NCBI GenBank assembly: GCA_003278365.1
Contig: QCFS01000005.1
Span: 1-64,000, forward strand
DNA length: 64,000 nucleotides
Origin: Prochlorococcus sp. AG-363-M17
GTDB taxonomy: Bacteria > Cyanobacteriota > Cyanobacteriia > PCC-6307 > Cyanobiaceae
Direction of reading: 5' to 3'
Below the pieces are notes generated by a model. It searched no databases. It was not told the origin of the DNA and saw only the letters and a program-made list of their open reading frames with translations. This document shows positions 1-64,000 of the stretch, in pieces; position 1 is the stretch's first letter, and each line of letters opens with the position of its first letter. Both the position numbers and the translations under genes were made by a program.

Positions 1-292
1 CGTCTTCACCTTGGCTGAGTCGCAGAGCATCCGCTTTGCGTTCACCACGAAACCCACGCTCTGCAAGTAGTTGCTCTTCCCACCAGCCATAGATGCAATC
101 TGGTTTTAAATCGCCGCGATGGGGATTCCTTAGTCGATCCAACAGTGCGTCACAGTTGCGTTCGGGCCCGACTAGGTCTCCAAGGACAAATAAGGCTGTA
201 ACTCCACGAGTCTTTTTTAGATCCCGTTGAATTAGGTCATAGGTCTCGAGATCTCCGCGTAGACCACTTACTAGTGCCCATCTTTCAATCAT
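1..292 (-). CDS. Metallophosphoesterase-like protein (partial, N-terminal part only)
   Basis: The gene starts with ATG at 292 and runs off the left edge of the window, so only about 97 residues are visible. The start reads MIERWALVSGLRGDLETYDL, followed by FVLGDLVGPERN and IYGWWEEQ. This is the N-terminal layout of a calcineurin-like phosphoesterase (a first D-x-H motif, then GD, then GNHD). Here the first motif is G-L-R and the third is GWWE, so most metal ligands of the family are missing; only the GD motif is kept. Its ATG overlaps the stop of the upstream phosphoesterase (ATGA at 289-292), so the two are probably translationally coupled. Catalytic activity is doubtful. The rest of the protein lies outside the window. 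Confidence 0.75.
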   Translation of the reverse strand, partial: MIERWALVSGLRGDLETYDLIQRDLKKTRGVTALFVLGDLVGPERNCDALLDRLRNPHRGDLKPDCIYGWWEEQLLAERGFRGERKADALRLSQGED

Positions 293-1104
293 CGTTCACA
301 CACATGACTTGCATCTTCGGCCTGCTCGGCGAATTCAAAGCCATGACTCAGTCGCCATGCGAAGACTTTCGGTAGCCCCGCCTCGACAATCGCTTGACAC
401 GTTCGACCAACGTCATAGGCCACCTCTTTTATCTCAACTTCATCAGTTGCATCGTTATGAATTACATAGGTGGCATTTGTACTTCCATGACGTGGCTCGC
501 CCACTGATCCAGCATTGACGATTTTGCGCATCGGCAGGGTTAGTTCTTCACCCTGATCGTTGCCATGGTCGGCGTTTTGTAAACGCACACGAATAGATCC
601 ATCTCTCAATTCACGTACATAAGGCTGGTGAGTATGCCCGCAAAACAGAATATCGGCCCCCGCTGTTTCTACTCGCTCGAGAGCTGCAAATGCATCCATG
701 TCCGGAAGAAGATACTCATGCTGACTGTTGGGACTGCCATGCACGAAGAGGAGTCGATCACGACGTAATGATGTTGGGAGGCTGGCCAAAAAACTTTTGT
801 TTTCGTCCGTTAACTGATCATCTGTCCATTGGTGGGCCAGGTGCCCACGTCTTTCTGCTAGCTGAGAAGGGTAGCTGCACTCGCAGGCATTAAGACCATC
901 GATGATATCTTCATCCCAGCAGCCCTGGCAGGTCGCTATACCACGTTTTCGTATCAGCTCAACCACTTCGTTGGGCTGGGGGCCATAGCCCACTAGATCA
1001 CCAAGACAGGTAATGGTGTCAATCCCTTGCCTATCAATGTCATTCAAGACAGCTTCCGCTGCAGGGAGATTGGCGTGTAGGCAGGAGATAATTGCGTGAT
1101 TCAT
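289..1104 (-). CDS. Calcineurin-like metallophosphoesterase with altered metal motifs
   Basis: The 271-residue protein belongs to the YfcE/MJ0936-like metallophosphoesterases. Family motifs appear in order: ISCLHAN at 6-12, CLGDLVGYGP at 33-42, GCWD at 61-64, LFVHGSP at 119-125 and CGHTHQP at 155-161. In active relatives the first is SD-x-H and the third is GNHD. Here the first Asp is Cys8 and the Asn-His pair is Cys62-Trp63, while the GD and GHTH parts are kept. This could mean a different metal, a changed reaction, or loss of activity. It lies 5 nt after the CobW-like gene and overlaps the next phosphoesterase by 4 nt, so the three form one operon behind a Zur-like box. The substrate cannot be read from the sequence. 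Confidence 0.85.
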   Translation of the reverse strand: MNHAIISCLHANLPAAEAVLNDIDRQGIDTITCLGDLVGYGPQPNEVVELIRKRGIATCQGCWDEDIIDGLNACECSYPSQLAERRGHLAHQWTDDQLTDENKSFLASLPTSLRRDRLLFVHGSPNSQHEYLLPDMDAFAALERVETAGADILFCGHTHQPYVRELRDGSIRVRLQNADHGNDQGEELTLPMRKIVNAGSVGEPRHGSTNATYVIHNDATDEVEIKEVAYDVGRTCQAIVEAGLPKVFAWRLSHGFEFAEQAEDASHVCER

Positions 1105-1109
1105 GGCGA

Positions 1110-1895
1110 TTAAGTTGAGGGAATAGCTTCTTTTTGTCGATCCCTAAGAGGCATTTGATGCATCTCAAGTACGGCATCGTTTAGTAGACAGAGGTCGATC
1201 GTTGATTGAATACGTAAGCCATCAAGATGTTTTCCTTGCACGACAAGCCCAGACAAGCTGGCAGGCCTGCCATTTGGAGCTGAAATTTCTTCAAGTGGAA
1301 GGAACTGTGAGCTTTCTTGACTCACGATCCAGTTGAAGAACATAGAGCGCCCATCTGGCAAGTTCATCAAGGCCTTAGCTCGATAGACGTCGCCATATGC
1401 TCCGTTCACTAGCTCGAACCACAAGGTATTCAGACTGGGTGGATCCCAGACGCTGGCATTAAGACTGAGGCTGAAAGATTCAAGTTTTTTGAATTCCAAT
1501 GTGTCTTTGTTTGGTAATTCAGGATCCCGACCAAAGTGGAGATGCCTGTCAGGATGAAGTTGCAAGGTTTCAAGCTGATTTTTGACGCGAGGATCCATAC
1601 CCATTAGGCCTGCCTGCTGAGGAGACTGGAACTGGGGGAGCTCAATCAATGTGAGCAGGTCACCTTGTTGAGATCTGGAGGCATGATGGGAATCCGATAG
1701 ATCTATTAGTTCAGGGAATTGATCCTTGAGAAATGCCTTATCGATTCCTGAGTCAGACACCTGCTCTAGTCCCTTAGAGGGATAGCCATCTAGTCGCAAA
1801 TATCCGCATTTGCCTTGATGGCTTCGCATTGTTTTGAGTATCCAGCTGGTTTTGCCGCAGCCTGGCGAACCCGAGATCAGCCATGTTTGGCTCAT
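1110..1895 (-). CDS. CobW/COG0523-like P-loop GTPase
   Basis: The 261-residue protein begins with a Walker A loop (GSPGCGKTS, about residues 9-17). It ends with a CobW C-terminal-like region (NGAYGDVYRAKALMNLPDGR, then LSGLVVQGKHLDGL). COG0523 proteins are metallochaperone GTPases, many induced under zinc limitation. The usual metal-binding CxCC motif is not visible, and the protein is shorter than typical members (about 300-400 residues), so it is a diverged short form. It leads an operon with two metallophosphoesterases. A Zur-like operator lies 42-58 nt upstream of its start. A role in supplying or saving zinc is inferred from family and operator. A decayed copy of the end of this gene lies at 28588-28790. 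Confidence 0.8.
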   Translation of the reverse strand: MSQTWLISGSPGCGKTSWILKTMRSHQGKCGYLRLDGYPSKGLEQVSDSGIDKAFLKDQFPELIDLSDSHHASRSQQGDLLTLIELPQFQSPQQAGLMGMDPRVKNQLETLQLHPDRHLHFGRDPELPNKDTLEFKKLESFSLSLNASVWDPPSLNTLWFELVNGAYGDVYRAKALMNLPDGRSMFFNWIVSQESSQFLPLEEISAPNGRPASLSGLVVQGKHLDGLRIQSTIDLCLLNDAVLEMHQMPLRDRQKEAIPST

Positions 1896-1936
1896 TCTTT
1901 GGACAATGACAATCGCTCTATAAAAATATCAAAAGA

Positions 1937-1953
1937 TGATAACGATAACCATT
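1937..1953 (-). promoter_or_regulatory. Zur/Fur-like operator upstream of the CobW operon
   Basis: Read on the minus strand the site is aatggttatcgttatca. The site upstream of the porin at 45819-45835 reads aatggttatcattatca, so 16 of 17 bases agree. It resembles cyanobacterial Zur boxes, which carry AT-rich TTATCA-type half-sites. It sits 42-58 nt before the CobW start, a fitting place for a repressor site. Assignment to Zur rather than Fur is inferred from the zinc-linked genes and the nearby zur-porin pair. Confidence 0.7.
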
Positions 1954-1993
1954 TTCATTGTTAAACCCTCGTTTTCTCTTCTTCCATTTCTCT

Positions 1994-2140
1994 AGTTTGA
2001 ATAAAGTTTGAATAGAAATTCTTGATTCGCTGAGATCGGTTGCTGTCACTCAAAGGGAACTTTTCATTAGCCAGTAGCTAGGTTCCTGTTGTGCCATGGG
2101 ATCTCAGCGAAAATGGGTGGTTTCAATAGAGTTTGGATAG
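1994..2140 (-). repeat. Interspersed repeat copy R1 (leader hairpin with micro-ORF)
   Basis: One of the best-preserved copies of the dispersed family. On the minus strand CGCTGAGATC (2109-2100) pairs with GATCTCAGCG (2037-2028), enclosing about 60 nt. The enclosed part holds a 15-codon ORF from 2097 to 2050 that reads MAQQEPSYWLMKSSL and stops with TGA. Both flanks carry related AAACTyTATTCAAAC-type tracts. Just downstream (1990-1962) lie the first codons of a gene B remnant (MEEEKTRV, then stop). The copy lies upstream of the Zur-like box and the CobW operon, so it may also affect their transcription. Confidence 0.75.
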
Positions 2141-2229
2141 ACCTTCGATCTCGAGGGTTTTGTTGGTTTCATTGTTGCTCAAGCAAGCCTGATTGAGAAG
2201 CGAACGATCAGCACGGGCATGATGGTGTA

Positions 2230-2562
2230 ATGACTGGATATGTTTACCTCATTCGAAACGGCGACCTGCACAAGATTGGTACGACCAAGAACCTTCAGCG
2301 GAGAATGAAGCAGCTGAAGCCAGATGAAATCATCTCTACCTTGAAAACCACCGATTTCAAATCCGTAGAGAAGCAACTGCATAGGAAATATAAGGAGGTT
2401 CGCCTGCCTCAAAGCGAATACTTTCGACTCTCTGAGCAGCAGTTGGTTGAATGCAAAAAAAGACTGACACTGCCTTTCCCATGGATGAATCTGATTTGGA
2501 TAGGAAGTGCTATTGCCCTGGCTTCTCTTGTTGGCTTTGCTCTTTATATAAATAAGCCTTGA
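2230..2562 (+). CDS. GIY-YIG / T5orf172-like small protein with C-terminal membrane anchor
   Basis: The 110-residue protein begins MTGYVYLIRNGDLHKIGTTK followed by NLQRRMKQLKPDEII. This is the core of T5orf172/MUG113-type GIY-YIG domains (GYVYLI...KIG...R...L). The rest of the domain includes FKSVEKQLHRKYKEVRL and SEYFRL. Residues 85-107 form one hydrophobic segment, so the domain is probably tethered to a membrane. GIY-YIG domains cut DNA, but small stand-alone members often have unknown roles. It is a single gene between repeat R1 and the hli gene. Confidence 0.75.
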   Translation: MTGYVYLIRNGDLHKIGTTKNLQRRMKQLKPDEIISTLKTTDFKSVEKQLHRKYKEVRLPQSEYFRLSEQQLVECKKRLTLPFPWMNLIWIGSAIALASLVGFALYINKP

Positions 2563-2803
2563 AAGTAAACCTTAAGTGGAAGAGAGTTTGAATAGACCTT
2601 TCATTGACCTAGCCGATCTAGGTAAATTCTATTCGTGAAGCTGATGCCTGACAGCTGACACCCCGAGAAAGAAATGAAACGCGATAAGTCAAGCTAATGG
2701 ATAAGGCCAGAAAGATTAATCTAAGCTGTAGGCATATTTACCCACGCCTCTTTTATTTTTCCTTTATATTTGAAAAGTTAGTTTCAACCGCCCAACTACT
2801 CTC

Positions 2804-2911
2804 ATGACTTCTGACGCAGAAAAATTCAATGGCTGGGCTGCAATGATTGGTTTCGTAGCAGCACTTGGTTCTTACGCAACAACTGGACAGATTATTCCAG
2901 GTCTTTTCTAA
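2804..2911 (+). CDS. High-light-inducible protein (Hli/Scp), 35 residues
   Basis: The short ORF encodes EKFNGWAAMIGFVAALGSYA, with the chlorophyll-binding signature ExxNGxxAMxG in a single transmembrane helix, followed by TTGQIIPGLF. Hli proteins are one-helix thylakoid relatives of plant light-harvesting proteins. They bind pigment, protect photosystems and assist their assembly, and marine picocyanobacteria carry many copies. The 35-residue length fits the shortest picocyanobacterial type. Its stop abuts the ATG of a 19-residue ORF, and a terminator follows, so the pair is a compact transcription unit. Confidence 0.9.
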   Translation: MTSDAEKFNGWAAMIGFVAALGSYATTGQIIPGLF

Positions 2912-2971
2912 ATGGAATTCAATCCATACCAGCCTTATTTGCAACGTCTTAAAAAACTTCTTGCTAGATAA
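2912..2971 (+). CDS. Tiny basic peptide downstream of hli
   Basis: This ORF starts directly after the hli stop (TAAATG) and encodes MEFNPYQPYLQRLKKLLAR. It ends 28 nt before a rho-independent terminator. The tight junction and the terminator are the only support for translation. It is amphipathic and basic, with no recognised family. It may instead be an untranslated tail of the hli mRNA. Confidence 0.4.
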   Translation: MEFNPYQPYLQRLKKLLAR

Positions 2972-2998
2972 AGCTGAAGGAAACATCGAAAAATTGAT

Positions 2999-3030
2999 CC
3001 TTGTCCCTCTTGGCAAGGGTCTTTTTTTTT
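2999..3030 (+). terminator. Rho-independent terminator after hli
   Basis: A CCTTG...CAAGG stem (2999-3003 with 3014-3018) is followed by a run of ten T at 3021-3030. It ends the hli transcription unit. Confidence 0.75.
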
Positions 3031-3042
3031 GAGTTTTCACTA

Positions 3043-3113
3043 AGAACAGCACATATCTCCGCAGACCTCTTCAATTAAGTCGTGTCGTAGGCATCGTTGT
3101 AGTTGTCGAGCTC
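3043..3113 (-). pseudogene. Fragment of small acidic gene A
   Basis: About 70 nt match the middle of gene A at 4312-4500 (the part encoding DAYDLIEEVCGDMCCS), with a short insertion near 3080-3090 that breaks the frame. Neither start nor end is kept. It lies directly downstream of the stop of the metallo-beta-lactamase gene, so it is a relic of the dispersed cassette. Confidence 0.7.
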
Positions 3114-4016
3114 CTAAATCTGTCCAGTTGAGGTTGTTCTTGCTGCATGACGCAATGTTTGTTTGAGCGCCTCGTTCCATTGTCCTGGCATGAATTGATG
3201 GGCATATCCATGCCCAGGTAGTAACCAGTGAACTTCTAGATCGAGAAGCCTTTCTACTGATTTCAATTGCTCGGTCCAATTCCACCAGCAATAATTTTTT
3301 GACGCAACTATTACTGACTTTTTGGGATCCCACCAAAGGTGATCTCCACTAAACAAAATTTGTTGTTGATCACCAAGTACAGCGACCATTGATCCTTTTG
3401 TATGCCCAGGCGTTGGAATTAACTTAAGGCTCTTTCGAAGAGCGAGAGCACCAAGTCCTATGACTTGCTTTTCTGCTTCAGGCGCTGAATCTGCATCATC
3501 TTGGTGAATCCACCTTTCACAGTTAAAAGCTTTGGTCCAATTTGCGTGATCTGCTACATCATCTCGATGAGTTAGAACTATTTGGTTAATACCACCCATC
3601 TTTTTGATTTGTTTGGCAAGTGGAGCACTCCAGCGAGGGGAGTCGATAAGAACGTTGCCTTCTGCACCATGAATTAGCCAACTGCTGGCGCCAAAACTAC
3701 GTTTTGAACTCCAACCGCAGTAATAGACATCTCCTGCAGGATGTTTGGTAACCAGTATTGGAAAAACATCAGCAGGTAAGTTTGCAGTCAAGTTTTTTGG
3801 AGCACCGATTGCTGCGACAGGACAATCGATCAGGGCCAAAAGAGCCTTCCCAACTTCTTGTTGTCCATTTGGCTGAGTGTGAACGTAAGAACTGCTCCCA
3901 GTTGGTGCAAAGTGTTCCGGGGCTATGTGCCAGCAACTACCACAATCAATGCAGCTTGAGTCCACAAAAAATGGACCAGGTGAATTATTTTTGAGACGAT
4001 CTTTTATTCGAGCCAT
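3114..4016 (-). CDS. 4Fe-4S ferredoxin / metallo-beta-lactamase fold fusion protein
   Basis: The 300-residue protein has two parts. The N-terminal ~80 residues resemble a small ferredoxin (CIDCGSC at about 22-28, later IDCPVAAIG), enough for one Fe-S cluster. The rest is a metallo-beta-lactamase hydrolase with THRDDVADH, PTPGHTKGS, LFSGDHLWW and LLPGHG, which supply the metal-binding His/Asp set. The fusion suggests a redox-linked hydrolase; relatives occur in cyanobacteria but the substrate is unknown. It is a single gene. A cassette fragment lies at its 3' end. Confidence 0.88.
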   Translation of the reverse strand: MARIKDRLKNNSPGPFFVDSSCIDCGSCWHIAPEHFAPTGSSSYVHTQPNGQQEVGKALLALIDCPVAAIGAPKNLTANLPADVFPILVTKHPAGDVYYCGWSSKRSFGASSWLIHGAEGNVLIDSPRWSAPLAKQIKKMGGINQIVLTHRDDVADHANWTKAFNCERWIHQDDADSAPEAEKQVIGLGALALRKSLKLIPTPGHTKGSMVAVLGDQQQILFSGDHLWWDPKKSVIVASKNYCWWNWTEQLKSVERLLDLEVHWLLPGHGYAHQFMPGQWNEALKQTLRHAARTTSTGQI

Positions 4017-4155
4017 AGCAATTTAATTATCTACTCAATGCATAGTGAATGGGTTAGTGAGTCATATATCCGCAGATTTATTTAAATAGTGTTAATTACT
4101 TCTTGATGAGAATACTTTTATTGGTGACTTTAGATGAGTCACGCCAATTACTTCA

Positions 4156-4287
4156 ATGCCATTCCTGTCCACTTATGCAATTGAACTAATCCGTTATTCA
4201 GCCAGATCTACTGTTAATCAAGAAAGGCAGGCGCTCGAAAAACTTTTAGATAGAGAAGAGATTGAGCTGTTTGGTTTTCCGTGTTAG
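4156..4287 (+). CDS. Small hypothetical protein (43 residues)
   Basis: The ORF reads MPFLSTYAIELIRYSARSTV and continues NQERQALEKLLDREEIELFG to FPC. Composition is protein-like, with a predicted helix around QERQALEKLLDREE. No clear Shine-Dalgarno site or family was recognised, and it could be a fragment of a larger gene. It stands alone between the ferredoxin-hydrolase gene and the A/B cassette. Confidence 0.4.
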   Translation: MPFLSTYAIELIRYSARSTVNQERQALEKLLDREEIELFGFPC

Positions 4288-4311
4288 AGACTCAATGAAG
4301 TAACGATTGAT

Positions 4312-4500
4312 TCAAGGTTCAATAAGACCATCTTTCACTTCAACAATTTCATAGTAAGGATGGTCTTCGTAGTCAGCATCTGAGCAGCACATATCTCCGC
4401 AGACCTCCTCAATTAAGTCATAGGCATCGTCGTAGTTGTCGAAATCCTGAGAGGTGATCTCGTCTTCTTCTCCATCGTGTCTGGTGATGCGATATGTCAT
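4312..4500 (-). CDS. Cassette gene A: small acidic Cys-rich protein (62 residues)
   Basis: The most complete copy of gene A. It begins MTYRITRHDGEEDEITSQDF and has the core DDAYDLIEEVCGDMCCSDAD followed by YEDHPYYEIVEVKD. Homologous copies lie at 16546-16716 and 58978-59151 (both intact), 11018-11191 (start lost) and 3043-3113 (fragment). Conserved features are the R-H-D/E start, the FDNYDDAYDL helix, the CGDMCCSDADY motif and a PYYEI end. Three clustered Cys plus many Asp/Glu could bind metal, but this is a guess. Gene B lies 12 nt upstream and the leader repeat before that, so it seems to be the last gene of a three-part cassette. Confidence 0.75.
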   Translation of the reverse strand: MTYRITRHDGEEDEITSQDFDNYDDAYDLIEEVCGDMCCSDADYEDHPYYEIVEVKDGLIEP

Positions 4501-4512
4501 TCCTTTCTTTTC

Positions 4513-4635
4513 TTAGACCTCCCAGTCGACACCATCGTCATCTTCGTCGTACTCATAATTCAGTAGAGATTTCTCACCCTTTTCTTTTTTCTCTTCTGAA
4601 TTGGTAGGAGGTATTTCTTCGTCCATTTTCACCAT
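4513..4635 (-). CDS. Cassette gene B: very acidic small protein (40 residues)
   Basis: The ORF reads MVKMDEEIPPTNSEEKKEKG and ends SLLNYEYDEDDDGVDWEV. The start at 4635 is chosen because the same MVKM start and tail recur at 14377-14499; a longer in-frame ORF extends upstream through the repeat to 4833 but is not shared. The tail Y-E-Y-D-E-D-D-D-G-V-D-W-E is the most conserved part of the family. The protein is probably disordered and negatively charged. It is followed by gene A and preceded by repeat R2. Confidence 0.65.
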   Translation of the reverse strand: MVKMDEEIPPTNSEEKKEKGEKSLLNYEYDEDDDGVDWEV

Positions 4636-4644
4636 TTCTCTATT

Positions 4645-4775
4645 TTGAATAAAGTTTGAATAGAAATTCATTATTCGCTGAGATCGGTTGCTATCAACTA
4701 AAGGGAACTTTTCATTGGCCAGTAGTTGATCTCCTTTTGTGCCATGGATTCTCAGCGATATTGCGATGTGTGGTT
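4645..4775 (-). repeat. Interspersed repeat copy R2 (leader of an intact A/B cassette)
   Basis: The stem is CGCTGAGA (4757-4750) pairing with TCTCAGCG (4684-4677). The enclosed micro-ORF at 4745-4698 reads MAQKEINYWPMKSSL and ends in TAG. It is 15 codons long like R1 and R4 but differs at several residues and in the stop codon. Gene B starts about 40 nt downstream of the stem. Confidence 0.75.
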
Positions 4776-4935
4776 GGAACCTGCTCAGGAAGGTCCCTTG
4801 TCTTGTTTCCATTATCGCTGAGCTTATGGTCATTAGCTTTGAGAAATGCTTTTGTCAGGGGAGCCTGAAGAGATGCTCGTTGGCAAGGAAATGTTCTGCA
4901 AAATCTGTCAATCTGACTTGAATTGCACTTTTTTG

Positions 4936-5214
4936 ATGGCATTGGAAACCACTGTCGTAACCTTCAAGCTAAATAAAACTTTTGCTGAGTGGGCAGCTAT
5001 TTTTGACAGTGATGAAGCCAATAAAAGGCATGCAGAGCATGGCATAAAGCCTTTATATAGAGGAGTTAACAAAGCAGACCCTCAGAAGGTGATTGTGATT
5101 CATCAGCATCAGGAAGGGGATTTAGATAAGTTCCTTGCAGCTAATGGCGATTGGATAGCTACTCATGATGTTGATATGACCAGCTTTGATCAGTCAGTTT
5201 GGACTGCTGATTAG
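4936..5214 (+). CDS. DUF3764 family protein
   Basis: The 92-residue protein begins MALETTVVTFKLNKTFAEWA and continues IFDSDEANKRHAEHGIKPLY, RGVNKADPQKVIVIHQHQEG and WIATHDVDMTS. This matches the DUF3764 family of marine picocyanobacteria, small alpha/beta proteins likely with a dimeric ferredoxin-like fold. The ATG at 4936 is preferred over an upstream ATG at 4846 because family members start just before the VTFKL strand. Function is unknown. A GC-rich hairpin at 5333-5356 may end the transcript. Confidence 0.8.
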   Translation: MALETTVVTFKLNKTFAEWAAIFDSDEANKRHAEHGIKPLYRGVNKADPQKVIVIHQHQEGDLDKFLAANGDWIATHDVDMTSFDQSVWTAD

Positions 5215-5332
5215 TTACTTAGCTAATAAAGATAAAAAGAGGTGTTTTTACTCTTGGGGTGTTGTTGTTAGTTGGCTAGAAATGAAATAGGAGTCTGAGC
5301 TCGTTGGTGAAAAAATAAGAGCTGGACTCAAA

Positions 5333-5356
5333 GGGGGACATCGAAATACGTCCCCC
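5333..5356 (+). terminator. GC-rich hairpin, possible terminator
   Basis: A perfect 7-bp stem, GGGGGAC (5333-5339) with GTCCCCC (5350-5356), has a 10-nt loop and is followed by a pyrimidine-rich stretch. It lies between the DUF3764 gene and the next ORF. Confidence 0.5.
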
Positions 5357-5372
5357 TTCTTCATGTCTAAAC

Positions 5373-5594
5373 ATGTCCTTACGTCACCCCTTGTTTCATC
5401 GAACGATTTTGGCTCTTCTTTTAGATATCCAAGAGTCAGGGTATGAACCCCCAACACTGGAGAATCGAAAAGCTTTCCAGGATGAATTAATCCAAGAACT
5501 TGAAGAAGGGATTTTGCCGATTATTGAAAAAAGCTGCTACCAAAATCCCTCAGTCACAAGAAATGATCAAGAATCAAATTGTCCTAAGTGTTGA
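5373..5594 (+). CDS. Small hypothetical protein (73 residues)
   Basis: The ORF encodes MSLRHPLFHRTILALLLDIQ, then ESGYEPPTLENRKAFQDELI and QELEEGILPIIEKSC. The first 50 residues look like a real helical domain; the tail after position 55 is less convincing. No family is recognised. It starts 17 nt after the GC-rich hairpin. Confidence 0.5.
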   Translation: MSLRHPLFHRTILALLLDIQESGYEPPTLENRKAFQDELIQELEEGILPIIEKSCYQNPSVTRNDQESNCPKC

Positions 5595-5698
5595 AGGACT
5601 CCTTCCCTGACCAAATAGAAAACAGCAAAATGTGTGGATAGTGTGTGAATGGATTTCTGAAATTCCTTTTGATCCATTCTCACCACTCAAATGCACTT

Positions 5699-5832
5699 GT
5701 TCATTAGCCAGTAGTTGATTTCAGTTATATCAAGTGATTTGGGCGAAAAAGGGCGGTTTGAATAAAGTTTGAATAGAAATTTCTGATTCGCTGAGATCGC
5801 TTGCTATCAAATTAAGGGAACTTTTCATTGGT
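5699..5832 (-). repeat. Interspersed repeat copy R3 (permuted arrangement)
   Basis: The plus strand reads attagccagtagttgatttc, then gggcgaaaaagggcggtttg, then the gaataaagtttgaatag tract, then CGCTGAGATC (5790-5799) and ttttcattgg. Compared with R1 the blocks are permuted, as if two copies were joined. The minus strand keeps an EINYWLM-encoding core but with a different end (NKCI, stop). No gene B or A follows. Confidence 0.65.
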
Positions 5833-5847
5833 AAATAAGGAAGGTTT

Positions 5848-6180
5848 TTAGACGAATCCCATCACTTTGATTTGAGTTCCAGCAGCGCTTAATTTCATCC
5901 ACCTTTTTTTATCCTCATCAGTAAAGGTCTCTACCCTTCTTGCATACACGGCATCTGCATTTAAGTCTTCGATCATTTCATAACCAAAGAAGTCCAATAA
6001 CTCTTCCTGACTGTTAAAGCAGCGATCACTCCACTCATAATTTTTATTCCCCTTCGCATTTTCATACTCATAGCACTCATAGAAATAATCAGTCCTATAC
6101 CGCTCTACTAACGCAAACTCCTTTTGCTCTTCTTCTGGGAGTTTGTCGTACACGCTCCAACCAATTATTAAGACTGGCAT
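5848..6180 (-). CDS. Hypothetical protein, last gene of a five-gene overlapping cluster (110 residues)
   Basis: The protein begins MPVLIIGWSVYDKLPEEEQK and has tyrosine-rich stretches (YRTDYFYECYEYENAKGNKN) and SQEELLDFFGYEMIEDLNAD. No family recognised. The start at 6180 is chosen because its ATG overlaps the stop of the upstream gene (TAATG), which implies coupling; a longer frame extends to 6330 but would overlap that gene fully. It closes a run of five tiny genes from 6915 to 5848. Confidence 0.7.
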   Translation of the reverse strand: MPVLIIGWSVYDKLPEEEQKEFALVERYRTDYFYECYEYENAKGNKNYEWSDRCFNSQEELLDFFGYEMIEDLNADAVYARRVETFTDEDKKRWMKLSAAGTQIKVMGFV

Positions 6181-6389
6181 TACTTGTTCAGTTGAGAGCG
6201 AAGGATTAACTGACGCTTGAGTTTCACATTCTCGCCTTTTAGTTCTTCCATCTCCTTCTGATACGTGTCGATCAAATCCAGAGTCCACTTCCAGTTTTTC
6301 TCTTTGCAGTGTGCTCTTGCTGCGTCCCAATCCATAGTCAAAACCTCAGTATCAATTGAGTCCTCTTGTCTTTTGTAGCAGGGTCTCAT
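6180..6389 (-). CDS. Small coiled-coil protein in five-gene cluster (69 residues)
   Basis: The protein reads MRPCYKRQEDSIDTEVLTMD, then WDAARAHCKEKNWKWTLDLI and DTYQKEMEELKGENVKLKRQ. The C-terminal half is a likely coiled coil. Its ATG directly follows the stop of the preceding gene (TAAATG at 6392-6387), supporting this start, although Met19 before WDAARAH is an alternative. Function unknown. Confidence 0.65.
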   Translation of the reverse strand: MRPCYKRQEDSIDTEVLTMDWDAARAHCKEKNWKWTLDLIDTYQKEMEELKGENVKLKRQLILRSQLNK

Positions 6390-6599
6390 TTACTCCTGAT
6401 CATTCATTAAATAAAGCACTTCTAGATCTTGCCTGGAGTCGGCAACCTTCTTCCTTAAAAAGGTCAAGGCATCTCCATCCATTTGCGATTCAGCGATTAT
6501 CGCTTCTGACTGGTAGATAGCATGCTCCAAGTTCTTGATTTTGAGCTGTCTAATCTCCTTATCTTTCTTGCATTGCTCAAAGGTGTAGGCATCAATCAT
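6390..6599 (-). CDS. Small coiled-coil protein in five-gene cluster (69 residues)
   Basis: The protein begins MIDAYTFEQCKKDKEIRQLK and continues IKNLEHAIYQSEAIIAESQM, ending RQDLEVLYLMNDQE. It is predicted to be mostly helical with heptad-like leucines. Its start overlaps the stop of the one-helix membrane gene (ATGA at 6599-6596). No family recognised. Confidence 0.65.
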   Translation of the reverse strand: MIDAYTFEQCKKDKEIRQLKIKNLEHAIYQSEAIIAESQMDGDALTFLRKKVADSRQDLEVLYLMNDQE

Positions 6600-6712
6600 C
6601 TGCTGTTTCGGTCATTGGTGAAGACCCTTGTAATCACGATATTCATTACCACAAAGAAAATCACCAATCCAATGGTGGGAGCAAATATGAACAGCGCATC
6701 GGAATAGTTCAT
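6596..6712 (-). CDS. Single-pass membrane peptide in five-gene cluster (38 residues)
   Basis: The ORF reads MNYSDALFIFAPTIGLVIFF, then VVMNIVITRVFTNDRNSR. A single hydrophobic helix spans about residues 7-29, with a basic cytoplasmic tail. Both ends overlap neighbours by 4 nt (ATGA), which is strong evidence for translation despite its size. It could anchor a complex made with the coiled-coil neighbours; this is inference. Confidence 0.65.
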   Translation of the reverse strand: MNYSDALFIFAPTIGLVIFFVVMNIVITRVFTNDRNSR

Positions 6713-6915
6713 TGCTTTATGCCTGGCAGGTCTGGTGGTTGGTTTTTCTTCAGTAGTTTGTATTCAGCATGAAGAGCGCCTAGTCGCCATGCCTCTTTCA
6801 TGGTTGTTGCTCCTTCATCCAGCAATTTGAGGTCATCAATAGAGACAGTCCCTTTGAGTTGCTTGAACTCTTCCCTCCACTCTGCTCCATCTGATTCTTT
6901 CCAATCAACAGTCAT
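6709..6915 (-). CDS. Small hypothetical protein, first gene of five-gene cluster (68 residues)
   Basis: The protein begins MTVDWKESDGAEWREEFKQL and continues KGTVSIDDLKLLDEGATTMK, then EAWRLGALHAEYKLLKKNQP. It is mainly helical and charged. It overlaps the next gene by ATGA and leads the cluster. No promoter was recognised upstream. Confidence 0.65.
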   Translation of the reverse strand: MTVDWKESDGAEWREEFKQLKGTVSIDDLKLLDEGATTMKEAWRLGALHAEYKLLKKNQPPDLPGIKQ

Positions 6916-7012
6916 ACCCTTGCACCCTCACTCATCCGATATTCATAAAGCTTTTGATGGTATTGAGCAATATTTGTGGCTATCAACCTCTCTCTCAAAA
7001 TAATGACGAGGT

Positions 7013-7228
7013 TTATGCGAAACCCTTCCCTTTGGGATTTGTTTTGCTGCCGGCGGTAAGGAAGTGCGTTTTATCGCTACCAACGTCATAAAGGGTGTAA
7101 TTCAAGCCAGCTCCAATTCCAATCACGCTTCGCTTGGGAACTTCCTGTTGTTGTTCACGTTTGCCGTTCAGATCCTTTACTTGTGAGTTGATTCCTCCTC
7201 CTGTCAGCTCAAATATGTGTGTAAGAAG
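7013..7228 (-). pseudogene. In-frame open remnant directly after the autotransporter stop
   Basis: After the TAG that ends the autotransporter (7231-7229), the same frame stays open for 71 more codons, to TAA at 7015-7013. It reads LLTHIFELTGGGINSQVKDL, later EVPKRSVIGIGAGLNYTLYD and VGSDKTHFLTAGSKTNPKG. It has no start codon of its own. The composition is protein-like (an amphipathic GIGAGLNYTLY strand). It may be the relic end of a different outer-membrane gene, or an old C-terminal extension cut by the TAG. Confidence 0.45.
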
Positions 7229-10200
7229 CTAGAAATGCCAATCGATATGGAATTGATATGAATTCGTATAAAAAGAATTATCTGCTTCTTCATGTTCGTA
7301 GGCCAGATTGGCAGAGAAGCGATTGTCGCTATAAAACTCAATCCCAAGTGCTGTATTCCAAAAATCCCGAGCGGCTTGCTCAATTGTTAATCGATAGTTT
7401 TGAGAATCGCCAACGTAGTTCATGTCAACATTTGAATCATCTGTGAAATCATGGCCATATTCCACTTTCCCGAAAGGCCTTAATTTAAAATTCTTAAAGG
7501 GGATTTCATAACCAAGATCAAGGCCAAAAGAAATCATCTTTCGATTGAGTCTTTGCTCTTTGAATTTCAATGCAAGGTTACTTCCAGATTCAGAAAATTC
7601 TTCGAATTGAATATGCGCGGCTTCTGCTCTTCCATATGGTGTGATTTGAAAATCACCTTTAGAAAAGGGTTCTCCAAGCAGCGCAATAGACCCGAAGATC
7701 ATGTTTACGTCCCGATTCCCTTTATGTGTTATTGAGTTATCTATTCTTCTTGTATTCATTTTCATTTGTCCTACACCAATCTGAGCTTCTATAGGAAGGA
7801 AATCTTCAGGTTGATCAGCTGAATAAATTGAAAGGCTGTAGTTGTCTGATTCAAGTCGACTGCCTGCACTCCCAACATCAACAGCATCATGGCCAAACGT
7901 AAAAGCGATTCCGAACAAACCATTCTCTTTGTATGGTTTATCGATCCCTAAGGTGAAAGCTGTACTTTCTGAATCCTGATTAGCAGAAACTGATGCACCA
8001 TCCGAATTGCCAATAGTCAACTTTCCATTAGTCCACATCGACCATTTACCTATCAAGTTACCTCCTTTTGGATTGAGATTGATTGCTCCCGTTTTATTAC
8101 GAACTTCTGCTATAGCAATATCTAAAGAGTCTTCTTGCAAGTTGTAAGCAACCTCATCAGTTTGATCCACAAGCCTTTCATTTGACCAATTTGTCTTTGC
8201 CCAGTTAGTTAGGTCTTCAACGCCAAGATCTTTCAAGCCCTTTGAAGTTCCATTCAGAGCTTTTTCAATTAATGGATTCGAAAAGGAAACCTTGATTCCT
8301 TGATGCGATTTTTCGTCTGAAGCCTGATTTCTTCTGATCCAGTCAAAACGTCTATTTACTGCATAGAGACTTGAGTTGCTGAAACGAATTGCTGCATTAG
8401 TCCAGGCTTCTGCAAGCCCCACAACATCTGCTTTTAGCGTTGGGTCTGAATGTGGATCTAAGGGGATATGATTATTAATTACACCATTCGAAGTCGATGA
8501 AGATTGATCTGTAAATGTAAAAGAAAAAGATAAATAATAGGTAGTAATTTCTCCTGAGGAAGGAGCCTCATCTTGATCTTGGATTTCTTCTACTCCTCCT
8601 CCTAATTGAGATGTATATGTTGTAGCTTCTGAAGTTATTTCAGTGCTTTCAAATGAATAGGTAGCGGGTGGATCCACCTCAATTGTATAGGTTCCATTAG
8701 ATGCAGAGTCGGCCTTAAATATAAAGCTATAAGACCCATCTGATCCAGTTTTTTGTGTGTTTTCACCACCACTACTGTCTAGCCAATCATTGCTAACAAG
8801 CTCACCATTATATAAAAGCTTTACTGTCGCACCTGATACGGGCGCACGAGTATTTGAATCATAAATTATCCCTGCAGGGTCAATCAGTAAACCATCCATC
8901 TCCTGGTAATCTTCGCAGGCCGTACTAATAACAATATTTCTTATCCAGCGTCCTGTTTGATAAGACCCACTACTCTTTGTTAGAACACTTTTAGCAATCC
9001 TAGAATCACCTGAAGGTTTTACAAACTCGACTTTATAGGTGCCAGACTCAGTAGGAAAATATTGATATCTTCCAGTTCCATCTGTCTGTACAGTGGTGAT
9101 ATAAGTATTTCCTAAATATATTTTCACTTCTGCACTTGCTACACCCAGACCTCCACGATTTACTGTTGTTTTTCCAGAGATTCTTCCACAAGCTGATGCC
9201 TCGACTGTGGTAAATGAATATGTATCTTTAGAACTAATACCAGTAAATGAGTTCGGTGATGTTGCTGTATCAACAATCGCTCCAGAATCTATTTCTAAAT
9301 AGTATTTTGTATCAGCTTCTACAATCGCCTCTCCATCACTATTGACTAGATTGATTGTTAGCTCATCATATGAGACAGAGATATCTGTATTGTTAGAAAC
9401 ATCAAAGGCTTGAATTAAGCTGTCGTCAGAATATTTCTTTAGTTTAATTTCACCAGTTCCAAATGCTATCTCTTCAGTAAACAGAATTATTAATTTTGGA
9501 TTGGCAATTTCCAATTTCTCGGATCCATTTTCTGGAGAGTATGCTTTTACTTCTGGTGCTGTACTATCAACTGTTCTTGTTGAAAAATTCAACATTGCTT
9601 GATCAGTAATACCTTTATAACTGTTTCCAGAGGTTGATGTAATCACATTATTTTTTATGTATATCCAGTAATCCTTATTGGCTTGGAGCGCATTACTTAA
9701 GTCAACCTCTACAGATCTTCGATCAGCGCTAAATATAACTTTATTAGAGTTTATTTTGTATCTTTTGACATCTTTCCACTTATTTGCTTCTCTCAAGGCA
9801 ATATAACCTTTATTTGCTTTAACATCTCTATCAAAATTCAAAGTTAACTTGGCTGTTGTAAGAACCCCAAACTGTCCATCTGATGGGGTTGAAGATGACA
9901 ATACTGGCCCTGCTGCGCAACCGTTGCTCCCCCAGCAAGGGTGCTTATTGGCTGATAAATTTGGCGCAAATAATCTTGGAGGTTGCTTCCTTTTTTGCAC
10001 ATTCCAGCTCGTCAAATCTTGGTTAAATGCAGGTGCATTTTGGAATGTTCTTTTAAAGCCAGTTGCTGAAGATGTATCCCAGCTAGTGATGTCTTGATTA
10101 AAAGCCTTTGCGCCTCGAAAAGTTTGATTAAAGCTTCTTGTATTCGCAGTAGACCATCCAGAAATGTTTCCATTAAACGCCTTTGCGCCTTTAAACATAG

Positions 10201-10897
10201 AATTCATATTTGTAACTTCTCCTACATCCCAGCTGTTTAGATTTTGGTTAAATTTATTAGCTCTATGAAACATTCTAGATGTATTAGTTACCTTGCTCAT
10301 ATCCCAATCATTTATATCTTGATTAAATCTGACCGCTCTTTCAAACATTCTTTGCATATTCGTTACGTTTGACACGTTCCAATCTCCTATGTCTTGGTTA
10401 AACCTATGGGCTGCTCTAAACATAGAATGCATATTTGTCGCTTTCGCAGTATTCCAATACCCTATATCTGCATTGAACCTTTTTTTGTTATTAAATAAAC
10501 TTGAAAAGTCTGTTATGTTTCCTGTGTAAATGTTTCTTGAGGAATCACCAAAAGTATAATTAATGCCATCTTTAGTGATAGTATAATCAGTGGAATTGTT
10601 GGCAGCAGCTGCAATTGCATCGACTAATATTTGCCTATTAACTATTAGTTTTCCGTTGCAATCACCTGAACTTCCGACTACAGCATTGGAAAGACTTGTG
10701 ACTTCTGTATTGCATGGACTTGCGAGAGCCTTGCTTGGTGCAAAAATTGATAGCAAAAAACAAGATCTAATCAAATATTTGCGAAGAAATACTCCATTGG
10801 CTCTATCTAAAATTCCTTGATTCTTTATTCCTTTTATTACTAACATAAAGGCAAATGTGCTTCTTTTGTGAAACACACCTAAGCTCCTTCCCTTCAA
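7229..10897 (-). CDS. Large surface autotransporter with BspA/DUF285 repeats and Ig-like domains (1222 residues)
   Basis: A long basic N-terminus leads to a signal-like segment near residues 40-60 (RSCFLLSIFAPSKALA). Residues about 120-310 hold seven DUF285/BspA-type repeats of the kind F-N-x-D-I-x-x-W-x-x-x-x-x-T-x-M-x-x-M-F. Two Big_5 Ig-like domains follow (about 330-450 and 455-575), then two CnaB/carboxypeptidase-regulatory-like domains (about 575-660 and 665-785). The last ~260 residues form an autotransporter-type beta-barrel ending in aromatic F (HIDWHF). This fits a type V secreted adhesin displayed on the cell surface. Start uncertain: Met18 is an alternative. The gene is isolated and much larger than its neighbours, suggesting niche-specific gain. 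Confidence 0.88.
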   Translation of the reverse strand: MKGRSLGVFHKRSTFAFMLVIKGIKNQGILDRANGVFLRKYLIRSCFLLSIFAPSKALASPCNTEVTSLSNAVVGSSGDCNGKLIVNRQILVDAIAAAANNSTDYTITKDGINYTFGDSSRNIYTGNITDFSSLFNNKKRFNADIGYWNTAKATNMHSMFRAAHRFNQDIGDWNVSNVTNMQRMFERAVRFNQDINDWDMSKVTNTSRMFHRANKFNQNLNSWDVGEVTNMNSMFKGAKAFNGNISGWSTANTRSFNQTFRGAKAFNQDITSWDTSSATGFKRTFQNAPAFNQDLTSWNVQKRKQPPRLFAPNLSANKHPCWGSNGCAAGPVLSSSTPSDGQFGVLTTAKLTLNFDRDVKANKGYIALREANKWKDVKRYKINSNKVIFSADRRSVEVDLSNALQANKDYWIYIKNNVITSTSGNSYKGITDQAMLNFSTRTVDSTAPEVKAYSPENGSEKLEIANPKLIILFTEEIAFGTGEIKLKKYSDDSLIQAFDVSNNTDISVSYDELTINLVNSDGEAIVEADTKYYLEIDSGAIVDTATSPNSFTGISSKDTYSFTTVEASACGRISGKTTVNRGGLGVASAEVKIYLGNTYITTVQTDGTGRYQYFPTESGTYKVEFVKPSGDSRIAKSVLTKSSGSYQTGRWIRNIVISTACEDYQEMDGLLIDPAGIIYDSNTRAPVSGATVKLLYNGELVSNDWLDSSGGENTQKTGSDGSYSFIFKADSASNGTYTIEVDPPATYSFESTEITSEATTYTSQLGGGVEEIQDQDEAPSSGEITTYYLSFSFTFTDQSSSTSNGVINNHIPLDPHSDPTLKADVVGLAEAWTNAAIRFSNSSLYAVNRRFDWIRRNQASDEKSHQGIKVSFSNPLIEKALNGTSKGLKDLGVEDLTNWAKTNWSNERLVDQTDEVAYNLQEDSLDIAIAEVRNKTGAINLNPKGGNLIGKWSMWTNGKLTIGNSDGASVSANQDSESTAFTLGIDKPYKENGLFGIAFTFGHDAVDVGSAGSRLESDNYSLSIYSADQPEDFLPIEAQIGVGQMKMNTRRIDNSITHKGNRDVNMIFGSIALLGEPFSKGDFQITPYGRAEAAHIQFEEFSESGSNLALKFKEQRLNRKMISFGLDLGYEIPFKNFKLRPFGKVEYGHDFTDDSNVDMNYVGDSQNYRLTIEQAARDFWNTALGIEFYSDNRFSANLAYEHEEADNSFYTNSYQFHIDWHF

Positions 10898-11017
10898 TTT
10901 AAATGCTTGGCCTTTATACCCTATTTTCTGACCTTGCAGAATATAGAAACAGACGCTTTGTTAATTGCATTAACTCGGCACCCTTCCTTACGGCCGATCA
11001 GGCTCCGCCATTTCTAT

Positions 11018-11318
11018 TTAATCTTTGATTGCAACAACTTCATAGTGAGGACGGTCTTTGTAGTCAGCATCTGAGAAGCACATTTCTCCGTAGATCTCCT
11101 CGAGTAAGTCATAGGTATCGTCGTAGTTATCGAAGCTCTGAGAGGTAAGGTTTTCCTCTTTCCCAACGTGTCTGGTGATGAGATACCTTATCCCCTCGTT
11201 CTCTTGGATCTCCCAGTTGATGCCATCGTCATCTTCGTCGTATTTAGAATTCAGTAGAGAGTTCTCCTCCTTTTCTTTATTCTCTTCTTTATTGCTGAGT
11301 GGCTTTTCTTATTCCATT
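11018..11318 (-). pseudogene. Degenerate A/B cassette: B with early stop fused to start-less A
   Basis: From 11318, gene B starts ATG GAA TAA, so it stops at codon 3. The frame then continues without its normal stop (tail YDEDDDGINWEI) straight into gene A, whose ATG has become ATA (IRYLITRHVGKEENLTSQ). The rest of A is open to a TAA at 11020-11018 and reads DDTYDLLEEIYGEMCFSDAD. Two Cys of the A core are replaced. It is either dead or a new B-A fusion; the early stop favours decay. Confidence 0.75.
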
Positions 11319-11331
11319 TTTCCTGTTTCCC

Positions 11332-11480
11332 TAGTATGGATAAAGTTTTGATGGAAATTCCTGATTTGCTGAGATCGTTTGTTATCAGCTAAAGGGAAGT
11401 TTTCATTAGCCAGTAACTAGGTTCCTGTTGTGCCATGGACTCTCAGCGAAAATGGGTGGTTTGAATAGAGTTTGGATAGG
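11332..11480 (-). repeat. Interspersed repeat copy R4
   Basis: Near-identical in layout to R1. CGCTGAGA (11448-11441) pairs with TCTCAGC (11376-11370). The micro-ORF at 11436-11389 reads MAQQEPSYWLMKTSL and stops with TAG. Relative to R1 it shows a synonymous Ser change (AGC to AGT) and a different stop codon, as expected if the peptide matters. The degenerate B/A pair at 11018-11318 lies downstream. Confidence 0.75.
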
Positions 11481-11549
11481 TAATTGATCTCTAGGCTTTC
11501 TAGTTCTTTTTATTCTGGCGTTTTTCAATATAGAGGTGAATCGCACTTT

Positions 11550-11744
11550 TCATGCTATTCCTAACTTCATTGCTGCTTTAACCCTTCTGACTATTGCATC
11601 ATCAATATCGTTGTCGGTTTGAAGGGCTAACCATTCCAAAGCAGAAATGATCCAAGCCTTCATTTGTTTCTTGAACAGCTTTTTAAGTGTCAAGAACAAC
11701 ATGGGCTTGAGTAATAAAAAAAGGAATCCTGTAATGCCAGTCAT
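11550..11744 (-). CDS. Small membrane-associated hypothetical protein (64 residues)
   Basis: The protein begins MTGITGFLFLLLKPMLFLTL, a likely hydrophobic anchor, and continues KKLFKKQMKAWIISALEWLA, then LQTDNDIDDAIVRRVKAAM. The N-terminal membrane segment followed by a charged helical tail resembles many small picocyanobacterial proteins, but no family is recognised. It sits between repeats R4 and R5. Confidence 0.55.
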   Translation of the reverse strand: MTGITGFLFLLLKPMLFLTLKKLFKKQMKAWIISALEWLALQTDNDIDDAIVRRVKAAMKLGIA

Positions 11745-11819
11745 TCTTTTAATCTCATTAACTAAGAAGCTAGCTGCTTTATTCCCTAAATATCTATTAG
11801 TTCTAGGTAATTAGTAATG

Positions 11820-11957
11820 CAAGTTTGAATAAAGTTTGAATAGAGATTCTTGATTCGCTGAGATCGGTTGCTATCACCTAAAGGGAACTACTCATTAGCC
11901 AGTAGTTGATTTCAGTGATGTCAATGGGTTTGGGCGAAAATGGATAGTTTGAATGAA
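11820..11957 (-). repeat. Interspersed repeat copy R5
   Basis: The plus strand has the gaataaagtttgaatag tract, CGCTGAGATC at 11857-11866, cattagccagtagttgat, and a tail gggcgaaaatggatagtttg like R3. The minus strand keeps the micro-ORF core EINYWLMSSSL ending in TAG, but without an ATG at the usual place. No B or A follows. Confidence 0.65.
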
Positions 11958-12124
11958 ACCTTATAGTGACTTCTTTTCCTTTACTGTATCCAACCTGTTT
12001 TTGAAGGGAATAAGAATACAGATCGCATCTCACCGAAATCATTCACCCATCCTCAATAGATCTCCTCTAGTTGAGAGTTCTACTGATAGCAAAGAATTTG
12101 GCTGAAGTATTTTCAGTGCAAGAT

Positions 12125-12319
12125 CTAATTATTGAGATCTTTTTGAAATGGCTCTGTTGGGATTGCCCAAACTTCGTCATTAATATTTTGTCCTAACCAT
12201 TCCTTGTATTCATGGAAAATGCAACGTCGATCAGAAGGTTCTTCTAATGCTTCCATTCTTAATACAGCATTCTTAACAGCTATCTTCAAGATTTTTTTTA
12301 GTTGTGTGTCAGCATCCAT
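12125..12319 (-). CDS. Small hypothetical protein (64 residues)
   Basis: The ORF encodes MDADTQLKKILKIAVKNAVL, then RMEALEEPSDRRCIFHEYKE and WLGQNINDEVWAIP. Composition is helical and protein-like. No family, operon partner or regulatory site is visible. It lies alone in repeat-rich DNA. Confidence 0.5.
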   Translation of the reverse strand: MDADTQLKKILKIAVKNAVLRMEALEEPSDRRCIFHEYKEWLGQNINDEVWAIPTEPFQKDLNN

Positions 12320-12656
12320 TAATGCATGAACTTATCTTCTATTAGATACATAGTCAGGGATTTCAATTTTGGAATGGGGATAAATACTAGTTATGTGCAA
12401 ATAAATACTCTTTTGCTTGCCTTCCATATAGGAACAGGTTTCTTAGACTGGCCAGGAAAAGCTTTGTGGAATGATAAGAGTTAAGGGAGTGGAGCGATCT
12501 AAGCATTAAGCATCGGAATAAAGATTTCCTCTAGAAGAGTATGCCTTAGACCAGCAATCATGCCTGCAACACCAGCTCTTTAATCTCTAATTAATTTATA
12601 CAGAATCCCTGCTTAAGCAGCATTGGATTCATGGTCTTCATTGGCAACCCCTTGTA
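12320..12656. other. Intergenic stretch with no supported feature
   Basis: AT-rich DNA of about 340 bp without a convincing ORF, repeat copy or terminator. Confidence 0.5.
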
Positions 12657-12770
12657 TTAGTTCAAAGCAACTCGTTTTGATGATGCTTGGGTGGCCTTCC
12701 AATGCCTTTTCAGGCATTGAAGTTCTTTGATTCACTGGTTGGCGGCCTGGATTTTTTCTGCATTATTCAT
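12657..12770 (-). pseudogene. Small gene interrupted by an in-frame TGA
   Basis: From an ATG at 12770 the frame reads MNNAEKIQAANQ, then TGA, then IKELQCLKRHWKATQASSKR and stops at 12657. The joined peptide looks like the short helical 'EKIxAANxRIKELxxLIxHW' type that I associate with picocyanobacterial small proteins (memory, not checked). The TGA sits where Arg (CGA) would fit. Confidence 0.35.
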
Positions 12771-12859
12771 GGAGAGGAAGCAAATTAACGCTCTGAGCCA
12801 TTTAGACGTCTATTCTTTACGATTACAAGCTGCGTAATCAAATTCATGCCAATTGACAC

Positions 12860-13006
12860 TTATGCGGCTAGTAAATCATCTGGCTTTATATCTTGCATTA
12901 GAGGGATTAAGGCTTCCTCTAACTCGCTTTCATTTTTAAAACCCAAAACTTCTAAAGCTTCTGTACCCATTGAAGAATCCTCAGTCTTTTCTATTGAAAC
13001 GGACAT
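12860..13006 (-). CDS. Small acidic hypothetical protein (48 residues)
   Basis: The ORF reads MSVSIEKTEDSSMGTEALEV, then LGFKNESELEEALIPLMQDI and KPDDLLAA. It is acidic and helical, about the length of a precursor peptide or a small regulator, but it has no double-Gly cleavage site or Cys-rich core, so a prochlorosin-type role is not supported. Confidence 0.5.
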   Translation of the reverse strand: MSVSIEKTEDSSMGTEALEVLGFKNESELEEALIPLMQDIKPDDLLAA

Positions 13007-13105
13007 TATGTAAATGATTTTGACTTAAGATAAAGACCTTCCTTGAAATGTCTGTGTTAGATATTGATTTGCGAATTATTGCTAGTGCAGTGATTTGGTT
13101 AGACA

Positions 13106-13260
13106 CTCCTTAAAACTTTAAAAAGCTCGAACAAGGTTCCAGCAGGATTTATTGATTTTTTTCTAATCCATTGGTATCAATAGTTTTTAACTGTTCGTCA
13201 GCCAGTAGCTTGGCTCCTGTCGTGCCATGGGATCTCAGCGATATTGCGATATGTGGATGG
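13106..13260 (-). repeat. Interspersed repeat copy R6 (half copy with extended flank)
   Basis: Contains gccagtagcttggctcctgt, gccatggg and GATCTCAGCG at 13231-13240, but lacks the opposite stem arm. The minus strand micro-ORF at 13228-13187 reads MARQEPSYWLTNS and stops with TAA. The preceding ~80 bp (aaagctcgaacaagg... to ttggtatcaat) match the same flank of R7, so R6 and R7 share a longer unit. The 255-bp element E1 lies between them. Confidence 0.65.
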
Positions 13261-13274
13261 TGGTGAGGACTAGG

Positions 13275-13531
13275 CAATAAAAAAGGCCCTTGCGAAATGC
13301 ACCGGACCTGGGTGATGGGGACTTTATTTCTAAGGGAGATTTAACTCAAAATCAACCCCCACTAGTAGTGTGTTTTCTTATGGTTTGTATAAGACACACT
13401 ATAAATAGTGTGTTTCTACCGATGACAAATCCCTTGACAGTGACTAGTGTCATTTCAACGGCCGGGTGATGGGGATCAAACGGTCTTAATAAAAAGAGCC
13501 TCTTGTCTGCACGGGGGGCTTTTTTTTTTTG
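13275..13531 (+). ncRNA. 255-bp structured element E1, candidate small RNA
   Basis: A near-full-length second copy (E2) lies at 27132-27384. Shared blocks, in order: aaaaaaggcccttgcgaaa, ccggacct-ggtgatggg, an agtgtgttt pair, ctaccgat-acaaatcc, TTGACA...TGTCA, ggccgggt-atggggatc and an AGCC...GGGCT hairpin with a T-run (13503-13530). The TGACA/TGTCA arms stay paired in both copies while the loop differs (gtgactag against ggcattat). No shared ORF is present. The conserved blocks and terminal hairpin suggest an RNA on the plus strand; a repeated non-transcribed element remains possible. Confidence 0.5.
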
Positions 13532-13560
13532 AGGAGGATGGCTAGTTATTTGATTTTCAA

Positions 13561-13785
13561 GGTTTCAAAATGGTTAAAAGTTCGAACAGGAACAGAGTTT
13601 AGTGATTTCCTCTAATCCCTTGGCATCAATGGGATATGACTTTTTGTTAGCCAGTAGTTGATTTCCTGTTGTGTGATGGGGGATCTCAGCGATAACGGGT
13701 GGCTTGAATGAAGTTTGGATCGAAATTCTTGATTCGCTGAGATTGGTTGATATCACTCAACGGGAAGTTTTCATTAGCCAATACG
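13561..13785 (-). repeat. Interspersed repeat copy R7 (extended, permuted copy)
   Basis: On the plus strand the blocks run: extended flank shared with R6, tttgttagccagtagttgat, GATCTCAGCG (13682-13691), the gaatgaagtttggat tract, CGCTGAGATT (13735-13744) and gttttcattagcca. Here the stem arms face each other across about 43 bp, the opposite order to R1. The micro-ORF start ATG is lost (ATC). It lies directly upstream of the cupin gene. Confidence 0.65.
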
Positions 13786-13840
13786 AGAAACTCTTTTTAC
13801 GTCTTTGCGTATAAAATAAACAAAATTTTCTTGCAGGGTT

Positions 13841-14245
13841 ATGGCAAAAACAATTGCAGTATTAGGAGACAAAGTAACTCTAAGGCTAACTTCTACTGAT
13901 ACGAATGCTAAATATAGTGTCTTGGAATTTGAGACCCCTGAAGGAGTAGGTCAACCACCTCATTCTCATAAGTGGGATGAGACTTACGTTGTGCTTGAAG
14001 GTGAATTAGACCTTAATTTAAATGGCGTTAGTACAATTATTTCGGCTGGGAATTCAATTGATGTCTCTGCTGGAACAATTCATGCTCCAATATCTAAAAA
14101 GAAGATCACTAGGTATGTAATGGTTGCACAACCAGGAGGAGTTGAATCAGTATTTACAAGTTTAGAAGCAAATTCAAGTTCTCTTCACGATATGCAGAGA
14201 GTAGTTGAAATAGTTAGCAAAGAAGGAGTTGATATTGCGATGTGA
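13841..14245 (+). CDS. Cupin-domain protein (134 residues)
   Basis: A single small cupin barrel. Motif 1 is PPHSHKWDETYVVLEGEL (His-x-His and Glu metal ligands) and motif 2 is AGNSIDVSAGTIHAPISK (the last His). Metal-binding cupins act in sugar or small-molecule chemistry or as sensors; no substrate can be assigned. It ends near residue 134 with an acidic, helical tail. The gene is isolated between repeat R7 and a gene B copy, suggesting a cargo gene gained in this unstable region. Confidence 0.88.
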   Translation: MAKTIAVLGDKVTLRLTSTDTNAKYSVLEFETPEGVGQPPHSHKWDETYVVLEGELDLNLNGVSTIISAGNSIDVSAGTIHAPISKKKITRYVMVAQPGGVESVFTSLEANSSSLHDMQRVVEIVSKEGVDIAM

Positions 14246-14376
14246 GGTGATCAATGACAAATATTCTTTTGCATTGATCTATAGAGAAATAAATCAGGAT
14301 ATATATATAAAGAAAAATCTGAATATGAACAATTAGGGTTTAATTTTAATTAAAAGGAGGAGTGCCTATGGTTTTC

Positions 14377-14499
14377 TTAGGTTTCCCAGTCGACACCATC
14401 ATCATCTTCGTCGTATTCATAATTGAGTAGAGAGTTCTCATCCTTTTCTTTCTTCTCTTCTTTATTGATAAGAGGCTTGTCTTCTTCCATTTTTACCAT
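14377..14499 (-). CDS. Cassette gene B (40 residues), without gene A
   Basis: The ORF reads MVKMEEDKPLINKEEKKEKD and ends SLLNYEYDEDDDGVDWET. Its length and tail match the copy at 4513-4635 almost exactly. Repeat R8 lies directly upstream (start within about 10 nt). No gene A follows; the cupin gene lies beyond on the other strand. Intact reading frame despite loss of A suggests B is under selection or recently copied. Confidence 0.7.
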   Translation of the reverse strand: MVKMEEDKPLINKEEKKEKDENSLLNYEYDEDDDGVDWET

Positions 14500-14504
14500 T
14501 TCTC

Positions 14505-14625
14505 TAGTTTGGATAGGAATTTCTGATTTACTAAGATCGGTTGCTATCACTAAACGGGAGGGTTTCCTTGGCCAGAAGGAGATGTGATTCATATCAAGCG
14601 ATTTATGTGAATTGCTGGTGTGAAC
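14505..14625 (-). repeat. Interspersed repeat copy R8 (eroded)
   Basis: Keeps ctagtttggataggaatttc, actaagatcggttgctatca and ggccagaagg, but the CGCTGAGATC arm has become tactaagatc and the micro-ORF is not open. It leads into the gene B copy at 14499. Confidence 0.55.
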
Positions 14626-14637
14626 AGAAGCTGCTTC

Positions 14638-15330
14638 TCAAGGTTCACTCTTGTTTCCATTCTCAGTCAGTTGATCAATAGTTGCCTTCTCTCCAATGAA
14701 CTGATTTAGATCCTCTGGTGGTAGCCAACTTCTATTAGCCCCATTTTTAAAGGCAAAGCGTAGGAATTCCGCTGCGTATTGGACCCGGAGTCGTCGGCTT
14801 GCTGAGCCAGGCTCTCCTCCATGACGCTCAACAAGGGTTTTTAAAACCGAGTAGCCATTTGATACAGAACTTTCGCCAGTAAGGATAAGTAATGTGCGGG
14901 CAATAGGAGTTCGGTAGTTTCGGTTCCACACTCGTGACCCTTTCTTTCCATTACTTGTTTTATGTGATTTGAATTTGCTAGCTAGTTGTTCCCAGTTGAG
15001 TGCACCAATGAATCCAGATTCGTTCTTTTGTTTTACTAGCTCATACGCTTCGGCTAAACCCTTTCCTTGAGATTTCATTATTAGTGAAATGTCTGTGGAG
15101 ATTTGCAATATCCATCCTGCACTTGTTCCGACCCATGGAACAAAATCTGGATCGCTCTTGGCTTTTGGGCCAAGAACAATGCTGGTTCGGTTGCCATCCT
15201 CAAAACGAACTGTCAGCTGAACCTTTTGAACAAGACCTTTTCCTATGCCGCGGACCATCCATCCCTCGCCACATTCCTGTCGAATCTTCTCGCGCAGGGA
15301 GGAAATCCATTTCGAAGGCTTATTGGGCAT
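14638..15330 (-). CDS. Truncated site-specific integrase (N-terminal part only)
   Basis: The 230-residue protein begins MPNKPSKWISSLREKIRQEC and includes LNWEQLASKFKSHK and RHGGEPGSASRRLRVQYAAE, then WLPPEDLNQFIGEK. These match the N-terminal arm and core-binding part of integrases common in Prochlorococcus islands. The frame stops just where the catalytic domain (R...HxxR...Y) should start, so it cannot recombine DNA. It marks past mobile-element activity in this repeat-rich region. Upstream, a 37-residue ORF and a 16-codon ORF overlap or nearly touch its start. Confidence 0.7.
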   Translation of the reverse strand: MPNKPSKWISSLREKIRQECGEGWMVRGIGKGLVQKVQLTVRFEDGNRTSIVLGPKAKSDPDFVPWVGTSAGWILQISTDISLIMKSQGKGLAEAYELVKQKNESGFIGALNWEQLASKFKSHKTSNGKKGSRVWNRNYRTPIARTLLILTGESSVSNGYSVLKTLVERHGGEPGSASRRLRVQYAAEFLRFAFKNGANRSWLPPEDLNQFIGEKATIDQLTENGNKSEP

Positions 15331-15369
15331 TATGTTTTTGCATAGACAGGGGAAGTGGTATGTCTAGCA

Positions 15370-15483
15370 TCACCCATCCAACCTTTCTGCATAGTCTCTT
15401 AAAATCTCGGCCATTTTGTGTGGTGGTATTTCCTGCTGATATTCCTTGCATAAATCAAAAAACTTGCCTAGAAACTCTCTCAT
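15370..15483 (-). CDS. Small conserved 37-residue protein, copy 1
   Basis: The ORF reads MREFLGKFFDLCKEYQQEIP, then PHKMAEILRDYAERLDG. A second copy of the same length at 48810-48923 (MKEFLDKFFDLCREYQQEIP) differs by conservative changes, which supports real coding. Its stop overlaps a following ATG (TGATG) that leads into the truncated integrase. A diverged relative is seen within 61124-61372. Function unknown. Confidence 0.6.
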   Translation of the reverse strand: MREFLGKFFDLCKEYQQEIPPHKMAEILRDYAERLDG

Positions 15484-15667
15484 AGGATTTGGTCTCTTTT
15501 CTTTAGTCATTTAGAGCCGAAAAAGTGTGAATATTCTGTAAATGAAGCTAGCTCAATAAGGGTTCATGGTCTTGTTTCTATTCTCCCTCAGTTGAGGTCC
15601 TTCCAAAATGTGGCTCAAGGGCTCCTAAGGGAGAAGCTGGCTATTGCGTTGATTGTTAATGCAAACA

Positions 15668-16543
15668 TTAGAGAGTTTTCGTTTTAGTAAATGCCGTGCT
15701 TAAGTTCTCCAAGATCTCATGATTCGAACTTGACCTGAGTGCATCAATTAGTCCACCACGTAAAAGAACCCTAGGAGCTTGTTCAAAAGAGTAATTGAGA
15801 CCTAGGTAAAACAATAAATCTGTCTCTAAAGAATTAATCCATTGCTCAGTGATTGATTTGTCAAGTTTGGCATTACATAAAAAATCTCTAAACTTCTTCT
15901 CAGTAACTCTGATCATTCCCTGATCTACTGACTCTAATGGACAGCCGTGAGCTGCTGCAAAGCCACCCACAGAGTAGATGGAACAGAATTTCTCGCAACA
16001 AAAATTGGCATTCTTAGAGATTAGTTTATATATAGGATTGCTTTGCCCTAATGCTCCTAGTGATTCATGGGCAAATTCAAAAGATTTGATAAATGAAATG
16101 TCATGGTTATCAAGGAATCTTTTGTCTACAATGCAAACTCCTATTGATGTACCCATATTAACTATTATTGTTTTTTCATAATCATTGTCGCCACATCTAG
16201 CCGTTAAAAATGCTTGTATAAACATATCATTAACTATTTGAATCCCTTTACTTCTTGCTTCTTCTAACCTGATTTTTATGTTGAGTGGTGGACAATATAC
16301 TTCCGGCTCGTATTCATGAACCTCACCGGGAATGCCAAAAATTATCTTCGTATATTTTTCAGAAATCTTTTCTTTATTGAAGCTGCAAATCCAACCATTA
16401 ATGTCTAATGCATTGCTTGATAACCTCTGTATTAATGTTGATTCACCTGAACCTATTGAGTAGTTGAAAATATCAATATGTGTACCACCTATGTCAACTA
16501 ATAATATTTTCTCTTTAGTTAGAAGTTTGGTTTGATTTTGCAT
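15668..16543 (-). CDS. ROK/ASKHA-type sugar kinase-like protein (291 residues)
   Basis: The protein has an ASKHA phosphate-1 loop (ILLVDIGGTHIDIF, about 13-26), a second phosphate loop (IIVNMGTSIGVCIV) and SVGGFAAAHGCPL near 190, with LLRGGLIDAL near the end. This fits a ROK or polyphosphate-glucokinase-like phosphotransferase; the typical ROK zinc motif is not clear, so the sugar cannot be named. Its start lies 2 nt after the stop of gene A (16546-16716), so it could be co-transcribed with that cassette. It is clearly more AT-rich than typical core genes. Confidence 0.75.
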   Translation of the reverse strand: MQNQTKLLTKEKILLVDIGGTHIDIFNYSIGSGESTLIQRLSSNALDINGWICSFNKEKISEKYTKIIFGIPGEVHEYEPEVYCPPLNIKIRLEEARSKGIQIVNDMFIQAFLTARCGDNDYEKTIIVNMGTSIGVCIVDKRFLDNHDISFIKSFEFAHESLGALGQSNPIYKLISKNANFCCEKFCSIYSVGGFAAAHGCPLESVDQGMIRVTEKKFRDFLCNAKLDKSITEQWINSLETDLLFYLGLNYSFEQAPRVLLRGGLIDALRSSSNHEILENLSTAFTKTKTL

Positions 16544-16545
16544 TA

Positions 16546-16716
16546 CTAGAAGCCTTTAATGATTTCATGGTAATTAGGGTCCTTGTAGGTAGCATTCGAG
16601 CAGCACGTATCTCCGTAGATCTCCTCTGCTAAGTCATAGGCATCGTAGTAGTTGCGGAACTCCTGAGAAGTGTTGTCGTCGTCTTCTCTATCGTGTCTGG
16701 CGATGAGATATTTCAT
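16546..16716 (-). CDS. Cassette gene A (56 residues), upstream of the kinase
   Basis: The ORF reads MKYLIARHDREDDDNTSQEF, then RNYYDAYDLAEEIYGDTCCS and NATYKDPNYHEIIKGF. It keeps the family start, the DAYDL helix and two of the three core Cys. It is intact from ATG to TAG. Gene B lies 12 nt upstream and the kinase 2 nt downstream. Confidence 0.7.
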   Translation of the reverse strand: MKYLIARHDREDDDNTSQEFRNYYDAYDLAEEIYGDTCCSNATYKDPNYHEIIKGF

Positions 16717-16728
16717 TCCTAAGTTCTC

Positions 16729-16818
16729 TTAGGTCTCCAAGTCGATATCATTGTCATCCTCGCCATATTCATAATTCAGCAGAGAGCTTTTATCCTTTTC
16801 TTTTGTCTCTTCTTCCAT
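16729..16818 (-). CDS. Cassette gene B, short form (29 residues)
   Basis: The ORF reads MEEETKEKDKSSLLNYEYGE and ends DDNDIDLET. It lacks the middle KKEK stretch and starts at the second Met of the family, but keeps the LLNYEY...D tail. It lies between repeat R9 and gene A. Confidence 0.55.
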   Translation of the reverse strand: MEEETKEKDKSSLLNYEYGEDDNDIDLET

Positions 16819-16829
16819 TTTTCAGCATT

Positions 16830-16952
16830 TCTCTAGCTTGGATGGAAATTCCTGATTCGCTGAGATCGGTTGAAATTTTTCAAAATCATTGGCCAGTAGT
16901 TAATTTCAGTTTTACCAGGGGTTTTGGGTGTGAATGGGCGGTTTGGGTCACC
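16830..16952 (-). repeat. Interspersed repeat copy R9
   Basis: Has ctagcttggatggaaattcc, CGCTGAGATC (16858-16867), attggccagtagttaatttc and gggtgtgaatgggcggtttg. The minus strand reads KTEINYWPMILKN without a stop at the usual place. It leads the B/A pair at 16546-16818. Confidence 0.65.
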
Positions 16953-17003
16953 CCTAAATCTCTGAGTTTTTGCATGTTCCCATTCTCCCTAAATTGAATA
17001 ACA

Positions 17004-17384
17004 CTAAGCAACTTTTTCTTCTTCTTCAGTAATCACTTCAACCAGTTCTGCACTGAATGCAGAAAGTGCAGTGTCCACATCTTCTTTAACTGTCGATTCA
17101 AATGATGCTGTTTCCACTAGCGGCACTAAATTTAATTCCTGATCATCGAATCCATTTGAGTCGGGTGGACTTGCCTCATTGGGTGCAGAAGCGAAGGAAT
17201 ACTTTGTGAGAACCCCTATTAGGCTCTTTAGAGAGACGTAAAACATCTTGCAAACATCAAACAAGTTCTTGAGCTCTTCTTTAATGAACTTCTGGGAATC
17301 TTCTTTAACAAAGTAAGTTGTGATCGTCCATCCAGTTATGCAAAGAAGAAATAGAGAGAAAGATACAATAATAACAGTGGCCAT
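17004..17384 (-). CDS. Membrane-anchored hypothetical protein (126 residues)
   Basis: The protein begins MATVIIVSFSLFLLCITGWT, a clear membrane anchor, followed by a helical region (KFIKEELKNLFDVCKMFYVS) and a long acidic, low-complexity tail ending EVITEEEEKVA. This layout recurs in picocyanobacterial small proteins but no family is recognised. It is a single gene between repeats R9 and R10. Confidence 0.7.
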   Translation of the reverse strand: MATVIIVSFSLFLLCITGWTITTYFVKEDSQKFIKEELKNLFDVCKMFYVSLKSLIGVLTKYSFASAPNEASPPDSNGFDDQELNLVPLVETASFESTVKEDVDTALSAFSAELVEVITEEEEKVA

Positions 17385-17861
17385 TACTAGGTAGACATGG
17401 TCTCTTATATATATCTATTCTTTTTAGATATTGCAAGGAAGAGGTCGTACCTACGATAGTCATCATCATAATTTTTTTTATTACCACCATTTTTCAAGTT
17501 TGATTGAAAATCCTGATATTGCCGAGAATGCTTGCTATTACTCAAAGGAAAGCTTCCATTGGCTAATTAAAAGAGATATCAGTCTGGGCGGACCCGCTGG
17601 GGAGTCTTGCGTAATCTCAATGAAAGATCAAAGGGAGCCGGTGTACAGATTTCCAGTCCTTCCAAGGTTTTATAGCACCTTTCGATTCCCCATTCTCGCA
17701 TTACTATTATTGCTTGATCAACTTTTTTGGGAGAAATCATACGTGCTCGATCCATTTTTATAAGAGTAACTAAACTTTAGTTTGATGCTTAATTGGAGTT
17801 TAGCAATGAGTAATTTTCAGTAGCCATTAATCTAGTTTGAATGGAGCTTGTACCGTAGTTT
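17385..17861. other. Intergenic stretch with an eroded repeat copy R10
   Basis: About 17492-17575 resembles the repeat family (tttcaagtttgattgaaaat, gccgagaatgcttgctatta, ctcaaaggaaagcttccatt) but the stem arms are broken. The rest shows no convincing gene. Confidence 0.45.
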
Positions 17862-18017
17862 TCAAGACTTTTCATCGTCTTTAGACATCTCGTCAAAGAA
17901 TCATTTGAAGTCAAAGTCACCTAAGCCTTCTGCTCCAGCGAGACTGGCAATCGCATCAGCAATTTTCAGAGAGTCTCTTCATGTCTCTTTTGCTTTTCGA
18001 TCTTTGTTATCAGACAT
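17862..18017 (-). pseudogene. Small gene with two in-frame TGA codons
   Basis: From ATG at 18017 the frame reads MSDNKDRKAKET, TGA, RDSLKIADAIASLAGAEGLG then DFDFK, TGA, FFDEMSKDDEKS, TGA. The peptide is strongly protein-like on both sides of the stops. TGG-to-TGA changes would explain both (ETWRDS, FKWFFDE). The start region forms one arm of a 20-bp perfect inverted repeat (18012-18056). The opposite strand also has a 63-codon ORF, judged a shadow. Confidence 0.5.
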
Positions 18018-18056
18018 TGGCACAAAAGCTAAGAACTAGCTTTTGTGCCAATGTCT
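18012..18056. repeat. Perfect 20-bp inverted repeat with 5-nt loop
   Basis: AGACATTGGCACAAAAGCTA (18012-18031) is followed by agaac and its exact complement (18037-18056). One arm contains the start codon region of the pseudogene at 17862-18017. Neither side has a strong T-run, so it is not a standard terminator. Confidence 0.85.
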
Positions 18057-18168
18057 AGGCCAGGGTTGATCAAAGATTCGAATTCAAGAAGTACTGCAAG
18101 TTGGACTCGAAGGCCTTTGTCCTTTTAAGCAAAGGATCGCTAGGAAAATATTTTGAGTTTTGAAATTC

Positions 18169-18801
18169 TTAGTTCACTAGAGCAACCCAAGAGAATGCTG
18201 AGCCTATTCCTATCCAGACTCCAGCAGTTAAGAGTCGTCCATTGGTCCCTAGCCAATTAATGCTTCTTTGAGACACTGCGGCCACTAGTAAGAGTAAAGC
18301 CATTTGGGAAAGGAGAAGACCTGAAAAATAACCTATGAGAGGAGTTGGTTCAGCTCCAACAATTGTGCTTCCAAGCAAGTAGCCGTGTAAAGCAAACATT
18401 GGTAAGAGACATTTTGGACTCAAACGATTCAGAATAATTAAGCCTTCTATTGCCAAAGATAAAGAGACAAGTGCTTCTGCCCAGGGAGCTAGTAAATCAG
18501 GCAAGGGCTGCAATTGTACTAATGCACTTCCTGCTAAACCAACAGCCAAAAGAGGAAAAATCCATTTTTTGGCTCTTTTTTGTCCTACAAGGGCGATGCC
18601 TAGCATAAAAAGAAGATGATCAGGACCAAGCAATGGATGCCCGATGCCGCTAAGGAGAGCTTGCCAGCCTGACAGTTCAGAACTCTCGCCCATTCCAAAG
18701 GGATGATGAGCCAAGGCTGGAGCAGTTGAAAAAAGTGAGTAAAGAAATAATGGAACTAAAACTGCAAGAAAATGCTTACGTTCCAAGTAGGGAAACGTCA
18801 T
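18169..18801 (-). CDS. HupE/UreJ-family membrane protein, probable cobalt transporter
   Basis: The 210-residue protein has a signal-like N-terminus ending PALAHHPFGM, then about six hydrophobic segments with the family motif SGIGHPLLGPDHLLFMLGIA (His and Asp for metal binding). HupE/UreJ proteins carry nickel or cobalt. The cobalamin riboswitch directly upstream (18815-18960) points to cobalt uptake for B12 synthesis rather than nickel. The gene is monocistronic as far as visible. Confidence 0.88.
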   Translation of the reverse strand: MTFPYLERKHFLAVLVPLFLYSLFSTAPALAHHPFGMGESSELSGWQALLSGIGHPLLGPDHLLFMLGIALVGQKRAKKWIFPLLAVGLAGSALVQLQPLPDLLAPWAEALVSLSLAIEGLIILNRLSPKCLLPMFALHGYLLGSTIVGAEPTPLIGYFSGLLLSQMALLLLVAAVSQRSINWLGTNGRLLTAGVWIGIGSAFSWVALVN

Positions 18802-18814
18802 AGGTCGATCTTCG

Positions 18815-18960
18815 TCGAATTGTTAGACAAGGCGGGCTTTCTGACTGATATCGATTAATGACGATACTTTACAGCTGCGGGACAGCAGCGGATTTTCACC
18901 GCTTTTCCCCGTTACCTCCAATGGCTGATCTCCATTGGAACCTCCTAACTAATTTACGCA
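18815..18960 (-). promoter_or_regulatory. Cobalamin (B12) riboswitch
   Basis: Read on the minus strand the segment holds aagcggtgaaaatccgctgc, then tgtcccgcagctgtaaagta and the B12-box-like cagtcagaaagcccgcc (about 18828-18849). The order GGTGAAAATCC, CCCGCAGCTGTAA, CAGTCAGAAxxCCCGCC is the cobalamin riboswitch core. It ends close to the start of the HupE gene, so translational or short-range control by adenosylcobalamin is likely. Confidence 0.92.
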
Positions 18961-19029
18961 GAAACCGCGAGAATATGTTCTTTGTAAGCAGGTTTATATC
19001 TTTGAGAGCGATTTTCACTTAATTGAAGT

Positions 19030-19172
19030 GAACAGGAGTTTGGGCAAATCTCGATGGAGCGCTGATATCGGTTGACATCATTATTCAAAGGGAAGTTTTT
19101 ATTGGCCAATAGTTAATTTCAGTTCTACCTGGGGTTCTAGGCGGAGCTGGGCGGTTTGGGTGAAGTTTGAGA
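19030..19172 (-). repeat. Interspersed repeat copy R11
   Basis: Has gagcgctgatatcggttgac, caaagggaagtttttattgg, ccaatagttaatttcagttc and gagctgggcggtttgggtga. The minus strand keeps the micro-ORF core TEINYWPIKTSL ending in TGA. Stem arms are imperfect. It lies between the riboswitch and the cupin pseudogene. Confidence 0.6.
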
Positions 19173-19197
19173 TCATCCTTTATTTCGGATTTTTGCT

Positions 19198-19445
19198 TAA
19201 TTTATTAGTCACCAAAACGATAGTGTTTCGCACTGTCTTATGCACTTCCCACCTATAAGACATGTTGTAGGAAATACAACTAGATCACCGACTCCAAACC
19301 TGAGAGGCGCGCCTTCATCGGGCGTAATAGTGACATCGCAGTAGTAAGCAAGTTTCCTGGTCTCTATATGTCCAAGGGAATGATCTGGGTTCACAAGCCC
19401 AAATTGGCCATTGCTTGATCTCTAGCTCTTTTACTGATAGTGGCG
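19198..19445 (-). pseudogene. Frameshifted cupin (EutQ/DUF861-like)
   Basis: Three frames together give a DUF861/EutQ-like cupin: VKELEIKQWPIWACEPRSF then PWTYRDQETCLLL, a frame change, DVTITPDEGAPLRFGVGDLV then VFPT, another change, MSYRWEVHKTVRN. Related proteins read W-x-W-x-C-E...F-x-W-x-Y-x-D...E-x-C-x-L-L-E-G-x-V-x-V-T-P. Two frameshifts within about 200 bp mark decay. No start codon is assigned. Confidence 0.7.
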
Positions 19446-19628
19446 AGACTGACTTTGAGCACCAATGGAAGAACTAACCAAAAGATTGGAAGAGCTTTAG
19501 AAGAGTCCAGTATTTAGAAGCAATACTGCTTTCCAAGTAAAAAAAAGCAAATAATTACGCTTGTCATAGCCTCTTTGTAGTTGAAGCAATCTATTGGAGC
19601 ATTTTTGAGTTAATTGGCCTTTATGATT

Positions 19629-19922
19629 ATGTATCAATCTCTTTGGAAAATGAATTTTTCTGGACCTGATGCAATCGATAGGGCAATTGATGCAGGTATA
19701 GATCTTGATGGCAGTCCAATCCCTCTGGAGATGCTCAATCTTTATAGAGAAGTTATGGATAAAGAAGGTGCCAGAAAGAGGAGTGGAGTTAAAAAATCAA
19801 TGCGAAATCGAATTGTTCGCTCAGGAGCAAAACACTTCGATCAAGAGACACTGAATAAGCGACTTGTCGAGGCTGGTTGGGAAGGCTTAAAGCCAAAGGA
19901 GGTTGACTTCTTCTTTAGCTGA
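19629..19922 (+). CDS. Conserved picocyanobacterial hypothetical protein (97 residues)
   Basis: The protein starts MYQSLWKMNFSGPDAIDRAI and continues DAGIDLDGSPIPLEMLNLYR and EVMDKEGARKRSGVKKSMRN, ending WEGLKPKEVDFFFS. Even coding quality along its length and a pattern I recall from Prochlorococcus proteomes support a real gene. It is basic in the middle (RKRSGVKKSMRNRIVR) and could bind nucleic acid, which is speculation. Starts at 19614 (TTG) and 19623 are possible. Confidence 0.8.
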   Translation: MYQSLWKMNFSGPDAIDRAIDAGIDLDGSPIPLEMLNLYREVMDKEGARKRSGVKKSMRNRIVRSGAKHFDQETLNKRLVEAGWEGLKPKEVDFFFS

Positions 19923-20096
19923 CTTCATCTTATTCATAGATCTGTAGAGAAACCTCTTAGCTCTCTTTGGGTTATTCTTTCTTTGATATTAGACTCTCTT
20001 CTTGGTAAGTATTATGCAAGGAATTATTTTAATTGGCCTCTAGGAGATGTTAGCTCTAGCAAGAGATTCACTTACCTGAAGGGTCAGTAGCAGAAT

Positions 20097-21026
20097 TTAG
20101 TTGTTTTTTTCAAAAATCAAATACTCGGTAGTTAACCTGACTCTGAAATTACAGCATAAATGTTTAAATGTTTGCTCATTTTCAAGATCGCTTAATTTAA
20201 AAGAAGCTAGAACTCTATTTGATTTGCCATGCCATGGGCAACTTTCTAATAATTTAGTGGACTCGTGATTATTATTTAATTGGCTACCTTCCTTAACAAG
20301 ACAAGCCCCTTCGTGCTCGCAAATTGTTGGCCAAACCTTAATATTTGTGCCTGTAAGCACTATTGCCAAATAATAGCTTTCTAATTCTAAGTATTTTTTA
20401 TCTTTAAGAGAGGAAATAGAGAGCTTTTCAGAGATGTTCTCAAAATCTAAAAGTCTTATATTAGATTTATAAATATCGACTGTATCATTAAAGCCAATTA
20501 TATTATTTTTGTCTTGAAGGAAGAGAAGATTAGGATCTTTTCTGAGATTACCTCTCTGTTGTCTCATGATCCCATCTTCTTGATTTAATCGCTTATAGTT
20601 TTTCTTTAAAGCTAATGAGGCTATGTATAAAAAAGGCTTTTGAAAAAAATACTTGTACCAGAGCGTATACTGTGTTCGTATAGTGCAACCTTTTTGGTTG
20701 TCTTCATAGGTTGTATAGATAGAAAGCCAAAGCCCAAATGCATTTGTGTAATAAAAGTGAGATTCCCTATCTTCATGAGTATTAACGATCTGTAGTGGGA
20801 CTGTAAGAAAGAAAATCTTTTGTATGAATAATGAAGAAATTATATGCTTATCAATAGATATATTGGTAGCAGTAGCCCCTTTATGAATAAATTGAAAATG
20901 TGGAACATCCGAATAGTTCCATTCGGCATCACGGGAACTACATGGAAAGTTTATGGACATTGGAATAGTATGAGCTTTAAAACCATTACGCTTCATAAAA
21001 CCGTTGAATTGTTCGATTGCCTTCAT
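20097..21026 (-). CDS. Rieske-type [2Fe-2S] protein (309 residues)
   Basis: Near the C-terminus the protein has CEHEGACL (Cys236, His238) and CPWHGKSN (Cys263, His266), a Rieske cluster motif C-x-H...C-x2-H. The first ~200 residues have no recognised domain, although VPHFQFIHKG and the mixed strands could be a START/SRPBCC-like fold. The Rieske part is at the C-terminus, opposite to most Rieske oxygenases, so it is either an unusual oxygenase or an electron carrier. It overlaps the preceding methyltransferase gene by 4 nt. The pair opens a surface-glycan island, suggesting action on a sugar or lipid precursor. Confidence 0.75.
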   Translation of the reverse strand: MKAIEQFNGFMKRNGFKAHTIPMSINFPCSSRDAEWNYSDVPHFQFIHKGATATNISIDKHIISSLFIQKIFFLTVPLQIVNTHEDRESHFYYTNAFGLWLSIYTTYEDNQKGCTIRTQYTLWYKYFFQKPFLYIASLALKKNYKRLNQEDGIMRQQRGNLRKDPNLLFLQDKNNIIGFNDTVDIYKSNIRLLDFENISEKLSISSLKDKKYLELESYYLAIVLTGTNIKVWPTICEHEGACLVKEGSQLNNNHESTKLLESCPWHGKSNRVLASFKLSDLENEQTFKHLCCNFRVRLTTEYLIFEKNN

Positions 21027-21985
21027 AAATCCTTTTTGTGCGTTAATACAAATCCATGATTACCTAGATTTAAATCAAATCCGTGATTTAGCAACCCAAT
21101 ACCTTTGTTAATTTTAAAGCCTGCCATTCTAAATATTTGTTTGAGATTTATCCGATTAGTTGTTTTTAATGTGGAAACGACTTTTAGATTTTGTATTGCA
21201 GCTGCCTTAATCATGCCATTCCTAGTGATAAGTTGAGGGTGTTGACTGCAAAAAGGTGGCCAAAACCTTCTTAAGACTTTTGTTAGGAGTGAGTTGGGAT
21301 TGTGAAATACAAAAAACATAAGTCCATTTTTGTCTAAGAGATCTTTCATCTGAATTAAATAATTATGTAGGTCTGCTATGTGATCTAAGACATGAATTCC
21401 AACTATTAAATCATATTTTATGTTCTTACTTCCCGAAACTTCTGATAAGGACCTGTAAATATTTGACTTTAGACCTTGATATATAGATAGATTTTCATGG
21501 AGTTGATTTTTTAAATTGGCATTTGGTTCAATACAATCATATTGACAAATGGGTAGCTGAATACCTAAACAAGCCTTAGCAAGCTTTCCATCATCTGAAC
21601 CAATCTCGAGAAATCTAAGACTTTTCTTGTTATCGCTAAGATCCCCCTTATATGTTTTAGATATGACTTTGAATAAGTAATTAGCATACTTTTTTTGAGT
21701 TTCAAAAAGTATTTCCGGTTCTGAATATACCTCCATATTGGCTCCTAACTTATTGTACAAAGCATCTAGATCTTTCTCACAGGGATAGTATTTATTAAAC
21801 ATTGAGGAGCAAGCTTTGCATTTAAAATAGTCAAAATGCCCTCCTGGAATAAATCTAATCCAATATTTAGCAAGTTGTTCAATCGTAAAGTTGCCATCAT
21901 TTAAAACACCTCTTCGAGCTAATATATTCTCACCAGATTGACATAATGGACAAGATAAGCGCTCTTTTAAAATGATTCGATTCAT
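21023..21985 (-). CDS. Class I SAM-dependent methyltransferase with N-terminal zinc motif (320 residues)
   Basis: The N-terminus has CPLCQSG (about 12-18) and CKACSSMFNKYYP (about 56-68), two CxxC knuckles as in sugar C-methyltransferases and related enzymes. The SAM-binding core is RFLEIGSDDGKLAKACL, followed by DCIEPNANLKNQL and YDLIVGIHVLDHIADLHNYL. It probably methylates a nucleotide sugar or glycan. It is coupled to the Rieske gene by ATGA. Confidence 0.8.
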   Translation of the reverse strand: MNRIILKERLSCPLCQSGENILARRGVLNDGNFTIEQLAKYWIRFIPGGHFDYFKCKACSSMFNKYYPCEKDLDALYNKLGANMEVYSEPEILFETQKKYANYLFKVISKTYKGDLSDNKKSLRFLEIGSDDGKLAKACLGIQLPICQYDCIEPNANLKNQLHENLSIYQGLKSNIYRSLSEVSGSKNIKYDLIVGIHVLDHIADLHNYLIQMKDLLDKNGLMFFVFHNPNSLLTKVLRRFWPPFCSQHPQLITRNGMIKAAAIQNLKVVSTLKTTNRINLKQIFRMAGFKINKGIGLLNHGFDLNLGNHGFVLTHKKDL

Positions 21986-22113
21986 ATGAAATACCTATAG
22001 AGCCTCAATTACATTTTGGTTGGATGAATTTACCCTTCAATGACCATAATGTAACATTCTCTCAACAACATCGTTGCAGATGTATTATTTAACATACAAA
22101 CAACAATAAAACA

Positions 22114-23475
22114 GTGATTAGACTTGAATCGAGTCCCTACAGGATTTTAAATAAAGTTTGGACGCGTTTGATTCTCTATACGTCAATTGCTTTTATATAT
22201 TGGCAATTCATGAGAGGGCATTCTCCATTGGGAGCGACTTGGCTCCCATATCCACAAGAAAGGATGCTGAACGCAATTCATAACATTTTCAATAACTTTG
22301 AGCTTGTAAAATATGGCTTCACTAGCTTCTCCAGCCCTGAATTGATAAGTAATGCATTAATTAATAATCAGCCAACAGAGACATACTTAGTAAATATACT
22401 TGATTTCATATTTTATATTCCGTTAAAATTAATAGGAAGTGATTCATTATTACTTAGTGCTGGGCCTATTGTTTCTATATCATTAATCTCTCTTTGCGCA
22501 GCTTGTTGGGCGGAGATATCTATACATTTGATTGGTAAAAATATAAATATAAGCAAGTTAATACTCTCAATTTCGATCTATTTAACATTCCTTACTTCTA
22601 CTTGGGCATACAGAATTCTTCTCTCTATTCCAGCACATAATCTGCATTTTCTTTTGTTTACTCTATTATCAATACTCTCTATTTTTAAATCCAGACTAAG
22701 AATAGCATGTTTTTTTTATTGCCTTGCTTGCTTATTCTCTTATCAGTGGGGATTCATTGTCTCTTTTGGCTACATAACGTTACTCCTCTCTGGATTCCTA
22801 ACTGGTAAAATTAAAATAATCATAAAAGAATATTTTCCTTGGGCGGTTCAGAATATTTTTTTCGCTCCTCTTACTCTCCTCATAGGACTATTTCCTTCAC
22901 TAATGACTTACTGTCAAGCACTTCTTCTTAAATATTTCGAATCACCTCTTCAACAATCGAATTCAAGTTGGTTATACCGAATAGGCATAGACACTGTAAG
23001 TAATATCCACCATGGAGGTTGGTTGTCCGCATTACAGTTCTTAGGTGGAAACCGCATCACGCTATGTCTTAATCCTGATAATACAATGGTGCTTCTAGAA
23101 AATGCTTTAGAAAGGAATATTTATCTATTCAATTGCTCTCTATCTATATTAGGACTTGGTGTTTTGTCGATATTGTCATTAATAGGAATTTTAGCTACTT
23201 TTATTTATAATACCTCTTCAAGATGGATAATATTTCCATTACTCTTTAGCCTATTTCTCTTTGCATTTACTTTTCAACAATCATGGGCTGTTCACCTTCA
23301 GGGATATTCAATTATCTTTGCACCTATTTTTTCACTTGGTCTTTTTGGAGGGATAATCCTCTTGACACAGAACTCTAGACTGGCGAACATCACAAATGTC
23401 ACTTTTCTTCCAATGACCCTAGCGATTGTCATTAGTAACATTAGAGTGAGTTACTTGACAGGTGTAAATGGATAA
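22114..23475 (+). CDS. Polytopic membrane protein, glycosyltransferase-like or glycan-related (453 residues)
   Basis: About ten or more hydrophobic segments alternate with short loops. An early loop (MRGHSPLGATWLPYPQERML) could be the first luminal loop of a GT-C-type enzyme, but no DxD or EL5-like motif is certain. The start is GTG at 22114; the next Met (MRGHSP) is at residue 33. It is the only plus-strand gene in the island. Composition is very AT-rich. A role in building or moving surface sugars is inferred from context only. Confidence 0.65.
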   Translation: MIRLESSPYRILNKVWTRLILYTSIAFIYWQFMRGHSPLGATWLPYPQERMLNAIHNIFNNFELVKYGFTSFSSPELISNALINNQPTETYLVNILDFIFYIPLKLIGSDSLLLSAGPIVSISLISLCAACWAEISIHLIGKNINISKLILSISIYLTFLTSTWAYRILLSIPAHNLHFLLFTLLSILSIFKSRLRIACFFYCLACLFSYQWGFIVSFGYITLLLSGFLTGKIKIIIKEYFPWAVQNIFFAPLTLLIGLFPSLMTYCQALLLKYFESPLQQSNSSWLYRIGIDTVSNIHHGGWLSALQFLGGNRITLCLNPDNTMVLLENALERNIYLFNCSLSILGLGVLSILSLIGILATFIYNTSSRWIIFPLLFSLFLFAFTFQQSWAVHLQGYSIIFAPIFSLGLFGGIILLTQNSRLANITNVTFLPMTLAIVISNIRVSYLTGVNG

Positions 23476-23508
23476 ATGAAAATTTCTTTAATGTATAGAT
23501 CTCATACA

Positions 23509-24663
23509 CTATAAAACTTTTATTTTTCCAGGCCTGATTGGCTTATCAATTATTTTAGGCCTAATATACCTAGCGTGAAACTTACTTAATGCTATCAATG
23601 CAACCAAGATCCAGAATTTATTTTTAATTGCTAGAGCTAAGTATTGAGAACCTCCAGATAGTTTAGTATCGTATGATTTCATTGACTGACTGATACGTTT
23701 ATCTGACAAACAAATACCTAACTCATTTGTATATTGAATAAAGCTTTTAAGACCTTTTACTCTAAATGCTTGCATAACAGATGTTATACATGTATATGCC
23801 CCTATAGCCTGAGCCTTGAGAGTTCTTATTTGATATAGATCTGAATCTGAACTACTTCTCGAATCCATCTCCAAAATTTTATTTCTAATTGTTTCTAGTG
23901 ACAAAGCCATTGAATCCACAGCCGTTAGATAGCCTAGATGTGATATTAATGATCTTTGACTTGACCATGTTTCCGAATAGCCAGGTTTAGAAAGATTGTG
24001 TACATACAAATCAAGAGGCAGCCCAACACAGAGATCAGTATTACGAACACATTTAGCTAGAAAATCTACATCTTCAAAGTTAAAAAGACTTGTATCGAAT
24101 TTTAAATAATTATTTTGCAGAAAAGTAACAGAAAAGACTTTAGCAAAGCATTGTGAAAAAATGCTTAATCTATTAGGCATAAGCATATAGTTTTGAATTG
24201 CTTCTGCCAATAAAGAGCTATCAATTGTTTTTCTTAAATCAAAGTACTCATTCTTAATCTTTATATCTTGATCACATTCATATGAAGTATAGTTTCCGAT
24301 AAACATATCTATTCTCTTATCTAAAGACTCTCTTATGTAAGTACATAAGAGAGCAAAGTCAGATGAATTTATTTTATCATCTCCATCAACAAAAGAAAGA
24401 TATTCTGAATTGCTATTTTCTATTATAATATTTCTTGCATTTGAAACACCATCATTTTTCTCAAGTCTAATAATATCTATACCCTTAGTACAAATATTTT
24501 TAATCTTTGAAAATGACTTGTCTGAGGAGCAGTCATCAACTACAACTACTCTGCAGAAATCTTCGCCAATAATCTCATTTACCTTGAGACATGAAATAAT
24601 GCAATCATAAATGGTATGCTCCTTATTGAAACAGGTGATTCCAAAAGTTAGAAGTGCACTCAT
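23509..24663 (-). CDS. Family 2 glycosyltransferase (384 residues)
   Basis: The GT-A core is clear: LLTFGITCFNKEHTIYDCII, then VVVVDDCSSDKSFSKIK, GVSNARNIIIENS and the metal-binding YLSFVDGDD. The C-terminal ~200 residues are helical with a basic end. It probably transfers a sugar to a surface glycan. Its start abuts the stop of the radical SAM gene (24664), so the three minus-strand genes from 26926 are likely one operon. Confidence 0.85.
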   Translation of the reverse strand: MSALLTFGITCFNKEHTIYDCIISCLKVNEIIGEDFCRVVVVDDCSSDKSFSKIKNICTKGIDIIRLEKNDGVSNARNIIIENSNSEYLSFVDGDDKINSSDFALLCTYIRESLDKRIDMFIGNYTSYECDQDIKIKNEYFDLRKTIDSSLLAEAIQNYMLMPNRLSIFSQCFAKVFSVTFLQNNYLKFDTSLFNFEDVDFLAKCVRNTDLCVGLPLDLYVHNLSKPGYSETWSSQRSLISHLGYLTAVDSMALSLETIRNKILEMDSRSSSDSDLYQIRTLKAQAIGAYTCITSVMQAFRVKGLKSFIQYTNELGICLSDKRISQSMKSYDTKLSGGSQYLALAIKNKFWILVALIALSKFHARYIRPKIIDKPIRPGKIKVL

Positions 24664-25875
24664 TCAATATTTTTTATACGTAATTGGCTTACGTGTTTGA
24701 ATTGCTGGTACAATCTGAGGTGTATCCCATGACCTCCCTTTGCAGAAGCGACAAGCAGGTATATAATCTATATCACCTACATAGCTAATTATCTTCTCTC
24801 TATCTTCTGAGACTAATACATAATTATCCGTATCATGAGGGACCCCATTCAACCTGTCAGCATTAGCTGCAAATGGACATCTATAAAGTTTATTGTCTGA
24901 GAGAGTGAATAAATTTTTACCACAACAATTTTGAAAAAGTTCTTTTAGCTCTTGCTCTGTCCGATTAATATTAATGATACTTCCACTATCTGTCCACCAT
25001 TCGGGTAGATGTATTCTATAAGTTATTTGCAATTCATCAAGGAGAACTTTTACCTGAGGTAATTGCCTGGACAGTTTTTCTCCATAATCAGTTATGGAAA
25101 AACTTAGCTTGTTAAAATTTCTCGAACTAGTTAAAAGCCTATCTTTATCTAGTTTTACGGTTGCGTTTGTATATAATACCACGTAGCTAACTGACTCTAG
25201 CCCAGTCGCGAAATTGATTATTTCATATATATCAGGATTTAAAAAGGGTTCTCCCCCAATTAATCTAATTTCGAACAGATGGTCAAGTTTAGATAATATC
25301 TCTTGAATTTCATTAATGATTCTTGAACGATCGATGTTTTTGGGCTTTTCATAGTATTGCATTAAATTAGAGCAATCCTGGCATTTCATTGAACATCTTT
25401 CAGTAACTAGAACATCAATACTTCTAAGAAATAGACCCTTCTCAATAAAATATGACTTATGTGACTCTTTTACGGCAGCTAATGTATAATTAACAAAATC
25501 ACTCGTCTCTTCAGAAACGTCACATAAAGGGAAGTCATTTAAATAAAGCCCTAAAGGTATTTGTTTAGATATGCCTAGATCGCCTGCTTTATCCCATATA
25601 TCATTTATATCAACGCATGTATTGATCAGGAGCGATTTATTGATGGATGTTTTCTTCTTCTTTAGAGAAGATGATAGCTCTTTATAAGAGTTTACAATCG
25701 TCCCATTAAATTGATGACCAGCCTTCTTATCATCCGACTCAACAAAGCAAATTACTTTATTTGAAGAGCTCAATTGTAATTGCAGCCATTTTCCAGCTAT
25801 TCCAAAGCCATATATATATACTTCATCAAAATCATCTGTAATAGATATAAGTTCCTTCCAGGGTGAGTTTTTCAT
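24664..25875 (-). CDS. Radical SAM protein with N-terminal Rossmann-like segment (403 residues)
   Basis: The radical SAM cluster motif is CSMKCQDC (Cys161, 165, 168), followed by the GGEPFLNP element. Later Cys (NCCGKN, YRCPFAAN, CRFCKGRSW) suggest a SPASM-like auxiliary cluster site. Residues 18-50 (VYIYGFGIAGKWLQLQL, VICFVESDD) resemble a nucleotide-binding Rossmann strand-loop. It lies between two glycosyltransferases, so it may modify a sugar or a surface peptide; the substrate is unknown. Confidence 0.82.
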   Translation of the reverse strand: MKNSPWKELISITDDFDEVYIYGFGIAGKWLQLQLSSSNKVICFVESDDKKAGHQFNGTIVNSYKELSSSLKKKKTSINKSLLINTCVDINDIWDKAGDLGISKQIPLGLYLNDFPLCDVSEETSDFVNYTLAAVKESHKSYFIEKGLFLRSIDVLVTERCSMKCQDCSNLMQYYEKPKNIDRSRIINEIQEILSKLDHLFEIRLIGGEPFLNPDIYEIINFATGLESVSYVVLYTNATVKLDKDRLLTSSRNFNKLSFSITDYGEKLSRQLPQVKVLLDELQITYRIHLPEWWTDSGSIININRTEQELKELFQNCCGKNLFTLSDNKLYRCPFAANADRLNGVPHDTDNYVLVSEDREKIISYVGDIDYIPACRFCKGRSWDTPQIVPAIQTRKPITYKKY

Positions 25876-25933
25876 TCTTTCTCTTTAACCATTCTCATTG
25901 TAGCATCATAAGTATTTGAAATCAGTTCATAAA

Positions 25934-26926
25934 CTATTTTTCGTCTATGCTCATCTTAATGCTAGAGACTTGATTGAATTTATCGCTGACACTAGATAGA
26001 TTCTCAATCTGCCTAGAGATCATTGAAAGTAAAATCACTTGAGTCGCAAATCCTAGTACCATAATCAAAGAAACTGTTGGAATTCCTGCAGCATAAGCAG
26101 TCCCTGATATTAATGTATTTACAACAACGAATATTACTATAATAGAGCTAAGAAGAAACAATGATAGACCTATTCTAAGAGCAATTCTGCTAGTGAATGA
26201 TTTTCCATTAAAGATCGCTTCAAAGGCTTCCCTGCTATACTTAATCAGAGAATAACTAGAGTCACCATGCTCACGTTTTGATTGTGAATATCCTAAGAGA
26301 TATGGTTTTTCCGAGGCCAAGGATACTGCGCTTCTCATGTTTAGGTTGCTATTTTTTAAATACCATAATGTTTTCACCATTGTTTTATAATTAATACATC
26401 CAAAACCGTGAAAACCCACAATCAGTTTTGAATCTCGATCAGCAAACCTCAATATAAGATAATACAGTCTTCTGGCAATATTTTTTAGATTGTTGATTTT
26501 TTTAGATTTTTTATAAGCTAGTACAGAATCATATTCATCACCTTTAGAAATAATCTTTTCAATCATTAATTGTGTTAGCTCAGGAGGATCCTGTAAGTCA
26601 GAACAGAGCATGATTAAGTAATCTGGCTCAAACAAACTAGCCTGGTTTAATCCAAAGCCACTTGATAGCTCAGGACCATAATTTCTCAAATTATCAAACC
26701 CTATAACTCTTTTATCCTCTTTAATTAATTCCTTGATTACTTCCGTAGTGTTATCATTGCTGCCATTATTCAACAGTATCATTTTGAATACTAACTTATC
26801 TTGTCCAAGATTGGCTTTGGCTTTTTCAAAAGAGTCTAGGCATCTATAATATAATGAGGTCAGATTGGTAGCTTCATTATAGGCAGTAGCCATGTAAATT
26901 ATTAGGATATCGTCTACTGATTTCAT
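25934..26926 (-). CDS. DPM/GtrB-like membrane glycosyltransferase (330 residues)
   Basis: A GT2 domain begins IIYMATAYNEATNLTSLYYR and has MILLNNGSNDNTTEVIKEL and LIMLCSDLQDPPELTQLM (the DxQDPP motif of GtrB/DPM1-like enzymes). Two transmembrane helices follow (about 240-265 and 278-300). Such enzymes load a sugar onto undecaprenyl or dolichyl phosphate. It heads the probable operon with the radical SAM and GT2 genes. Confidence 0.87.
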   Translation of the reverse strand: MKSVDDILIIYMATAYNEATNLTSLYYRCLDSFEKAKANLGQDKLVFKMILLNNGSNDNTTEVIKELIKEDKRVIGFDNLRNYGPELSSGFGLNQASLFEPDYLIMLCSDLQDPPELTQLMIEKIISKGDEYDSVLAYKKSKKINNLKNIARRLYYLILRFADRDSKLIVGFHGFGCINYKTMVKTLWYLKNSNLNMRSAVSLASEKPYLLGYSQSKREHGDSSYSLIKYSREAFEAIFNGKSFTSRIALRIGLSLFLLSSIIVIFVVVNTLISGTAYAAGIPTVSLIMVLGFATQVILLSMISRQIENLSSVSDKFNQVSSIKMSIDEK

Positions 26927-27131
26927 TCCTTATATAAAAATATTATTCTATAGCCACCCGTAAATAATACAAGCCGTTTCGTTGTTAATCAATAGTTGTC
27001 AAATGATAGTTTGCGCGAGCTGACCCAAGACGACCCCATAACAACGTCAACTCAGGATGACTGGGTATCATCATGGAGCAAAGTTAGCGAGCGTTTAAAA
27101 AAGTGGGGGGTAGCCCTACGTCACTCTATTT

Positions 27132-27384
27132 CAATAAAAAAGGCCCTTGCGAAACTCGCCGGACCTAGGTGATGGGCAAATTATTTTCAAGAGAGAACGA
27201 GTTCAAAATCAACCCTTACCAATAGTGTATTTTTTTATTGGCTCTATAAGTCCCACTATCAATAGCGTGTGTCTACCGATTACAAATCCGTTGACAGGCA
27301 TTATTGTCATCTCAATGGCCGGGTCATGGGGATCGAACGGTTTAAATCTGAGAGCCTCTTTCTCTATGGTATGGGGCTTTTTTT
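27132..27384 (+). ncRNA. 255-bp structured element E2, candidate small RNA
   Basis: Second copy of element E1 (13275-13531), at about 70% identity by eye, on the same strand. It keeps the opening aaaaaaggcccttgcgaaac, ccggacctaggtgatggg, TTGACA...TGTCA (27291-27310), ggccgggtcatggggatcga and the AGCC...GGGCT hairpin with a T-run ending at 27384. Conserved blocks with changed spacers fit an RNA gene. The downstream gene is on the opposite strand. Confidence 0.5.
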
Positions 27385-27447
27385 AAGTCTATATGCAAAA
27401 AAGAACGCTTCCTGGAAAGAAATCTGTGTGATAAAAATGGTTCTCAA

Positions 27448-27723
27448 TTAATTCTTGGATGATTTTCGTAGCTTAATTTCCTCTTCACTCATTGGGATCC
27501 TCTTTCGATTGAGAATGGGTTTAGTCATCTTTTGAAACTTAGCCTCGTAATAACGTTTTCTTATAAGGTCATACTCAGAAAGATATGTATCAGGTGTGGC
27601 TCTTAGTTCTATCTCTTCACTAAATTTCCTTTTTTCTTTTTGCTTTTCAATTTTTTCTTGATGTCGAAAACAAAAAATACACCCTGTACCTAAGCCAATA
27701 AAGAATGTAATTACTGAGATCAT
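27448..27723 (-). CDS. Membrane-anchored small hypothetical protein (91 residues)
   Basis: The protein begins MISVITFFIGLGTGCIFCFR, an N-terminal anchor, followed by a long basic helical region (HQEKIEKQKEKRKFSEEIEL) and YLSEYDLIRKRYYEAKFQKM. No family recognised. It faces element E2 tail to tail. Confidence 0.6.
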   Translation of the reverse strand: MISVITFFIGLGTGCIFCFRHQEKIEKQKEKRKFSEEIELRATPDTYLSEYDLIRKRYYEAKFQKMTKPILNRKRIPMSEEEIKLRKSSKN

Positions 27724-27983
27724 CTAGTTCTTGATCTGAGGATCAATTGCCAACTTAGATTATTCTAAGAGATTAGAAATGATGAAAACTAATTCAGTAA
27801 TTTGCTGATATCGGTTTTATCAACCTTTGAGATCCATATTAACAAAGCTTCTATCCTGGAGATATCAAAGGATTCCCTTGATTCAAAGGATCTTAGCGGG
27901 AATGCTTTTTGAGCCTCATAATCAATCCTATTCAGCTTCGGCAAGGAAGTACTCAAGGAGAATTCACTAATCAGCTTCGGACT

Positions 27984-28418
27984 TTATCCATACCTTAAAG
28001 GCTCTTTTTGTCGAACTGGCGGTACATTTAAACCCTTAGGCTTGCTTGGGACTTTATTTGTTAATTGCGTTAGATAAACGTCAAGCTCTTCTTTGGTCAC
28101 TTTCAGATCGTTTTCACACCTATCAATAATATTCTTGGAGACTGATGAAGCTAAGACTTCTTTTGGAGTAGACATTAGTTCATTCATAACAGGTGAGAAG
28201 AATAAGCCTTGAGAAACTTGAGGCGAGAGTTGAGCAGCAGCACTTTGCCCAGCTTTTTCAGGAGTATTTCCCTGTTCAATAGACGTACAGAACTTCTCTG
28301 AAAACTTCTTACTTAACTCTGAGATAGCAGGGGATAAGTCCTCAGCGGATGCAAATGTCTCAATTGGAGCAAGAAAAATTGTTGCTCCAATAAGACAGGC
28401 CAGTAGTACTCGTATCAT
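27984..28418 (-). CDS. Secreted/periplasmic hypothetical protein (144 residues)
   Basis: A signal peptide is clear (IRVLLACLIGATIFLAPIET ending FASA). The mature part is helical (SPAISELSKKFSEKFCTSIE, then QGNTPEKAGQSAAAQLS) with two Cys and a Pro-rich basic tail. No family recognised. The upstream 28440-28800 region is a decayed gene pair on the same strand. Confidence 0.75.
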   Translation of the reverse strand: MIRVLLACLIGATIFLAPIETFASAEDLSPAISELSKKFSEKFCTSIEQGNTPEKAGQSAAAQLSPQVSQGLFFSPVMNELMSTPKEVLASSVSKNIIDRCENDLKVTKEELDVYLTQLTNKVPSKPKGLNVPPVRQKEPLRYG

Positions 28419-28460
28419 TAGTAGCCTCGAATAAAAGGGTAGATATCAAAAAAATAGCTC

Positions 28461-28790
28461 CCTAGATCACCAAGACAGCTAATAGTGTCAATCCTTTGTC
28501 TATCAATATTATCTGACACAGTTTCCATTGCACCTCTTTGGTGCTTAAAAAGTAGACGATAGTATCCATTATGTCGATTAGTATGAGAGGAACGTCTCTT
28601 TTTCTCTACCTAAAGAGACATTTGATTAAACTCCAGCACGTCAACGCTTAATAGTCAGCGGTTGATGGTTGGCCGAATATGTTTGCAATCAAGTGCTTTG
28701 CCTTGCACGATCAGCTCATATAACTATGTATGTAGGTCAACCATTTGGAACTGAAATGTTTTCAAAACAAAGAATTAGTCACGTTTCACG
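28461..28790 (-). pseudogene. Decayed copy of the CobW-metallophosphoesterase junction
   Basis: On the minus strand 28790-28588 matches the last ~60 codons of the CobW-like gene (1310-1125 region), and 28541-28461 matches the N-terminal part of the phosphoesterase (1070-983 region). The junction between them also aligns. Matching blocks include ccttgcacga-a, ccatttgga-ctgaaat and agatcaccaagacag. Frames are broken throughout. It shows that the operon was once duplicated. Confidence 0.8.
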
Positions 28791-28839
28791 CACTTCTTTG
28801 TAATTGTATTATTAAATCTTTCATTTGGCCTTTTGGTCC

Positions 28840-29085
28840 ATGTCTGCTCAGGCGCTATTAGAGGAATCTCTGCAAGATTCTGCAATAGGAGATACCTCTA
28901 GATTTAAATGGCATGCAACTCCTATTGGAATTGCTGCATTGTGCAAGGAGTATGAACCTTGCCTTTCAGAAAATATCTATGAGGATGCAATTAAAGAAGG
29001 TTTGGCAGTTGGTCTGGATCTCTCTAGAGAGGAAAGGGAATCTCATTATTCCCAGAAAGGATTGGTAATTCTTTTCTACTCTTAG
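28840..29085 (+). CDS. Hypothetical protein, possibly truncated (81 residues)
   Basis: From ATG at 28840 the protein reads MSAQALLEESLQDSAIGDTS, then RFKWHATPIGIAALCKEYEP and LSREERESHYSQKGLVILF. A third frame directly after it reads PLPVLEWFNGFDEFLREVQI, so the gene may once have been longer and broken by a frameshift near 29085. No family recognised. Confidence 0.45.
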   Translation: MSAQALLEESLQDSAIGDTSRFKWHATPIGIAALCKEYEPCLSENIYEDAIKEGLAVGLDLSREERESHYSQKGLVILFYS

Positions 29086-29539
29086 GAGGAGCCCCCTGCC
29101 TGTTTTAGAATGGTTTAACGGTTTCGATGAATTTCTCAGAGAAGTTCAGATTCCTAGAAAAGGATTTATACCCACAAGGGCAAGCTCCCATCATATATAT
29201 GGTTTTTTCTCCTCATGATCAGGAGGCTTGGGGGAATCAAGGTGTTTAAGACAGGCTGCTCAAGGGCTTGGTTTCTCTTGTAGGAAGCCTAGAATTTACC
29301 TGTGAGTATGATTCAGGACGCTATTGGTGATAGTTGAGTCCATTTTTCTGGTGGTCTGCCCAAACTATCCTGGATGCAGTCTGTCTTAACCTAGTTAAGT
29401 ATGCTCTTTGCATATTAGCCCATTAATTAGTATAGTTTCCATCCTGTGGTACTCCCTATTGGGACTAGACCTTGCAAGACCTTTCTCGTTTTGAGTCTTA
29501 ATCACAGAAGATCTGAAGTTTTTTAGCTAACAATTATTT
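29086..29539. other. Intergenic stretch upstream of folE
   Basis: About 450 bp with a possible frameshifted tail of the preceding ORF (29090-29216) and no other supported gene. No recognised operator before folE. Confidence 0.45.
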
Positions 29540-30286
29540 ATGACTTCTACAAAATCAAATGAAAATATTAATGAAGCACGTGAAGAAGAGATTTCTTGTA
29601 AATTAGTATCCGAAATCATTCGCTCTCGAATCCAGTCTGATAAAGCTAGATTCCATGCCAATGATAACATTGCAGATTACATCTTTCCAGGGGAGTTAGA
29701 AACTCTAGAAAAGGAGGTTGCTTCAAGTGTAAAGCACCTTCTTAAGACCCTTCTGATTGATGTTGATAATGACCATAACACTCTGGAAACTTCGGAAAGA
29801 GTTGCTCGGATGTATATAAACGAAGTTTTTAAGGGTAGATATCATCATCAGCCCAAAGTGACTAGTTTTCCAAATGATAAAAACTTAGATGAGATCTATA
29901 CAGTTGGTCCTATTACTGTTCGCTCTGCTTGCTCACACCATTTAGTACCCATTTTGGGGGATTGTTGGATAGGTATCAAGCCTGGGGAAAAAGTAATTGG
30001 CCTTTCAAAGTTTGCAAGAGTTGCAGATTGGGTTTTCTCGAGACCTCATATTCAGGAAGAAGCAGTAATGATCCTCGCTGATGAAATTGAAACCCTCTGT
30101 GAGCCTAAAGGCTTAGGGATTATAGTAAAGGCACAGCATTATTGTATGAAATGGAGAGGAGTTAAGGAGCCAGACACAAGCATGGTTAACTCCGTAGTTC
30201 GGGGAGATTTTCGTCATGATCCAATTCTTAAGCAAGAATTTTTTGAGCTTGTTAGGCAGCAATCAAGTGTAAGCAAGAGTTACTGA
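29540..30286 (+). CDS. folE: GTP cyclohydrolase I
   Basis: The enzyme converts GTP to dihydroneopterin triphosphate, the first step of folate and pterin synthesis, in the cytosol. The 248-residue protein has the zinc ligands Cys131 and His134 (ACSHHLVP) and Cys202 (HYCMKWRG), plus GLSKFARVADWVFSRPHIQE, which is typical of FolE. Full length for the family, with a somewhat extended acidic N-terminus. It is a single gene followed by a 13-bp perfect hairpin. No Zur-like box was seen upstream. Confidence 0.95.
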   Translation: MTSTKSNENINEAREEEISCKLVSEIIRSRIQSDKARFHANDNIADYIFPGELETLEKEVASSVKHLLKTLLIDVDNDHNTLETSERVARMYINEVFKGRYHHQPKVTSFPNDKNLDEIYTVGPITVRSACSHHLVPILGDCWIGIKPGEKVIGLSKFARVADWVFSRPHIQEEAVMILADEIETLCEPKGLGIIVKAQHYCMKWRGVKEPDTSMVNSVVRGDFRHDPILKQEFFELVRQQSSVSKSY

Positions 30287-30368
30287 CTTCTTGATGTAAG
30301 TCTTCTGGATGTTTAAGAGGAAATAACTAATTATGAGATTTTCCCCATGGAGCTCTTACTTTTAAGCT

Positions 30369-30398
30369 TTCCAATGACATTCTAAAATGTCATTGGAA
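30369..30398 (+). terminator. 13-bp perfect hairpin after folE
   Basis: TTCCAATGACATT (30369-30381), loop ctaa, and AATGTCATTGGAA (30386-30398). There is no T-run after it, so it may be an RNA-end stabiliser rather than a strict terminator. Confidence 0.5.
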
Positions 30399-30528
30399 TC
30401 CTAGGATACTTATATAAGAGGACAACTCGTTTGGCTCCCGAAGCAATTCATGCCAAAACTTGAATTCAACTAATTTTAAAATAGTGATGACCAGGGGCAT
30501 TCCCGGACAGCCCAAAACTTAGAGACAT

Positions 30529-32247
30529 ATGGCCATAGGACCTATGAAAGCTACCTCGAGTACGTTCGAATCACCAACAACAAAAACTTTCACTGAGTTT
30601 TTACAACGAGCTGACTATTCGCTCATGGATTCACTCCAAGCGGATCCTCAGTCGACCGTTGATGGTCACGATTACCATCCTCGCCAGGTTTTCTCTGGCC
30701 ATTACGTACCTGTGACCCCTACGGCTATTCCATCGCCGGAGTACATAGCGCATAGTAAAAGCTTGTTTAATGAACTCGGCCTGAGCCATGAGCTTGCTCT
30801 TGATGAACAATTCCGTCGTCTATTTTCAGGCGATATCACCGTGGCAAGTGAGCCAATGCGTCCGGTTGGTTGGGCTACAGGTTATGCATTATCCATCTAC
30901 GGTAATGAATATATACAACAGTGTCCGTTTGGGACTGGTAATGGTTACGGAGATGGCCGAGCTATTTCCGTGTTCGAAGGTCTCTTCAACGGCACGCGTT
31001 GGGAGATGCAACTGAAAGGCGGAGGCCCGACGCCGTATTGCCGTGGTGCAGACGGACGTGCCGTGCTTCGTTCCAGCGTGCGTGAGTTTCTGGTGCAGGA
31101 CTACATGCAAGCACTAGGAGTTCCGACCTCACGCTCTCTGACGTTGTTTGTGTCCAGATCCGAAACAGTGCGAAGGCCTTGGTACGGCGAGAACTCTAAG
31201 TCCATCGACCCTGACATCCTTGTGGAGAATCCTGCGGCGATAACAACACGCGTCGCACCGTCCTTTCTGCGTGTCGGTCAGCTTGAGCTGTTTGCCCGTC
31301 GTGCACGTAGCAATGAACATCAGAATGCGCTAAACGAGCTTCAGACGATTGTGAAGCATCTAATCGAGCGCAACTATCGGCAGGAGATTGACCCATGCCT
31401 CCCCTTTGTCGATCAAGTAGTCGAGCTGGCCTATTTGTTTCGGAGACGGCTTACATCACTTGTAGCCAACTGGATACGTGTTGGTTACTGCCAGGGTAAT
31501 TTTAATAGTGATAACTGTGCTGCTGGTGGCTTCACTCTCGACTACGGCCCCTTCGGATTCTGCGAACTGTTTGATCCTAGATTTCAACCCTGGACAGGGG
31601 GCGGCGACCATTTTTCATTCTTCAACCAACCGCTTGCTGCTCAAGCCAATTATCAGATGTTCTGGACAGCCATCCGACTTCTACTCGCCGATAACACAAA
31701 GGCACTTGCAAGACTGGATGAGATCCGAGACGGCTTTGGCGAAGCTATGAGTGATGAAATGGAGGCCATGTGGTCTAAGAAGCTTGGCTTGGTTACCTAT
31801 GACGCAACTCTGGTGAATGAACTGCTGCAGCTCATGAATCTCTCCAAGGTGGACTACGCGATTTTTTTTCGAAAGCTATCTTATATTCCAGATCAACTCA
31901 CAGCATTGAAAGAGAGCTTCTACATGCCAAGTTCGGAGCAGGTTGATGCTCAGTGGAGTAGTTGGCTGGAACGATGGAGACATGGCATCACTAAAAGCGG
32001 TAAACTCACAGTCACTTCCGAAGTGATGAAACGCATCAACCCTAAATACACCTGGCGCGAGTGGCTGATCGCACCCGCTTATAAGAAGGCTGAGCAAGGT
32101 GATTACAGTCTTATCAATGAGCTACAAACTCTGTTCAGCAATCCCTACGATGAGCAATCATCAGAGGTGGAGGCGAAGTACAATCGCCTAAAGCCCAAAG
32201 ACTTCTTCAATGCCGGGGGGATATCCCATTACAGCTGTTCGTCTTAA
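30529..32247 (+). CDS. selO: SelO/YdiU family protein adenylyltransferase (572 residues)
   Basis: SelO pseudokinases transfer AMP to Ser/Thr/Tyr of target proteins and help redox control. Key parts: [20 protein letters not shown] at 161-180 and RSSVREFL, then [18 protein letters not shown] and TLDYGPFGF (metal Asn and Asp). The C-terminus ends in SCSS, with Cys where some homologues have selenocysteine. It is longer than most bacterial forms (about 480-490). The gene is visibly more GC-rich than its neighbours (many GGC/GCG codons near 30950-31450), which hints at transfer. Confidence 0.92.
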
Positions 32248-32440
32248 CAAGAAAAACTCCTGCCTCAATCGATCAATACAACTACATCTCATTTTGACTA
32301 ATCAAGACTTACACCTATTGGTAACCATGGATTAGATGGAATTTTTATATTTTGTGAGCACTTTCCTAAACATAGCTTTTAATCAGCAGAAAAGAACAAA
32401 CTAATTTTCTTGCTAATCATTCACTACCCCCTTCCCTTCC

Positions 32441-32869
32441 TCACTGAATGCTGATTACAACGTTCCTTTCTCTTGGACCATCAAGCTCAACGAGGATTAC
32501 ATCTTGATATAGACCTAATTGCAGCTTTCCATCTTTAAAAGGCACATTCACATCATTGCCAAGCAATAAGGCTTGCATGTGGGAATGAGCGTTCTTTGGC
32601 TCATCTTCGGGGATATTATCTCTCAAATGCAGATCATCATGCTTATACCCTTGAAATGGAGGCGCTAACTCCTTCAACCATTTCTCTAGATCCATGATCA
32701 ACCTCTCTTCCATCTCATTGACAATCAGAGCAGTAGTCGTGTGCATGCCTGAAACGCAAACAACACCTTCTAACTGGGTACCGCATTCGATAATGCTCTC
32801 AATTTGATTGGTGATTGCGTGACAGGAGAATGATGAGCTGGTCTGAATAGAAATTGTTGCTGTGAACAT
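32441..32869 (-). CDS. YjbQ/UPF0047 family protein
   Basis: The 142-residue protein has the family features VVCVSGMHTTTALIVNEMEE, DDLHLRDNIPEDEPKNAHSH, LLGNDVNVPFKDGKLQLGLY and a C-terminal VELDGPRERNVVISI. Members have weak thiamine-phosphate synthase activity and bind metal through conserved His/Asp. The length is normal. It is a single gene. Confidence 0.92.
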   Translation of the reverse strand: MFTATISIQTSSSFSCHAITNQIESIIECGTQLEGVVCVSGMHTTTALIVNEMEERLIMDLEKWLKELAPPFQGYKHDDLHLRDNIPEDEPKNAHSHMQALLLGNDVNVPFKDGKLQLGLYQDVILVELDGPRERNVVISIQ

Positions 32870-33002
32870 AAAGCTCTCGTGTCGTATTTAGAGATTTTTC
32901 TAAGATTTGAGATCTAAGCCATAGTGCATGGAGTTCAGAATTGGTTTTAGAAGACTCCATGAAAGCAGATATAAAGTTTAGAGATATCATGGAGAAAAAC
33001 AA

Positions 33003-33380
33003 ATGAGCCAGGAGATCACCTCGAAATCTGTCAAGACAGCTCAAAGAGATGCTGAATGGGCTTACAACACAGCAATGGAAAAGTTCTATTATTCAATGCT
33101 AGAAATTATTTTTTTAAAAATCAAAACTCATTTGAATGCGGAGGGCTTAAAAAAAGTTTTAGACATGGACGAAAAGAGAAATAATGATGAAAACTTCGGG
33201 ATTGAATTTAGTCAAAAAACTTGGAAATTCTTAGCAGAATCTTGGGAAGGTACTGAAGGTCTGGCTATGACAAAAATTGCTGATCTTTATGGACTGACGT
33301 TAGCTGATTTGGATATCTCCAAAATTGAGAAGCTCAATGCAAGACCAACAACACAAAGAGTTGATCCTACAAACTCGTAA
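33003..33380 (+). CDS. Hypothetical protein (125 residues)
   Basis: The protein begins MSQEITSKSVKTAQRDAEWA and continues YNTAMEKFYYSMLEIIFLKI and KTHLNAEGLKKVLDMDEKRN. A mainly helical soluble protein with a disordered tail. No family recognised. It starts 133 nt from the divergent yjbQ-like gene. Confidence 0.7.
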   Translation: MSQEITSKSVKTAQRDAEWAYNTAMEKFYYSMLEIIFLKIKTHLNAEGLKKVLDMDEKRNNDENFGIEFSQKTWKFLAESWEGTEGLAMTKIADLYGLTLADLDISKIEKLNARPTTQRVDPTNS

Positions 33381-33413
33381 TTAAAAGACCTGAACCAATA
33401 ATTCGAAATTATA

Positions 33414-33752
33414 TCAATTACTCGGAAATTTGAAACCTGAGCCACACATACTTGGCTTTGCTCCTTCTGGTGTGCTAATCAAAAATCCACCACCACTTAA
33501 ATCACCGTAATAATCAAGGCTTAAGCCTTGCAATAAATCAAGTTGCTGTGCAGGTGCAAATAAGGTGATTCCATCTGTTCTTGCAATGGGAGTACCAGCT
33601 TGCTTCCCACATCTAAGTCGAATATATAACCAGCCTTCTCCAAAACCATCAGGTGACAAATCAATATGCATTTCCCCGGGAGTACCCCCAAATGCAGATT
33701 GTCTTATTAATTCAGCCGCAGCAGATTTAGAGATAGTTAGTTTGTAGCCCAT
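33414..33752 (-). CDS. HesB/IscA-like protein with incomplete Cys set (112 residues)
   Basis: The protein has a HesB/IscA fold signature: LTISKSAAAELIRQSAFGG, YIRLRCGKQAG and a C-terminal MCGSGFKF. True A-type Fe-S carriers use a CxC pair at the end (CGCG); here only one Cys remains, with Ser in its place. It may have a changed role or bind a cluster differently. Single gene. Confidence 0.75.
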   Translation of the reverse strand: MGYKLTISKSAAAELIRQSAFGGTPGEMHIDLSPDGFGEGWLYIRLRCGKQAGTPIARTDGITLFAPAQQLDLLQGLSLDYYGDLSGGGFLISTPEGAKPSMCGSGFKFPSN

Positions 33753-33961
33753 CTAGCAGTTTTACTTATTCATATTTACTTTAAATCAAACTGGGCATGT
33801 CCACTCAAGTTCCTTTGAGGAATGCCTCTGAAATCAACAGCCTTTAATAGTAAAGCCTATACAAACCTCCTGTGTTCACCATGCTCCTTCTTTCTCAAGT
33901 ATATGACTGACATTGACTACTGACTAACCAAAGCCTAAAAGCCATTGATAACATTGGATTC

Positions 33962-34609
33962 ATGAGAATTCTTGAATCTTGTTCAAACTCTTTCCAGACT
34001 TTATGTGGAAATTTTGTGACTTTTAGTCATAAGGTTTCTAAAGACGATTGGCAGTATTTCTTACCTTTCGTAGTTTGCTTAATTTGTTTTGGAGCAACAG
34101 ATCTCTTTGGAATTATTGAGAAGACAAGATTTGCCTATTGGTCTGGAGGCTTACTAGTTGAGCCTTACAGAATCATTACAGCGCACTTCATGCATGGGAA
34201 TGCGAAGCATTTATTGGCAAATATCTTCGGAATTGCTGTTGCTAGGTATTGTCTTAAAGGCTTACGATTAAAAGGCAATTGGTGCTTCCTTTTGCTGATT
34301 GGCTTACTAATACCCCTCCAGACATTGATCTTTGCTTTAGTTGATATTTTCTTTTTCAGGAATACAATGTCTTTTGCTATTGGATTCAGTGGAATTCTTT
34401 ACGGAGTTGATGCATTTATTCTTCTCTCTTCTATGTATGGGAAACAATATTTTGTAGGCCTGAGCATTGATTTAAGAAAGGATCAACAGATATGCCAAAC
34501 AATTATCGTTTTAACCGGTCTCGGCATTGCGTGGTCTTTCCTTCCTGGCATAAGTCTGCTTGGACATTTAGCAGGCTTTATCGCAGGAGCTCTTCTATTT
34601 CTCCTTTAG
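33962..34609 (+). CDS. Rhomboid-family intramembrane serine protease (215 residues)
   Basis: The six-helix protein has the rhomboid features HFMHGNAKHLLANIFG (His/Asn of loop and TM2), IGFSGILYGVDAF (GxSG catalytic Ser in TM4) and LLGHLAGFIAGALLF (catalytic His in TM6). It cleaves substrates within the membrane. The target is unknown. Start taken at ATG 33962. Confidence 0.88.
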   Translation: MRILESCSNSFQTLCGNFVTFSHKVSKDDWQYFLPFVVCLICFGATDLFGIIEKTRFAYWSGGLLVEPYRIITAHFMHGNAKHLLANIFGIAVARYCLKGLRLKGNWCFLLLIGLLIPLQTLIFALVDIFFFRNTMSFAIGFSGILYGVDAFILLSSMYGKQYFVGLSIDLRKDQQICQTIIVLTGLGIAWSFLPGISLLGHLAGFIAGALLFLL

Positions 34610-34705
34610 GACAAAGAGAAACGTAACACCAAATTGGAATTTCGGACCCGGTTTAAGAGGCTTCATAAAATGGCGAATGTACTAAGGGCTATATAAAGAG
34701 TCTTA

Positions 34706-35998
34706 ATGACTGAATCTACATTGCGTTCTATCCCAACTACAGGTGCCATAACTGGAGTCTTGGAGGCGCTGGCGTTTTTCCGCGACCCCACCTTTGCTAA
34801 GAGACGGTTTGACCGTTTTGGAAATGTGTTTGAGACCTCAATGCTTGGACAGCGAATGGTGTTTATTCAGGGAAGCAAAGCTATTGCTGATTTACTGTCA
34901 AACCCAGAATCAACAGAAGGTTGGTGGCCAGAAAGTGTTCAACAACTTCTAGGTAGCCATTCATTGGCGAACCGCAATGGAGAAGCTCATAAAGCTCGGA
35001 GAAGAGTAATAGCTCAATTATTCTCTTCTTCAGCACTTCAGCGCTACAGTGCGGGCATTATCAACTTGGTAGATGAACTCGGACTAGAGCTCAAAAATGC
35101 AAAAACACCTCTCCCATTAGCCGAGAGAATGCGAAGTTTCGCTTTTTCAGTGATTGCTACTACGGTTCTAGGGATGGAAGGGAATGATCGCGACAGCTTG
35201 TTTTATGATTTCGAGATCTGGACCAGAGCTCTCTTCTCAATTCCGATAGCCCTTCCAGGCACTTCCTTTAAAAAAGCGCTTAAGGCACGAAAACGTTTAC
35301 TTGAAAAACTTCAAGGCGTGCTTGCTCAACCTGTCAATGGCAAAGGTGGTTTGGATTTACTTGCTGGAGGACTTGATGAGGCAGGCATTCCTCTCACGGA
35401 TGAAGATCTAAGAGAACAGCTCCTTCTGCTTTTATTTGCCGGTTATGAAACGACAGCTTCTGCTTTGAGCTGCTTAATGCGGGAATTACTTCTCAATCCA
35501 GCAGTGGAAGCATGGCTTCGTGAGGAGATTGACCATCTTGATTGGCCTCCAATACCTGAGGATGCAACTACTGCCTACGACATAGCCAATGCTCCAAAAC
35601 TGGACGCCCTCGTGAATGAGGTAATGAGACTAACCCCACCAGTAGGTGGATTTTTCCGTCGTACCAAGCAAGCCTTAGTTATAGATGACATTGTTGTCCC
35701 GAAAAATCGTGTTGTACAAGTAGCTTTGGCTGCCTCAAATGGCCATGGTATTAGTGATCTGGAAATCTTTCGACCACAACGTCACTTAGAGAGTAAATGT
35801 TCTTTAAACCTCTTCCCATTCGGCGGAGGGGAACGTGTATGCCTAGGCAAGTCGTTAGCTGAACTTGAAATCCGATTGATGGTGGTTGGGTTGCTGCGTA
35901 AATTACACCTAGTGGTTATTAACGATCAAGACTTGTCGCTTCGACAGTTGCCTAGTCCATTCCCTCGTGATGGTTTATTGGTAAGGGTACAAGCCTGA
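34706..35998 (+). CDS. Cytochrome P450 (CYP120-like, 430 residues)
   Basis: P450 landmarks are complete: LLLLLFAGYETTASALSCLM (I helix with acid-Thr), EVMRLTPPVGGFFRRT (ExxR helix), and FPFGGGERVCLGKSLAELE (heme Cys near residue 378). The best match I recall is cyanobacterial CYP120, which hydroxylates retinoids. It is followed by six tiny genes, most of them overlapping, which probably share its transcript. Confidence 0.93.
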   Translation: MTESTLRSIPTTGAITGVLEALAFFRDPTFAKRRFDRFGNVFETSMLGQRMVFIQGSKAIADLLSNPESTEGWWPESVQQLLGSHSLANRNGEAHKARRRVIAQLFSSSALQRYSAGIINLVDELGLELKNAKTPLPLAERMRSFAFSVIATTVLGMEGNDRDSLFYDFEIWTRALFSIPIALPGTSFKKALKARKRLLEKLQGVLAQPVNGKGGLDLLAGGLDEAGIPLTDEDLREQLLLLLFAGYETTASALSCLMRELLLNPAVEAWLREEIDHLDWPPIPEDATTAYDIANAPKLDALVNEVMRLTPPVGGFFRRTKQALVIDDIVVPKNRVVQVALAASNGHGISDLEIFRPQRHLESKCSLNLFPFGGGERVCLGKSLAELEIRLMVVGLLRKLHLVVINDQDLSLRQLPSPFPRDGLLVRVQA

Positions 35999-36060
35999 TT
36001 TCATGGCTCAAGCAACCAAGCAAACTCCAGTCTCAAAACGCACAAAAAACTACATCCCTA

Positions 36061-36237
36061 ATGAAGAAAATTATTGATTGGCATAAATCATTTATAGAAA
36101 GTGCTCAAGAACAACTTGGTTTGTCTAACTATGCTTTGTATTGGTTTGGGGTCATTGAAGGTGCTTTATACATGTGGATACTTCTGAAAGTCATACCTTG
36201 GATCTTTGGTAATAAAGCTCAGTTTCCTGACCTTTGA
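36061..36237 (+). CDS. Small single-pass membrane protein (58 residues)
   Basis: The ORF reads MKKIIDWHKSFIESAQEQLG, then LSNYALYWFGVIEGALYMWI and LLKVIPWIFGNKAQFPDL. One membrane helix is likely in the second half. It lies 62 nt after the P450 and 2 nt before the next tiny ORF. No family recognised. Confidence 0.65.
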   Translation: MKKIIDWHKSFIESAQEQLGLSNYALYWFGVIEGALYMWILLKVIPWIFGNKAQFPDL

Positions 36238-36239
36238 TC

Positions 36240-36326
36240 ATGCGATATTTAGTCTTTGTATATCTCAATGCTTACCAAATAGGCGCCTCTTTATCGAACT
36301 TCTATGAGGAACCGAGAAGGGGATGA
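36240..36326 (+). CDS. Tiny ORF in the post-P450 cluster (28 residues)
   Basis: It reads MRYLVFVYLNAYQIGASLSN, then FYEEPRRG. Its TGA overlaps the ATG of the next gene (ATGA at 36323-36326). Support rests on this coupling and the close spacing upstream. Confidence 0.4.
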   Translation: MRYLVFVYLNAYQIGASLSNFYEEPRRG

Positions 36327-36547
36327 CCTTATTTATCCAGATTGGCACGAAGTTTTCTGATAACTCGGCGCGGCTAGTTGTTGTGGTGACTGTGCTAGGT
36401 CTTGAAGTAGTGAATGCCTATTTCGCTAAAGCTGACATTATTGGAGGAATGTTGCCTAACTTCATTGCCTTAGGCTTCTTTCTTGTGGCAATTGGCTATT
36501 TTTTATTTACTAGACCTTTATTTCGCAAAGGTAAAAAAGATGGATAA
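36323..36547 (+). CDS. Small two-helix membrane protein (74 residues)
   Basis: It begins MTLFIQIGTKFSDNSARLVV and has two hydrophobic stretches (VVVTVLGLEVVNAYF and LPNFIALGFFLVAIGYFLF) with a basic tail RKGKKDG. It overlaps both neighbours. No family recognised. Confidence 0.7.
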   Translation: MTLFIQIGTKFSDNSARLVVVVTVLGLEVVNAYFAKADIIGGMLPNFIALGFFLVAIGYFLFTRPLFRKGKKDG

Positions 36548-36662
36548 TTGGCCAACAGTGGAGGCTGCTAACAGTGCGGTAGGAACTGTGGGATTACTTT
36601 TGTTCACAGCCACCTCTGCCTACTTGTTCTGGCAGTTCAAAAGATTTTTCGGCAAGAAATAA
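36540..36662 (+). CDS. Small single-pass membrane protein (40 residues)
   Basis: It reads MDNWPTVEAANSAVGTVGLL, then LFTATSAYLFWQFKRFFGKK. One transmembrane helix with a basic, aromatic C-terminus. It overlaps the previous gene by 8 nt and the next by 1 nt (TAATG). Confidence 0.65.
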   Translation: MDNWPTVEAANSAVGTVGLLLFTATSAYLFWQFKRFFGKK

Positions 36663-36865
36663 TGCAAAAGCTGCTAATCACTCTCGGAATTGGAATTACT
36701 GCTATAGGTATTCTTTACCCTTTTTTAAAGCAATTGGGTTTAGGTCAGCTTCCGGGTGACATTATTTTGAAGGGAGAAAACACAACTTTTTATTTCCCAG
36801 TTGTAAGTTGTATTGCTGTGAGTTTGCTTGTTACTGTCTTGTTGAATTTCTTGCGGTCTTCCTAA
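36662..36865 (+). CDS. DUF2905 small membrane protein (67 residues)
   Basis: It begins MQKLLITLGIGITAIGILYP and has the DUF2905 signature LGQLPGDIILKGENTTFYFP between two hydrophobic helices. The family is widespread and unassigned. It is coupled on both sides by TAATG overlaps. Confidence 0.88.
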   Translation: MQKLLITLGIGITAIGILYPFLKQLGLGQLPGDIILKGENTTFYFPVVSCIAVSLLVTVLLNFLRSS

Positions 36866-37026
36866 TGCCTCTTAAAAAACCCATCCCTGATTCTGTTATG
36901 CGTCTTTGGCGTAAGGTGCGTAGGTTTGAATTGACACGTACTCTTCGGGCTACTGAGAAGAGGATGGAATACGTCCAGAAATCACTGGCCTATATCGACA
37001 GAGTCGAAGGTAGAACAACGAAATAG
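36865..37026 (+). CDS. Small basic protein, last gene of the post-P450 cluster (53 residues)
   Basis: It reads MPLKKPIPDSVMRLWRKVRR, then FELTRTLRATEKRMEYVQKS and LAYIDRVEGRTTK. Strongly basic and helical. The start at 36865 overlaps the DUF2905 stop (TAATG), so it is preferred over an upstream in-frame Met at 36808. Confidence 0.65.
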   Translation: MPLKKPIPDSVMRLWRKVRRFELTRTLRATEKRMEYVQKSLAYIDRVEGRTTK

Positions 37027-37043
37027 CCTTAGCTCCTTTTACC

Positions 37044-37742
37044 TTAGTTCAAAATCTTCATCAAACCATTAACGTACTTAGAGTTTCTAGAAACTCTGAA
37101 GGGAAAATAGTTTCCTATATCTCTAGCCATAAATTCATGCTCCTCAGAATATTTTAGCTCAACAATCATTCCTGGAATTTCATCAGTAAAGCTCAGGTGC
37201 TCGAAAGCATGATTATAGATTTTTAAATTATTAATATTAAAATCAACCGTGCATCGAAAAGTCTGATCTAGGGATAAGAAATATCTACGTGAATATGAAT
37301 TCAGCAATGTTGGTTGACAATATTTAAGATGCTCTTCTATGTCTTCTGGTAAGTCTAAGTCTGAAAAGAGATTTTTAATTTGAACCCCAGAGGAAGTTTT
37401 GGTGAAGTTCAGTATAGGAAGTGGGTATAAACACTTTTTGCCAACATTTCCTTGCTTAACCTTAATCTCTAGGGTGGGATTTATTCTCCTATACATATCA
37501 CCATACCACCTTATCCTGATTTTATTTCGAGAGCCAATCCCATTAAGATTGGCTCTATAGGAGTCCAAATTAGACGTATCCAAATATATATTATTTATCT
37601 TGCGTTCCGCATATATCTCTTTAAATCTCAATGGCATTGAAGATATAATATTATATATATTATGCTGAATATCATAAGGGATAATGTACTTTCGCTCGTA
37701 ACGGAACTGATTATTTGATTTTCCAGGTTTCTTATTTAGCAT
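37044..37742 (-). CDS. VTC-domain protein (polyphosphate-polymerase-like tunnel domain)
   Basis: The protein has the VTC/triphosphate-tunnel layout: FRYERKYIIP, NNIYLDT, NKIRIRWYGD, LEIKVKQG, SYSRRYFL, RCTVDFNIN, MIVELKYSEE and RVSRNSKYVNG. Basic and acidic residues of the tunnel are kept (R-x-E-R-K, E-x-K-x-K, E-L-K-Y). Bacterial VTC proteins near DUF4956 and CotH genes are common, but what they polymerise or bind is unsettled. The start at 37742 overlaps the CotH gene by 11 nt; an upstream Met (37793) is possible. Confidence 0.85.
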   Translation of the reverse strand: MLNKKPGKSNNQFRYERKYIIPYDIQHNIYNIISSMPLRFKEIYAERKINNIYLDTSNLDSYRANLNGIGSRNKIRIRWYGDMYRRINPTLEIKVKQGNVGKKCLYPLPILNFTKTSSGVQIKNLFSDLDLPEDIEEHLKYCQPTLLNSYSRRYFLSLDQTFRCTVDFNINNLKIYNHAFEHLSFTDEIPGMIVELKYSEEHEFMARDIGNYFPFRVSRNSKYVNGLMKILN

Positions 37743-40401
37743 ACAACTTTTCTCTGATATTGGAGGAATTGTGAGAGTATAACTGACTGTCAATAACTAG
37801 CTTAGAAGGGTTCTCTAGTAGGTATAATTCATTTATATTCTCGTATTCAAGATTGTTTATAGTAAGGGTAGCAGGACCATACTCTTCCTTCTTTTGAAAT
37901 ACTGCTAATCCATAATTAGATGAACTTAGGTTTACATTGTTGGCCTTTATAGAAGAATTATCTTTACTTGCAATAGATAAATTTGTGTCAATAACAGTTA
38001 TGTTTTTAGCTGTTAATTCTGAGCTTTCCCCTACGCTTATCCCTTTATCCTCGGCATTAACTATTTTAATTAGATTTGCATAAACCTTGCTTCCGCTAAT
38101 ATCTAACCCGTCACCCCTGGAACTATATATACTTACATTCTCTAAAGTGCCTGATGAAAAGTCTATGTCTATCGCATCAGATTTTGAGTTAAGGAAGTCG
38201 CAATTTTTTATCGTAAAGTTTGTTCTTATGATATTTAGGCTGTCTTCTGAGTTGTTGCTTCTAAAATTACATTGATTTAATCTGACAGGAGACTGATAAA
38301 AAGTTACAGCACCAGGTACGCTCCATGATTTGTGCATTGGTGAAGACAGCCCTTTGAAAACCACATGTTCTAAATTTGAAGTCTTCTTTGCATTGATAAC
38401 TACTAAACCTCTTCCACCAATATCAAGCCCTGCTCCATGATCTGCGGAGATTATTATAGGATCACTTGCGTCTCCTTTTAACTGTAAAGCGCTATTAGAG
38501 AATATTAAACCATCTCCTTGTAATGTAATCCTTAGTCCTTTAGTGCCAATTACAGTATAGTTATTTGGAATTATGAGTGGTTTGTCTATAACCCAATTTC
38601 CTGGCTTGAAAGTAATTTTACGATTTTCGTAATCATGAGCGATGAAATTAAACTCTTCAACATTGCCTTTGCTGCGGATTAAATCCTTCTTTGCATCTGA
38701 TGCATTGTGTCTCGAATAAGGGATAAGTGGAAGTCTCCGACTTTGACTACTACCAGAAAGTCTATATACAACACTTATGTCATTAGAAGACTTAGTTAGA
38801 TCTAACTCAATAGCATTTGAGCTAAGCATAGAATATTCCTTGTAAATGGGATATTCATCTTTAAATTTTGAGGGTATTTGTACAATACTTTCAGGGACAT
38901 ACAAAGGCTTATCTTTTATGTATATTCCCAAGACCTCTATTGGGAAAATCTGTTTATTACCTATAGCTAAAGTAACTGATGTATTATCTTGGGATTGTAA
39001 ATATACATTTATGGGTGAGGGTGGGGCTAACGCTTCTTTAATTAGGTTCTGATTAGAGTATAGAATTTCCTTCTTTAGTGACTTTGCTGGAAATGAACGA
39101 TACATTATATTTGCGTTATGATTTAACACCTCTCTACTGTCAGAGTAAAAATCATCTAAATAACTCTTGGCAGAAATACGTTCGAGGTTCGCTACATATT
39201 TTCTCGCAAATTTTGGATCATCAAAAAATCTAATATTGGGCTCTTTCTCAGCTACAAAAACAATACTTAGTTCTTTAAGAGGAAGACCGCCAAACCCATC
39301 AAAACCTATTGGAATTAACTTTGATATTGTAGGATCATAATATGACCTTAGATTATGCCAATGTAGGGCATGCTTAGCTCCTGTTAAGTCTGCTATTGCA
39401 AAGAATCTGGCTAGTTTATCTATATCATATACCTCTGATGTCTTTAAACTCCCTACATATAAACTATAGAGGAGTTGTGCGGCTTTCTTATACTGTTTTG
39501 TTAAAATAGGGTTTTTAAATATTTTATTCTTTTTGAATAAGTCTACCTCGGTCTCGTAGAAGGTTTGCTCTAATGAAGACCCAAAGAGTGTTGTATCAAA
39601 TTTATTTATGTCATTATATGCTTGTCGTACCCTGTAAATCTTTTCCCAGGAAACTGCCTCTGATAACTTTAATATAGGCCCTTCTTTGTATTTATTCGAC
39701 TCTAATAAAATTTTATCAAAGTGTTGTTCAATCGCATAAACACCAAGATTATCTCCATTAACTTTAAGAGGTGTAAAAAAATATTTAAGCGAAGGTAATC
39801 CCTCTAACTTTAGGAGTTCATGAAATAACAATTCTCCAAAGTAGTTTCTTGTCCTAGGTGCCTGTAGGGAGAATTTGTTCATTCCATATAATGTCTCACC
39901 CTTATCAAGCTTTACTCTATAGGACCATTTGTTACCAACCAAATGATCTGTCCAATCCCCTTTAAGCCTTATCTTCGCAGGCACTTTCTTTGTAGAGTTG
40001 CTAACAGTAGCATTCACATAATCATTCTCTGAAGCAATCAAGATGCCTGCCTTTAAAGCATCTCTGCGTTTTTGCTGTAGTTTTTCAAGGTTAATATATT
40101 TGATATCAAGTGAAATCACTTCTGCGGGTGTTGATATACCTTTAATATAATTAAGTGGGGTATTAACTTTAAAGCCAGATTCTATTACTTGATAAGGGAC
40201 TGTATCTTTTATAGATTGCCGTAAATGAAATGGAATAATTTCCTTTATCAGCGTCTTGTCGATAGCAGCCATAGAATAAACGGCATAAGTATACGTTGTG
40301 AAACCAACCAGCAATGTAATTATTTTTACGTATCGATAGCAAAACAAATTCCTGACAATACTTCTACCAGCCTTATTGTAAATTTTCCCTTTAATTAGCA
40401 T
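37732..40401 (-). CDS. CotH kinase-like protein with right-handed beta-helix (889 residues)
   Basis: A membrane anchor lies near residues 27-47. The CotH-like part includes IRLKGDWTDHLVGNKWSYRV then KLD, FSLQAPRTRNYFGELLFHEL and GVYAIEQHFDK. After about residue 590 the protein turns into parallel beta-helix repeats (SDAIDIDFSSGTLENVSIYS, RGDGLDISGSKVYANLIKI). CotH proteins phosphorylate coat proteins in spores; here the context is cell surface, with DUF4956 upstream and VTC downstream in one operon. Substrate unknown. Confidence 0.87.
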   Translation of the reverse strand: MLIKGKIYNKAGRSIVRNLFCYRYVKIITLLVGFTTYTYAVYSMAAIDKTLIKEIIPFHLRQSIKDTVPYQVIESGFKVNTPLNYIKGISTPAEVISLDIKYINLEKLQQKRRDALKAGILIASENDYVNATVSNSTKKVPAKIRLKGDWTDHLVGNKWSYRVKLDKGETLYGMNKFSLQAPRTRNYFGELLFHELLKLEGLPSLKYFFTPLKVNGDNLGVYAIEQHFDKILLESNKYKEGPILKLSEAVSWEKIYRVRQAYNDINKFDTTLFGSSLEQTFYETEVDLFKKNKIFKNPILTKQYKKAAQLLYSLYVGSLKTSEVYDIDKLARFFAIADLTGAKHALHWHNLRSYYDPTISKLIPIGFDGFGGLPLKELSIVFVAEKEPNIRFFDDPKFARKYVANLERISAKSYLDDFYSDSREVLNHNANIMYRSFPAKSLKKEILYSNQNLIKEALAPPSPINVYLQSQDNTSVTLAIGNKQIFPIEVLGIYIKDKPLYVPESIVQIPSKFKDEYPIYKEYSMLSSNAIELDLTKSSNDISVVYRLSGSSQSRRLPLIPYSRHNASDAKKDLIRSKGNVEEFNFIAHDYENRKITFKPGNWVIDKPLIIPNNYTVIGTKGLRITLQGDGLIFSNSALQLKGDASDPIIISADHGAGLDIGGRGLVVINAKKTSNLEHVVFKGLSSPMHKSWSVPGAVTFYQSPVRLNQCNFRSNNSEDSLNIIRTNFTIKNCDFLNSKSDAIDIDFSSGTLENVSIYSSRGDGLDISGSKVYANLIKIVNAEDKGISVGESSELTAKNITVIDTNLSIASKDNSSIKANNVNLSSSNYGLAVFQKKEEYGPATLTINNLEYENINELYLLENPSKLVIDSQLYSHNSSNIREKLYAK

Positions 40402-40414
40402 AGTTATTGATGAT

Positions 40415-41110
40415 TTAGTTTGTCAGGATCCCAGAGCTGTCAAGAAAATGAAGTGTTGCACCTGGAAGAGTTTCCTTTAGCTCATTCCGAATAGTTATTA
40501 AATCCGAATAGTCATTTACATCTATAGAGAATGCAGATTCGGAATAGTTGCCATCTTGAACTTCAGAAATTCTTTTTAAATTTACTGTTCTTGCGGTTTT
40601 AGAAAGTATTTTCACAATCGCATCGAAATCATTCTCTGACTTTGATGTGATCGTTAAATTCATTAATTGAGAGGGTTGAAATCTGTAAAACTTACTTCTG
40701 GCTATAATAAATAATGTAATAAGTGAAAAACCGATGAGGGTTGTTATTAATTGATTGGCACCTAGTCCTAAGCCAATAGCTATACTTATGAATATATAAC
40801 TCAATTCTTCAGGTTCCTTTATTGCTGTTCTAAATCTCACGATTGATAGTGCACCTACTAATCCAAGCGATAGCGCCAATGATGATTTTACTATTGTAAT
40901 GATTAACATAGTTGTCATACTTAAGAGTATAAAATTATTCGAAAATTCCTTTCTATTTGATATTGATCTACCATATTTTATATATACCAAGGCTAGTATT
41001 GCAGCTAAAGCCAAAGCAAAAAGCTGATTCACTATGAATACAAATGGCGGAGTGTTGTTAGATGATAATTGCAGCAATTGATTGGCTGACCCAACCACAT
41101 CTCCTTTCAT
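40415..41110 (-). CDS. DUF4956 membrane protein (231 residues)
   Basis: The N-terminal half has four hydrophobic helices with the DUF4956 hallmark SLGLVGALSIVRFRTAIKEP followed by EELSYIFISIAIGLG. The C-terminal ~90 residues are a soluble alpha/beta domain. DUF4956 genes often sit with CotH and VTC genes, as here (13 nt to the CotH gene). This is the first gene of that operon. Confidence 0.9.
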   Translation of the reverse strand: MKGDVVGSANQLLQLSSNNTPPFVFIVNQLFALALAAILALVYIKYGRSISNRKEFSNNFILLSMTTMLIITIVKSSLALSLGLVGALSIVRFRTAIKEPEELSYIFISIAIGLGLGANQLITTLIGFSLITLFIIARSKFYRFQPSQLMNLTITSKSENDFDAIVKILSKTARTVNLKRISEVQDGNYSESAFSIDVNDYSDLITIRNELKETLPGATLHFLDSSGILTN

Positions 41111-41277
41111 TTACCTAGATTTATAGATCATCTAGATAGAATGCCATATTGATTTCCCTTCGCTTAGTGAAAGTAACAACTTTTCAGGTTTTTATGGCTA
41201 TGACAGGGGTATGGCCTTCTCTAGGTCTATAAGTTATGACTTTCTAACAAGAAGCAATCCTCAGGTGAAGAACGAAT

Positions 41278-41874
41278 CTAGCTAGTTTCTTGTGCAAGCC
41301 TTTTTGTAATCACTGCATTTAGGAAAGCATCGTTTAATTCTTCTAATGGGTCATTGCACCAGTCAGATAGCGCAGTTCTCATCGCGCAAGAGCCCTTCCT
41401 ATAGGCTTTTGTCATTTCTATGCCCGTTAAAGTATGGGCACCTATCAGTATCCGGTATACAAGCTCGGGATCGCTATGATCATACTTTTTGAGGTAAGGA
41501 CAAAGTTCTTCCAAGCCAGCTTCAAGAGATACTTTCCTTGCTTTGATATGAGCTTCGAAAGATTCTTTGGCCACTAATCCGTATTTCTTGGCCCCCTCAT
41601 CAGTAAAAATACTACCGATTTGATTTCTATTAACATGAGAATTATTGGATATACCAAGAAATTCCTCGATTTTTTGGAGTCTTTTCTCAAGGATATTATC
41701 TTGAGGTTCCTTTGAAATGTTTTGTAGTTGCTCAGTGATAAAAGCTGTTAGGGTTACTCCTCTCTTAATTGCTTCAGATTTGAGCCGCAACAACAGCTCT
41801 GGATCAATGTTGATATTTAGCTGGCTTCTTTCTGGTGACATTGTCTCGTCTTTTTTCATGATAATATCTAGCAT
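41278..41874 (-). CDS. Ribbon-helix-helix-like regulator with C-terminal helical domain (198 residues)
   Basis: Residues about 17-50 (SQLNINIDPELLLRLKSEAI then KRGVTLTAFITEQL) are a ribbon-helix-helix DNA-binding unit. A short coiled coil follows (LEKRLQKIEEFLG), then a ~120-residue helical domain of unknown function. The start overlaps a CTAGCTATGCTAG palindrome that could be its own operator. Starts at Met6 or Met12 are possible. A second RHH gene lies at 56029-56262. Confidence 0.75.
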   Translation of the reverse strand: MLDIIMKKDETMSPERSQLNINIDPELLLRLKSEAIKRGVTLTAFITEQLQNISKEPQDNILEKRLQKIEEFLGISNNSHVNRNQIGSIFTDEGAKKYGLVAKESFEAHIKARKVSLEAGLEELCPYLKKYDHSDPELVYRILIGAHTLTGIEMTKAYRKGSCAMRTALSDWCNDPLEELNDAFLNAVITKRLAQETS

Positions 41875-42156
41875 AGCTAGAAAGACCTCAAGTGTTTAAT
41901 AAATCGTTTACTACAATTGCCAAGTTGAAGATACCAGAAGGCCATTTTGACTAAGGCCTGCTTTTAATTCAAGCGAATGGTGTCTTTAATATAATTGTAG
42001 ATCTTTATAGTGGATTCATATGGCCAAGAGGAGCTCGTGATCAAGACTTCTTGGGGTTTATTAGAACTTTATTTCTTATTACGATGGGGACTTTCTGGCA
42101 ATTAAAAAATTTACTCAAAAAATTGGAGTAAATTAATTGAGATTATTGGTTATGTT

Positions 42157-43023
42157 TTGCTAGGTATCCTCTCTGCTTTTGGAGCCGCCAGTTCGTGGAC
42201 ATACGCTTGCTTTTTATGGAGGAAGCAGACTAAATACTTTTCTGCTTCACAGATAAATATAATGAAAAATCTAATAGCATTTTTTATATTTCTTCCAGTT
42301 ATTTTTACTTTTGATGTGCAGTCCAATCTCAGAGAAGTATTGATTCTTTTGCTAAGTGGAATAATCGGGATTTCCTTGGGGGACTCTTTTTACATAACCT
42401 CCTTGAGGGCATTGGGTACACGCCGTACACTTGCAGTTGAAGCTTTGTCTCCAATTATTGCAACAATTTTGGGTTCAGCTCTTTTGCAGGAGATGCTCTC
42501 ATTAAAGGTATGGTTAGGTATTATTATAGCAAGTATTTCGTTGATAGGAGTTGCGATTCAGAAAACAGAAGTTCATAGCTTTGTAAGACCTAATGTCACT
42601 AAAGCTCAAGGATTTATTTTTGCATTCCTTTCTATCCTATGCGCTGTAACTGCCGCAACACTATCAAGATACGTTCTTACAAACTCTGATCTGAATCCAT
42701 TTCAGACGACAGAGATTAGATTGCTTGGTGGTATTATTGCGTTAATACCTTTTGCAAAAAAATATTTAATTAAATCAGTAATTTTATTGCCTTTTAGAGA
42801 AAAGTCTAGAATTTTTTATGCAACATTACTTGGGACAAACATTGGAATATTGTTACAGCAAAATGTTTTTAAATTATTGCCAATCGGATTGGGATGGACT
42901 CTCTTAAGTACATCCCCTGCGATTGCAATTTTCTTCGCAAGAGCCGAAGGAGAGGACCTTAACTGGAAAACTGTGGCTTTAACTATAATGGTGATCATAG
43001 GTCTCGGAATATCATTTATCTAA
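42157..43023 (+). CDS. EamA/DMT-family transporter (288 residues)
   Basis: About ten membrane helices in two EamA halves: LLSGIIGISLGDSFYITSLR, then ALGTRRTLAVEALSPIIATI in the first, and LGTNIGILLQQNVFKLLPIG and LGWTLLSTSPAIAIFFA in the second. These exporters move amino acids, nucleotides or sugars; the substrate is not predictable. The start is TTG at 42157; no in-frame ATG is nearby. Confidence 0.87.
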   Translation: MLGILSAFGAASSWTYACFLWRKQTKYFSASQINIMKNLIAFFIFLPVIFTFDVQSNLREVLILLLSGIIGISLGDSFYITSLRALGTRRTLAVEALSPIIATILGSALLQEMLSLKVWLGIIIASISLIGVAIQKTEVHSFVRPNVTKAQGFIFAFLSILCAVTAATLSRYVLTNSDLNPFQTTEIRLLGGIIALIPFAKKYLIKSVILLPFREKSRIFYATLLGTNIGILLQQNVFKLLPIGLGWTLLSTSPAIAIFFARAEGEDLNWKTVALTIMVIIGLGISFI

Positions 43024-43183
43024 TAAGCACTTATCAGTTCTTAATTACAATAAATGAAAGCCAAGCATATACAGAAGCCAGTTTGGTTTTTTTTTACTTG
43101 TCACTAGATATTAGATTTTTGTTATATCAGTAATTCAGTTGGGAAGTTGAACTAAAATCTTTCGACCCTCGCCAAGCTGTGTT

Positions 43184-43849
43184 TTGACTAACTATTTGAT
43201 AACAGGCTCAAACCGTGGGATAGGTTTGGAGTATTGCCGACAATTGAAAGAAAGAGGAGATTATGTAATTGCAGCATGCAGATCTTCATCTCCCGATCTA
43301 GACGCGCTAGGCGTAAGAGTTGAATCAGGAGTGGACGTTACATCAGGAGCATCCGTTCTCAGCCTTAAAGAGAAGCTCAAAGGAATTAATATAGATGTAT
43401 TGATTCAAAATGCAGGTATAGCTGAATTCAATTCACTATCAAATCTTGACCCTGAAAGTGTTATTCGTCAGTTTGAGGTCAATGCATTGAGTCCTTTGTG
43501 CTTTACTCATTCATTTCTTGGCAACATGAGAGAAGGTTCAAAAATCGCACTCATTACAAGCCGCATGGGATCTATTGATGATAATACCTCTGGAGGCTCT
43601 TATGGATACAGGATGTCTAAAGTCGCTCTATGTATGGCAGGTAAGTCTTTATCTATTGATCTAAAGTCTCGCGGAATTTCTGTAGCTATTTTGCATCCTG
43701 GGTTAGTCAGTACTCGGATGACAGGATTCACTTCTAATGGCATAACACCAGAACAATCAGTTAATGGTCTTCTTTTAAGAATTGATTCTCTATCACTTGA
43801 AAATTCAGGTACGTTTTGGCACTCAAATGGAGACATTCTTCCTTGGTGA
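43184..43849 (+). CDS. Short-chain dehydrogenase/reductase (221 residues)
   Basis: Classical SDR: NYLITGSNRGIGLEY (NAD(P)-binding TGxxxGIG), IQNAGIAEF (NAG), ALITSRMGSIDDNT (active Ser), YGYRMSKVAL (YxxxK) and LHPGLVSTRM. Ends soon after, as in short family members. The start is TTG at 43184. It lies 160 nt after the transporter and may be independent. Substrate unknown. Confidence 0.9.
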   Translation: MTNYLITGSNRGIGLEYCRQLKERGDYVIAACRSSSPDLDALGVRVESGVDVTSGASVLSLKEKLKGINIDVLIQNAGIAEFNSLSNLDPESVIRQFEVNALSPLCFTHSFLGNMREGSKIALITSRMGSIDDNTSGGSYGYRMSKVALCMAGKSLSIDLKSRGISVAILHPGLVSTRMTGFTSNGITPEQSVNGLLLRIDSLSLENSGTFWHSNGDILPW

Positions 43850-44070
43850 TTATTGCTTAGCTAAGATAAAGATTGAATAGAAACTTCCTTGTCTCTAAAA
43901 TGATTCTCAATTAATTAACGGCCACTTTTTATCTGCAGAGGCTTCTTTTATTTGTATGAAGGGATCTTGCAAAAGAGGTTGGCTAGCATTTTTTGAATTG
44001 GATATAGGCCCCAGTTTGTGTTAGCCCTTTTTAGATGCTTGCTTTGTCTCATCTATAGCAAGTTTTCGAT

Positions 44071-44310
44071 CTATTTGCCTTTTAGACATTGATATTCGAA
44101 CATTGCTTTGCTTTTTTTCTCACGGTTGGTTTGTTCTGCTTCTCGCCATGTCTCACCCATTCGTTTGCACTGGTCCATATTCTTCATCTCAATTTTTTCC
44201 AGTCCACCTGCACCGGTGTATTTCCATCGAATAATTAACCACACACTTTCTGCTTTGGCACCAAGAGGTAATGCAATAGCAGCGAAGATGGGTAGTAGTA
44301 TTCGGCGCAT
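44071..44310 (-). CDS. Secreted small hypothetical protein (79 residues)
   Basis: A signal peptide is likely (MRRILLPIFAAIALPLGAKA). The mature part has VWLIIRWKYTGAGGLEKIEM and KNMDQCKRMGETWREAEQTN, with two Cys that could form a disulphide. No family recognised. Confidence 0.65.
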   Translation of the reverse strand: MRRILLPIFAAIALPLGAKAESVWLIIRWKYTGAGGLEKIEMKNMDQCKRMGETWREAEQTNREKKSKAMFEYQCLKGK

Positions 44311-44625
44311 TTTCTTTGTTCTCTAAAAAGTTTGAATTGAGGTGTAACCCGGTTTGAGCACTTGCTCTACTAATTTGGCACTAATGACTTTGGATACATG
44401 GTTGGCTATGAATTTAGATTTTAGCTATAGCATTCGATCTAGGTAAAAAGTTTGTTGGAAAATGTGTGAATAAGAGAGAGGGTGACTTCAGCTTCTTGTG
44501 TTCACCTGAGGTTAAGTAGCCTTAGGAGGGTTTATTCAAGTGTGATTGCTGATAAAAAGGTCCCTTGACGAGTTGTGTCTCCTAGTATTCGCTGAATTGG
44601 ATAGAGTTTGAGGAATTTAATTTAG
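44311..44625. other. Intergenic stretch with no supported feature
   Basis: About 315 bp between divergent genes. No repeat copy, operator or small gene was recognised. Confidence 0.5.
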
Positions 44626-45108
44626 ATGTTTTCAACTTATAGATACTTTGCGATTGCTTTTGTCTGTCTCCTTATTCAACTCACTGCTCAACCTGCATTT
44701 GCTTGTGTTGAGGGACTGTCCTGGGGGATGGATCTTCAAAGTTTAGAGAGTCATATTGGTACAACTCTTGCGCCTGTTCCGGAACAGGTAAGTAGTGGGC
44801 TTTTTGAAGTTAAAGATTTCAAGCTTAGTGGATTGCCTGTGCAGAGACTTCGTGTTTCTGTTGATGAGCAGGATGGGTTGAAACAACTTGCTTATGAAAT
44901 GGATTATGAAAACATGACGGAAGTCTTAGCTGGGTTGCGACATCGCTTTGGTTCTCCTGTTGGAACAAGTATTGATCTTGATGGAGGATCTTCTCAGCAG
45001 CAATGGATTTGGCACACAGGCGAAGATGTGATTACTGCAGTAAAGAGTGAAAAAAAACCCTTTTTACTTTCTTATAGGCCATCACTTCTAGACCCTTCGT
45101 CTCTTTAG
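44626..45108 (+). CDS. Periplasmic hypothetical protein (160 residues)
   Basis: It has a signal peptide (YFAIAFVCLLIQLTAQPAFA) followed by CVEGLSWGMDLQSLESHIGT. The mature part looks like a compact alpha/beta domain (VQRLRVSVDEQDGLKQLAYE, LAGLRHRFGSPVGTS, QQQWIWHTGEDVITAVK). The Cys right after the signal could alternatively be lipidated, but a lipobox is not clear. It faces zur tail to tail. Confidence 0.72.
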   Translation: MFSTYRYFAIAFVCLLIQLTAQPAFACVEGLSWGMDLQSLESHIGTTLAPVPEQVSSGLFEVKDFKLSGLPVQRLRVSVDEQDGLKQLAYEMDYENMTEVLAGLRHRFGSPVGTSIDLDGGSSQQQWIWHTGEDVITAVKSEKKPFLLSYRPSLLDPSSL

Positions 45109-45198
45109 TGGAGATATCTTCTTGAAGAAGCACAAGAAAAAACGATTTCATGACGTTGACTCCTAACCATTGTAGGGATTGGTTTTTAGAGAACTCTT

Positions 45199-45600
45199 TT
45201 AGGCTTTTTGTCGTTGGAGGCAATGTTGACAAAGGCCAAAGAATTCAAGTGTATGAAACAACAGTTCAAATTTCTCAGCTTTGCTTTTAGGTAAGCTGAT
45301 GTTCTTGACGGGACAACTTTTCAAAGGAGTTGTAAGTCCACAATCAACGCAAGTTACATGATGAACATCTCTTTCCACAGGTGCGTATAGAACTTCACCA
45401 GTTGGAAGATTTCGAGAACGAACTAAACCTTTTTTGACAAGTACTTGTAGATGCCTATAAACGGTCGCTAATCCCATAGAAGACGTGCTTGTATTTAGAT
45501 TTCGATGAATTTCTTGGCCACTCAACTCATCTTCACAATCTTTTAGCTCTGCAAGGATCTGATTTTGACGTGCAGAAATATTGGGATCATTTTTTGCCAT
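45199..45600 (-). CDS. zur: Zinc uptake regulator, Fur family
   Basis: The 133-residue protein has a Fur-family winged helix (SGQEIHRNLNTSTSSMGLAT then VYRHLQVLVKKGL) and metal sites: RDVHHVTCVDCGL (Cys84, Cys87) and GLCQHC (Cys124, Cys127), the structural zinc pair of pairs. Length and position next to a porin behind a Zur-like box favour Zur over Fur or PerR. It represses zinc-acquisition genes when zinc is sufficient. Likely targets here are the porin and the CobW operon at the left end. Confidence 0.87.
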   Translation of the reverse strand: MAKNDPNISARQNQILAELKDCEDELSGQEIHRNLNTSTSSMGLATVYRHLQVLVKKGLVRSRNLPTGEVLYAPVERDVHHVTCVDCGLTTPLKSCPVKNISLPKSKAEKFELLFHTLEFFGLCQHCLQRQKA

Positions 45601-45818
45601 ATGACCAAAGAGGATTGGATCTTGTGGTCAAACCTTAGTGACTTATTTGCTGAATGTCTTTAATAGTGATGAGGCTGAACGTATTGGTCGTCTTGACAGG
45701 CATTTTTAATTTCTGACTCACATTCCTGGCTCACATGGACTTCAAGCACGTGATGGTTCAAGAAAAGGGAAATTAGCTTTGTATTCATACCGAGATTTCT
45801 TTACAAATAACGAATAGG

Positions 45819-45835
45819 AATGGTTATCATTATCA
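45819..45835 (+). promoter_or_regulatory. Zur-like operator upstream of the porin
   Basis: The site aatggttatcattatca differs at one base from the site upstream of the CobW operon (1953-1937, minus strand). It ends 32 nt before the porin start, where a repressor could block transcription or early elongation. Confidence 0.75.
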
Positions 45836-45867
45836 CGCCTGTTAAAGGCATCTGTGTGAGGAACCTC

Positions 45868-47493
45868 ATGAAACTTTTCCAGCAATTGCTGATAGCGCCT
45901 GCTGCGCTTGGGCTTATGGCCCCTGTGGCAGCTCAGGCCGCTGACCTGAACATTGATGGCGTATCCGATTATTCGGCAGCCGGCGAGCAGGTCACCAGCG
46001 CTTCTCAATTCTCTGACATTTATCCAACTGACTGGGCATACAAAGCTCTTTCTTCTCTGGCTGACCGTTATGGCTGTGTGGCGGGGTATTCCAGTGCCAC
46101 TTTTGATGGCAGCAGCTCCATCAGTCGTTATGAAGCCGCTGCACTGTTGAATGTATGTCTTGAGCGCGTCACCGAACTTAGTGACGATGTCAAACGGCTT
46201 GCTCAAGAATTCCGTCCTGAGCTTGCTGTATTGAGGGGCAGGGGTGATGGCTTTGAAGCTCGTCTTGGCGAAATGGAGGCTGGTCAGTTCTCCCCAACAA
46301 CCAAACTTGGTGGATTGGCAACATTTGTAGTTGGTGCCAACTCCTTTAGCGGAGATGCTCATGCCGCAGGTGATGAGAAGAAGCGCGCCGCCATGGCTGG
46401 TGATAGTGACGGAGGTACTGTTTTCAGTTATGACTATCAGTTAGAGATTGCTACAAGCTTCACAGGCGATGATCTTTTGAATACCGTTCTTAGATCAGGC
46501 AATTTCGGCAGCAATGGCTTCGGTGGAGGTGGTTATACAGAACTATCAACTTTAGAAACCGGCTATGACAGCAGTGATCAGTTAAAGCTTGACAAGCTTT
46601 GGTATTCATTCCCCTATCAAGAAGACTTCACTTTTGTCTTTGGACCGCTTGTAGGTGCTGAGGATATGTTGGCTGTGAATCCTTCTCTTTATGGATCTGA
46701 GACTATTCTTGATTTCTTTACCTATGCAGGTGCACCCGGTACATATGGACGTCCTTTAGGTGGTGGCGCAGGTGTTGCTTGGAATCAAGGTGACATAGAC
46801 GTAAGTGCAAACTATGTCTCTACAAATGCGTCAAATAGTAATAGTGCTACTGGTGGTGGCATCCTCAATGAAGCGGCTGGCAATAGTGCTGTATTCCAAG
46901 TTGCCTATAGCAAGGACAATTGGGGCACAGCAGTTGCCTACAACTATGCCTCTACTGATCACCAGAATATTCTGGGTGGATCCACCGGTACATCCCTCGC
47001 TAACGCTGTACATGACATGGGCCCAACTAACTCATATAGCCTTAGTGCTTGGTGGGCACCCTCTGAGACGGGCATGATCCCAACCATTAGTGCGGGTTGG
47101 GGAATTAATTTAGTTGAGGACCCTGATGACTCCAACACTACCTATGAAAGTGCTACCACTCAGTCATGGTCTATTGGCTTTGAATGGGAAGATGCCTTCA
47201 TAGATGGCAATACAGCGGGCTTCGCATTGGGTCAGGCGACTCATGTGACCGAGCTAGATCAGGATGGTGTTGCTTATCCAGGCAACAAAGCTGATTTTGA
47301 TGATGACACCAACTGGGCGTTTGAGTGGTGGTACAAGATTCAGGTCTCAGACAACATTTCTGTGACTCCTGCAATGTTCTACCTTCGCAATCCCTTGGGT
47401 GATCAAACAGATACCAGAACTGGTAGTAACGAAGACAATGATGCCCAATTCAACAACTTGGGTGCATTAGTTAAGACTACTTTCCAATTCTGA
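45868..47493 (+). CDS. Cyanobacterial SLH-OprB-type porin (541 residues)
   Basis: The start at 45868 gives a standard signal peptide (MKLFQQLLIAPAALGLMAPV then AAQA) and follows a GTGAGG ribosome site; an upstream in-frame ATG at 45820 lies in the operator. An SLH domain follows (FSDIYPTDWAYKALSSLADR, YGCVAGY, SSISRYEAAALLNVCLERVT), then a coiled-coil and a beta-barrel ending KTTFQF. Such porins carry ions and small solutes through the outer membrane; the SLH domain holds peptidoglycan. The Zur-like box suggests a zinc-regulated form. GC-richer than neighbours, as expected for a highly expressed gene. Confidence 0.92.
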   Translation: MKLFQQLLIAPAALGLMAPVAAQAADLNIDGVSDYSAAGEQVTSASQFSDIYPTDWAYKALSSLADRYGCVAGYSSATFDGSSSISRYEAAALLNVCLERVTELSDDVKRLAQEFRPELAVLRGRGDGFEARLGEMEAGQFSPTTKLGGLATFVVGANSFSGDAHAAGDEKKRAAMAGDSDGGTVFSYDYQLEIATSFTGDDLLNTVLRSGNFGSNGFGGGGYTELSTLETGYDSSDQLKLDKLWYSFPYQEDFTFVFGPLVGAEDMLAVNPSLYGSETILDFFTYAGAPGTYGRPLGGGAGVAWNQGDIDVSANYVSTNASNSNSATGGGILNEAAGNSAVFQVAYSKDNWGTAVAYNYASTDHQNILGGSTGTSLANAVHDMGPTNSYSLSAWWAPSETGMIPTISAGWGINLVEDPDDSNTTYESATTQSWSIGFEWEDAFIDGNTAGFALGQATHVTELDQDGVAYPGNKADFDDDTNWAFEWWYKIQVSDNISVTPAMFYLRNPLGDQTDTRTGSNEDNDAQFNNLGALVKTTFQF

Positions 47494-47537
47494 TAAAAAT
47501 CTTTGGCTTAGCCAAAATTTTTATTGCGTTTCATTTG

Positions 47538-47566
47538 CCCCACCGAATCATTCGGTGGGGTTTTTT
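47538..47566 (+). terminator. Rho-independent terminator of the porin
   Basis: A perfect 10-bp stem, CCCCACCGAA with TTCGGTGGGG, a 3-nt loop and six T follow the porin stop by about 45 nt. Confidence 0.95.
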
Positions 47567-47602
47567 ACAGAAACTTGGTCAAACTAGCTTCTGTTTTGAA
47601 TT

Positions 47603-47642
47603 AAACAATTGCTCTTATTATTTTTGATAAGAGCAATTGTTT
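47603..47642. terminator. 16-bp perfect inverted repeat, possible terminator for the peptidase gene
   Basis: AAACAATTGCTCTTAT (47603-47618) and its complement (47627-47642) flank an 8-nt loop, directly after the stop of the minus-strand peptidase gene. The T content is only moderate, so it could act in both directions. Confidence 0.65.
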
Positions 47643-47643
47643 A

Positions 47644-48813
47644 CTAGAATTTTCTTAAAGCATCAGAACAATATCTTTTAAACAGGTATTGAGCTTGTCC
47701 CTTTCGATCGGAACTTATTCCCTGAGTTCTAAACCCATCACCAAGAATATCAAAGGCTTTTTCTTTACAGTTAATGATCATTTTCCGCGCTCTGAACCAA
47801 CCCTCTGGCTTGGCTTGCCCCTGAAGGAGCAGAGACCTTGCACAGTCTTGCGAACTCCCCTGTGAACAATTTATAGCACCAATAACGCCTGAAAAAACAT
47901 TCCCAGCGATTTGCCTTCCTCTTTCAATTTCAAATCTATAAACATCAAAATACAATTTTTCTTCTTGGATACCATAATTTAAAGGGGCCTTTTTTGAAAA
48001 CGTCTCACGAGTATCTTGAAGCCATTCGCCAGCAAAATTACCCACACCCATTGATTCATCATTAAAGCCATTCATAAAAGCATTAAATCTATTTTTGGGG
48101 TTATCATGCTTCGAAAGTAAATGAAAGTCCCCAACACTAAAAAAGAGATTTGCACCCTTAGTAAACCCTTCTAAAGGCATTAACTTGTTAGATATTGCAT
48201 ATGCCATGTATTTACCAGCTTTCCAGTCGGCCTCATTTTCCTCATTATTTAGATATCTTTCTCTGCCAATATGATGATTTACATGATGTCCAAATTCATG
48301 CGATAAAATTGCCAAACTAAGATAACTTAAATTAAGATCCTTCCTATCAGTAAATCCTCTAATTAATGGCCTTACGTCAAGAGTGATTTCATTTGATTCG
48401 GGACAGTAAATATTGGGGTATTGAGATACTGGCTTTTGCCCACAGCCCCTAAGTAATCCATTGTCTAGGCGTAATTTTGGAGCTGGGAAAGTCTCCCCTC
48501 GCTCTAGTGCAACCTTAAGCCAGTATAAATACATTAATTCAAAATGAAGCCTCAAGAATTCTTTGTCAGTGATATCAGCAATTGGTTCACCGTAATCACG
48601 CAACTTAACAATTAGTCTGTTATTAGAATTACCTGAGGATGAACTATTTTTATTATTTTTGGGGTAAATCCGGGAATAGTAAAGATAGCAGTCTTTGTAA
48701 TCAATACCTCTCCTTGATTTGCATTTTTGGTGTGCTCTTGTATTTGGCTCACCAGCATTTAAAGCAAGTATGCCACTAAACAAGGCTAGGAGTAGTAACA
48801 GGCGTTTCATCAT
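47644..48813 (-). CDS. Secreted YpfJ-like neutral zinc metallopeptidase (389 residues)
   Basis: A signal peptide (KRLLLLLALFSGILALNA) leads to a mature enzyme with the zincin motif SHEFGHHVNHHIG (HExxH) near residue 170 and EENEADWKAGKYM about 20 residues on, which supplies the third ligand. This fits the putative neutral zinc metallopeptidase family (YpfJ). Several Cys in the second half may form disulphides. Its start overlaps the stop of a 37-residue ORF upstream (ATGA). Confidence 0.82.
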   Translation of the reverse strand: MMKRLLLLLALFSGILALNAGEPNTRAHQKCKSRRGIDYKDCYLYYSRIYPKNNKNSSSSGNSNNRLIVKLRDYGEPIADITDKEFLRLHFELMYLYWLKVALERGETFPAPKLRLDNGLLRGCGQKPVSQYPNIYCPESNEITLDVRPLIRGFTDRKDLNLSYLSLAILSHEFGHHVNHHIGRERYLNNEENEADWKAGKYMAYAISNKLMPLEGFTKGANLFFSVGDFHLLSKHDNPKNRFNAFMNGFNDESMGVGNFAGEWLQDTRETFSKKAPLNYGIQEEKLYFDVYRFEIERGRQIAGNVFSGVIGAINCSQGSSQDCARSLLLQGQAKPEGWFRARKMIINCKEKAFDILGDGFRTQGISSDRKGQAQYLFKRYCSDALRKF

Positions 48814-48923
48814 CCAACTAGCCTATCCGCATAGTCTCTCAAAACTTCTGTCCGTTTCGGTGGAGGTATTTCTTGTTGATATTCCCTACATAAATCAAAG
48901 AACTTATCTAGAAATTCCTTCAT
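48810..48923 (-). CDS. Small conserved 37-residue protein, copy 2
   Basis: The ORF reads MKEFLDKFFDLCREYQQEIP, then PPKRTEVLRDYADRLVG. It has exactly the length of the copy at 15370-15483 and differs mainly by conservative changes (K/R, D/E, V/I). Its TGA overlaps the ATG of the peptidase gene, so both are translationally coupled. A helical, amphipathic peptide; function unknown. Confidence 0.65.
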   Translation of the reverse strand: MKEFLDKFFDLCREYQQEIPPPKRTEVLRDYADRLVG

Positions 48924-49309
48924 AGGAGTTTGCTGCCTGCCTTGAGTCGTTTAGGGCCTCATCAGAGTTAACAGAATGTGAGCTTATTCATAGATTCCTT
49001 TTAATGTGTTTCCCCTGCCTTTAAGGCAATTTTTATGTGCATACTAGTTACTTGCTGTCATGCTTAGAATTATGTGGCAACTAAAATATCTCACTATTGC
49101 AATCAATCAATAGATATAAGTACTTTGATTGGGGTGATTTTTGGTGTCTAGGTATATACGATCTAGTGCTATTTGGATAAGTGGATATAGAAGATCCAAA
49201 GAGTTGATGGAAACTAGGATTATATATTTAGTTTATTGCCTTTCTATGCTCTTATTCTTTTTATAATTTGCTATACCACTATGGTTTTGATGAATTCACG
49301 TTGTTGATT
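48924..49309. other. Intergenic stretch with no supported feature
   Basis: About 385 bp of AT-rich DNA between two minus-strand genes. No ORF, repeat or clear terminator was recognised. Confidence 0.5.
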
Positions 49310-49639
49310 TCAGCCCCAACCTTTTGATGACATTGACTCAACATATGCTGCAACGTCACTTATCTCAGATGCTGACAGCACTCCGTCGAAAGATGGCATT
49401 GCATTTTTACCATTGGTCACTTGAGTAGCAATAGCTGCTTCATGATCTGAGTTGTAGTTAGCTAAAAAACTACTTAAATCAGCTTGAGAAAGAGTTCTTT
49501 CTGGGTTGACTAGATTTCCTCCTCCAGCATGACAGGCGGCACAATTTGCTGAAAAAACGCCTGCACCATCAGCCATTACGGTCTGTGGAGCGAAAAAGCT
49601 AATTGCTAAAGCTGCTATTGCTGCCAGGAGAAATCTCAT
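49310..49639 (-). CDS. petJ: Cytochrome c6
   Basis: Soluble lumenal electron carrier between cytochrome b6f and photosystem I. A signal peptide (MRFLLAAIAALAISFFAPQT) precedes GAGVFSANCAACHAGGGNLV, with heme Cys33, Cys36 and His37. The Met ligand is in VTNGKNAMPSF near residue 80, and EISDVAAYVESMSSKGW ends the protein as in the family. The mature length (about 86) is normal. Single gene. Confidence 0.95.
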   Translation of the reverse strand: MRFLLAAIAALAISFFAPQTVMADGAGVFSANCAACHAGGGNLVNPERTLSQADLSSFLANYNSDHEAAIATQVTNGKNAMPSFDGVLSASEISDVAAYVESMSSKGWG

Positions 49640-49845
49640 GAGAAACAGGTTTGTTTTTATCCATTTTCGCGTGCTTTAGATCACTTCTTTTGGTCTTATC
49701 TTGTTTACTTAGTGTTTTGAAACTGATTCGAGGAAGCCTGCGGTTGCTTTTTCTTCTATGTAGCGCGTAATGCTGGAATAGGAATCCACAGAACTCTCCT
49801 GCTTGTTTTGCGCCTCAATCTTTAGTAGTCAGCTTCAAACTTCTC

Positions 49846-50085
49846 ATGGGTGATTCATTGCAAAAGGCTTTTATCGGCGTTATAGCGCTCGCAGTATCAT
49901 GCATAGCTATCGAATTAGTCCCTGTGTCTAGGCAGGCAACGTATTGGAATAGATGTCTTGCTAACACACTTGTTTGGGTCAACCAAGCACCTGATTTAAA
50001 GGGATGGGAAGGCAAAGCGAAGGAGGCTCTTGCTGTGGGTGTTTGTAATGGCGCTGTATATGAGCCCAAATTGAAGACGAATTAA
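49846..50085 (+). CDS. Small membrane-anchored hypothetical protein (79 residues)
   Basis: It begins MGDSLQKAFIGVIALAVSCI and continues AIELVPVSRQATYWNRCLAN, ending GVCNGAVYEPKLKTN. A single N-terminal hydrophobic helix and a short domain with conserved-looking W and C. The gene lies 207 nt from petJ on the opposite strand. Confidence 0.72.
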   Translation: MGDSLQKAFIGVIALAVSCIAIELVPVSRQATYWNRCLANTLVWVNQAPDLKGWEGKAKEALAVGVCNGAVYEPKLKTN

Positions 50086-50177
50086 TTCCTTCTTGGATCC
50101 ACGAAGCACATGCCTTCTTTCTTTGATGAGATGCTTTGCTTAAGAAAAGGTTGATTAATGTTCTTAGTGAATTGTCT

Positions 50178-50615
50178 TTACTTAGAAAGATTATTTGTAA
50201 AGTCAGCTTTTGTCTTTGTCCAGCGGTACCAATTTGGCTTTTGATTTATTTTTTCTTTGATTCTTTTTCTTATAATTTGAATATCTTTATCCGAAGGTTC
50301 CCAGTCTCTATATAATTCATCAGGCCACTGCTCTTGTTTGAATTCTCGCTCTAAACTTGGATTCATACCGCGCTTTTGCATTTCTTCTATTAGATCTAAA
50401 TATCTTTTATGTAGGTATTTCCCTTTATTATAGAAAAATTTGACATGCCCGATATTCAAGGTGAATTCATTTGGCAAGTTTTCTTTTGTTGCCTTCCAAT
50501 TTTTCGACTTTATTGAGCGTTGGAGTGCTGAACCAACCATAAAAATTTCTCTGTACTCTGCAATTAGATGTTGGTCAGATAATTCACTCGGCTCTACCAA
50601 GTTGATTCTTGTCAT
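50178..50615 (-). CDS. Pyrimidine dimer DNA glycosylase (T4 endonuclease V homologue)
   Basis: The protein starts MTRINLVEPSELSDQHLIAE then YREIF, matching T4 DenV through the catalytic Thr2 and Glu23. It continues NIGHVKFFYNKGKYLHKRYL and IEEMQKRGMNPS, with a C-terminal RPTWY-like element (QKPNWYRW). Such enzymes cut the glycosylic bond at UV-induced cyclobutane dimers and nick the strand. This is useful for a sunlit organism; the gene is typical of phages and may be of viral origin. Length (145) is close to T4 (138). Confidence 0.93.
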   Translation of the reverse strand: MTRINLVEPSELSDQHLIAEYREIFMVGSALQRSIKSKNWKATKENLPNEFTLNIGHVKFFYNKGKYLHKRYLDLIEEMQKRGMNPSLEREFKQEQWPDELYRDWEPSDKDIQIIRKRIKEKINQKPNWYRWTKTKADFTNNLSK

Positions 50616-50879
50616 AGTTCAAAGATCCATGGTGGTGGCTTAATGGTGTCCTATAAGTTGGAATGGAGGCACTAATTTTTCAGATCCATCTGTGCTCAAG
50701 GCTTTTGACTCTCCACTGACTTGTGGGTTTGTTGAGCAGTCGTAGCAATCTCGATCAAAAGAGCTGGTGCTGTTGAGCCCATTACTTAAAAGCTAGTTGC
50801 TTGGAAGAATGTCTTAATAACTACAACATTAAATGGTTTGTTGCTAGTTTGTTAGGAGTTTCATTACGGAGGTGATCCA

Positions 50880-50981
50880 TTGTCGTATCTACCGATCGGT
50901 CAGGAGCCAATGGTAATTAGACCAGTTGACTACTTACTGTCTCCTACCTTGAAAGGTTTCATGATTAATAGGTTTATATAG
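50880..50981 (+). CDS. Candidate tiny protein with strong ribosome binding site (33 residues)
   Basis: A TTG start at 50880 follows GGAGGTGATC (50869-50878), a near-perfect Shine-Dalgarno site. The ORF reads SYLPIGQEPMVIRPVDYLLS then PTLKGFMINRFI after the start residue. A terminator-like hairpin lies 25 nt after the stop. No family recognised. Confidence 0.4.
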   Translation: MSYLPIGQEPMVIRPVDYLLSPTLKGFMINRFI

Positions 50982-51005
50982 GCTTCTTATTAGATCTATT
51001 GATTA

Positions 51006-51038
51006 AAGAGCTGGTTACAAAGTAACTGGCTCTTTTTT
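51006..51038 (+). terminator. Terminator after the tiny ORF
   Basis: agagctggttac and gtaactggctct form an imperfect stem (outer AGAGC/GCTCT) followed by a T-run (tttttt at 51033-51038). Confidence 0.65.
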
Positions 51039-51778
51039 CTTGAGTTCCATTTGACTTGAAAATGCTCCTGAAACTGATATTAAATTGGATAGAACTCACT
51101 TCCTGTTAGGGAGGGTTGACATCAGGTCTTGTGAGGGGCTGCGAGGAAAATAAATTAGCAGGATTGTTGATATGAGGCCGCCCTTTGAGGACTAAATTCT
51201 CGTGGCCAATTGCTTAGTTCCATGATCTTGCGACAATTTCTTGCATGGGCTTTGGTTGGCTCCAAGCTTGCTTTGTCAAAGGGAATGAGCATTAAGCCCT
51301 ATTGCATTCTGTATCGGTTGATACAGAATGCGCCCACACCTCAAGGAGGCGCTTTCGGATTGTATTTACCTGAGAATCAATTAAGAAGCTCATTGACGCT
51401 TTGGATGATTCAAAAAAATTAGGTTAGTCGTTTCATTCTCTCGCAAGGACAATGATCCTATTAATGACTAGTCCTGATAATCTTTTTAGATTTGACGTCC
51501 CTATTCTTCAGGGTTTCCCTGCGGGGCTTCAAAACTAAATCTTTTAGGTTGCTTTAAAATAGAGCCCCCTCTGATATTTTGCGATTTTAGAGGTTGTTTT
51601 TTAAATATTGCTAGTTCTATATATACTTTTGGTGAAATGCTAAATAGGTTTTAACGCCTTGAATGTAATCTGATAGAGATTCCTAGGTTCCATTGCTTAG
51701 GTACTTTATGTTTGTTCATTAATCTCGATAATCCTGAATTATCCATGTTATATATCTTGCCCACTTGAGAGCCTCCTC
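51039..51778. other. Intergenic stretch with a 12-bp hairpin
   Basis: The only clear feature is GCATTCTGTATC (51304-51315), loop ggtt, and its exact complement (51320-51331). A 67-codon frame at 51222-51422 is probably a relic: a second frame near its end reads ESIKKLIDALDDSKKLG, as in a broken small gene. Confidence 0.45.
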
Positions 51779-51934
51779 ATGACGCATGTAAATGAAGAAC
51801 AATCTACCCTCTCTGGTGAAATGGATGCCATCGATGAATACTTTGAGTGTGTAACTGCATGCTCTATAGGTAATGAAGGCATTGAATGTACGACTCGTTG
51901 CATTGAGGTACATCTTAAATTGGAGGAAGACTAA
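51779..51934 (+). CDS. Small acidic twin-CxxxC protein (51 residues)
   Basis: The ORF reads MTHVNEEQSTLSGEMDAIDE, then YFECVTACSIGNEGIECTTR and CIEVHLKLEED. Two CxxxC motifs separated by eight residues could bind metal or form a disulphide-linked helical hairpin. Its TAA overlaps the ATG of the next gene (TAATG), so they are coupled. Confidence 0.7.
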   Translation: MTHVNEEQSTLSGEMDAIDEYFECVTACSIGNEGIECTTRCIEVHLKLEED

Positions 51935-52317
51935 TGTTTACTACAATCCCATTCTACATAAGTAATAGAGGAGGCTCGATTACTTGTTTTAGAGGTCATG
52001 GAGGGCGTATATTTCGTTCTTGTTCTTCAAGTCGCTGTGTTTATTCCAGTGATTTACACTCTGCAAAAGCTTTTTTAGATAACCTTGAACTTAATAGGAC
52101 GTTGTCTCCTGCAAGAGTGCTTGGTCCCCCACCGCAACGAAAGACAACTCTTAAGTGGAACTCTGATGGTGAACTTTCTGCAATTGATATGGCAAGAATT
52201 CTTGATAAGCTCGCTAATCCTGAGCTGACTCAGTGTGACTTGATGGGCGATTCCAATGATTCTTATTTAGACAATAGCAAGATGTCAAATTCTGATCTTT
52301 TATCTCTAAGTACTTAG
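51934..52317 (+). CDS. Hypothetical protein (127 residues)
   Basis: It begins MFTTIPFYISNRGGSITCFR, then GHGGRIFRSCSSSRCVYSSD and ends in a Ser/Asp-rich tail. Three Cys lie in the first 40 residues. It is coupled to the twin-CxxxC gene upstream, so a joint function is likely, but neither has a recognised family. Confidence 0.7.
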   Translation: MFTTIPFYISNRGGSITCFRGHGGRIFRSCSSSRCVYSSDLHSAKAFLDNLELNRTLSPARVLGPPPQRKTTLKWNSDGELSAIDMARILDKLANPELTQCDLMGDSNDSYLDNSKMSNSDLLSLST

Positions 52318-52433
52318 ATTTCCAGTAGAGGAAATAATAGAATTCTAGATTATTTATCTAAGATTTCGATCTAACTATGCTTTACAAAAATGCTCTAAGT
52401 TCATACTAGATATAGTTGATTTGTGGATTTCTA

Positions 52434-54578
52434 TCATCTAACCATTGCCGAAACATTGCCTCCATCTACGGTCAGCAATGCTCCAGTGGTTCGCTCCATT
52501 AACGCTAGAGCAATAAAGGCGTTTGCAACATCACTAGTACGAACTTCTTCACCCAATAAGTTTCCTCCCATATATTCAGCTTCACTTATCCCTCGTGCTT
52601 TAGAACGCTTTTCAATCATTGCTTTGTCTAGTAGACCTGTTCGAATTCGATCTGCATTAATTGCGTTGCAACGAATTTTTTTAGGCCCTTCTTCTAATGA
52701 GTATTGCTTCATAAGGGCCAATAACGCAGCCTTGGCTATTCCATAAGCACCAAAGCCTTTCCCAGGATTTAGAGCTTGCTTGCTGATATTGAATAAGAGT
52801 TGCCCCCCAAGATATTGGCTTGCATCGTGGCAGGCATGGTCCTGTATATGGAAAAGTTTGCATGAAGCTTGGGCAATGTGTTGATGGGCAAAAAGGTTGA
52901 GCTCAAAACTTCTTCGCAAGATCGGTTCAGGAATATTGGACATTTCCCCAGTCCATGCAGATCCTGCATTGGAGATGACGATATCCAGACCACCAAACCT
53001 CTCTGCAATAGCATTAAAAGCTTGATCAACTTGAACAGGATCAGTTACGTCACACTCAATAGCAAAAGAATTGCGGCCACATTTCTCCGCGGTTAGACCT
53101 GCAGCCTTTCCATCCTTATCAAGTACAACAATTTCTGCACCCTTTTTTGCAAAAGCAACTGACGTTGCGGCCCCAATTCCGCTCCCTCCACCGGTGACTA
53201 GAACAATATGGCGAGCAAGAGGGGCTTCTTGTGCTTTTCCAAGCTTGGCTTGTTCGAGACTCCAATACTCTAAATCGAATATGTCTTGTTCCTGGACTGG
53301 CGAGAATCTACCTAATGCTTCGGCTGCGATCACAGTAGAAGCCCATGCTTCTCCAATGTCAGCTGCAATACTTGCAGCCTTCGAGGAGTTCCCCACACCT
53401 ATTAGTCCAATGCCAGGAATAGCTATTAATCTAGGTAAGGGATCTAATTGCTTTTTTTGTCCTGAAAAACGTTTATTTTGCCGTTGAAAATAATTTTCAT
53501 ATTCATCTATATATTTTGACAATGCTTTTTCAACTGAGTCCTTCCAATCATTGAAAGCATCGTCAAAGTCAAAGTGATCTTTGTCTTTGACCTCTGGAGG
53601 CTTCTTTAAAACCAAAGGACGCGATTTGGTCCTAATCACATGATCTGGAGTTGCAACACCCCTACTTGACCAATCAACTAAACGCTCGTCATTTACTAGC
53701 TCTAGTGTTAATGGATTAGTTCTTAATTCAAATAACCATCGCCTTGGACAACTCTTGTTGATTGCGGCCCTTCCTAAGGCACCTCGCAAAAAGGGAAAAA
53801 CTCTGGATGAGGAAAAACTCTTTAAAGAAATCTTATCAGGAACAAAGTGAACAGGCTTATAATTATCTAGGCGATGTTCCGCTTTCTGCACTAAATTTAT
53901 CATGCGTTCATAGCTTTCTTGTGCAGTACTGCCAAATGAAAATATACCGTGCTTAAGAAGTATCATCCCCTCTAGATTTACGCCAGCTTTTAATGCCTCT
54001 ACTTCTGCTTCTTTGTAGGCTTTGGAAGCTGCAATAGCCAGTTGAAAACCTGGCATGACATAAGGGACTATTGCAACACATGCTCCATATATGTCTCTGC
54101 AAATTTTTTCTGAGTTTTCTTGATCTGCAATCGCCAACAGAGCTAATGAGTGAGTGTGATCTACGAATTTCTGTGGTAAGAATGCATGAAGCAGTGCCTC
54201 TACGGATGGATTGGGTGATGTTGGGTTAATAAGATTGGATCGTTGAATTGAAACCATATCTTCATCACTGAGCTCCGATAGTTTGATTAATTCTTGGAGA
54301 GGCTTGAGCCGTACTGCAGGATGCCCCTGAGGTTCAATTGTGGACAGGTCCCACCCTGAACCCTTTACACAAAGCACAGGAATTGTTTCTTCAAAGAGAC
54401 CTTTGACCTGAGTTTTGACTGAGGTGTTGCCACCACCATGCAGAACTAAATTGGGATCTGAGCCAAGTAACCGAGATGTGTAAGTGCGTAGCGCAAGGTC
54501 CTCGGAAACCCCTATAGCGGCATATGAGCTAACAAAATCTGCAGCATCTTTATCGGACCAAAGGTTCTGGCAATTCAT
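52434..54578 (-). CDS. Class II aldolase / short-chain dehydrogenase fusion protein (714 residues)
   Basis: The N-terminal ~270 residues are a class II aldolase domain (LVLHGGGNTSVKTQVKGLFE, CVKGSGWDLS, FVDHTHSLALLAI, LLKHGIFSFGSTAQESYERM). The C-terminal ~250 are an SDR (VLVTGGGSGIGAATSVAFAK, ISNAGSAW, YGIAKAALLALM, ending LLTVDGGN). The same fusion is known for rhamnulose-1-phosphate aldolase/dehydrogenase-type proteins; the substrate here is probably a sugar phosphate. The SDR active Tyr is present (GAYGIAKAA). Confidence 0.9.
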   Translation of the reverse strand: MNCQNLWSDKDAADFVSSYAAIGVSEDLALRTYTSRLLGSDPNLVLHGGGNTSVKTQVKGLFEETIPVLCVKGSGWDLSTIEPQGHPAVRLKPLQELIKLSELSDEDMVSIQRSNLINPTSPNPSVEALLHAFLPQKFVDHTHSLALLAIADQENSEKICRDIYGACVAIVPYVMPGFQLAIAASKAYKEAEVEALKAGVNLEGMILLKHGIFSFGSTAQESYERMINLVQKAEHRLDNYKPVHFVPDKISLKSFSSSRVFPFLRGALGRAAINKSCPRRWLFELRTNPLTLELVNDERLVDWSSRGVATPDHVIRTKSRPLVLKKPPEVKDKDHFDFDDAFNDWKDSVEKALSKYIDEYENYFQRQNKRFSGQKKQLDPLPRLIAIPGIGLIGVGNSSKAASIAADIGEAWASTVIAAEALGRFSPVQEQDIFDLEYWSLEQAKLGKAQEAPLARHIVLVTGGGSGIGAATSVAFAKKGAEIVVLDKDGKAAGLTAEKCGRNSFAIECDVTDPVQVDQAFNAIAERFGGLDIVISNAGSAWTGEMSNIPEPILRRSFELNLFAHQHIAQASCKLFHIQDHACHDASQYLGGQLLFNISKQALNPGKGFGAYGIAKAALLALMKQYSLEEGPKKIRCNAINADRIRTGLLDKAMIEKRSKARGISEAEYMGGNLLGEEVRTSDVANAFIALALMERTTGALLTVDGGNVSAMVR

Positions 54579-54791
54579 TCCCTGGCTTTCATGTTGAAAC
54601 AGAACCTAGTTCATGGAAAGAAAATTTAGATTTCTTCAGTTAGCTAGTTCATCAAAATCAGCATGCAATTGCTGCTGGTCTAGGTATATCTCAGTCTTTA
54701 TGAGATTACTTCCATTAGTTTTAGCAATCAATCTGGGGGATTGCATAATGTGTCCATTCAGGCTGGACTGGGCTCCTGCTTTGACTAATAG

Positions 54792-55094
54792 TTAATTGGT
54801 AGCTACATATCCATTATTCAGTTCATTCAAGACTGTTTCATATCTTGCAGGAGTTCCTTTAGTACAAGGAATTAACTTATCTAATAACGCAGCTAAGCAA
54901 GTTATCCAGAGACTGCCTTTGGGAACAAGACAGACTTCACAAATATGCACCGGAGCTATTTCAAGAGAACCTTGATAAGAAGATAATTTGATGTTTTCTA
55001 TTTGAGAGTAAAGCTCAAGCTCCAACAGCTCTGCTTCTAGATCGTTAATTTCTGTACCCTCGGAAAAACACTCTAGGAGTAGTTGATAGTTCAT
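54792..55094 (-). CDS. Hypothetical protein (100 residues)
   Basis: It begins MNYQLLLECFSEGTEINDLE, then AELLELELYSQIENIKLSSY and has APVHICEVCLVPKGSLWITC. The CEVC element could bind metal. No family recognised. It lies between the aldolase fusion and the ArfB-like gene. Confidence 0.6.
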   Translation of the reverse strand: MNYQLLLECFSEGTEINDLEAELLELELYSQIENIKLSSYQGSLEIAPVHICEVCLVPKGSLWITCLAALLDKLIPCTKGTPARYETVLNELNNGYVATN

Positions 55095-55216
55095 CTAATA
55101 TCAGTATTGATAGACGCAAAAGGAATTGCTTTAAAAGGTTGGGAAGCCAAGATTGTTTAAAATTTTACTGGCTTTGATTGTTTGCGATTCATACAGAAGA
55201 ACGTTTGTTCTCTCAA

Positions 55217-55645
55217 TCAATCATCTTTCGCTGGCTTACTTTGACGCTTGCTTTTTAAGGCACCTCTACGCTTTTTCTCCTCGATTCGACGCCTTTGTAT
55301 AGCACGAGTGGGCTTGGTGACTCGCCTTGCCTTTGGTGGTGGCTGAAGGCCTTCTCTCAAAATATCTGATAAACGTGCTAATGCCAATTGTCGGTTTTGA
55401 TACTGAGAACGCTCTTCTGCTGAAACGATAATTAGGCAACCATTTAGCAAGCGATTATGAAGTTTCTCAATTAATTTGTTTTTGCGCAAAGGGTCAATAG
55501 AACAAGATCTATTTATATCGAAAATAAGCACAACTCTGCTGTTAGTTTTATTGACGCTTTGGCCTCCAGGGCCTGAGGATCGCGAAAAACGCCATTTCAG
55601 CTCTTTAAATGGAATAACTAAATTAGAATTGATAGTTAAACCCAT
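55217..55645 (-). CDS. arfB: ArfB/YaeJ-like peptidyl-tRNA hydrolase (ribosome rescue)
   Basis: The GGQ motif sits in FSRSSGPGGQSVNKTNSRVV (residues 27-29). The basic C-terminal tail (RRIEEKKRRGALKSKRQSKP) is the part that enters the empty mRNA channel. It frees stalled ribosomes that lack a stop codon. The start at Met 55645 (MGLTINSNLVIPFKELKWRF) gives 142 residues, as in the family; a longer frame reaches 55705. Confidence 0.9.
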   Translation of the reverse strand: MGLTINSNLVIPFKELKWRFSRSSGPGGQSVNKTNSRVVLIFDINRSCSIDPLRKNKLIEKLHNRLLNGCLIIVSAEERSQYQNRQLALARLSDILREGLQPPPKARRVTKPTRAIQRRRIEEKKRRGALKSKRQSKPAKDD

Positions 55646-55906
55646 TATAAAAATATCAAGAAGTTGCTTTCCCGGAAAACGTACAAAAATCTCATGATAA
55701 GGCAATCTTTAATAATTAGCTATATAAGGAAAAAGGTCTTATCATAGGAAAATTGTCTTGATTTTAAGTGTTTATCAATTACTTTATTAAGCTTGACTTC
55801 TGAGGGACTTATGATTTCCCTTGGATAAGTTTAATAGTTCCTCAATTGCTTTAGCCTCAATTAAAAGATGTATTTAAATACCCTCGATATAGAGTTGGAA
55901 TCAGAA

Positions 55907-55930
55907 CCTAGCTAATCTAGCTAATCTAGG
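55907..55930 (+). promoter_or_regulatory. CTAGCTAAT repeats, possible RHH operator
   Basis: The site cctagctaatctagctaatc and a closing tagg holds two ctagctaat units inside CCTAG...CTAGG. It lies about 100 nt upstream of a ribbon-helix-helix gene. RHH proteins bind short direct or inverted repeats, so autoregulation is plausible. Confidence 0.5.
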
Positions 55931-56028
55931 CCTATTTTGCGGATTTCTAAATCTCTTTAGTCGAAGATTCCTGGTATTATCTATAATTGAATGAGGAGCA
56001 TAGATCACTCGAATTAATCAATGATCTA

Positions 56029-56262
56029 ATGAGTAGAACTCAGCTAAACATCTCCATTGATCCTGGACTGTATAGAGAGCTTAAGAAGTCCGCTCAGATG
56101 GCAGGTAAGACACTCAGTGGCTTTGTGTCTGAAGGCCTTCTAGCTCAAGTAGGAAGAGCTTCCCCTGATGCAATAGAGAGTAGAGTTAAGTTAATAGAAG
56201 AAAGAATTAAATTGCTAGAATTGTCTGTGGAACTTCTTCGTCAACGTGCTCTTAAAGAATAA
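56029..56262 (+). CDS. Small ribbon-helix-helix protein (77 residues)
   Basis: MSRTQLNISIDPGLYRELKK and SAQMAGKTLSGFVSEGLLAQ form a typical RHH unit. A C-terminal coiled coil follows (IESRVKLIEERIKLLELSVE). The DNA-contacting strand (QLNISIDP) is very like that of the RHH gene at 41278-41874 (QLNINIDP). An upstream TTG start at 55987 is possible. It may be an antitoxin, but the ORF after it is broken. Confidence 0.75.
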   Translation: MSRTQLNISIDPGLYRELKKSAQMAGKTLSGFVSEGLLAQVGRASPDAIESRVKLIEERIKLLELSVELLRQRALKE

Positions 56263-56264
56263 TC

Positions 56265-56490
56265 TTGCACTTCAGCAAGTAAGAGAATGCCGTCAATTCT
56301 TTTGTGATCTTTTTAAAGAGGAGATGGCGATAAGTACTATCAGTTAGGGAAGGACGTCGGAAAAGAACTTCTTAGCTATATAAGTATTTATGAATCATGG
56401 AATCATTCACAAGTCCTTAGGTTAAAAGAAGTTCTTTCTCTTAATAAGTTTAATCCGTTGGATTTTGAAGAATTAAATTCTCTTGAATAA
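56265..56490 (+). pseudogene. Frameshifted remnant after the RHH gene
   Basis: One frame reads LALQQVRECRQFFCDLFKEE and a second continues GDKYYQLGKDVGKELLSYIS, then IYESWNHSQVLRLKEVLSLN and stops at 56490. One frameshift near 56325 separates them, and no start codon is present. The position suggests a former partner of the RHH gene. Confidence 0.55.
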
Positions 56491-56821
56491 GTGAAAGAAT
56501 CTGCCTTGAGTGAGCTGAATTGGTGAAACTATTATCTCCCATATGAAGATCTTTAGGATTTCATATATTTATACTTGCAATAAAATCACTCGTTAAAGAC
56601 TCTTTTTTCTTGAATTATCAATCTTCAGAATATATGTAGGCAACCCAGTTGCAAACATCAAATTAATATAAACACACTCTTTCCCTTCTTTGTGGTTACT
56701 ACTTTTATCTCTGAGCAACAGAAGGTATTAGTTTGTCAATGATTGTTTAGGAAATCGTTTGCTAGAATTTAAGTTCAAAGTTAATTGAGTTGCTAACAGT
56801 CTCTTTCAAAGAAGGTCTATC
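56491..56821. other. Intergenic stretch with no supported feature
   Basis: About 330 bp of AT-rich DNA upstream of the oxygenase gene. No operator or terminator was recognised. Confidence 0.45.
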
Positions 56822-57457
56822 TTGGAGCTTATTGCTTGTTATCGCAACGCCGGTTTTGAGGCCCTTTCAGATGGGGTTCTGTCTTTCTTTGATAAGCGCC
56901 TTGATCTTCAACGTAGTGGAGTGGTATTCGGCAATGATTCATTGTCAGACAAGGGCTTACCTCCAAAGGTATCCACCGACATAAGCCTTGTCGCACTTGA
57001 TCGTTCGGATCCAGAGGCATTTGCTCTTTCAGATGTGATTACTCGAGGAGTTACTGCTGCTCTCGACCAATATCTTCAAGAACGCCCACTATTGAGAAAA
57101 TGCTCTCCGGAGCAGTCTCTCTTCGTAATGCCTATTTTTAATATCCAACGCTATGCCCCTGGTGAGGGTTTTAAGCGATGGCATTGTGACTGGACTATCA
57201 GCGATGAGGTAACCGAGCCTGTTCATAGAGTTCTTGCTTGGATCCTTTATTGCAATGATATTGAGTCTGCTGGCACAGAGTTTTATTGGCAGGATCATCA
57301 TGAACCTGCGGAGCGAGGAAAACTCATTATTTTCCCAGCTGGCCCATCTCATATTCATCGGGGACGAGTGACTGACAAAGGGACTAAAACGATTGCTACT
57401 GGCTGGATAAATGCAGGTAGTAGAGATTCTTATATCTCTCGCTTAGCACGTCCTTGA
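56822..57457 (+). CDS. 2-oxoglutarate/Fe(II)-dependent oxygenase (211 residues)
   Basis: The iron triad is visible as RWHCDW (His and Asp) and SHIHRG (distal His), with the 2OG-binding basic residue a few positions later. PIFNIQRYAPGEGFKRWHCD, VLAWILYCNDIESAGTEFYW and LIIFPAGPSHIHRG are prolyl-hydroxylase-like. It likely hydroxylates a small molecule or protein. The start is TTG at 56822. Confidence 0.85.
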   Translation: MELIACYRNAGFEALSDGVLSFFDKRLDLQRSGVVFGNDSLSDKGLPPKVSTDISLVALDRSDPEAFALSDVITRGVTAALDQYLQERPLLRKCSPEQSLFVMPIFNIQRYAPGEGFKRWHCDWTISDEVTEPVHRVLAWILYCNDIESAGTEFYWQDHHEPAERGKLIIFPAGPSHIHRGRVTDKGTKTIATGWINAGSRDSYISRLARP

Positions 57458-57518
57458 AACTCCAATTTGACAGCCACTTTTCAGATAAAGATAAAGAAGT
57501 TTTTCTGGTGTTGATTAA

Positions 57519-58442
57519 ATGTTGATATTGGGTTTGTTCAAGGAGTTTTTCCCCTTACTTGCACTCGGCTATTTAATTGGGCGCTTTAAACCAGGACTTT
57601 CATCTCTAATAGCAGTACCTCTTATTAACTTCGGAGTACCAATCAGCTTGATGGGGCTTCTGCTGAAGAGTGGCATGGATTGGCACTTTTTTGAGGCTTT
57701 TCTTATGGCTTTATTTGCTATTGGATTGCTCATAACTTTAATGAGGATTCTCCCGAATATGAGAAGTCTTTTTGGGAGTAGATGCTTGCTATTGGGAAGT
57801 GTTTTTGGTAATTCAGGCTACTTCGGGATACCTATAGCATTGGCACTACTCCCAAGTGAGGCACTCAGCTTCAGCATTGGTTATGACCTTGGTGCCACGT
57901 TGCTTGTGTGGGCCATAGGTCCAATTATCTTCACTAGCACCTCTAGTGAAGTACTCCAAAAAGGTACTTGGGGAAGTCTTTTAAATGCGCTTACTCGAAG
58001 TCCTGCAACAAAGGGATTGCTTGGAGCGTTATTAATTAGGGCGACTCCATGGAGTGATCAAATCACCTCGACACTTTGGATTCCATCAAAAATTGTGATT
58101 GTTCTGGCATTAATGATTATTGGAATACGTTTAGGTTCTTTTTCTCCTCCAAATCATCCAAACCGAGAGGGCATTTGTTTTGACCTTCAGTCCAGCTTGC
58201 TTGTTAAACTACTTATTTTCCCTGCATTAATGTTGGTTCTTACAAAGGCATTTAGCTTGCCAATTTTGATGCGTGATGCGCTTGTTTTGCAGGCTGCAAC
58301 ACCTACTGCTATCTCTGTGTTGTTATTGGCTGAAGTAAGTGGGAAGGAGCAACAGGTTGCTGCTTCCTTAGTTGCTTCTAGTACTTTGGCTGCATTAATT
58401 ACAGTCCCAATTTGGTCTTTAGTTCTTAGAGTACTTTTCTGA
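57519..58442 (+). CDS. AEC-family (auxin efflux carrier-like) transporter (307 residues)
   Basis: About ten membrane helices, with the AEC features PLINFGVPISLMGLLL, LGSVFGNSGYFGIPIALALL and ALVLQAATPTAISVLLLAEV. These proteins export organic anions or metabolites. It follows the oxygenase by 61 nt on the same strand and may be co-transcribed. Confidence 0.9.
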   Translation: MLILGLFKEFFPLLALGYLIGRFKPGLSSLIAVPLINFGVPISLMGLLLKSGMDWHFFEAFLMALFAIGLLITLMRILPNMRSLFGSRCLLLGSVFGNSGYFGIPIALALLPSEALSFSIGYDLGATLLVWAIGPIIFTSTSSEVLQKGTWGSLLNALTRSPATKGLLGALLIRATPWSDQITSTLWIPSKIVIVLALMIIGIRLGSFSPPNHPNREGICFDLQSSLLVKLLIFPALMLVLTKAFSLPILMRDALVLQAATPTAISVLLLAEVSGKEQQVAASLVASSTLAALITVPIWSLVLRVLF

Positions 58443-58467
58443 GCGTGATAGCTCTGAATACTTTGGA

Positions 58468-58965
58468 TTAAGGGATTACCCAGTAGCCGCTCCAGTCAGG
58501 GATTATTCCATCATCTCGCCCCTGCGAATCGGGCTCCAAGAAGACTGAATATTCTTGCAGATTGATGATTTCAGCATGATCGTCCTTGTGAAGTTGACTT
58601 ATAGGTTCAGACCATTTTTTGCGTGCTATCCATTTAGCTTTTTGGGCTGATGGTGCTACTACAAGCTCTAAGTGATGCTGTTCAAGCATTTCGCCAGTTT
58701 TATACCCTCCAAGATTGATAAACCAGAGCTTGTTGACTTCGTTCTTATCTATCTCCTTGGCATGCACTAGTTTTATTCGGTAGCCATCCACAAATCGAAT
58801 TAACTTATAGCTGTCTATGTGCAGGCCAAGAGTGCAACCGATCCACTCTTTTTTTAGCTGCGGCAGAGTTGATTCAATTGTGTCCCCTATTACCCAACGA
58901 ACATCATGCATCTCCACATGCCCACCTGGCATCCTTCCTCCAAGAACTACAAGATAGAGATTCAT
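58468..58965 (-). CDS. DUF1543 family protein (165 residues)
   Basis: Two similar halves each have an 'xLYxVxLGG...E.H' core: MNLYLVVLGGRMPGGHVEMH with VRWVIGDTIES, and LWFINLGGYKTGEMLEQHHL with LVVAPSAQKAKWIARKKW. This tandem layout is typical of DUF1543. Function unknown. It lies 12 nt downstream of a gene A copy and may share its transcript. Confidence 0.88.
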   Translation of the reverse strand: MNLYLVVLGGRMPGGHVEMHDVRWVIGDTIESTLPQLKKEWIGCTLGLHIDSYKLIRFVDGYRIKLVHAKEIDKNEVNKLWFINLGGYKTGEMLEQHHLELVVAPSAQKAKWIARKKWSEPISQLHKDDHAEIINLQEYSVFLEPDSQGRDDGIIPDWSGYWVIP

Positions 58966-58977
58966 CTGGCCAGAATT

Positions 58978-59151
58978 TCAGTTCTTTAATTCAATGATTT
59001 CATAGTAAGGACGGTCTTCATAGTCAGCATCAGAGCAGCACATATCCCCGTAGATTTCTTCTAGCAAGTCATAGGCATCGTCAAAGTTATCGAAAATCTG
59101 AGATGTAATCTCATCCTGCTCTCCATCATGTCGGGCAATGTGAAATTTCAT
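58978..59151 (-). CDS. Cassette gene A (57 residues), distant copy
   Basis: The ORF reads MKFHIARHDGEQDEITSQIF, then DNFDDAYDLLEEIYGDMCCS and DADYEDRPYYEIIELKN. It keeps the whole A core. No gene B or leader repeat is seen upstream, unlike the copies at 4.5 and 16.6 kb, so A can exist alone. DUF1543 follows after 12 nt. Confidence 0.75.
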   Translation of the reverse strand: MKFHIARHDGEQDEITSQIFDNFDDAYDLLEEIYGDMCCSDADYEDRPYYEIIELKN

Positions 59152-59298
59152 TTGAGTTTCGCTTCTTTATAGTTTTCAGAACATTGGGTTCTAAGTAAGA
59201 ATTTCAGTTAGAAGTTCAATTATTGTCGCTTGTATGGAGGTTGAAAGGATATGCCCCCCTAAAGGCTGCTTAAATAAAGTGTAGTTGCCAAAAGTCTA

Positions 59299-59613
59299 AT
59301 GCTTGAAAAAATATTTCGCACAGCCTCCATAGCAGTTCTATCTGTAATTTTAATCAGCTCGACCTTGCTCTTGGGATTTAACAGAGCTAATGCTCTGGAA
59401 AAAGACCTTATTCCACTAGCGGAAACTGCAACATCGGTAGAGCCAGAGAATGCTAATCCCTTTGGCATTGTTATCGAGCCTTCTGAAGAGACCCTATATA
59501 AAGACAATGAAAAATCAATAGATGGAATGAGTATGCAAGAAATTTTTGGTGACGAACAGATTTACCCTTTTGAGCAGGGACTTGGTGGGCATGGAGGAGC
59601 AACAGCCAAATAG
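59299..59613 (+). CDS. Secreted small hypothetical protein (104 residues)
   Basis: A signal peptide (IFRTASIAVLSVILISSTLL ending RANA) precedes an acidic mature part (EKDLIPLAETATSVEPENAN, MSMQEIFGDEQIYPFEQG) and a Gly-rich end. Likely periplasmic or lumenal. No family recognised. Confidence 0.78.
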   Translation: MLEKIFRTASIAVLSVILISSTLLLGFNRANALEKDLIPLAETATSVEPENANPFGIVIEPSEETLYKDNEKSIDGMSMQEIFGDEQIYPFEQGLGGHGGATAK

Positions 59614-59822
59614 ATATATAGCTTTTGAAGAATTATCTAATATAAATTTGCCTATCAAATGAACTAAAATACTAACTTAAAGGAAATCCTTCTATATTCC
59701 TTGCTAATCAACTACCATACTTTCTGTAGACTTCATATTATAAAAACCATACTTGTAAATCTTTGCAAAGCTATTTCTAAAACTAGTTATTTAGCTATTA
59801 ATAAGAGCAATATTGACTTGCC

Positions 59823-59975
59823 TTATAAGACTCCTTTTTTGGGAGTGTCTTTATAAGGTTGGTCTCCTATGTTAGGCGGTACTGTTTTGCTTTTTTCGGA
59901 AACGACCGCACCTCCCATGCCTCCCATTACGTCTTTTATCCATGCCTTGACCTTTGATGTTAGTGATTCAGCCAT
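59823..59975 (-). CDS. Small hypothetical protein (50 residues)
   Basis: The ORF reads MAESLTSKVKAWIKDVMGGM, then GGAVVSEKSKTVPPNIGDQP and YKDTPKKGVL. The last codons overlap a hairpin (ccttataagactcc with ggagtgtctttataagg, 59821-59860) that may act as terminator or attenuator. No family recognised. Confidence 0.65.
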   Translation of the reverse strand: MAESLTSKVKAWIKDVMGGMGGAVVSEKSKTVPPNIGDQPYKDTPKKGVL

Positions 59976-60215
59976 AGCTTTGATTTCATTTACGAACTAA
60001 CTCAAGCTAACTTCTTTTTGCCTGAGTACCAATTATCCATTAATAAAAATGTGCTGACTTTTAGAGATTCAAGCATTTATTTGGGATTTCCTAATTGGTC
60101 TAACTATTGCTTTGACGTAGCTCTTTCTCTAATGATTCATCATCACTTCCTTCCATGACTCAAGTCTTAGACTAAGCCTTAAGACCATTAGATTGGTTTT
60201 AGCTTTAGTGACTCT

Positions 60216-60326
60216 TTGATCAGGACCCAACTCAATAAAGCACGTGTTGCCACTAGAAAAAAGGATAAAGCTGCTAGTGCCACGCATAAAGGACAGTGGG
60301 GAAATCCCATTTATACCTATAGCTAG
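60216..60326 (+). CDS. Candidate tiny basic protein (36 residues)
   Basis: From TTG at 60216 the frame reads IRTQLNKARVATRKKDKAAS, then ATHKGQWGNPIYTYS after the start residue. The stop lies in a hairpin (agctagaagg ... cctttctagct, 60321-60349) that could be its terminator. No ATG start and no family, so support is weak. Confidence 0.35.
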   Translation: MIRTQLNKARVATRKKDKAASATHKGQWGNPIYTYS

Positions 60327-60420
60327 AAGGTCTTCCTTCCTTTCTAGCTGATTTCAGCAGGTCTTATGGAAATAGATTCGAGGTTGATTTCGATGCGTAA
60401 TGGAATGATGGGAAAGCTTC

Positions 60421-61059
60421 TTAAAACAAACTCATCTGCGCAGCCGGATGCTTGTTGATTGGTTCAGCGAACCATTCGGCAGAGCTCCATCCACTTAGCA
60501 GTGGTGTGAGTGCTAATAGTTCAGCATGACTTTTTACTGGTGCGATCCATTCCTCTTCTAATCCATTTGGAATGATCACGGGCATTCGATTATGAAGCGG
60601 ACTTATCAATGCGTTTGGCTCGGTTGTTAATACGCAGCAAGTTTCAAGTTCACTCCCTTCGGGACACATCCATCGATTCCAAATCCCTGCAAGCCAAAAT
60701 GGTTGAGAATCCTTTCTGCTTATTCGATGACCTCGTTCAAAGAAACCACTGGCTGGCAATAGACATCTTTTATGTTTCCAACTTCCTCTGAATAATTTCT
60801 TCTCTCCAACAGTTTCTGCTCTTGCATTGAAAGGTCTCGGTCTATCAGTGGCAAAGGGGTCTTTACTCCATTCAGAAACAAACCCCCAAAGCATTAATGA
60901 AGTTGATACTTTGCCTTCGTTCTTCAAGACAATGACAGGATCAGTTGGATATATTGATTCTTGTTGCGCATATTTCGCAGCAAAACCTTTTGGAAGATCT
61001 TTCTTTAAAACTGATGGTAGTTTCTCAAATTCAGTTTTTAGTTCATATTTACTGCACAT
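60421..61059 (-). CDS. SRAP-domain protein (HMCES/YedK-like)
   Basis: SRAP proteins use the N-terminal Cys2 to form a covalent bond with abasic sites in single-stranded DNA. The start at 61059 gives MCSKYEL with Cys2 in place; an upstream Met (61086) would bury it. Other motifs: RPFNARAETV, CLLPASGFFERGH and HNRMPVIIP. The 212-residue length is normal. It protects replication forks from abasic lesions. Confidence 0.9.
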   Translation of the reverse strand: MCSKYELKTEFEKLPSVLKKDLPKGFAAKYAQQESIYPTDPVIVLKNEGKVSTSLMLWGFVSEWSKDPFATDRPRPFNARAETVGEKKLFRGSWKHKRCLLPASGFFERGHRISRKDSQPFWLAGIWNRWMCPEGSELETCCVLTTEPNALISPLHNRMPVIIPNGLEEEWIAPVKSHAELLALTPLLSGWSSAEWFAEPINKHPAAQMSLF

Positions 61060-61123
61060 AAGCAAATCAGAATTTGTCCTGACCAACTACAATGCACACA
61101 AGTTATTTAAGCGGCAAGGGCTT

Positions 61124-61372
61124 TTAGCCTATATGCTTAGCGCCTGAAACATATTTCCATTTTTTGTAGCGGTGTTTTTGTTGATTTTCTGTAGATACAT
61201 TAAAGAACTTGCCTAGAAACCCCTCCCAAGGATTTTGTGCTTGGTTTAAGTCATTGAGCGATTCTTTGGGATTAGGTAAAAGAGCACAAAAGCTATTTAG
61301 CTTTCCTGATGAGTTTGTATACGGATCATCGAGGGTGGTTATGGCGACTAAAAAACCTACTAACCAATACAT
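61124..61372 (-). CDS. Hypothetical protein containing a diverged 37-residue-family segment (82 residues)
   Basis: The C-terminal half (WEGFLGKFFNVSTENQQKHR) resembles the 37-residue proteins at 15370-15483 and 48810-48923 (EFLGKFFDLCKEYQQE). The N-terminal part starts with a hydrophobic helix (MYWLVGFLVAITTLD). It may be a real membrane-linked form or a relic fused to a chance start. Confidence 0.4.
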   Translation of the reverse strand: MYWLVGFLVAITTLDDPYTNSSGKLNSFCALLPNPKESLNDLNQAQNPWEGFLGKFFNVSTENQQKHRYKKWKYVSGAKHIG

Positions 61373-61534
61373 AGGAAGACCTAGAGAAGAGTGTTCAGTA
61401 ATTAGATCAATACTTTATTTCAGCTAAGTCCAGCAATGCTCAAGTTGACATGGCTTACCTGACCCTTCAGCACTGTGCCAGTTGCTTTTGAGGCCATCCC
61501 CTTCTGTAAAATCACCTTGCTTAGGTAATGATAA

Positions 61535-61628
61535 ATAACGTGAGGAGTAGAGATCCTCCGTGCAGTGGAAACAAGGAAACACTTGCTCATGATCTCAAGA
61601 AAACCCGCTTTTAGCGGGTTTTCTAGTA
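61535..61628 (+). ncRNA. Yfr2-family-like small RNA
   Basis: The segment gtgcagtggaaacaaggaaa followed by cacttgctc carries two GGAAACA-type loops, the hallmark of cyanobacterial Yfr2-5 RNAs. An upstream stem (gagga...tcctc) and a strong terminator complete the expected layout. A TAATGATAAAT-like -10 element lies near 61527-61537. Identity rests on the motif and architecture as I recall them. Confidence 0.65.
61598..61628 (+). terminator. Terminator of the Yfr2-like RNA
   Basis: A perfect 12-bp stem, AGAAAACCCGCT (61598-61609) and AGCGGGTTTTCT (61613-61624), with loop ttt. Confidence 0.85.
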
Positions 61629-61879
61629 TTTAGATATTCTTTGAAAATGCACTTTGTCGGATCAGGAAATATTTGTGTCTAGCCAACAAGTTGATTATTC
61701 TTATTTATGTGTTTTTTTAATCAACACTCTGAGTTAATAGCCCTTGGCATAGAAATAATAAAAGTTTGACTAAAACTTCTCTGTGTCTTCATGCTTGTTA
61801 TTCGAAATCAATAGACTTTTGATTCCAATTCAAATCACCAAGTATAAATATGATATTATTTTCTCGTTAGAGAAGGTCA

Positions 61880-63001
61880 ATGGTTGACAATTCATTCATA
61901 CCATCATGGACTTATAAATATGATATTACATTGTATCGAGAAGAATATCTAAGTGCCATAAACACTGTCTTTGATTCCGGACGCTTATTGTTTGGCAAGG
62001 AACTTGAATCCTTTGAGGAAAATTTTTCAAAATATGTAGGCGTAAATCATTCCATTGGTTGTGACAATGCAACTAATGCAATCTTTCTGGCTCTTAAATG
62101 TCTTGGTATAGGTACTGGTGACACAGTACTTACGGTTCCTAATACAGCAATTCCTACAGTATCCGCTATTCGTCAGTCAGGAGCTAATCCTATCTTTATC
62201 GATGTGAATGATAATGCTTTGATTGATCCTGGCTTAATAGAGAGTTCTATCCAATCTTCAACTAAAGCAATTCTCCCTGTGCATTTGTATGGTTACCCAT
62301 GTGAAATGGATAACATCAAACGAATTGCTTCTAAACATCATTTATTTGTGATTGAGGACTGTAGTCAAGCTCATGGTTCGAAGCTAGGTGATAAACGAGT
62401 AGGAAGTTTTGGTGATTTAGCTTGCTTCTCTTTTTACCCTACAAAACCTCTTGGTGGATTTGGTGATGCTGGGATGATATGTACTGATAATAATATTTAT
62501 AGTGAGAATCTGCGGAAATTAAGATTCTATGGGATTGAATCAAATTATATAGCTGAGATTGATGGATATAATTCTAGAATGGATGAAATACATGCTGCTA
62601 TTCTCAACAAAAAGCTTTCTCGCTTAGACGTTTCAATTAAGCATAGAGAGAAAATCCTAGATATTTATCTCAACGAAATTTCCTCGCCATTGTTGACCCC
62701 TATCCCTGTACCTAAAAATGCTTCAACCTCAAAATATCTAATACCATTTATCTTCAATGGTGATAGGGACTATTTTGTTGAAAGACTTCTTGAAAATGGA
62801 GTTGGAACTAATATTAGTTATCAAACACCAGTACATCTAATGCCAGCATATAAAGATCTGAATTATCTTCAAGGTGATTTCCCTCGTGCAGAATTTTTCT
62901 GTAGTCAAAATATATCATTTCCTATTTTCAATGATATGCCTGAGTCATTAGCTTTGCAAACTGTTCAAAAAATAAATGATGTACTTAGTTCTTTATATTA
63001 G
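61880..63001 (+). CDS. DegT/DnrJ/EryC1 sugar aminotransferase (373 residues)
   Basis: A PLP-dependent nucleotide-sugar aminotransferase. Asp160 lies in VIEDCSQAHG and the PLP Lys189 in SFYPTKPLGGFGD. The start region GRLLFGKELESFEENFSKYV and CDNATNAIFLAL match the QdtB/FdtB-like group, which makes 3- or 4-amino sugars for surface glycans. The gene stands apart from the 20-27 kb glycan island and is AT-rich like it. Confidence 0.92.
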   Translation: MVDNSFIPSWTYKYDITLYREEYLSAINTVFDSGRLLFGKELESFEENFSKYVGVNHSIGCDNATNAIFLALKCLGIGTGDTVLTVPNTAIPTVSAIRQSGANPIFIDVNDNALIDPGLIESSIQSSTKAILPVHLYGYPCEMDNIKRIASKHHLFVIEDCSQAHGSKLGDKRVGSFGDLACFSFYPTKPLGGFGDAGMICTDNNIYSENLRKLRFYGIESNYIAEIDGYNSRMDEIHAAILNKKLSRLDVSIKHREKILDIYLNEISSPLLTPIPVPKNASTSKYLIPFIFNGDRDYFVERLLENGVGTNISYQTPVHLMPAYKDLNYLQGDFPRAEFFCSQNISFPIFNDMPESLALQTVQKINDVLSSLY

Positions 63002-63346
63002 TCAATTAAGCTATAAATAAAGTATACGCCATGAAAATATTCTTAGGTTATCGATAATGATTAATGGTTTAGGAATTTAAAAATTTTTTAAAAGACATAA
63101 TTCTAATTTTGTGACCTTTCCCCAGTCTCTTTTGGATTTATATAAGTATTTCCTTTCCTATGACATGCTTTTCTGGGATTTGCCTAGACATCTTTTAGGA
63201 ATTTCTACGCATTGATAGAGTTATGAAATTCAGAGCAGGTTATTGGTTCTTGTTGTGTGCCGATGCTCTGACCCGATATTTCATTCTGAAACTTTACACA
63301 ACTACTTTTTCGATTAATTAGCCTGAACTTGCTTAATTTGGTTGAT
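63002..63346. other. Intergenic stretch with no supported feature
   Basis: About 345 bp of AT-rich DNA after the aminotransferase. No gene, repeat or clear terminator was recognised. Confidence 0.45.
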
Positions 63347-63682
63347 ATGGACTCTAAAACATTACCTGTGAAAGAAAGGCTCAAATTACTGGTTGAGTCA
63401 CTTGATGGAGTAGAGGAAATTAATCAGGCCTTGTCTCAGTCTCAAGACGCAGATGCAATGTTGGATGTTCTCCTTGATCTTTCCTCTCAATTGGAACTAG
63501 GGCTTACTCGAGATGATTTGACGGAGAATCCTCCCATACGTGATTGGGTTTGGTGGAAAAACAAAGAAGCTTTGGTGAATTTGGGAGACAATAATCTTCG
63601 CCATCAGCAAGACAGCTCAGGCAAGACCAGATGGGATTCTTGGACTATTCGCTTTTTCAAGTTCCTAGGAATCTGGCGTTGA
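63347..63682 (+). CDS. Hypothetical protein with possible Nif11-like part (111 residues)
   Basis: From ATG at 63347 it reads MDSKTLPVKERLKLLVESLD, then GVEEINQALSQSQDADAMLD and LLDLSSQLELGLTRDDLTEN. The helical pattern with LGLTRDDL recalls Nif11-type leader domains, but the tail (WVWWKNKEALVNLGDNN) is not a peptide core. Resemblance is weak. No maturation gene is near. Confidence 0.65.
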   Translation: MDSKTLPVKERLKLLVESLDGVEEINQALSQSQDADAMLDVLLDLSSQLELGLTRDDLTENPPIRDWVWWKNKEALVNLGDNNLRHQQDSSGKTRWDSWTIRFFKFLGIWR

Positions 63683-63936
63683 ACTAATTAAGTGGGAACT
63701 AAATTTGATACTGAGATTGATTACGGGCATTGCCTCTAACAGACAGCTGTAATTCTTGGAGATTGGTTTGAGCTAAGCCTTCTGATCGCTTCAATAGCCA
63801 GCATTTAATCGATTGATGTGAATCAATGGTCTAGATGATTGATCAAATCTTCCAACGGACAACGGGTTAACCGAACATACGTTCTTCACGTTGAGTAACA
63901 CTAGCCGTTATATTTCGTTACATCCGTATTTTTCGC

Positions 63937-64000
63937 ATGGAACAAACAAACTTTGCCATCTTTGAGCGAGCAATAGCTCGCCCAGTGATGATGGGCTTCG
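63937..64000 (+). CDS. Partial CDS at the right edge
   Basis: An ATG at 63937 opens MEQTNFAIFERAIARPVMMG and runs off the window. Too little is visible to name it. Confidence 0.5.
   Translation, partial: MEQTNFAIFERAIARPVMMGF

Follow-up and report, generated by a model that had tools for sequence, protein, structure and literature searches.

The window that we analysed is a stretch of 64,000 nucleotides from Prochlorococcus sp. AG-363-M17, and it carries on its minus strand two small genes that follow one another behind a repeated sequence. Gene B (4513-4635) encodes an acidic protein of 40 residues, and gene A (4312-4500), whose ORF and family alignment identify it as an intact array copy, a protein of 62 residues. 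The repeat ahead of them lies at 4644-4781 (112 bits against the repeat profile), with its core TACTGGCCAATGAA counted from 4724, and B starts about 10 bp past it. The original prediction had read these parts as a dispersed three-part cassette made of a structured leader with a micro-ORF, B and A, and the ORFs and coordinates that it gave are correct. The further copies that it listed are also present. The same order recurs at 16952-16546, where a repeat copy (16834-16960, 75 bits) precedes a truncated B (16735-16815) and an open, drifting A (16546-16716). A decayed set is found at 11480-11018, with a repeat copy at 11337-11481 (111 bits) ahead of a B (11207-11320) and an A (11015-11188) that both contain in-frame stop codons. 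The repeat with B alone occupies 14625-14377, namely a copy at 14505-14629 (71 bits) and a second intact B at 14377-14499, and A alone stands at 58978-59151. All of these features lie on the minus strand.

The list of repeats was real but too short, as a profile search finds about 13 copies in the window, between 1996 and 19182 and all on the minus strand. They include the copy at 1996-2151 (141 bits, core at 2076), which is followed by a remnant of B, two overlapping copies 124 bp apart (5635-5831), single copies at 11825-11972 (118 bits) and 13128-13262 (77 bits), two copies 127 bp apart (13577-13784), a weak copy at 17495-17566 (28 bits) and a last one at 19036-19182 (77 bits). Just upstream of the copy at 14505, on the same strand, is an ORF of 230 residues (14638-15330) with homologues at 92% and 89% identity in the arrays of genomes G003 and G017; neither Pfam nor PHROGs gave any support for reading it as half an integrase. 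A separate repeat of 60 bp, distinct from the one discussed here, has three copies (15434-15493, 48874-48933 and 61179-61238), and its family overlaps a minus-strand ORF of 46 residues at 15370-15510.

The repeat is about 155 bp long, and at most loci its micro-ORF reads MTEINYWLMKS followed by a stop codon, or a close variant of it. At a few loci the frame continues (...YWLMKSEP...WDGIRNYQARN) into an EVE-domain protein (PF01878, 4e-52), which means that the supposed leader peptide is encoded by the opening codons of a gene for an EVE-domain protein. The repeat is found before many unrelated genes on either strand, directly before integrases and at EVE itself, and a cassette of three fixed parts is not supported on this ground. 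These observations bear directly on the possibility that the repeat is a structured 5'-UTR with a leader peptide, which would control small genes like B and A and would have been spread by duplication. The short distance to B would suit such a regulatory element, as would the hairpin TTCGCTGAGATC...GATCTCAGCGAA, which is favoured over shuffled sequences in some copies (z of -2.3, -2.8 and -2.0). However, the hairpin is not favoured at 14505 (z +0.8) or at 16834 (z +0.2), the repeat has no match in Rfam, and so neither a kept structure nor a known RNA family marks it as an RNA leader or riboswitch. With the ORF being the start of EVE and the genes behind the repeat being unrelated, we regard a regulatory leader as very improbable. 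Of the mobile or regulatory system that had been proposed, it is the mobile half that stands, and we will refer to the repeat as att. A promoter role of att would nevertheless be compatible with integration.

The position of the att copies is best seen in closed genomes, where truncated copies lie upstream of a single intact EVE and on its strand. Among the loci that were fetched, the profile assigns 179 copies to the EVE strand and 5 to the opposite one, and places 169 upstream of or at EVE with none downstream. A whole-genome search, which is independent of the profile search and unbiased by locus, returned 91 matches in four closed low-light genomes, and all but two marginal ones fall in the interval between murD and EVE. 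Closed low-light Prochlorococcus genomes have 14-35 matches each, almost only in this interval, while a single match, EVE itself, was obtained in an HL genome and 0-1 in Synechococcus. In Synechococcus, five genomes have murD and EVE next to each other, no more than about 0.8 kb apart. The 13 Prochlorococcus genomes in which the locus is closed or on a single contig have the two genes on one strand but 23-171 kb apart; the distance is 23-49 kb for genus g56, 38-51 kb for genus g18 and 55-171 kb for the remaining low-light genomes. The downstream flank of EVE is conserved throughout. The largest island, in G003, amounts to 171 kb of a 1.94 Mb genome, or about 9%. The ISL5 island of high-light strains may be this same murD-EVE interval. 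In G054, att copies also occur outside the interval (C1, 58-94 kb and 580 kb) together with seven copies of A, which could reflect secondary sites or rearrangement.

The repeat score drops with the distance from EVE in all eight arrays, significantly in five of them, and such a decay of copies away from EVE is what serial insertion at EVE predicts. As for the window, it has 32 genes in common with the G003 interval, where they are spread in a shuffled order with a rank correlation of 0.49 and 3 of 31 neighbours preserved, and it is therefore very probably part of the same murD-EVE interval. The intact EVE of this genome lies on contig C24.

Next to att, and always at the same end, stands a candidate enzyme. 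In each of the eight genomes with a close homologue, a gene for a protein of 517 residues starts 9-39 bp after att, at the island end. The protein matches a PHROG integrase family (3.2e-14), on which its assignment to the tyrosine recombinases is based, and Pfam PF00589 at 2e-4, below the curated cut-off. Of the catalytic set R-K-H-R-H-Y, the homologues all keep the Lys, the second Arg and the Tyr; Ser stands in place of the first Arg (TGMSPEE) and Tyr in place of the first His, and the second His position holds Asn or His. From its sequence, we consider it the putative tyrosine recombinase of these elements. Neither phage records nor IMG/VR contain a relative, and the elements thus do not resemble known phages. 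In the genome of the window, whose assembly is 74% complete, neither a match to this integrase nor murD was found. The integrase element of G003 spans 20.7 kb up to EVE.

The copy of the repeat at EVE consists of the upstream half and the core only, and the downstream half is common to most other copies. Both halves carry 11-bp direct repeats, which come in several sequence types, and 7 of the 8 integrase elements carry the same type at their left and right ends. The exact match between ends is 22 bp in G003 and G042, 23 in G019, 21 in G172 and 20 in G002; in G079 and G067 it is 11 bp within the stretch compared, and in G017 the ends are unmatched. Integrases that are 95-98% alike (G003, G042 and G019) go with one repeat type and the other elements with other types, and since the type tracks integrase similarity, recognition of the 11-bp repeats by the enzyme is suggested. 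Upstream of EVE (10-50 bp), a perfect 9-mer at an 11-bp period is present in 15 of 18 Prochlorococcus genomes, the HL genome G096 among them, and absent from both Synechococcus genomes compared, against a background of 0.3%. The N-terminus of EVE varies with the incoming half (MTEIN, MAQQEP, MADKNIS and others). The start of the target gene is repeated directly at both island ends, with the EVE reading frame kept.

The same matching can be followed beyond the integrase elements. Over 147 adjacent att pairs, from which copies less than 200 bp apart were left out because they trivially share sequence, the end match is 8.0 against 6.3 by permutation (p<5e-5), and the excess also holds within genomes. 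Most of these pairs (113 of 147) score below 10, so that elements must often have been altered by deletion, decay or homologous exchange. It is at this point that local duplication has to be weighed, in which the promoter region and the start of EVE would be copied by unequal homologous exchange and the array would grow and be shuffled without any dedicated recombinase. The unmatched ends of most adjacent copies would fit with it, and so would the tandem copies 124-127 bp apart and the decayed B-A copies of the window, which resemble exchange products, as well as some cassettes that are inverted between genomes. Against it stand an integrase beside att in eight of eight cases, matching ends that are specific to each element, an EVE copy that lacks the downstream half, and foreign cargo as large as a complete Hma set. 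We therefore hold local duplication, as the origin of the array, to be quite improbable, slightly less so than a regulatory leader.

How A and B fit in this array can be seen from their distribution. It had been supposed that neither belongs to a named family, and indeed Pfam, NCBIfam, PHROGs and a PDB search contain nothing for them; A has no match in phage records and a single weak, chance-like one in IMG/VR. Both nonetheless have homologues beyond the local repeats, A in 114 of the 201 genomes of the family (Cyanobiaceae) and B, more narrowly, in 35. Among 292 genomes sampled from the whole phylum, A is confined to this family, being usually single-copy in marine Synechococcus and often multi-copy in low-light Prochlorococcus. 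Its matches within its own genome (E 2.5e-39 to 5e-17) rule out chance. In the alignment, which bears on a possible metal binding by A, Cys38-Cys39-Ser is nearly invariant and the first Cys of CGDMCC is not, and an AlphaFold model (pLDDT 75) predicts a strand-helix-strand arrangement with no significant fold match. The claim that both genes are under selection is borne out for the families, with a median dN/dS of 0.10 for A (85 pairs), which indicates purifying selection, and of 0.22 for B, where selection is less strong. It does not extend to every copy: the A at 16546-16716 differs from the one at 4312 with a dN of 0.25 and a dS of 0.24 (dN/dS about 1), and is thus drifting; the copy at 11018 is broken.

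The A at 58978-59151 (minus strand, recovered by genome search) has no att and no internal stop codon. It adjoins a homologue of an AEC-type transporter (57519-58442), and this pairing is also found at other picocyanobacterial loci, including in Synechococcus, which from the sequences makes it the likely core copy. A is thus a core picocyanobacterial gene that elements carry along as cargo, and B an element-associated gene placed at the element end. Indeed, B and A are the first genes past att in elements of the TATYCAAAC type. One such element in G042 is 1.8 kb long, has near-matching ends and no integrase, and holds four more small genes besides B and A, all in one direction. That of the window runs from about 4724, in the att copy that forms its left end, to about 2076, in the copy that forms its right end, that is, about 2.65 kb, with ends that match with a score of 12 over 2648 bp. 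Besides B and A, it encloses a minus-strand ORF at 3114-4016 with a ferredoxin and metallo-beta-lactamase fold (Pfam Fer4_13 and Lactamase_B), a homologue of which lies elsewhere in the G003 interval, a fragment of A at 3037-3084 (minus strand) that had been overlooked, and a plus-strand ORF at 2230-2562 with the Pfam family MUG113/T5orf172 (GIY-YIG-like). By the gene content of these elements, B-A is carried as cargo, at the left end of small elements that have no integrase and would need one acting in trans. That B is transcribed from att, and that the cargo copies of A raise the dose of the core gene, is a tentative and rather doubtful proposal.

Taken together, we think it very likely that the leader repeat is the att of integrative elements that target the 5' end of EVE, and that serial insertion built the island. 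The evidence for this in the sequences covers the site, its orientation, the uninterrupted locus of Synechococcus, the adjacency of the integrase, the matching ends and the decay with distance. The tyrosine recombinase, encoded just inside the left end, would join the element site of about 150 bp to the codons of EVE that specify Y-W-L-M-K, and the crossover, or the junction of moving elements, is predicted within TACTGGCTAATGAA. The incoming element would then supply the promoter and the first 5-8 codons or so of EVE, and the old 5' end would be left upstream as a truncated copy, which is what we believe the micro-ORF to be. By repeated integration, older elements would be pushed off EVE, giving an array of one orientation between murD and EVE. 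The paired 11-bp direct repeats are the predicted arm-binding sites of the integrase and would differ in sequence with the element type. Many elements have no integrase and were presumably moved in trans, the B-A cassette among them. Whether murD-EVE is moreover a general platform of gene capture, similar to a super-integron but operated by conventional integrases, we judge to be an even call; several integrase types with different end-repeat specificities would there share one target codon stretch and mobilise cassettes such as B-A in trans, the EVE promoter and N-terminus would be swapped at each arrival, and expression would be tied to the latest element.

The cargo of these islands is diverse. 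The EVE-proximal integrase element of G003 contains the complete Hma anti-phage set (HmaA, HmaB and HmaC; C1:1571485-1581234, L147 9486-19235), and just upstream of these genes lies a strong repeat half in the opposite orientation (C1:1571155-1571247, plus strand), perhaps re-used as a promoter. By sequence inspection, ABC transporter (urea-transport) and urease-like genes are found between repeat copies in G006 (C1:1499733-1510136, L145 and L146). In the window, an autotransporter of 1222 residues with DUF285 repeats (7229-10897, minus strand) is carried as cargo and has a homologue 75% identical in the G003 array. A cobalamin riboswitch (18814-18958, minus strand, E 3e-13) lies upstream of a HupE/UreJ-type transporter gene (18169-18801), and a Cyano-1 small RNA (Rfam RF01701, E 1.3e-6) lies at 61534-61600 on the plus strand.

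Much of the gene content that varies in Prochlorococcus is located in genomic islands, and the route by which genes enter them is often unknown. For the murD-EVE island, the proposed mechanism is explicit and testable, as it names a target, a site, an integrase, element ends and a direction of growth, and the matching ends make it possible to delimit single elements, including the one that carries the Hma defence set. It also gives a place to two unnamed families of small proteins.

We can now compare this array with the systems that it resembles. Chromosomal super-integrons likewise have a long array of sites in one orientation and shuffled genes that are mostly unknown. A true integron with attC-like single-stranded sites would agree with these features, with the small genes of no known function, with arrays of about 100-170 kb and with the inverted repeat of some sites. 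Here, by contrast, there is no fixed integrase platform, since the integrase travels inside elements beside its own att; the direct repeats are paired as in attP arms and no attC hairpin is conserved; and the elements are up to 20 kb long, have genes on both strands and carry their own integrase. An integron is for these reasons the least probable of the explanations considered, and extremely so. The integration at EVE that we favour is closer to other islands. In dusA islands, an integrase targets the 5' end of dusA, and the island provides a new 5' end while the old one stays as a remnant (PMC4482086). Those islands and prophages share with ours a tyrosine-type integrase (putative in ours) that targets a conserved protein gene at its 5' end, and the remnant left behind, a likeness in mechanism; the target here is an EVE-domain gene, many insertions follow one another in one array, the paired 11-bp ends are specific to each element, and some elements lack an integrase. 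The tycheposons of Prochlorococcus, as described in PMC10872708, are cargo-carrying elements with a tyrosine recombinase that are anchored at tRNA genes. Like our elements, they occur in this organism, carry cargo, have a recombinase of the tyrosine type (putative in ours) and build variable islands, but the tRNA anchor sets them apart, as EVE is the anchor in all of our arrays. Several target remnants within one island are also found in additive islands that are anchored at tRNA genes and have repeated tRNA ends, namely fGI-2 of Methylopumilus (PMC10872708) and the tRNA-Met island of MIT9313 (PMC2784084); in contrast to these, the present target is a protein gene, there are 14-35 matches per closed low-light genome, and both an integrase and matching ends are identified. 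A limited literature search found no paper that describes a long array inserted at a protein gene with matching ends that differ between elements, and none linking EVE domains to integration in Prochlorococcus. We regard the EVE array as a variant of a known island mechanism, and what is new in it is the length of the array, the EVE target and the end repeats that are specific to each element.
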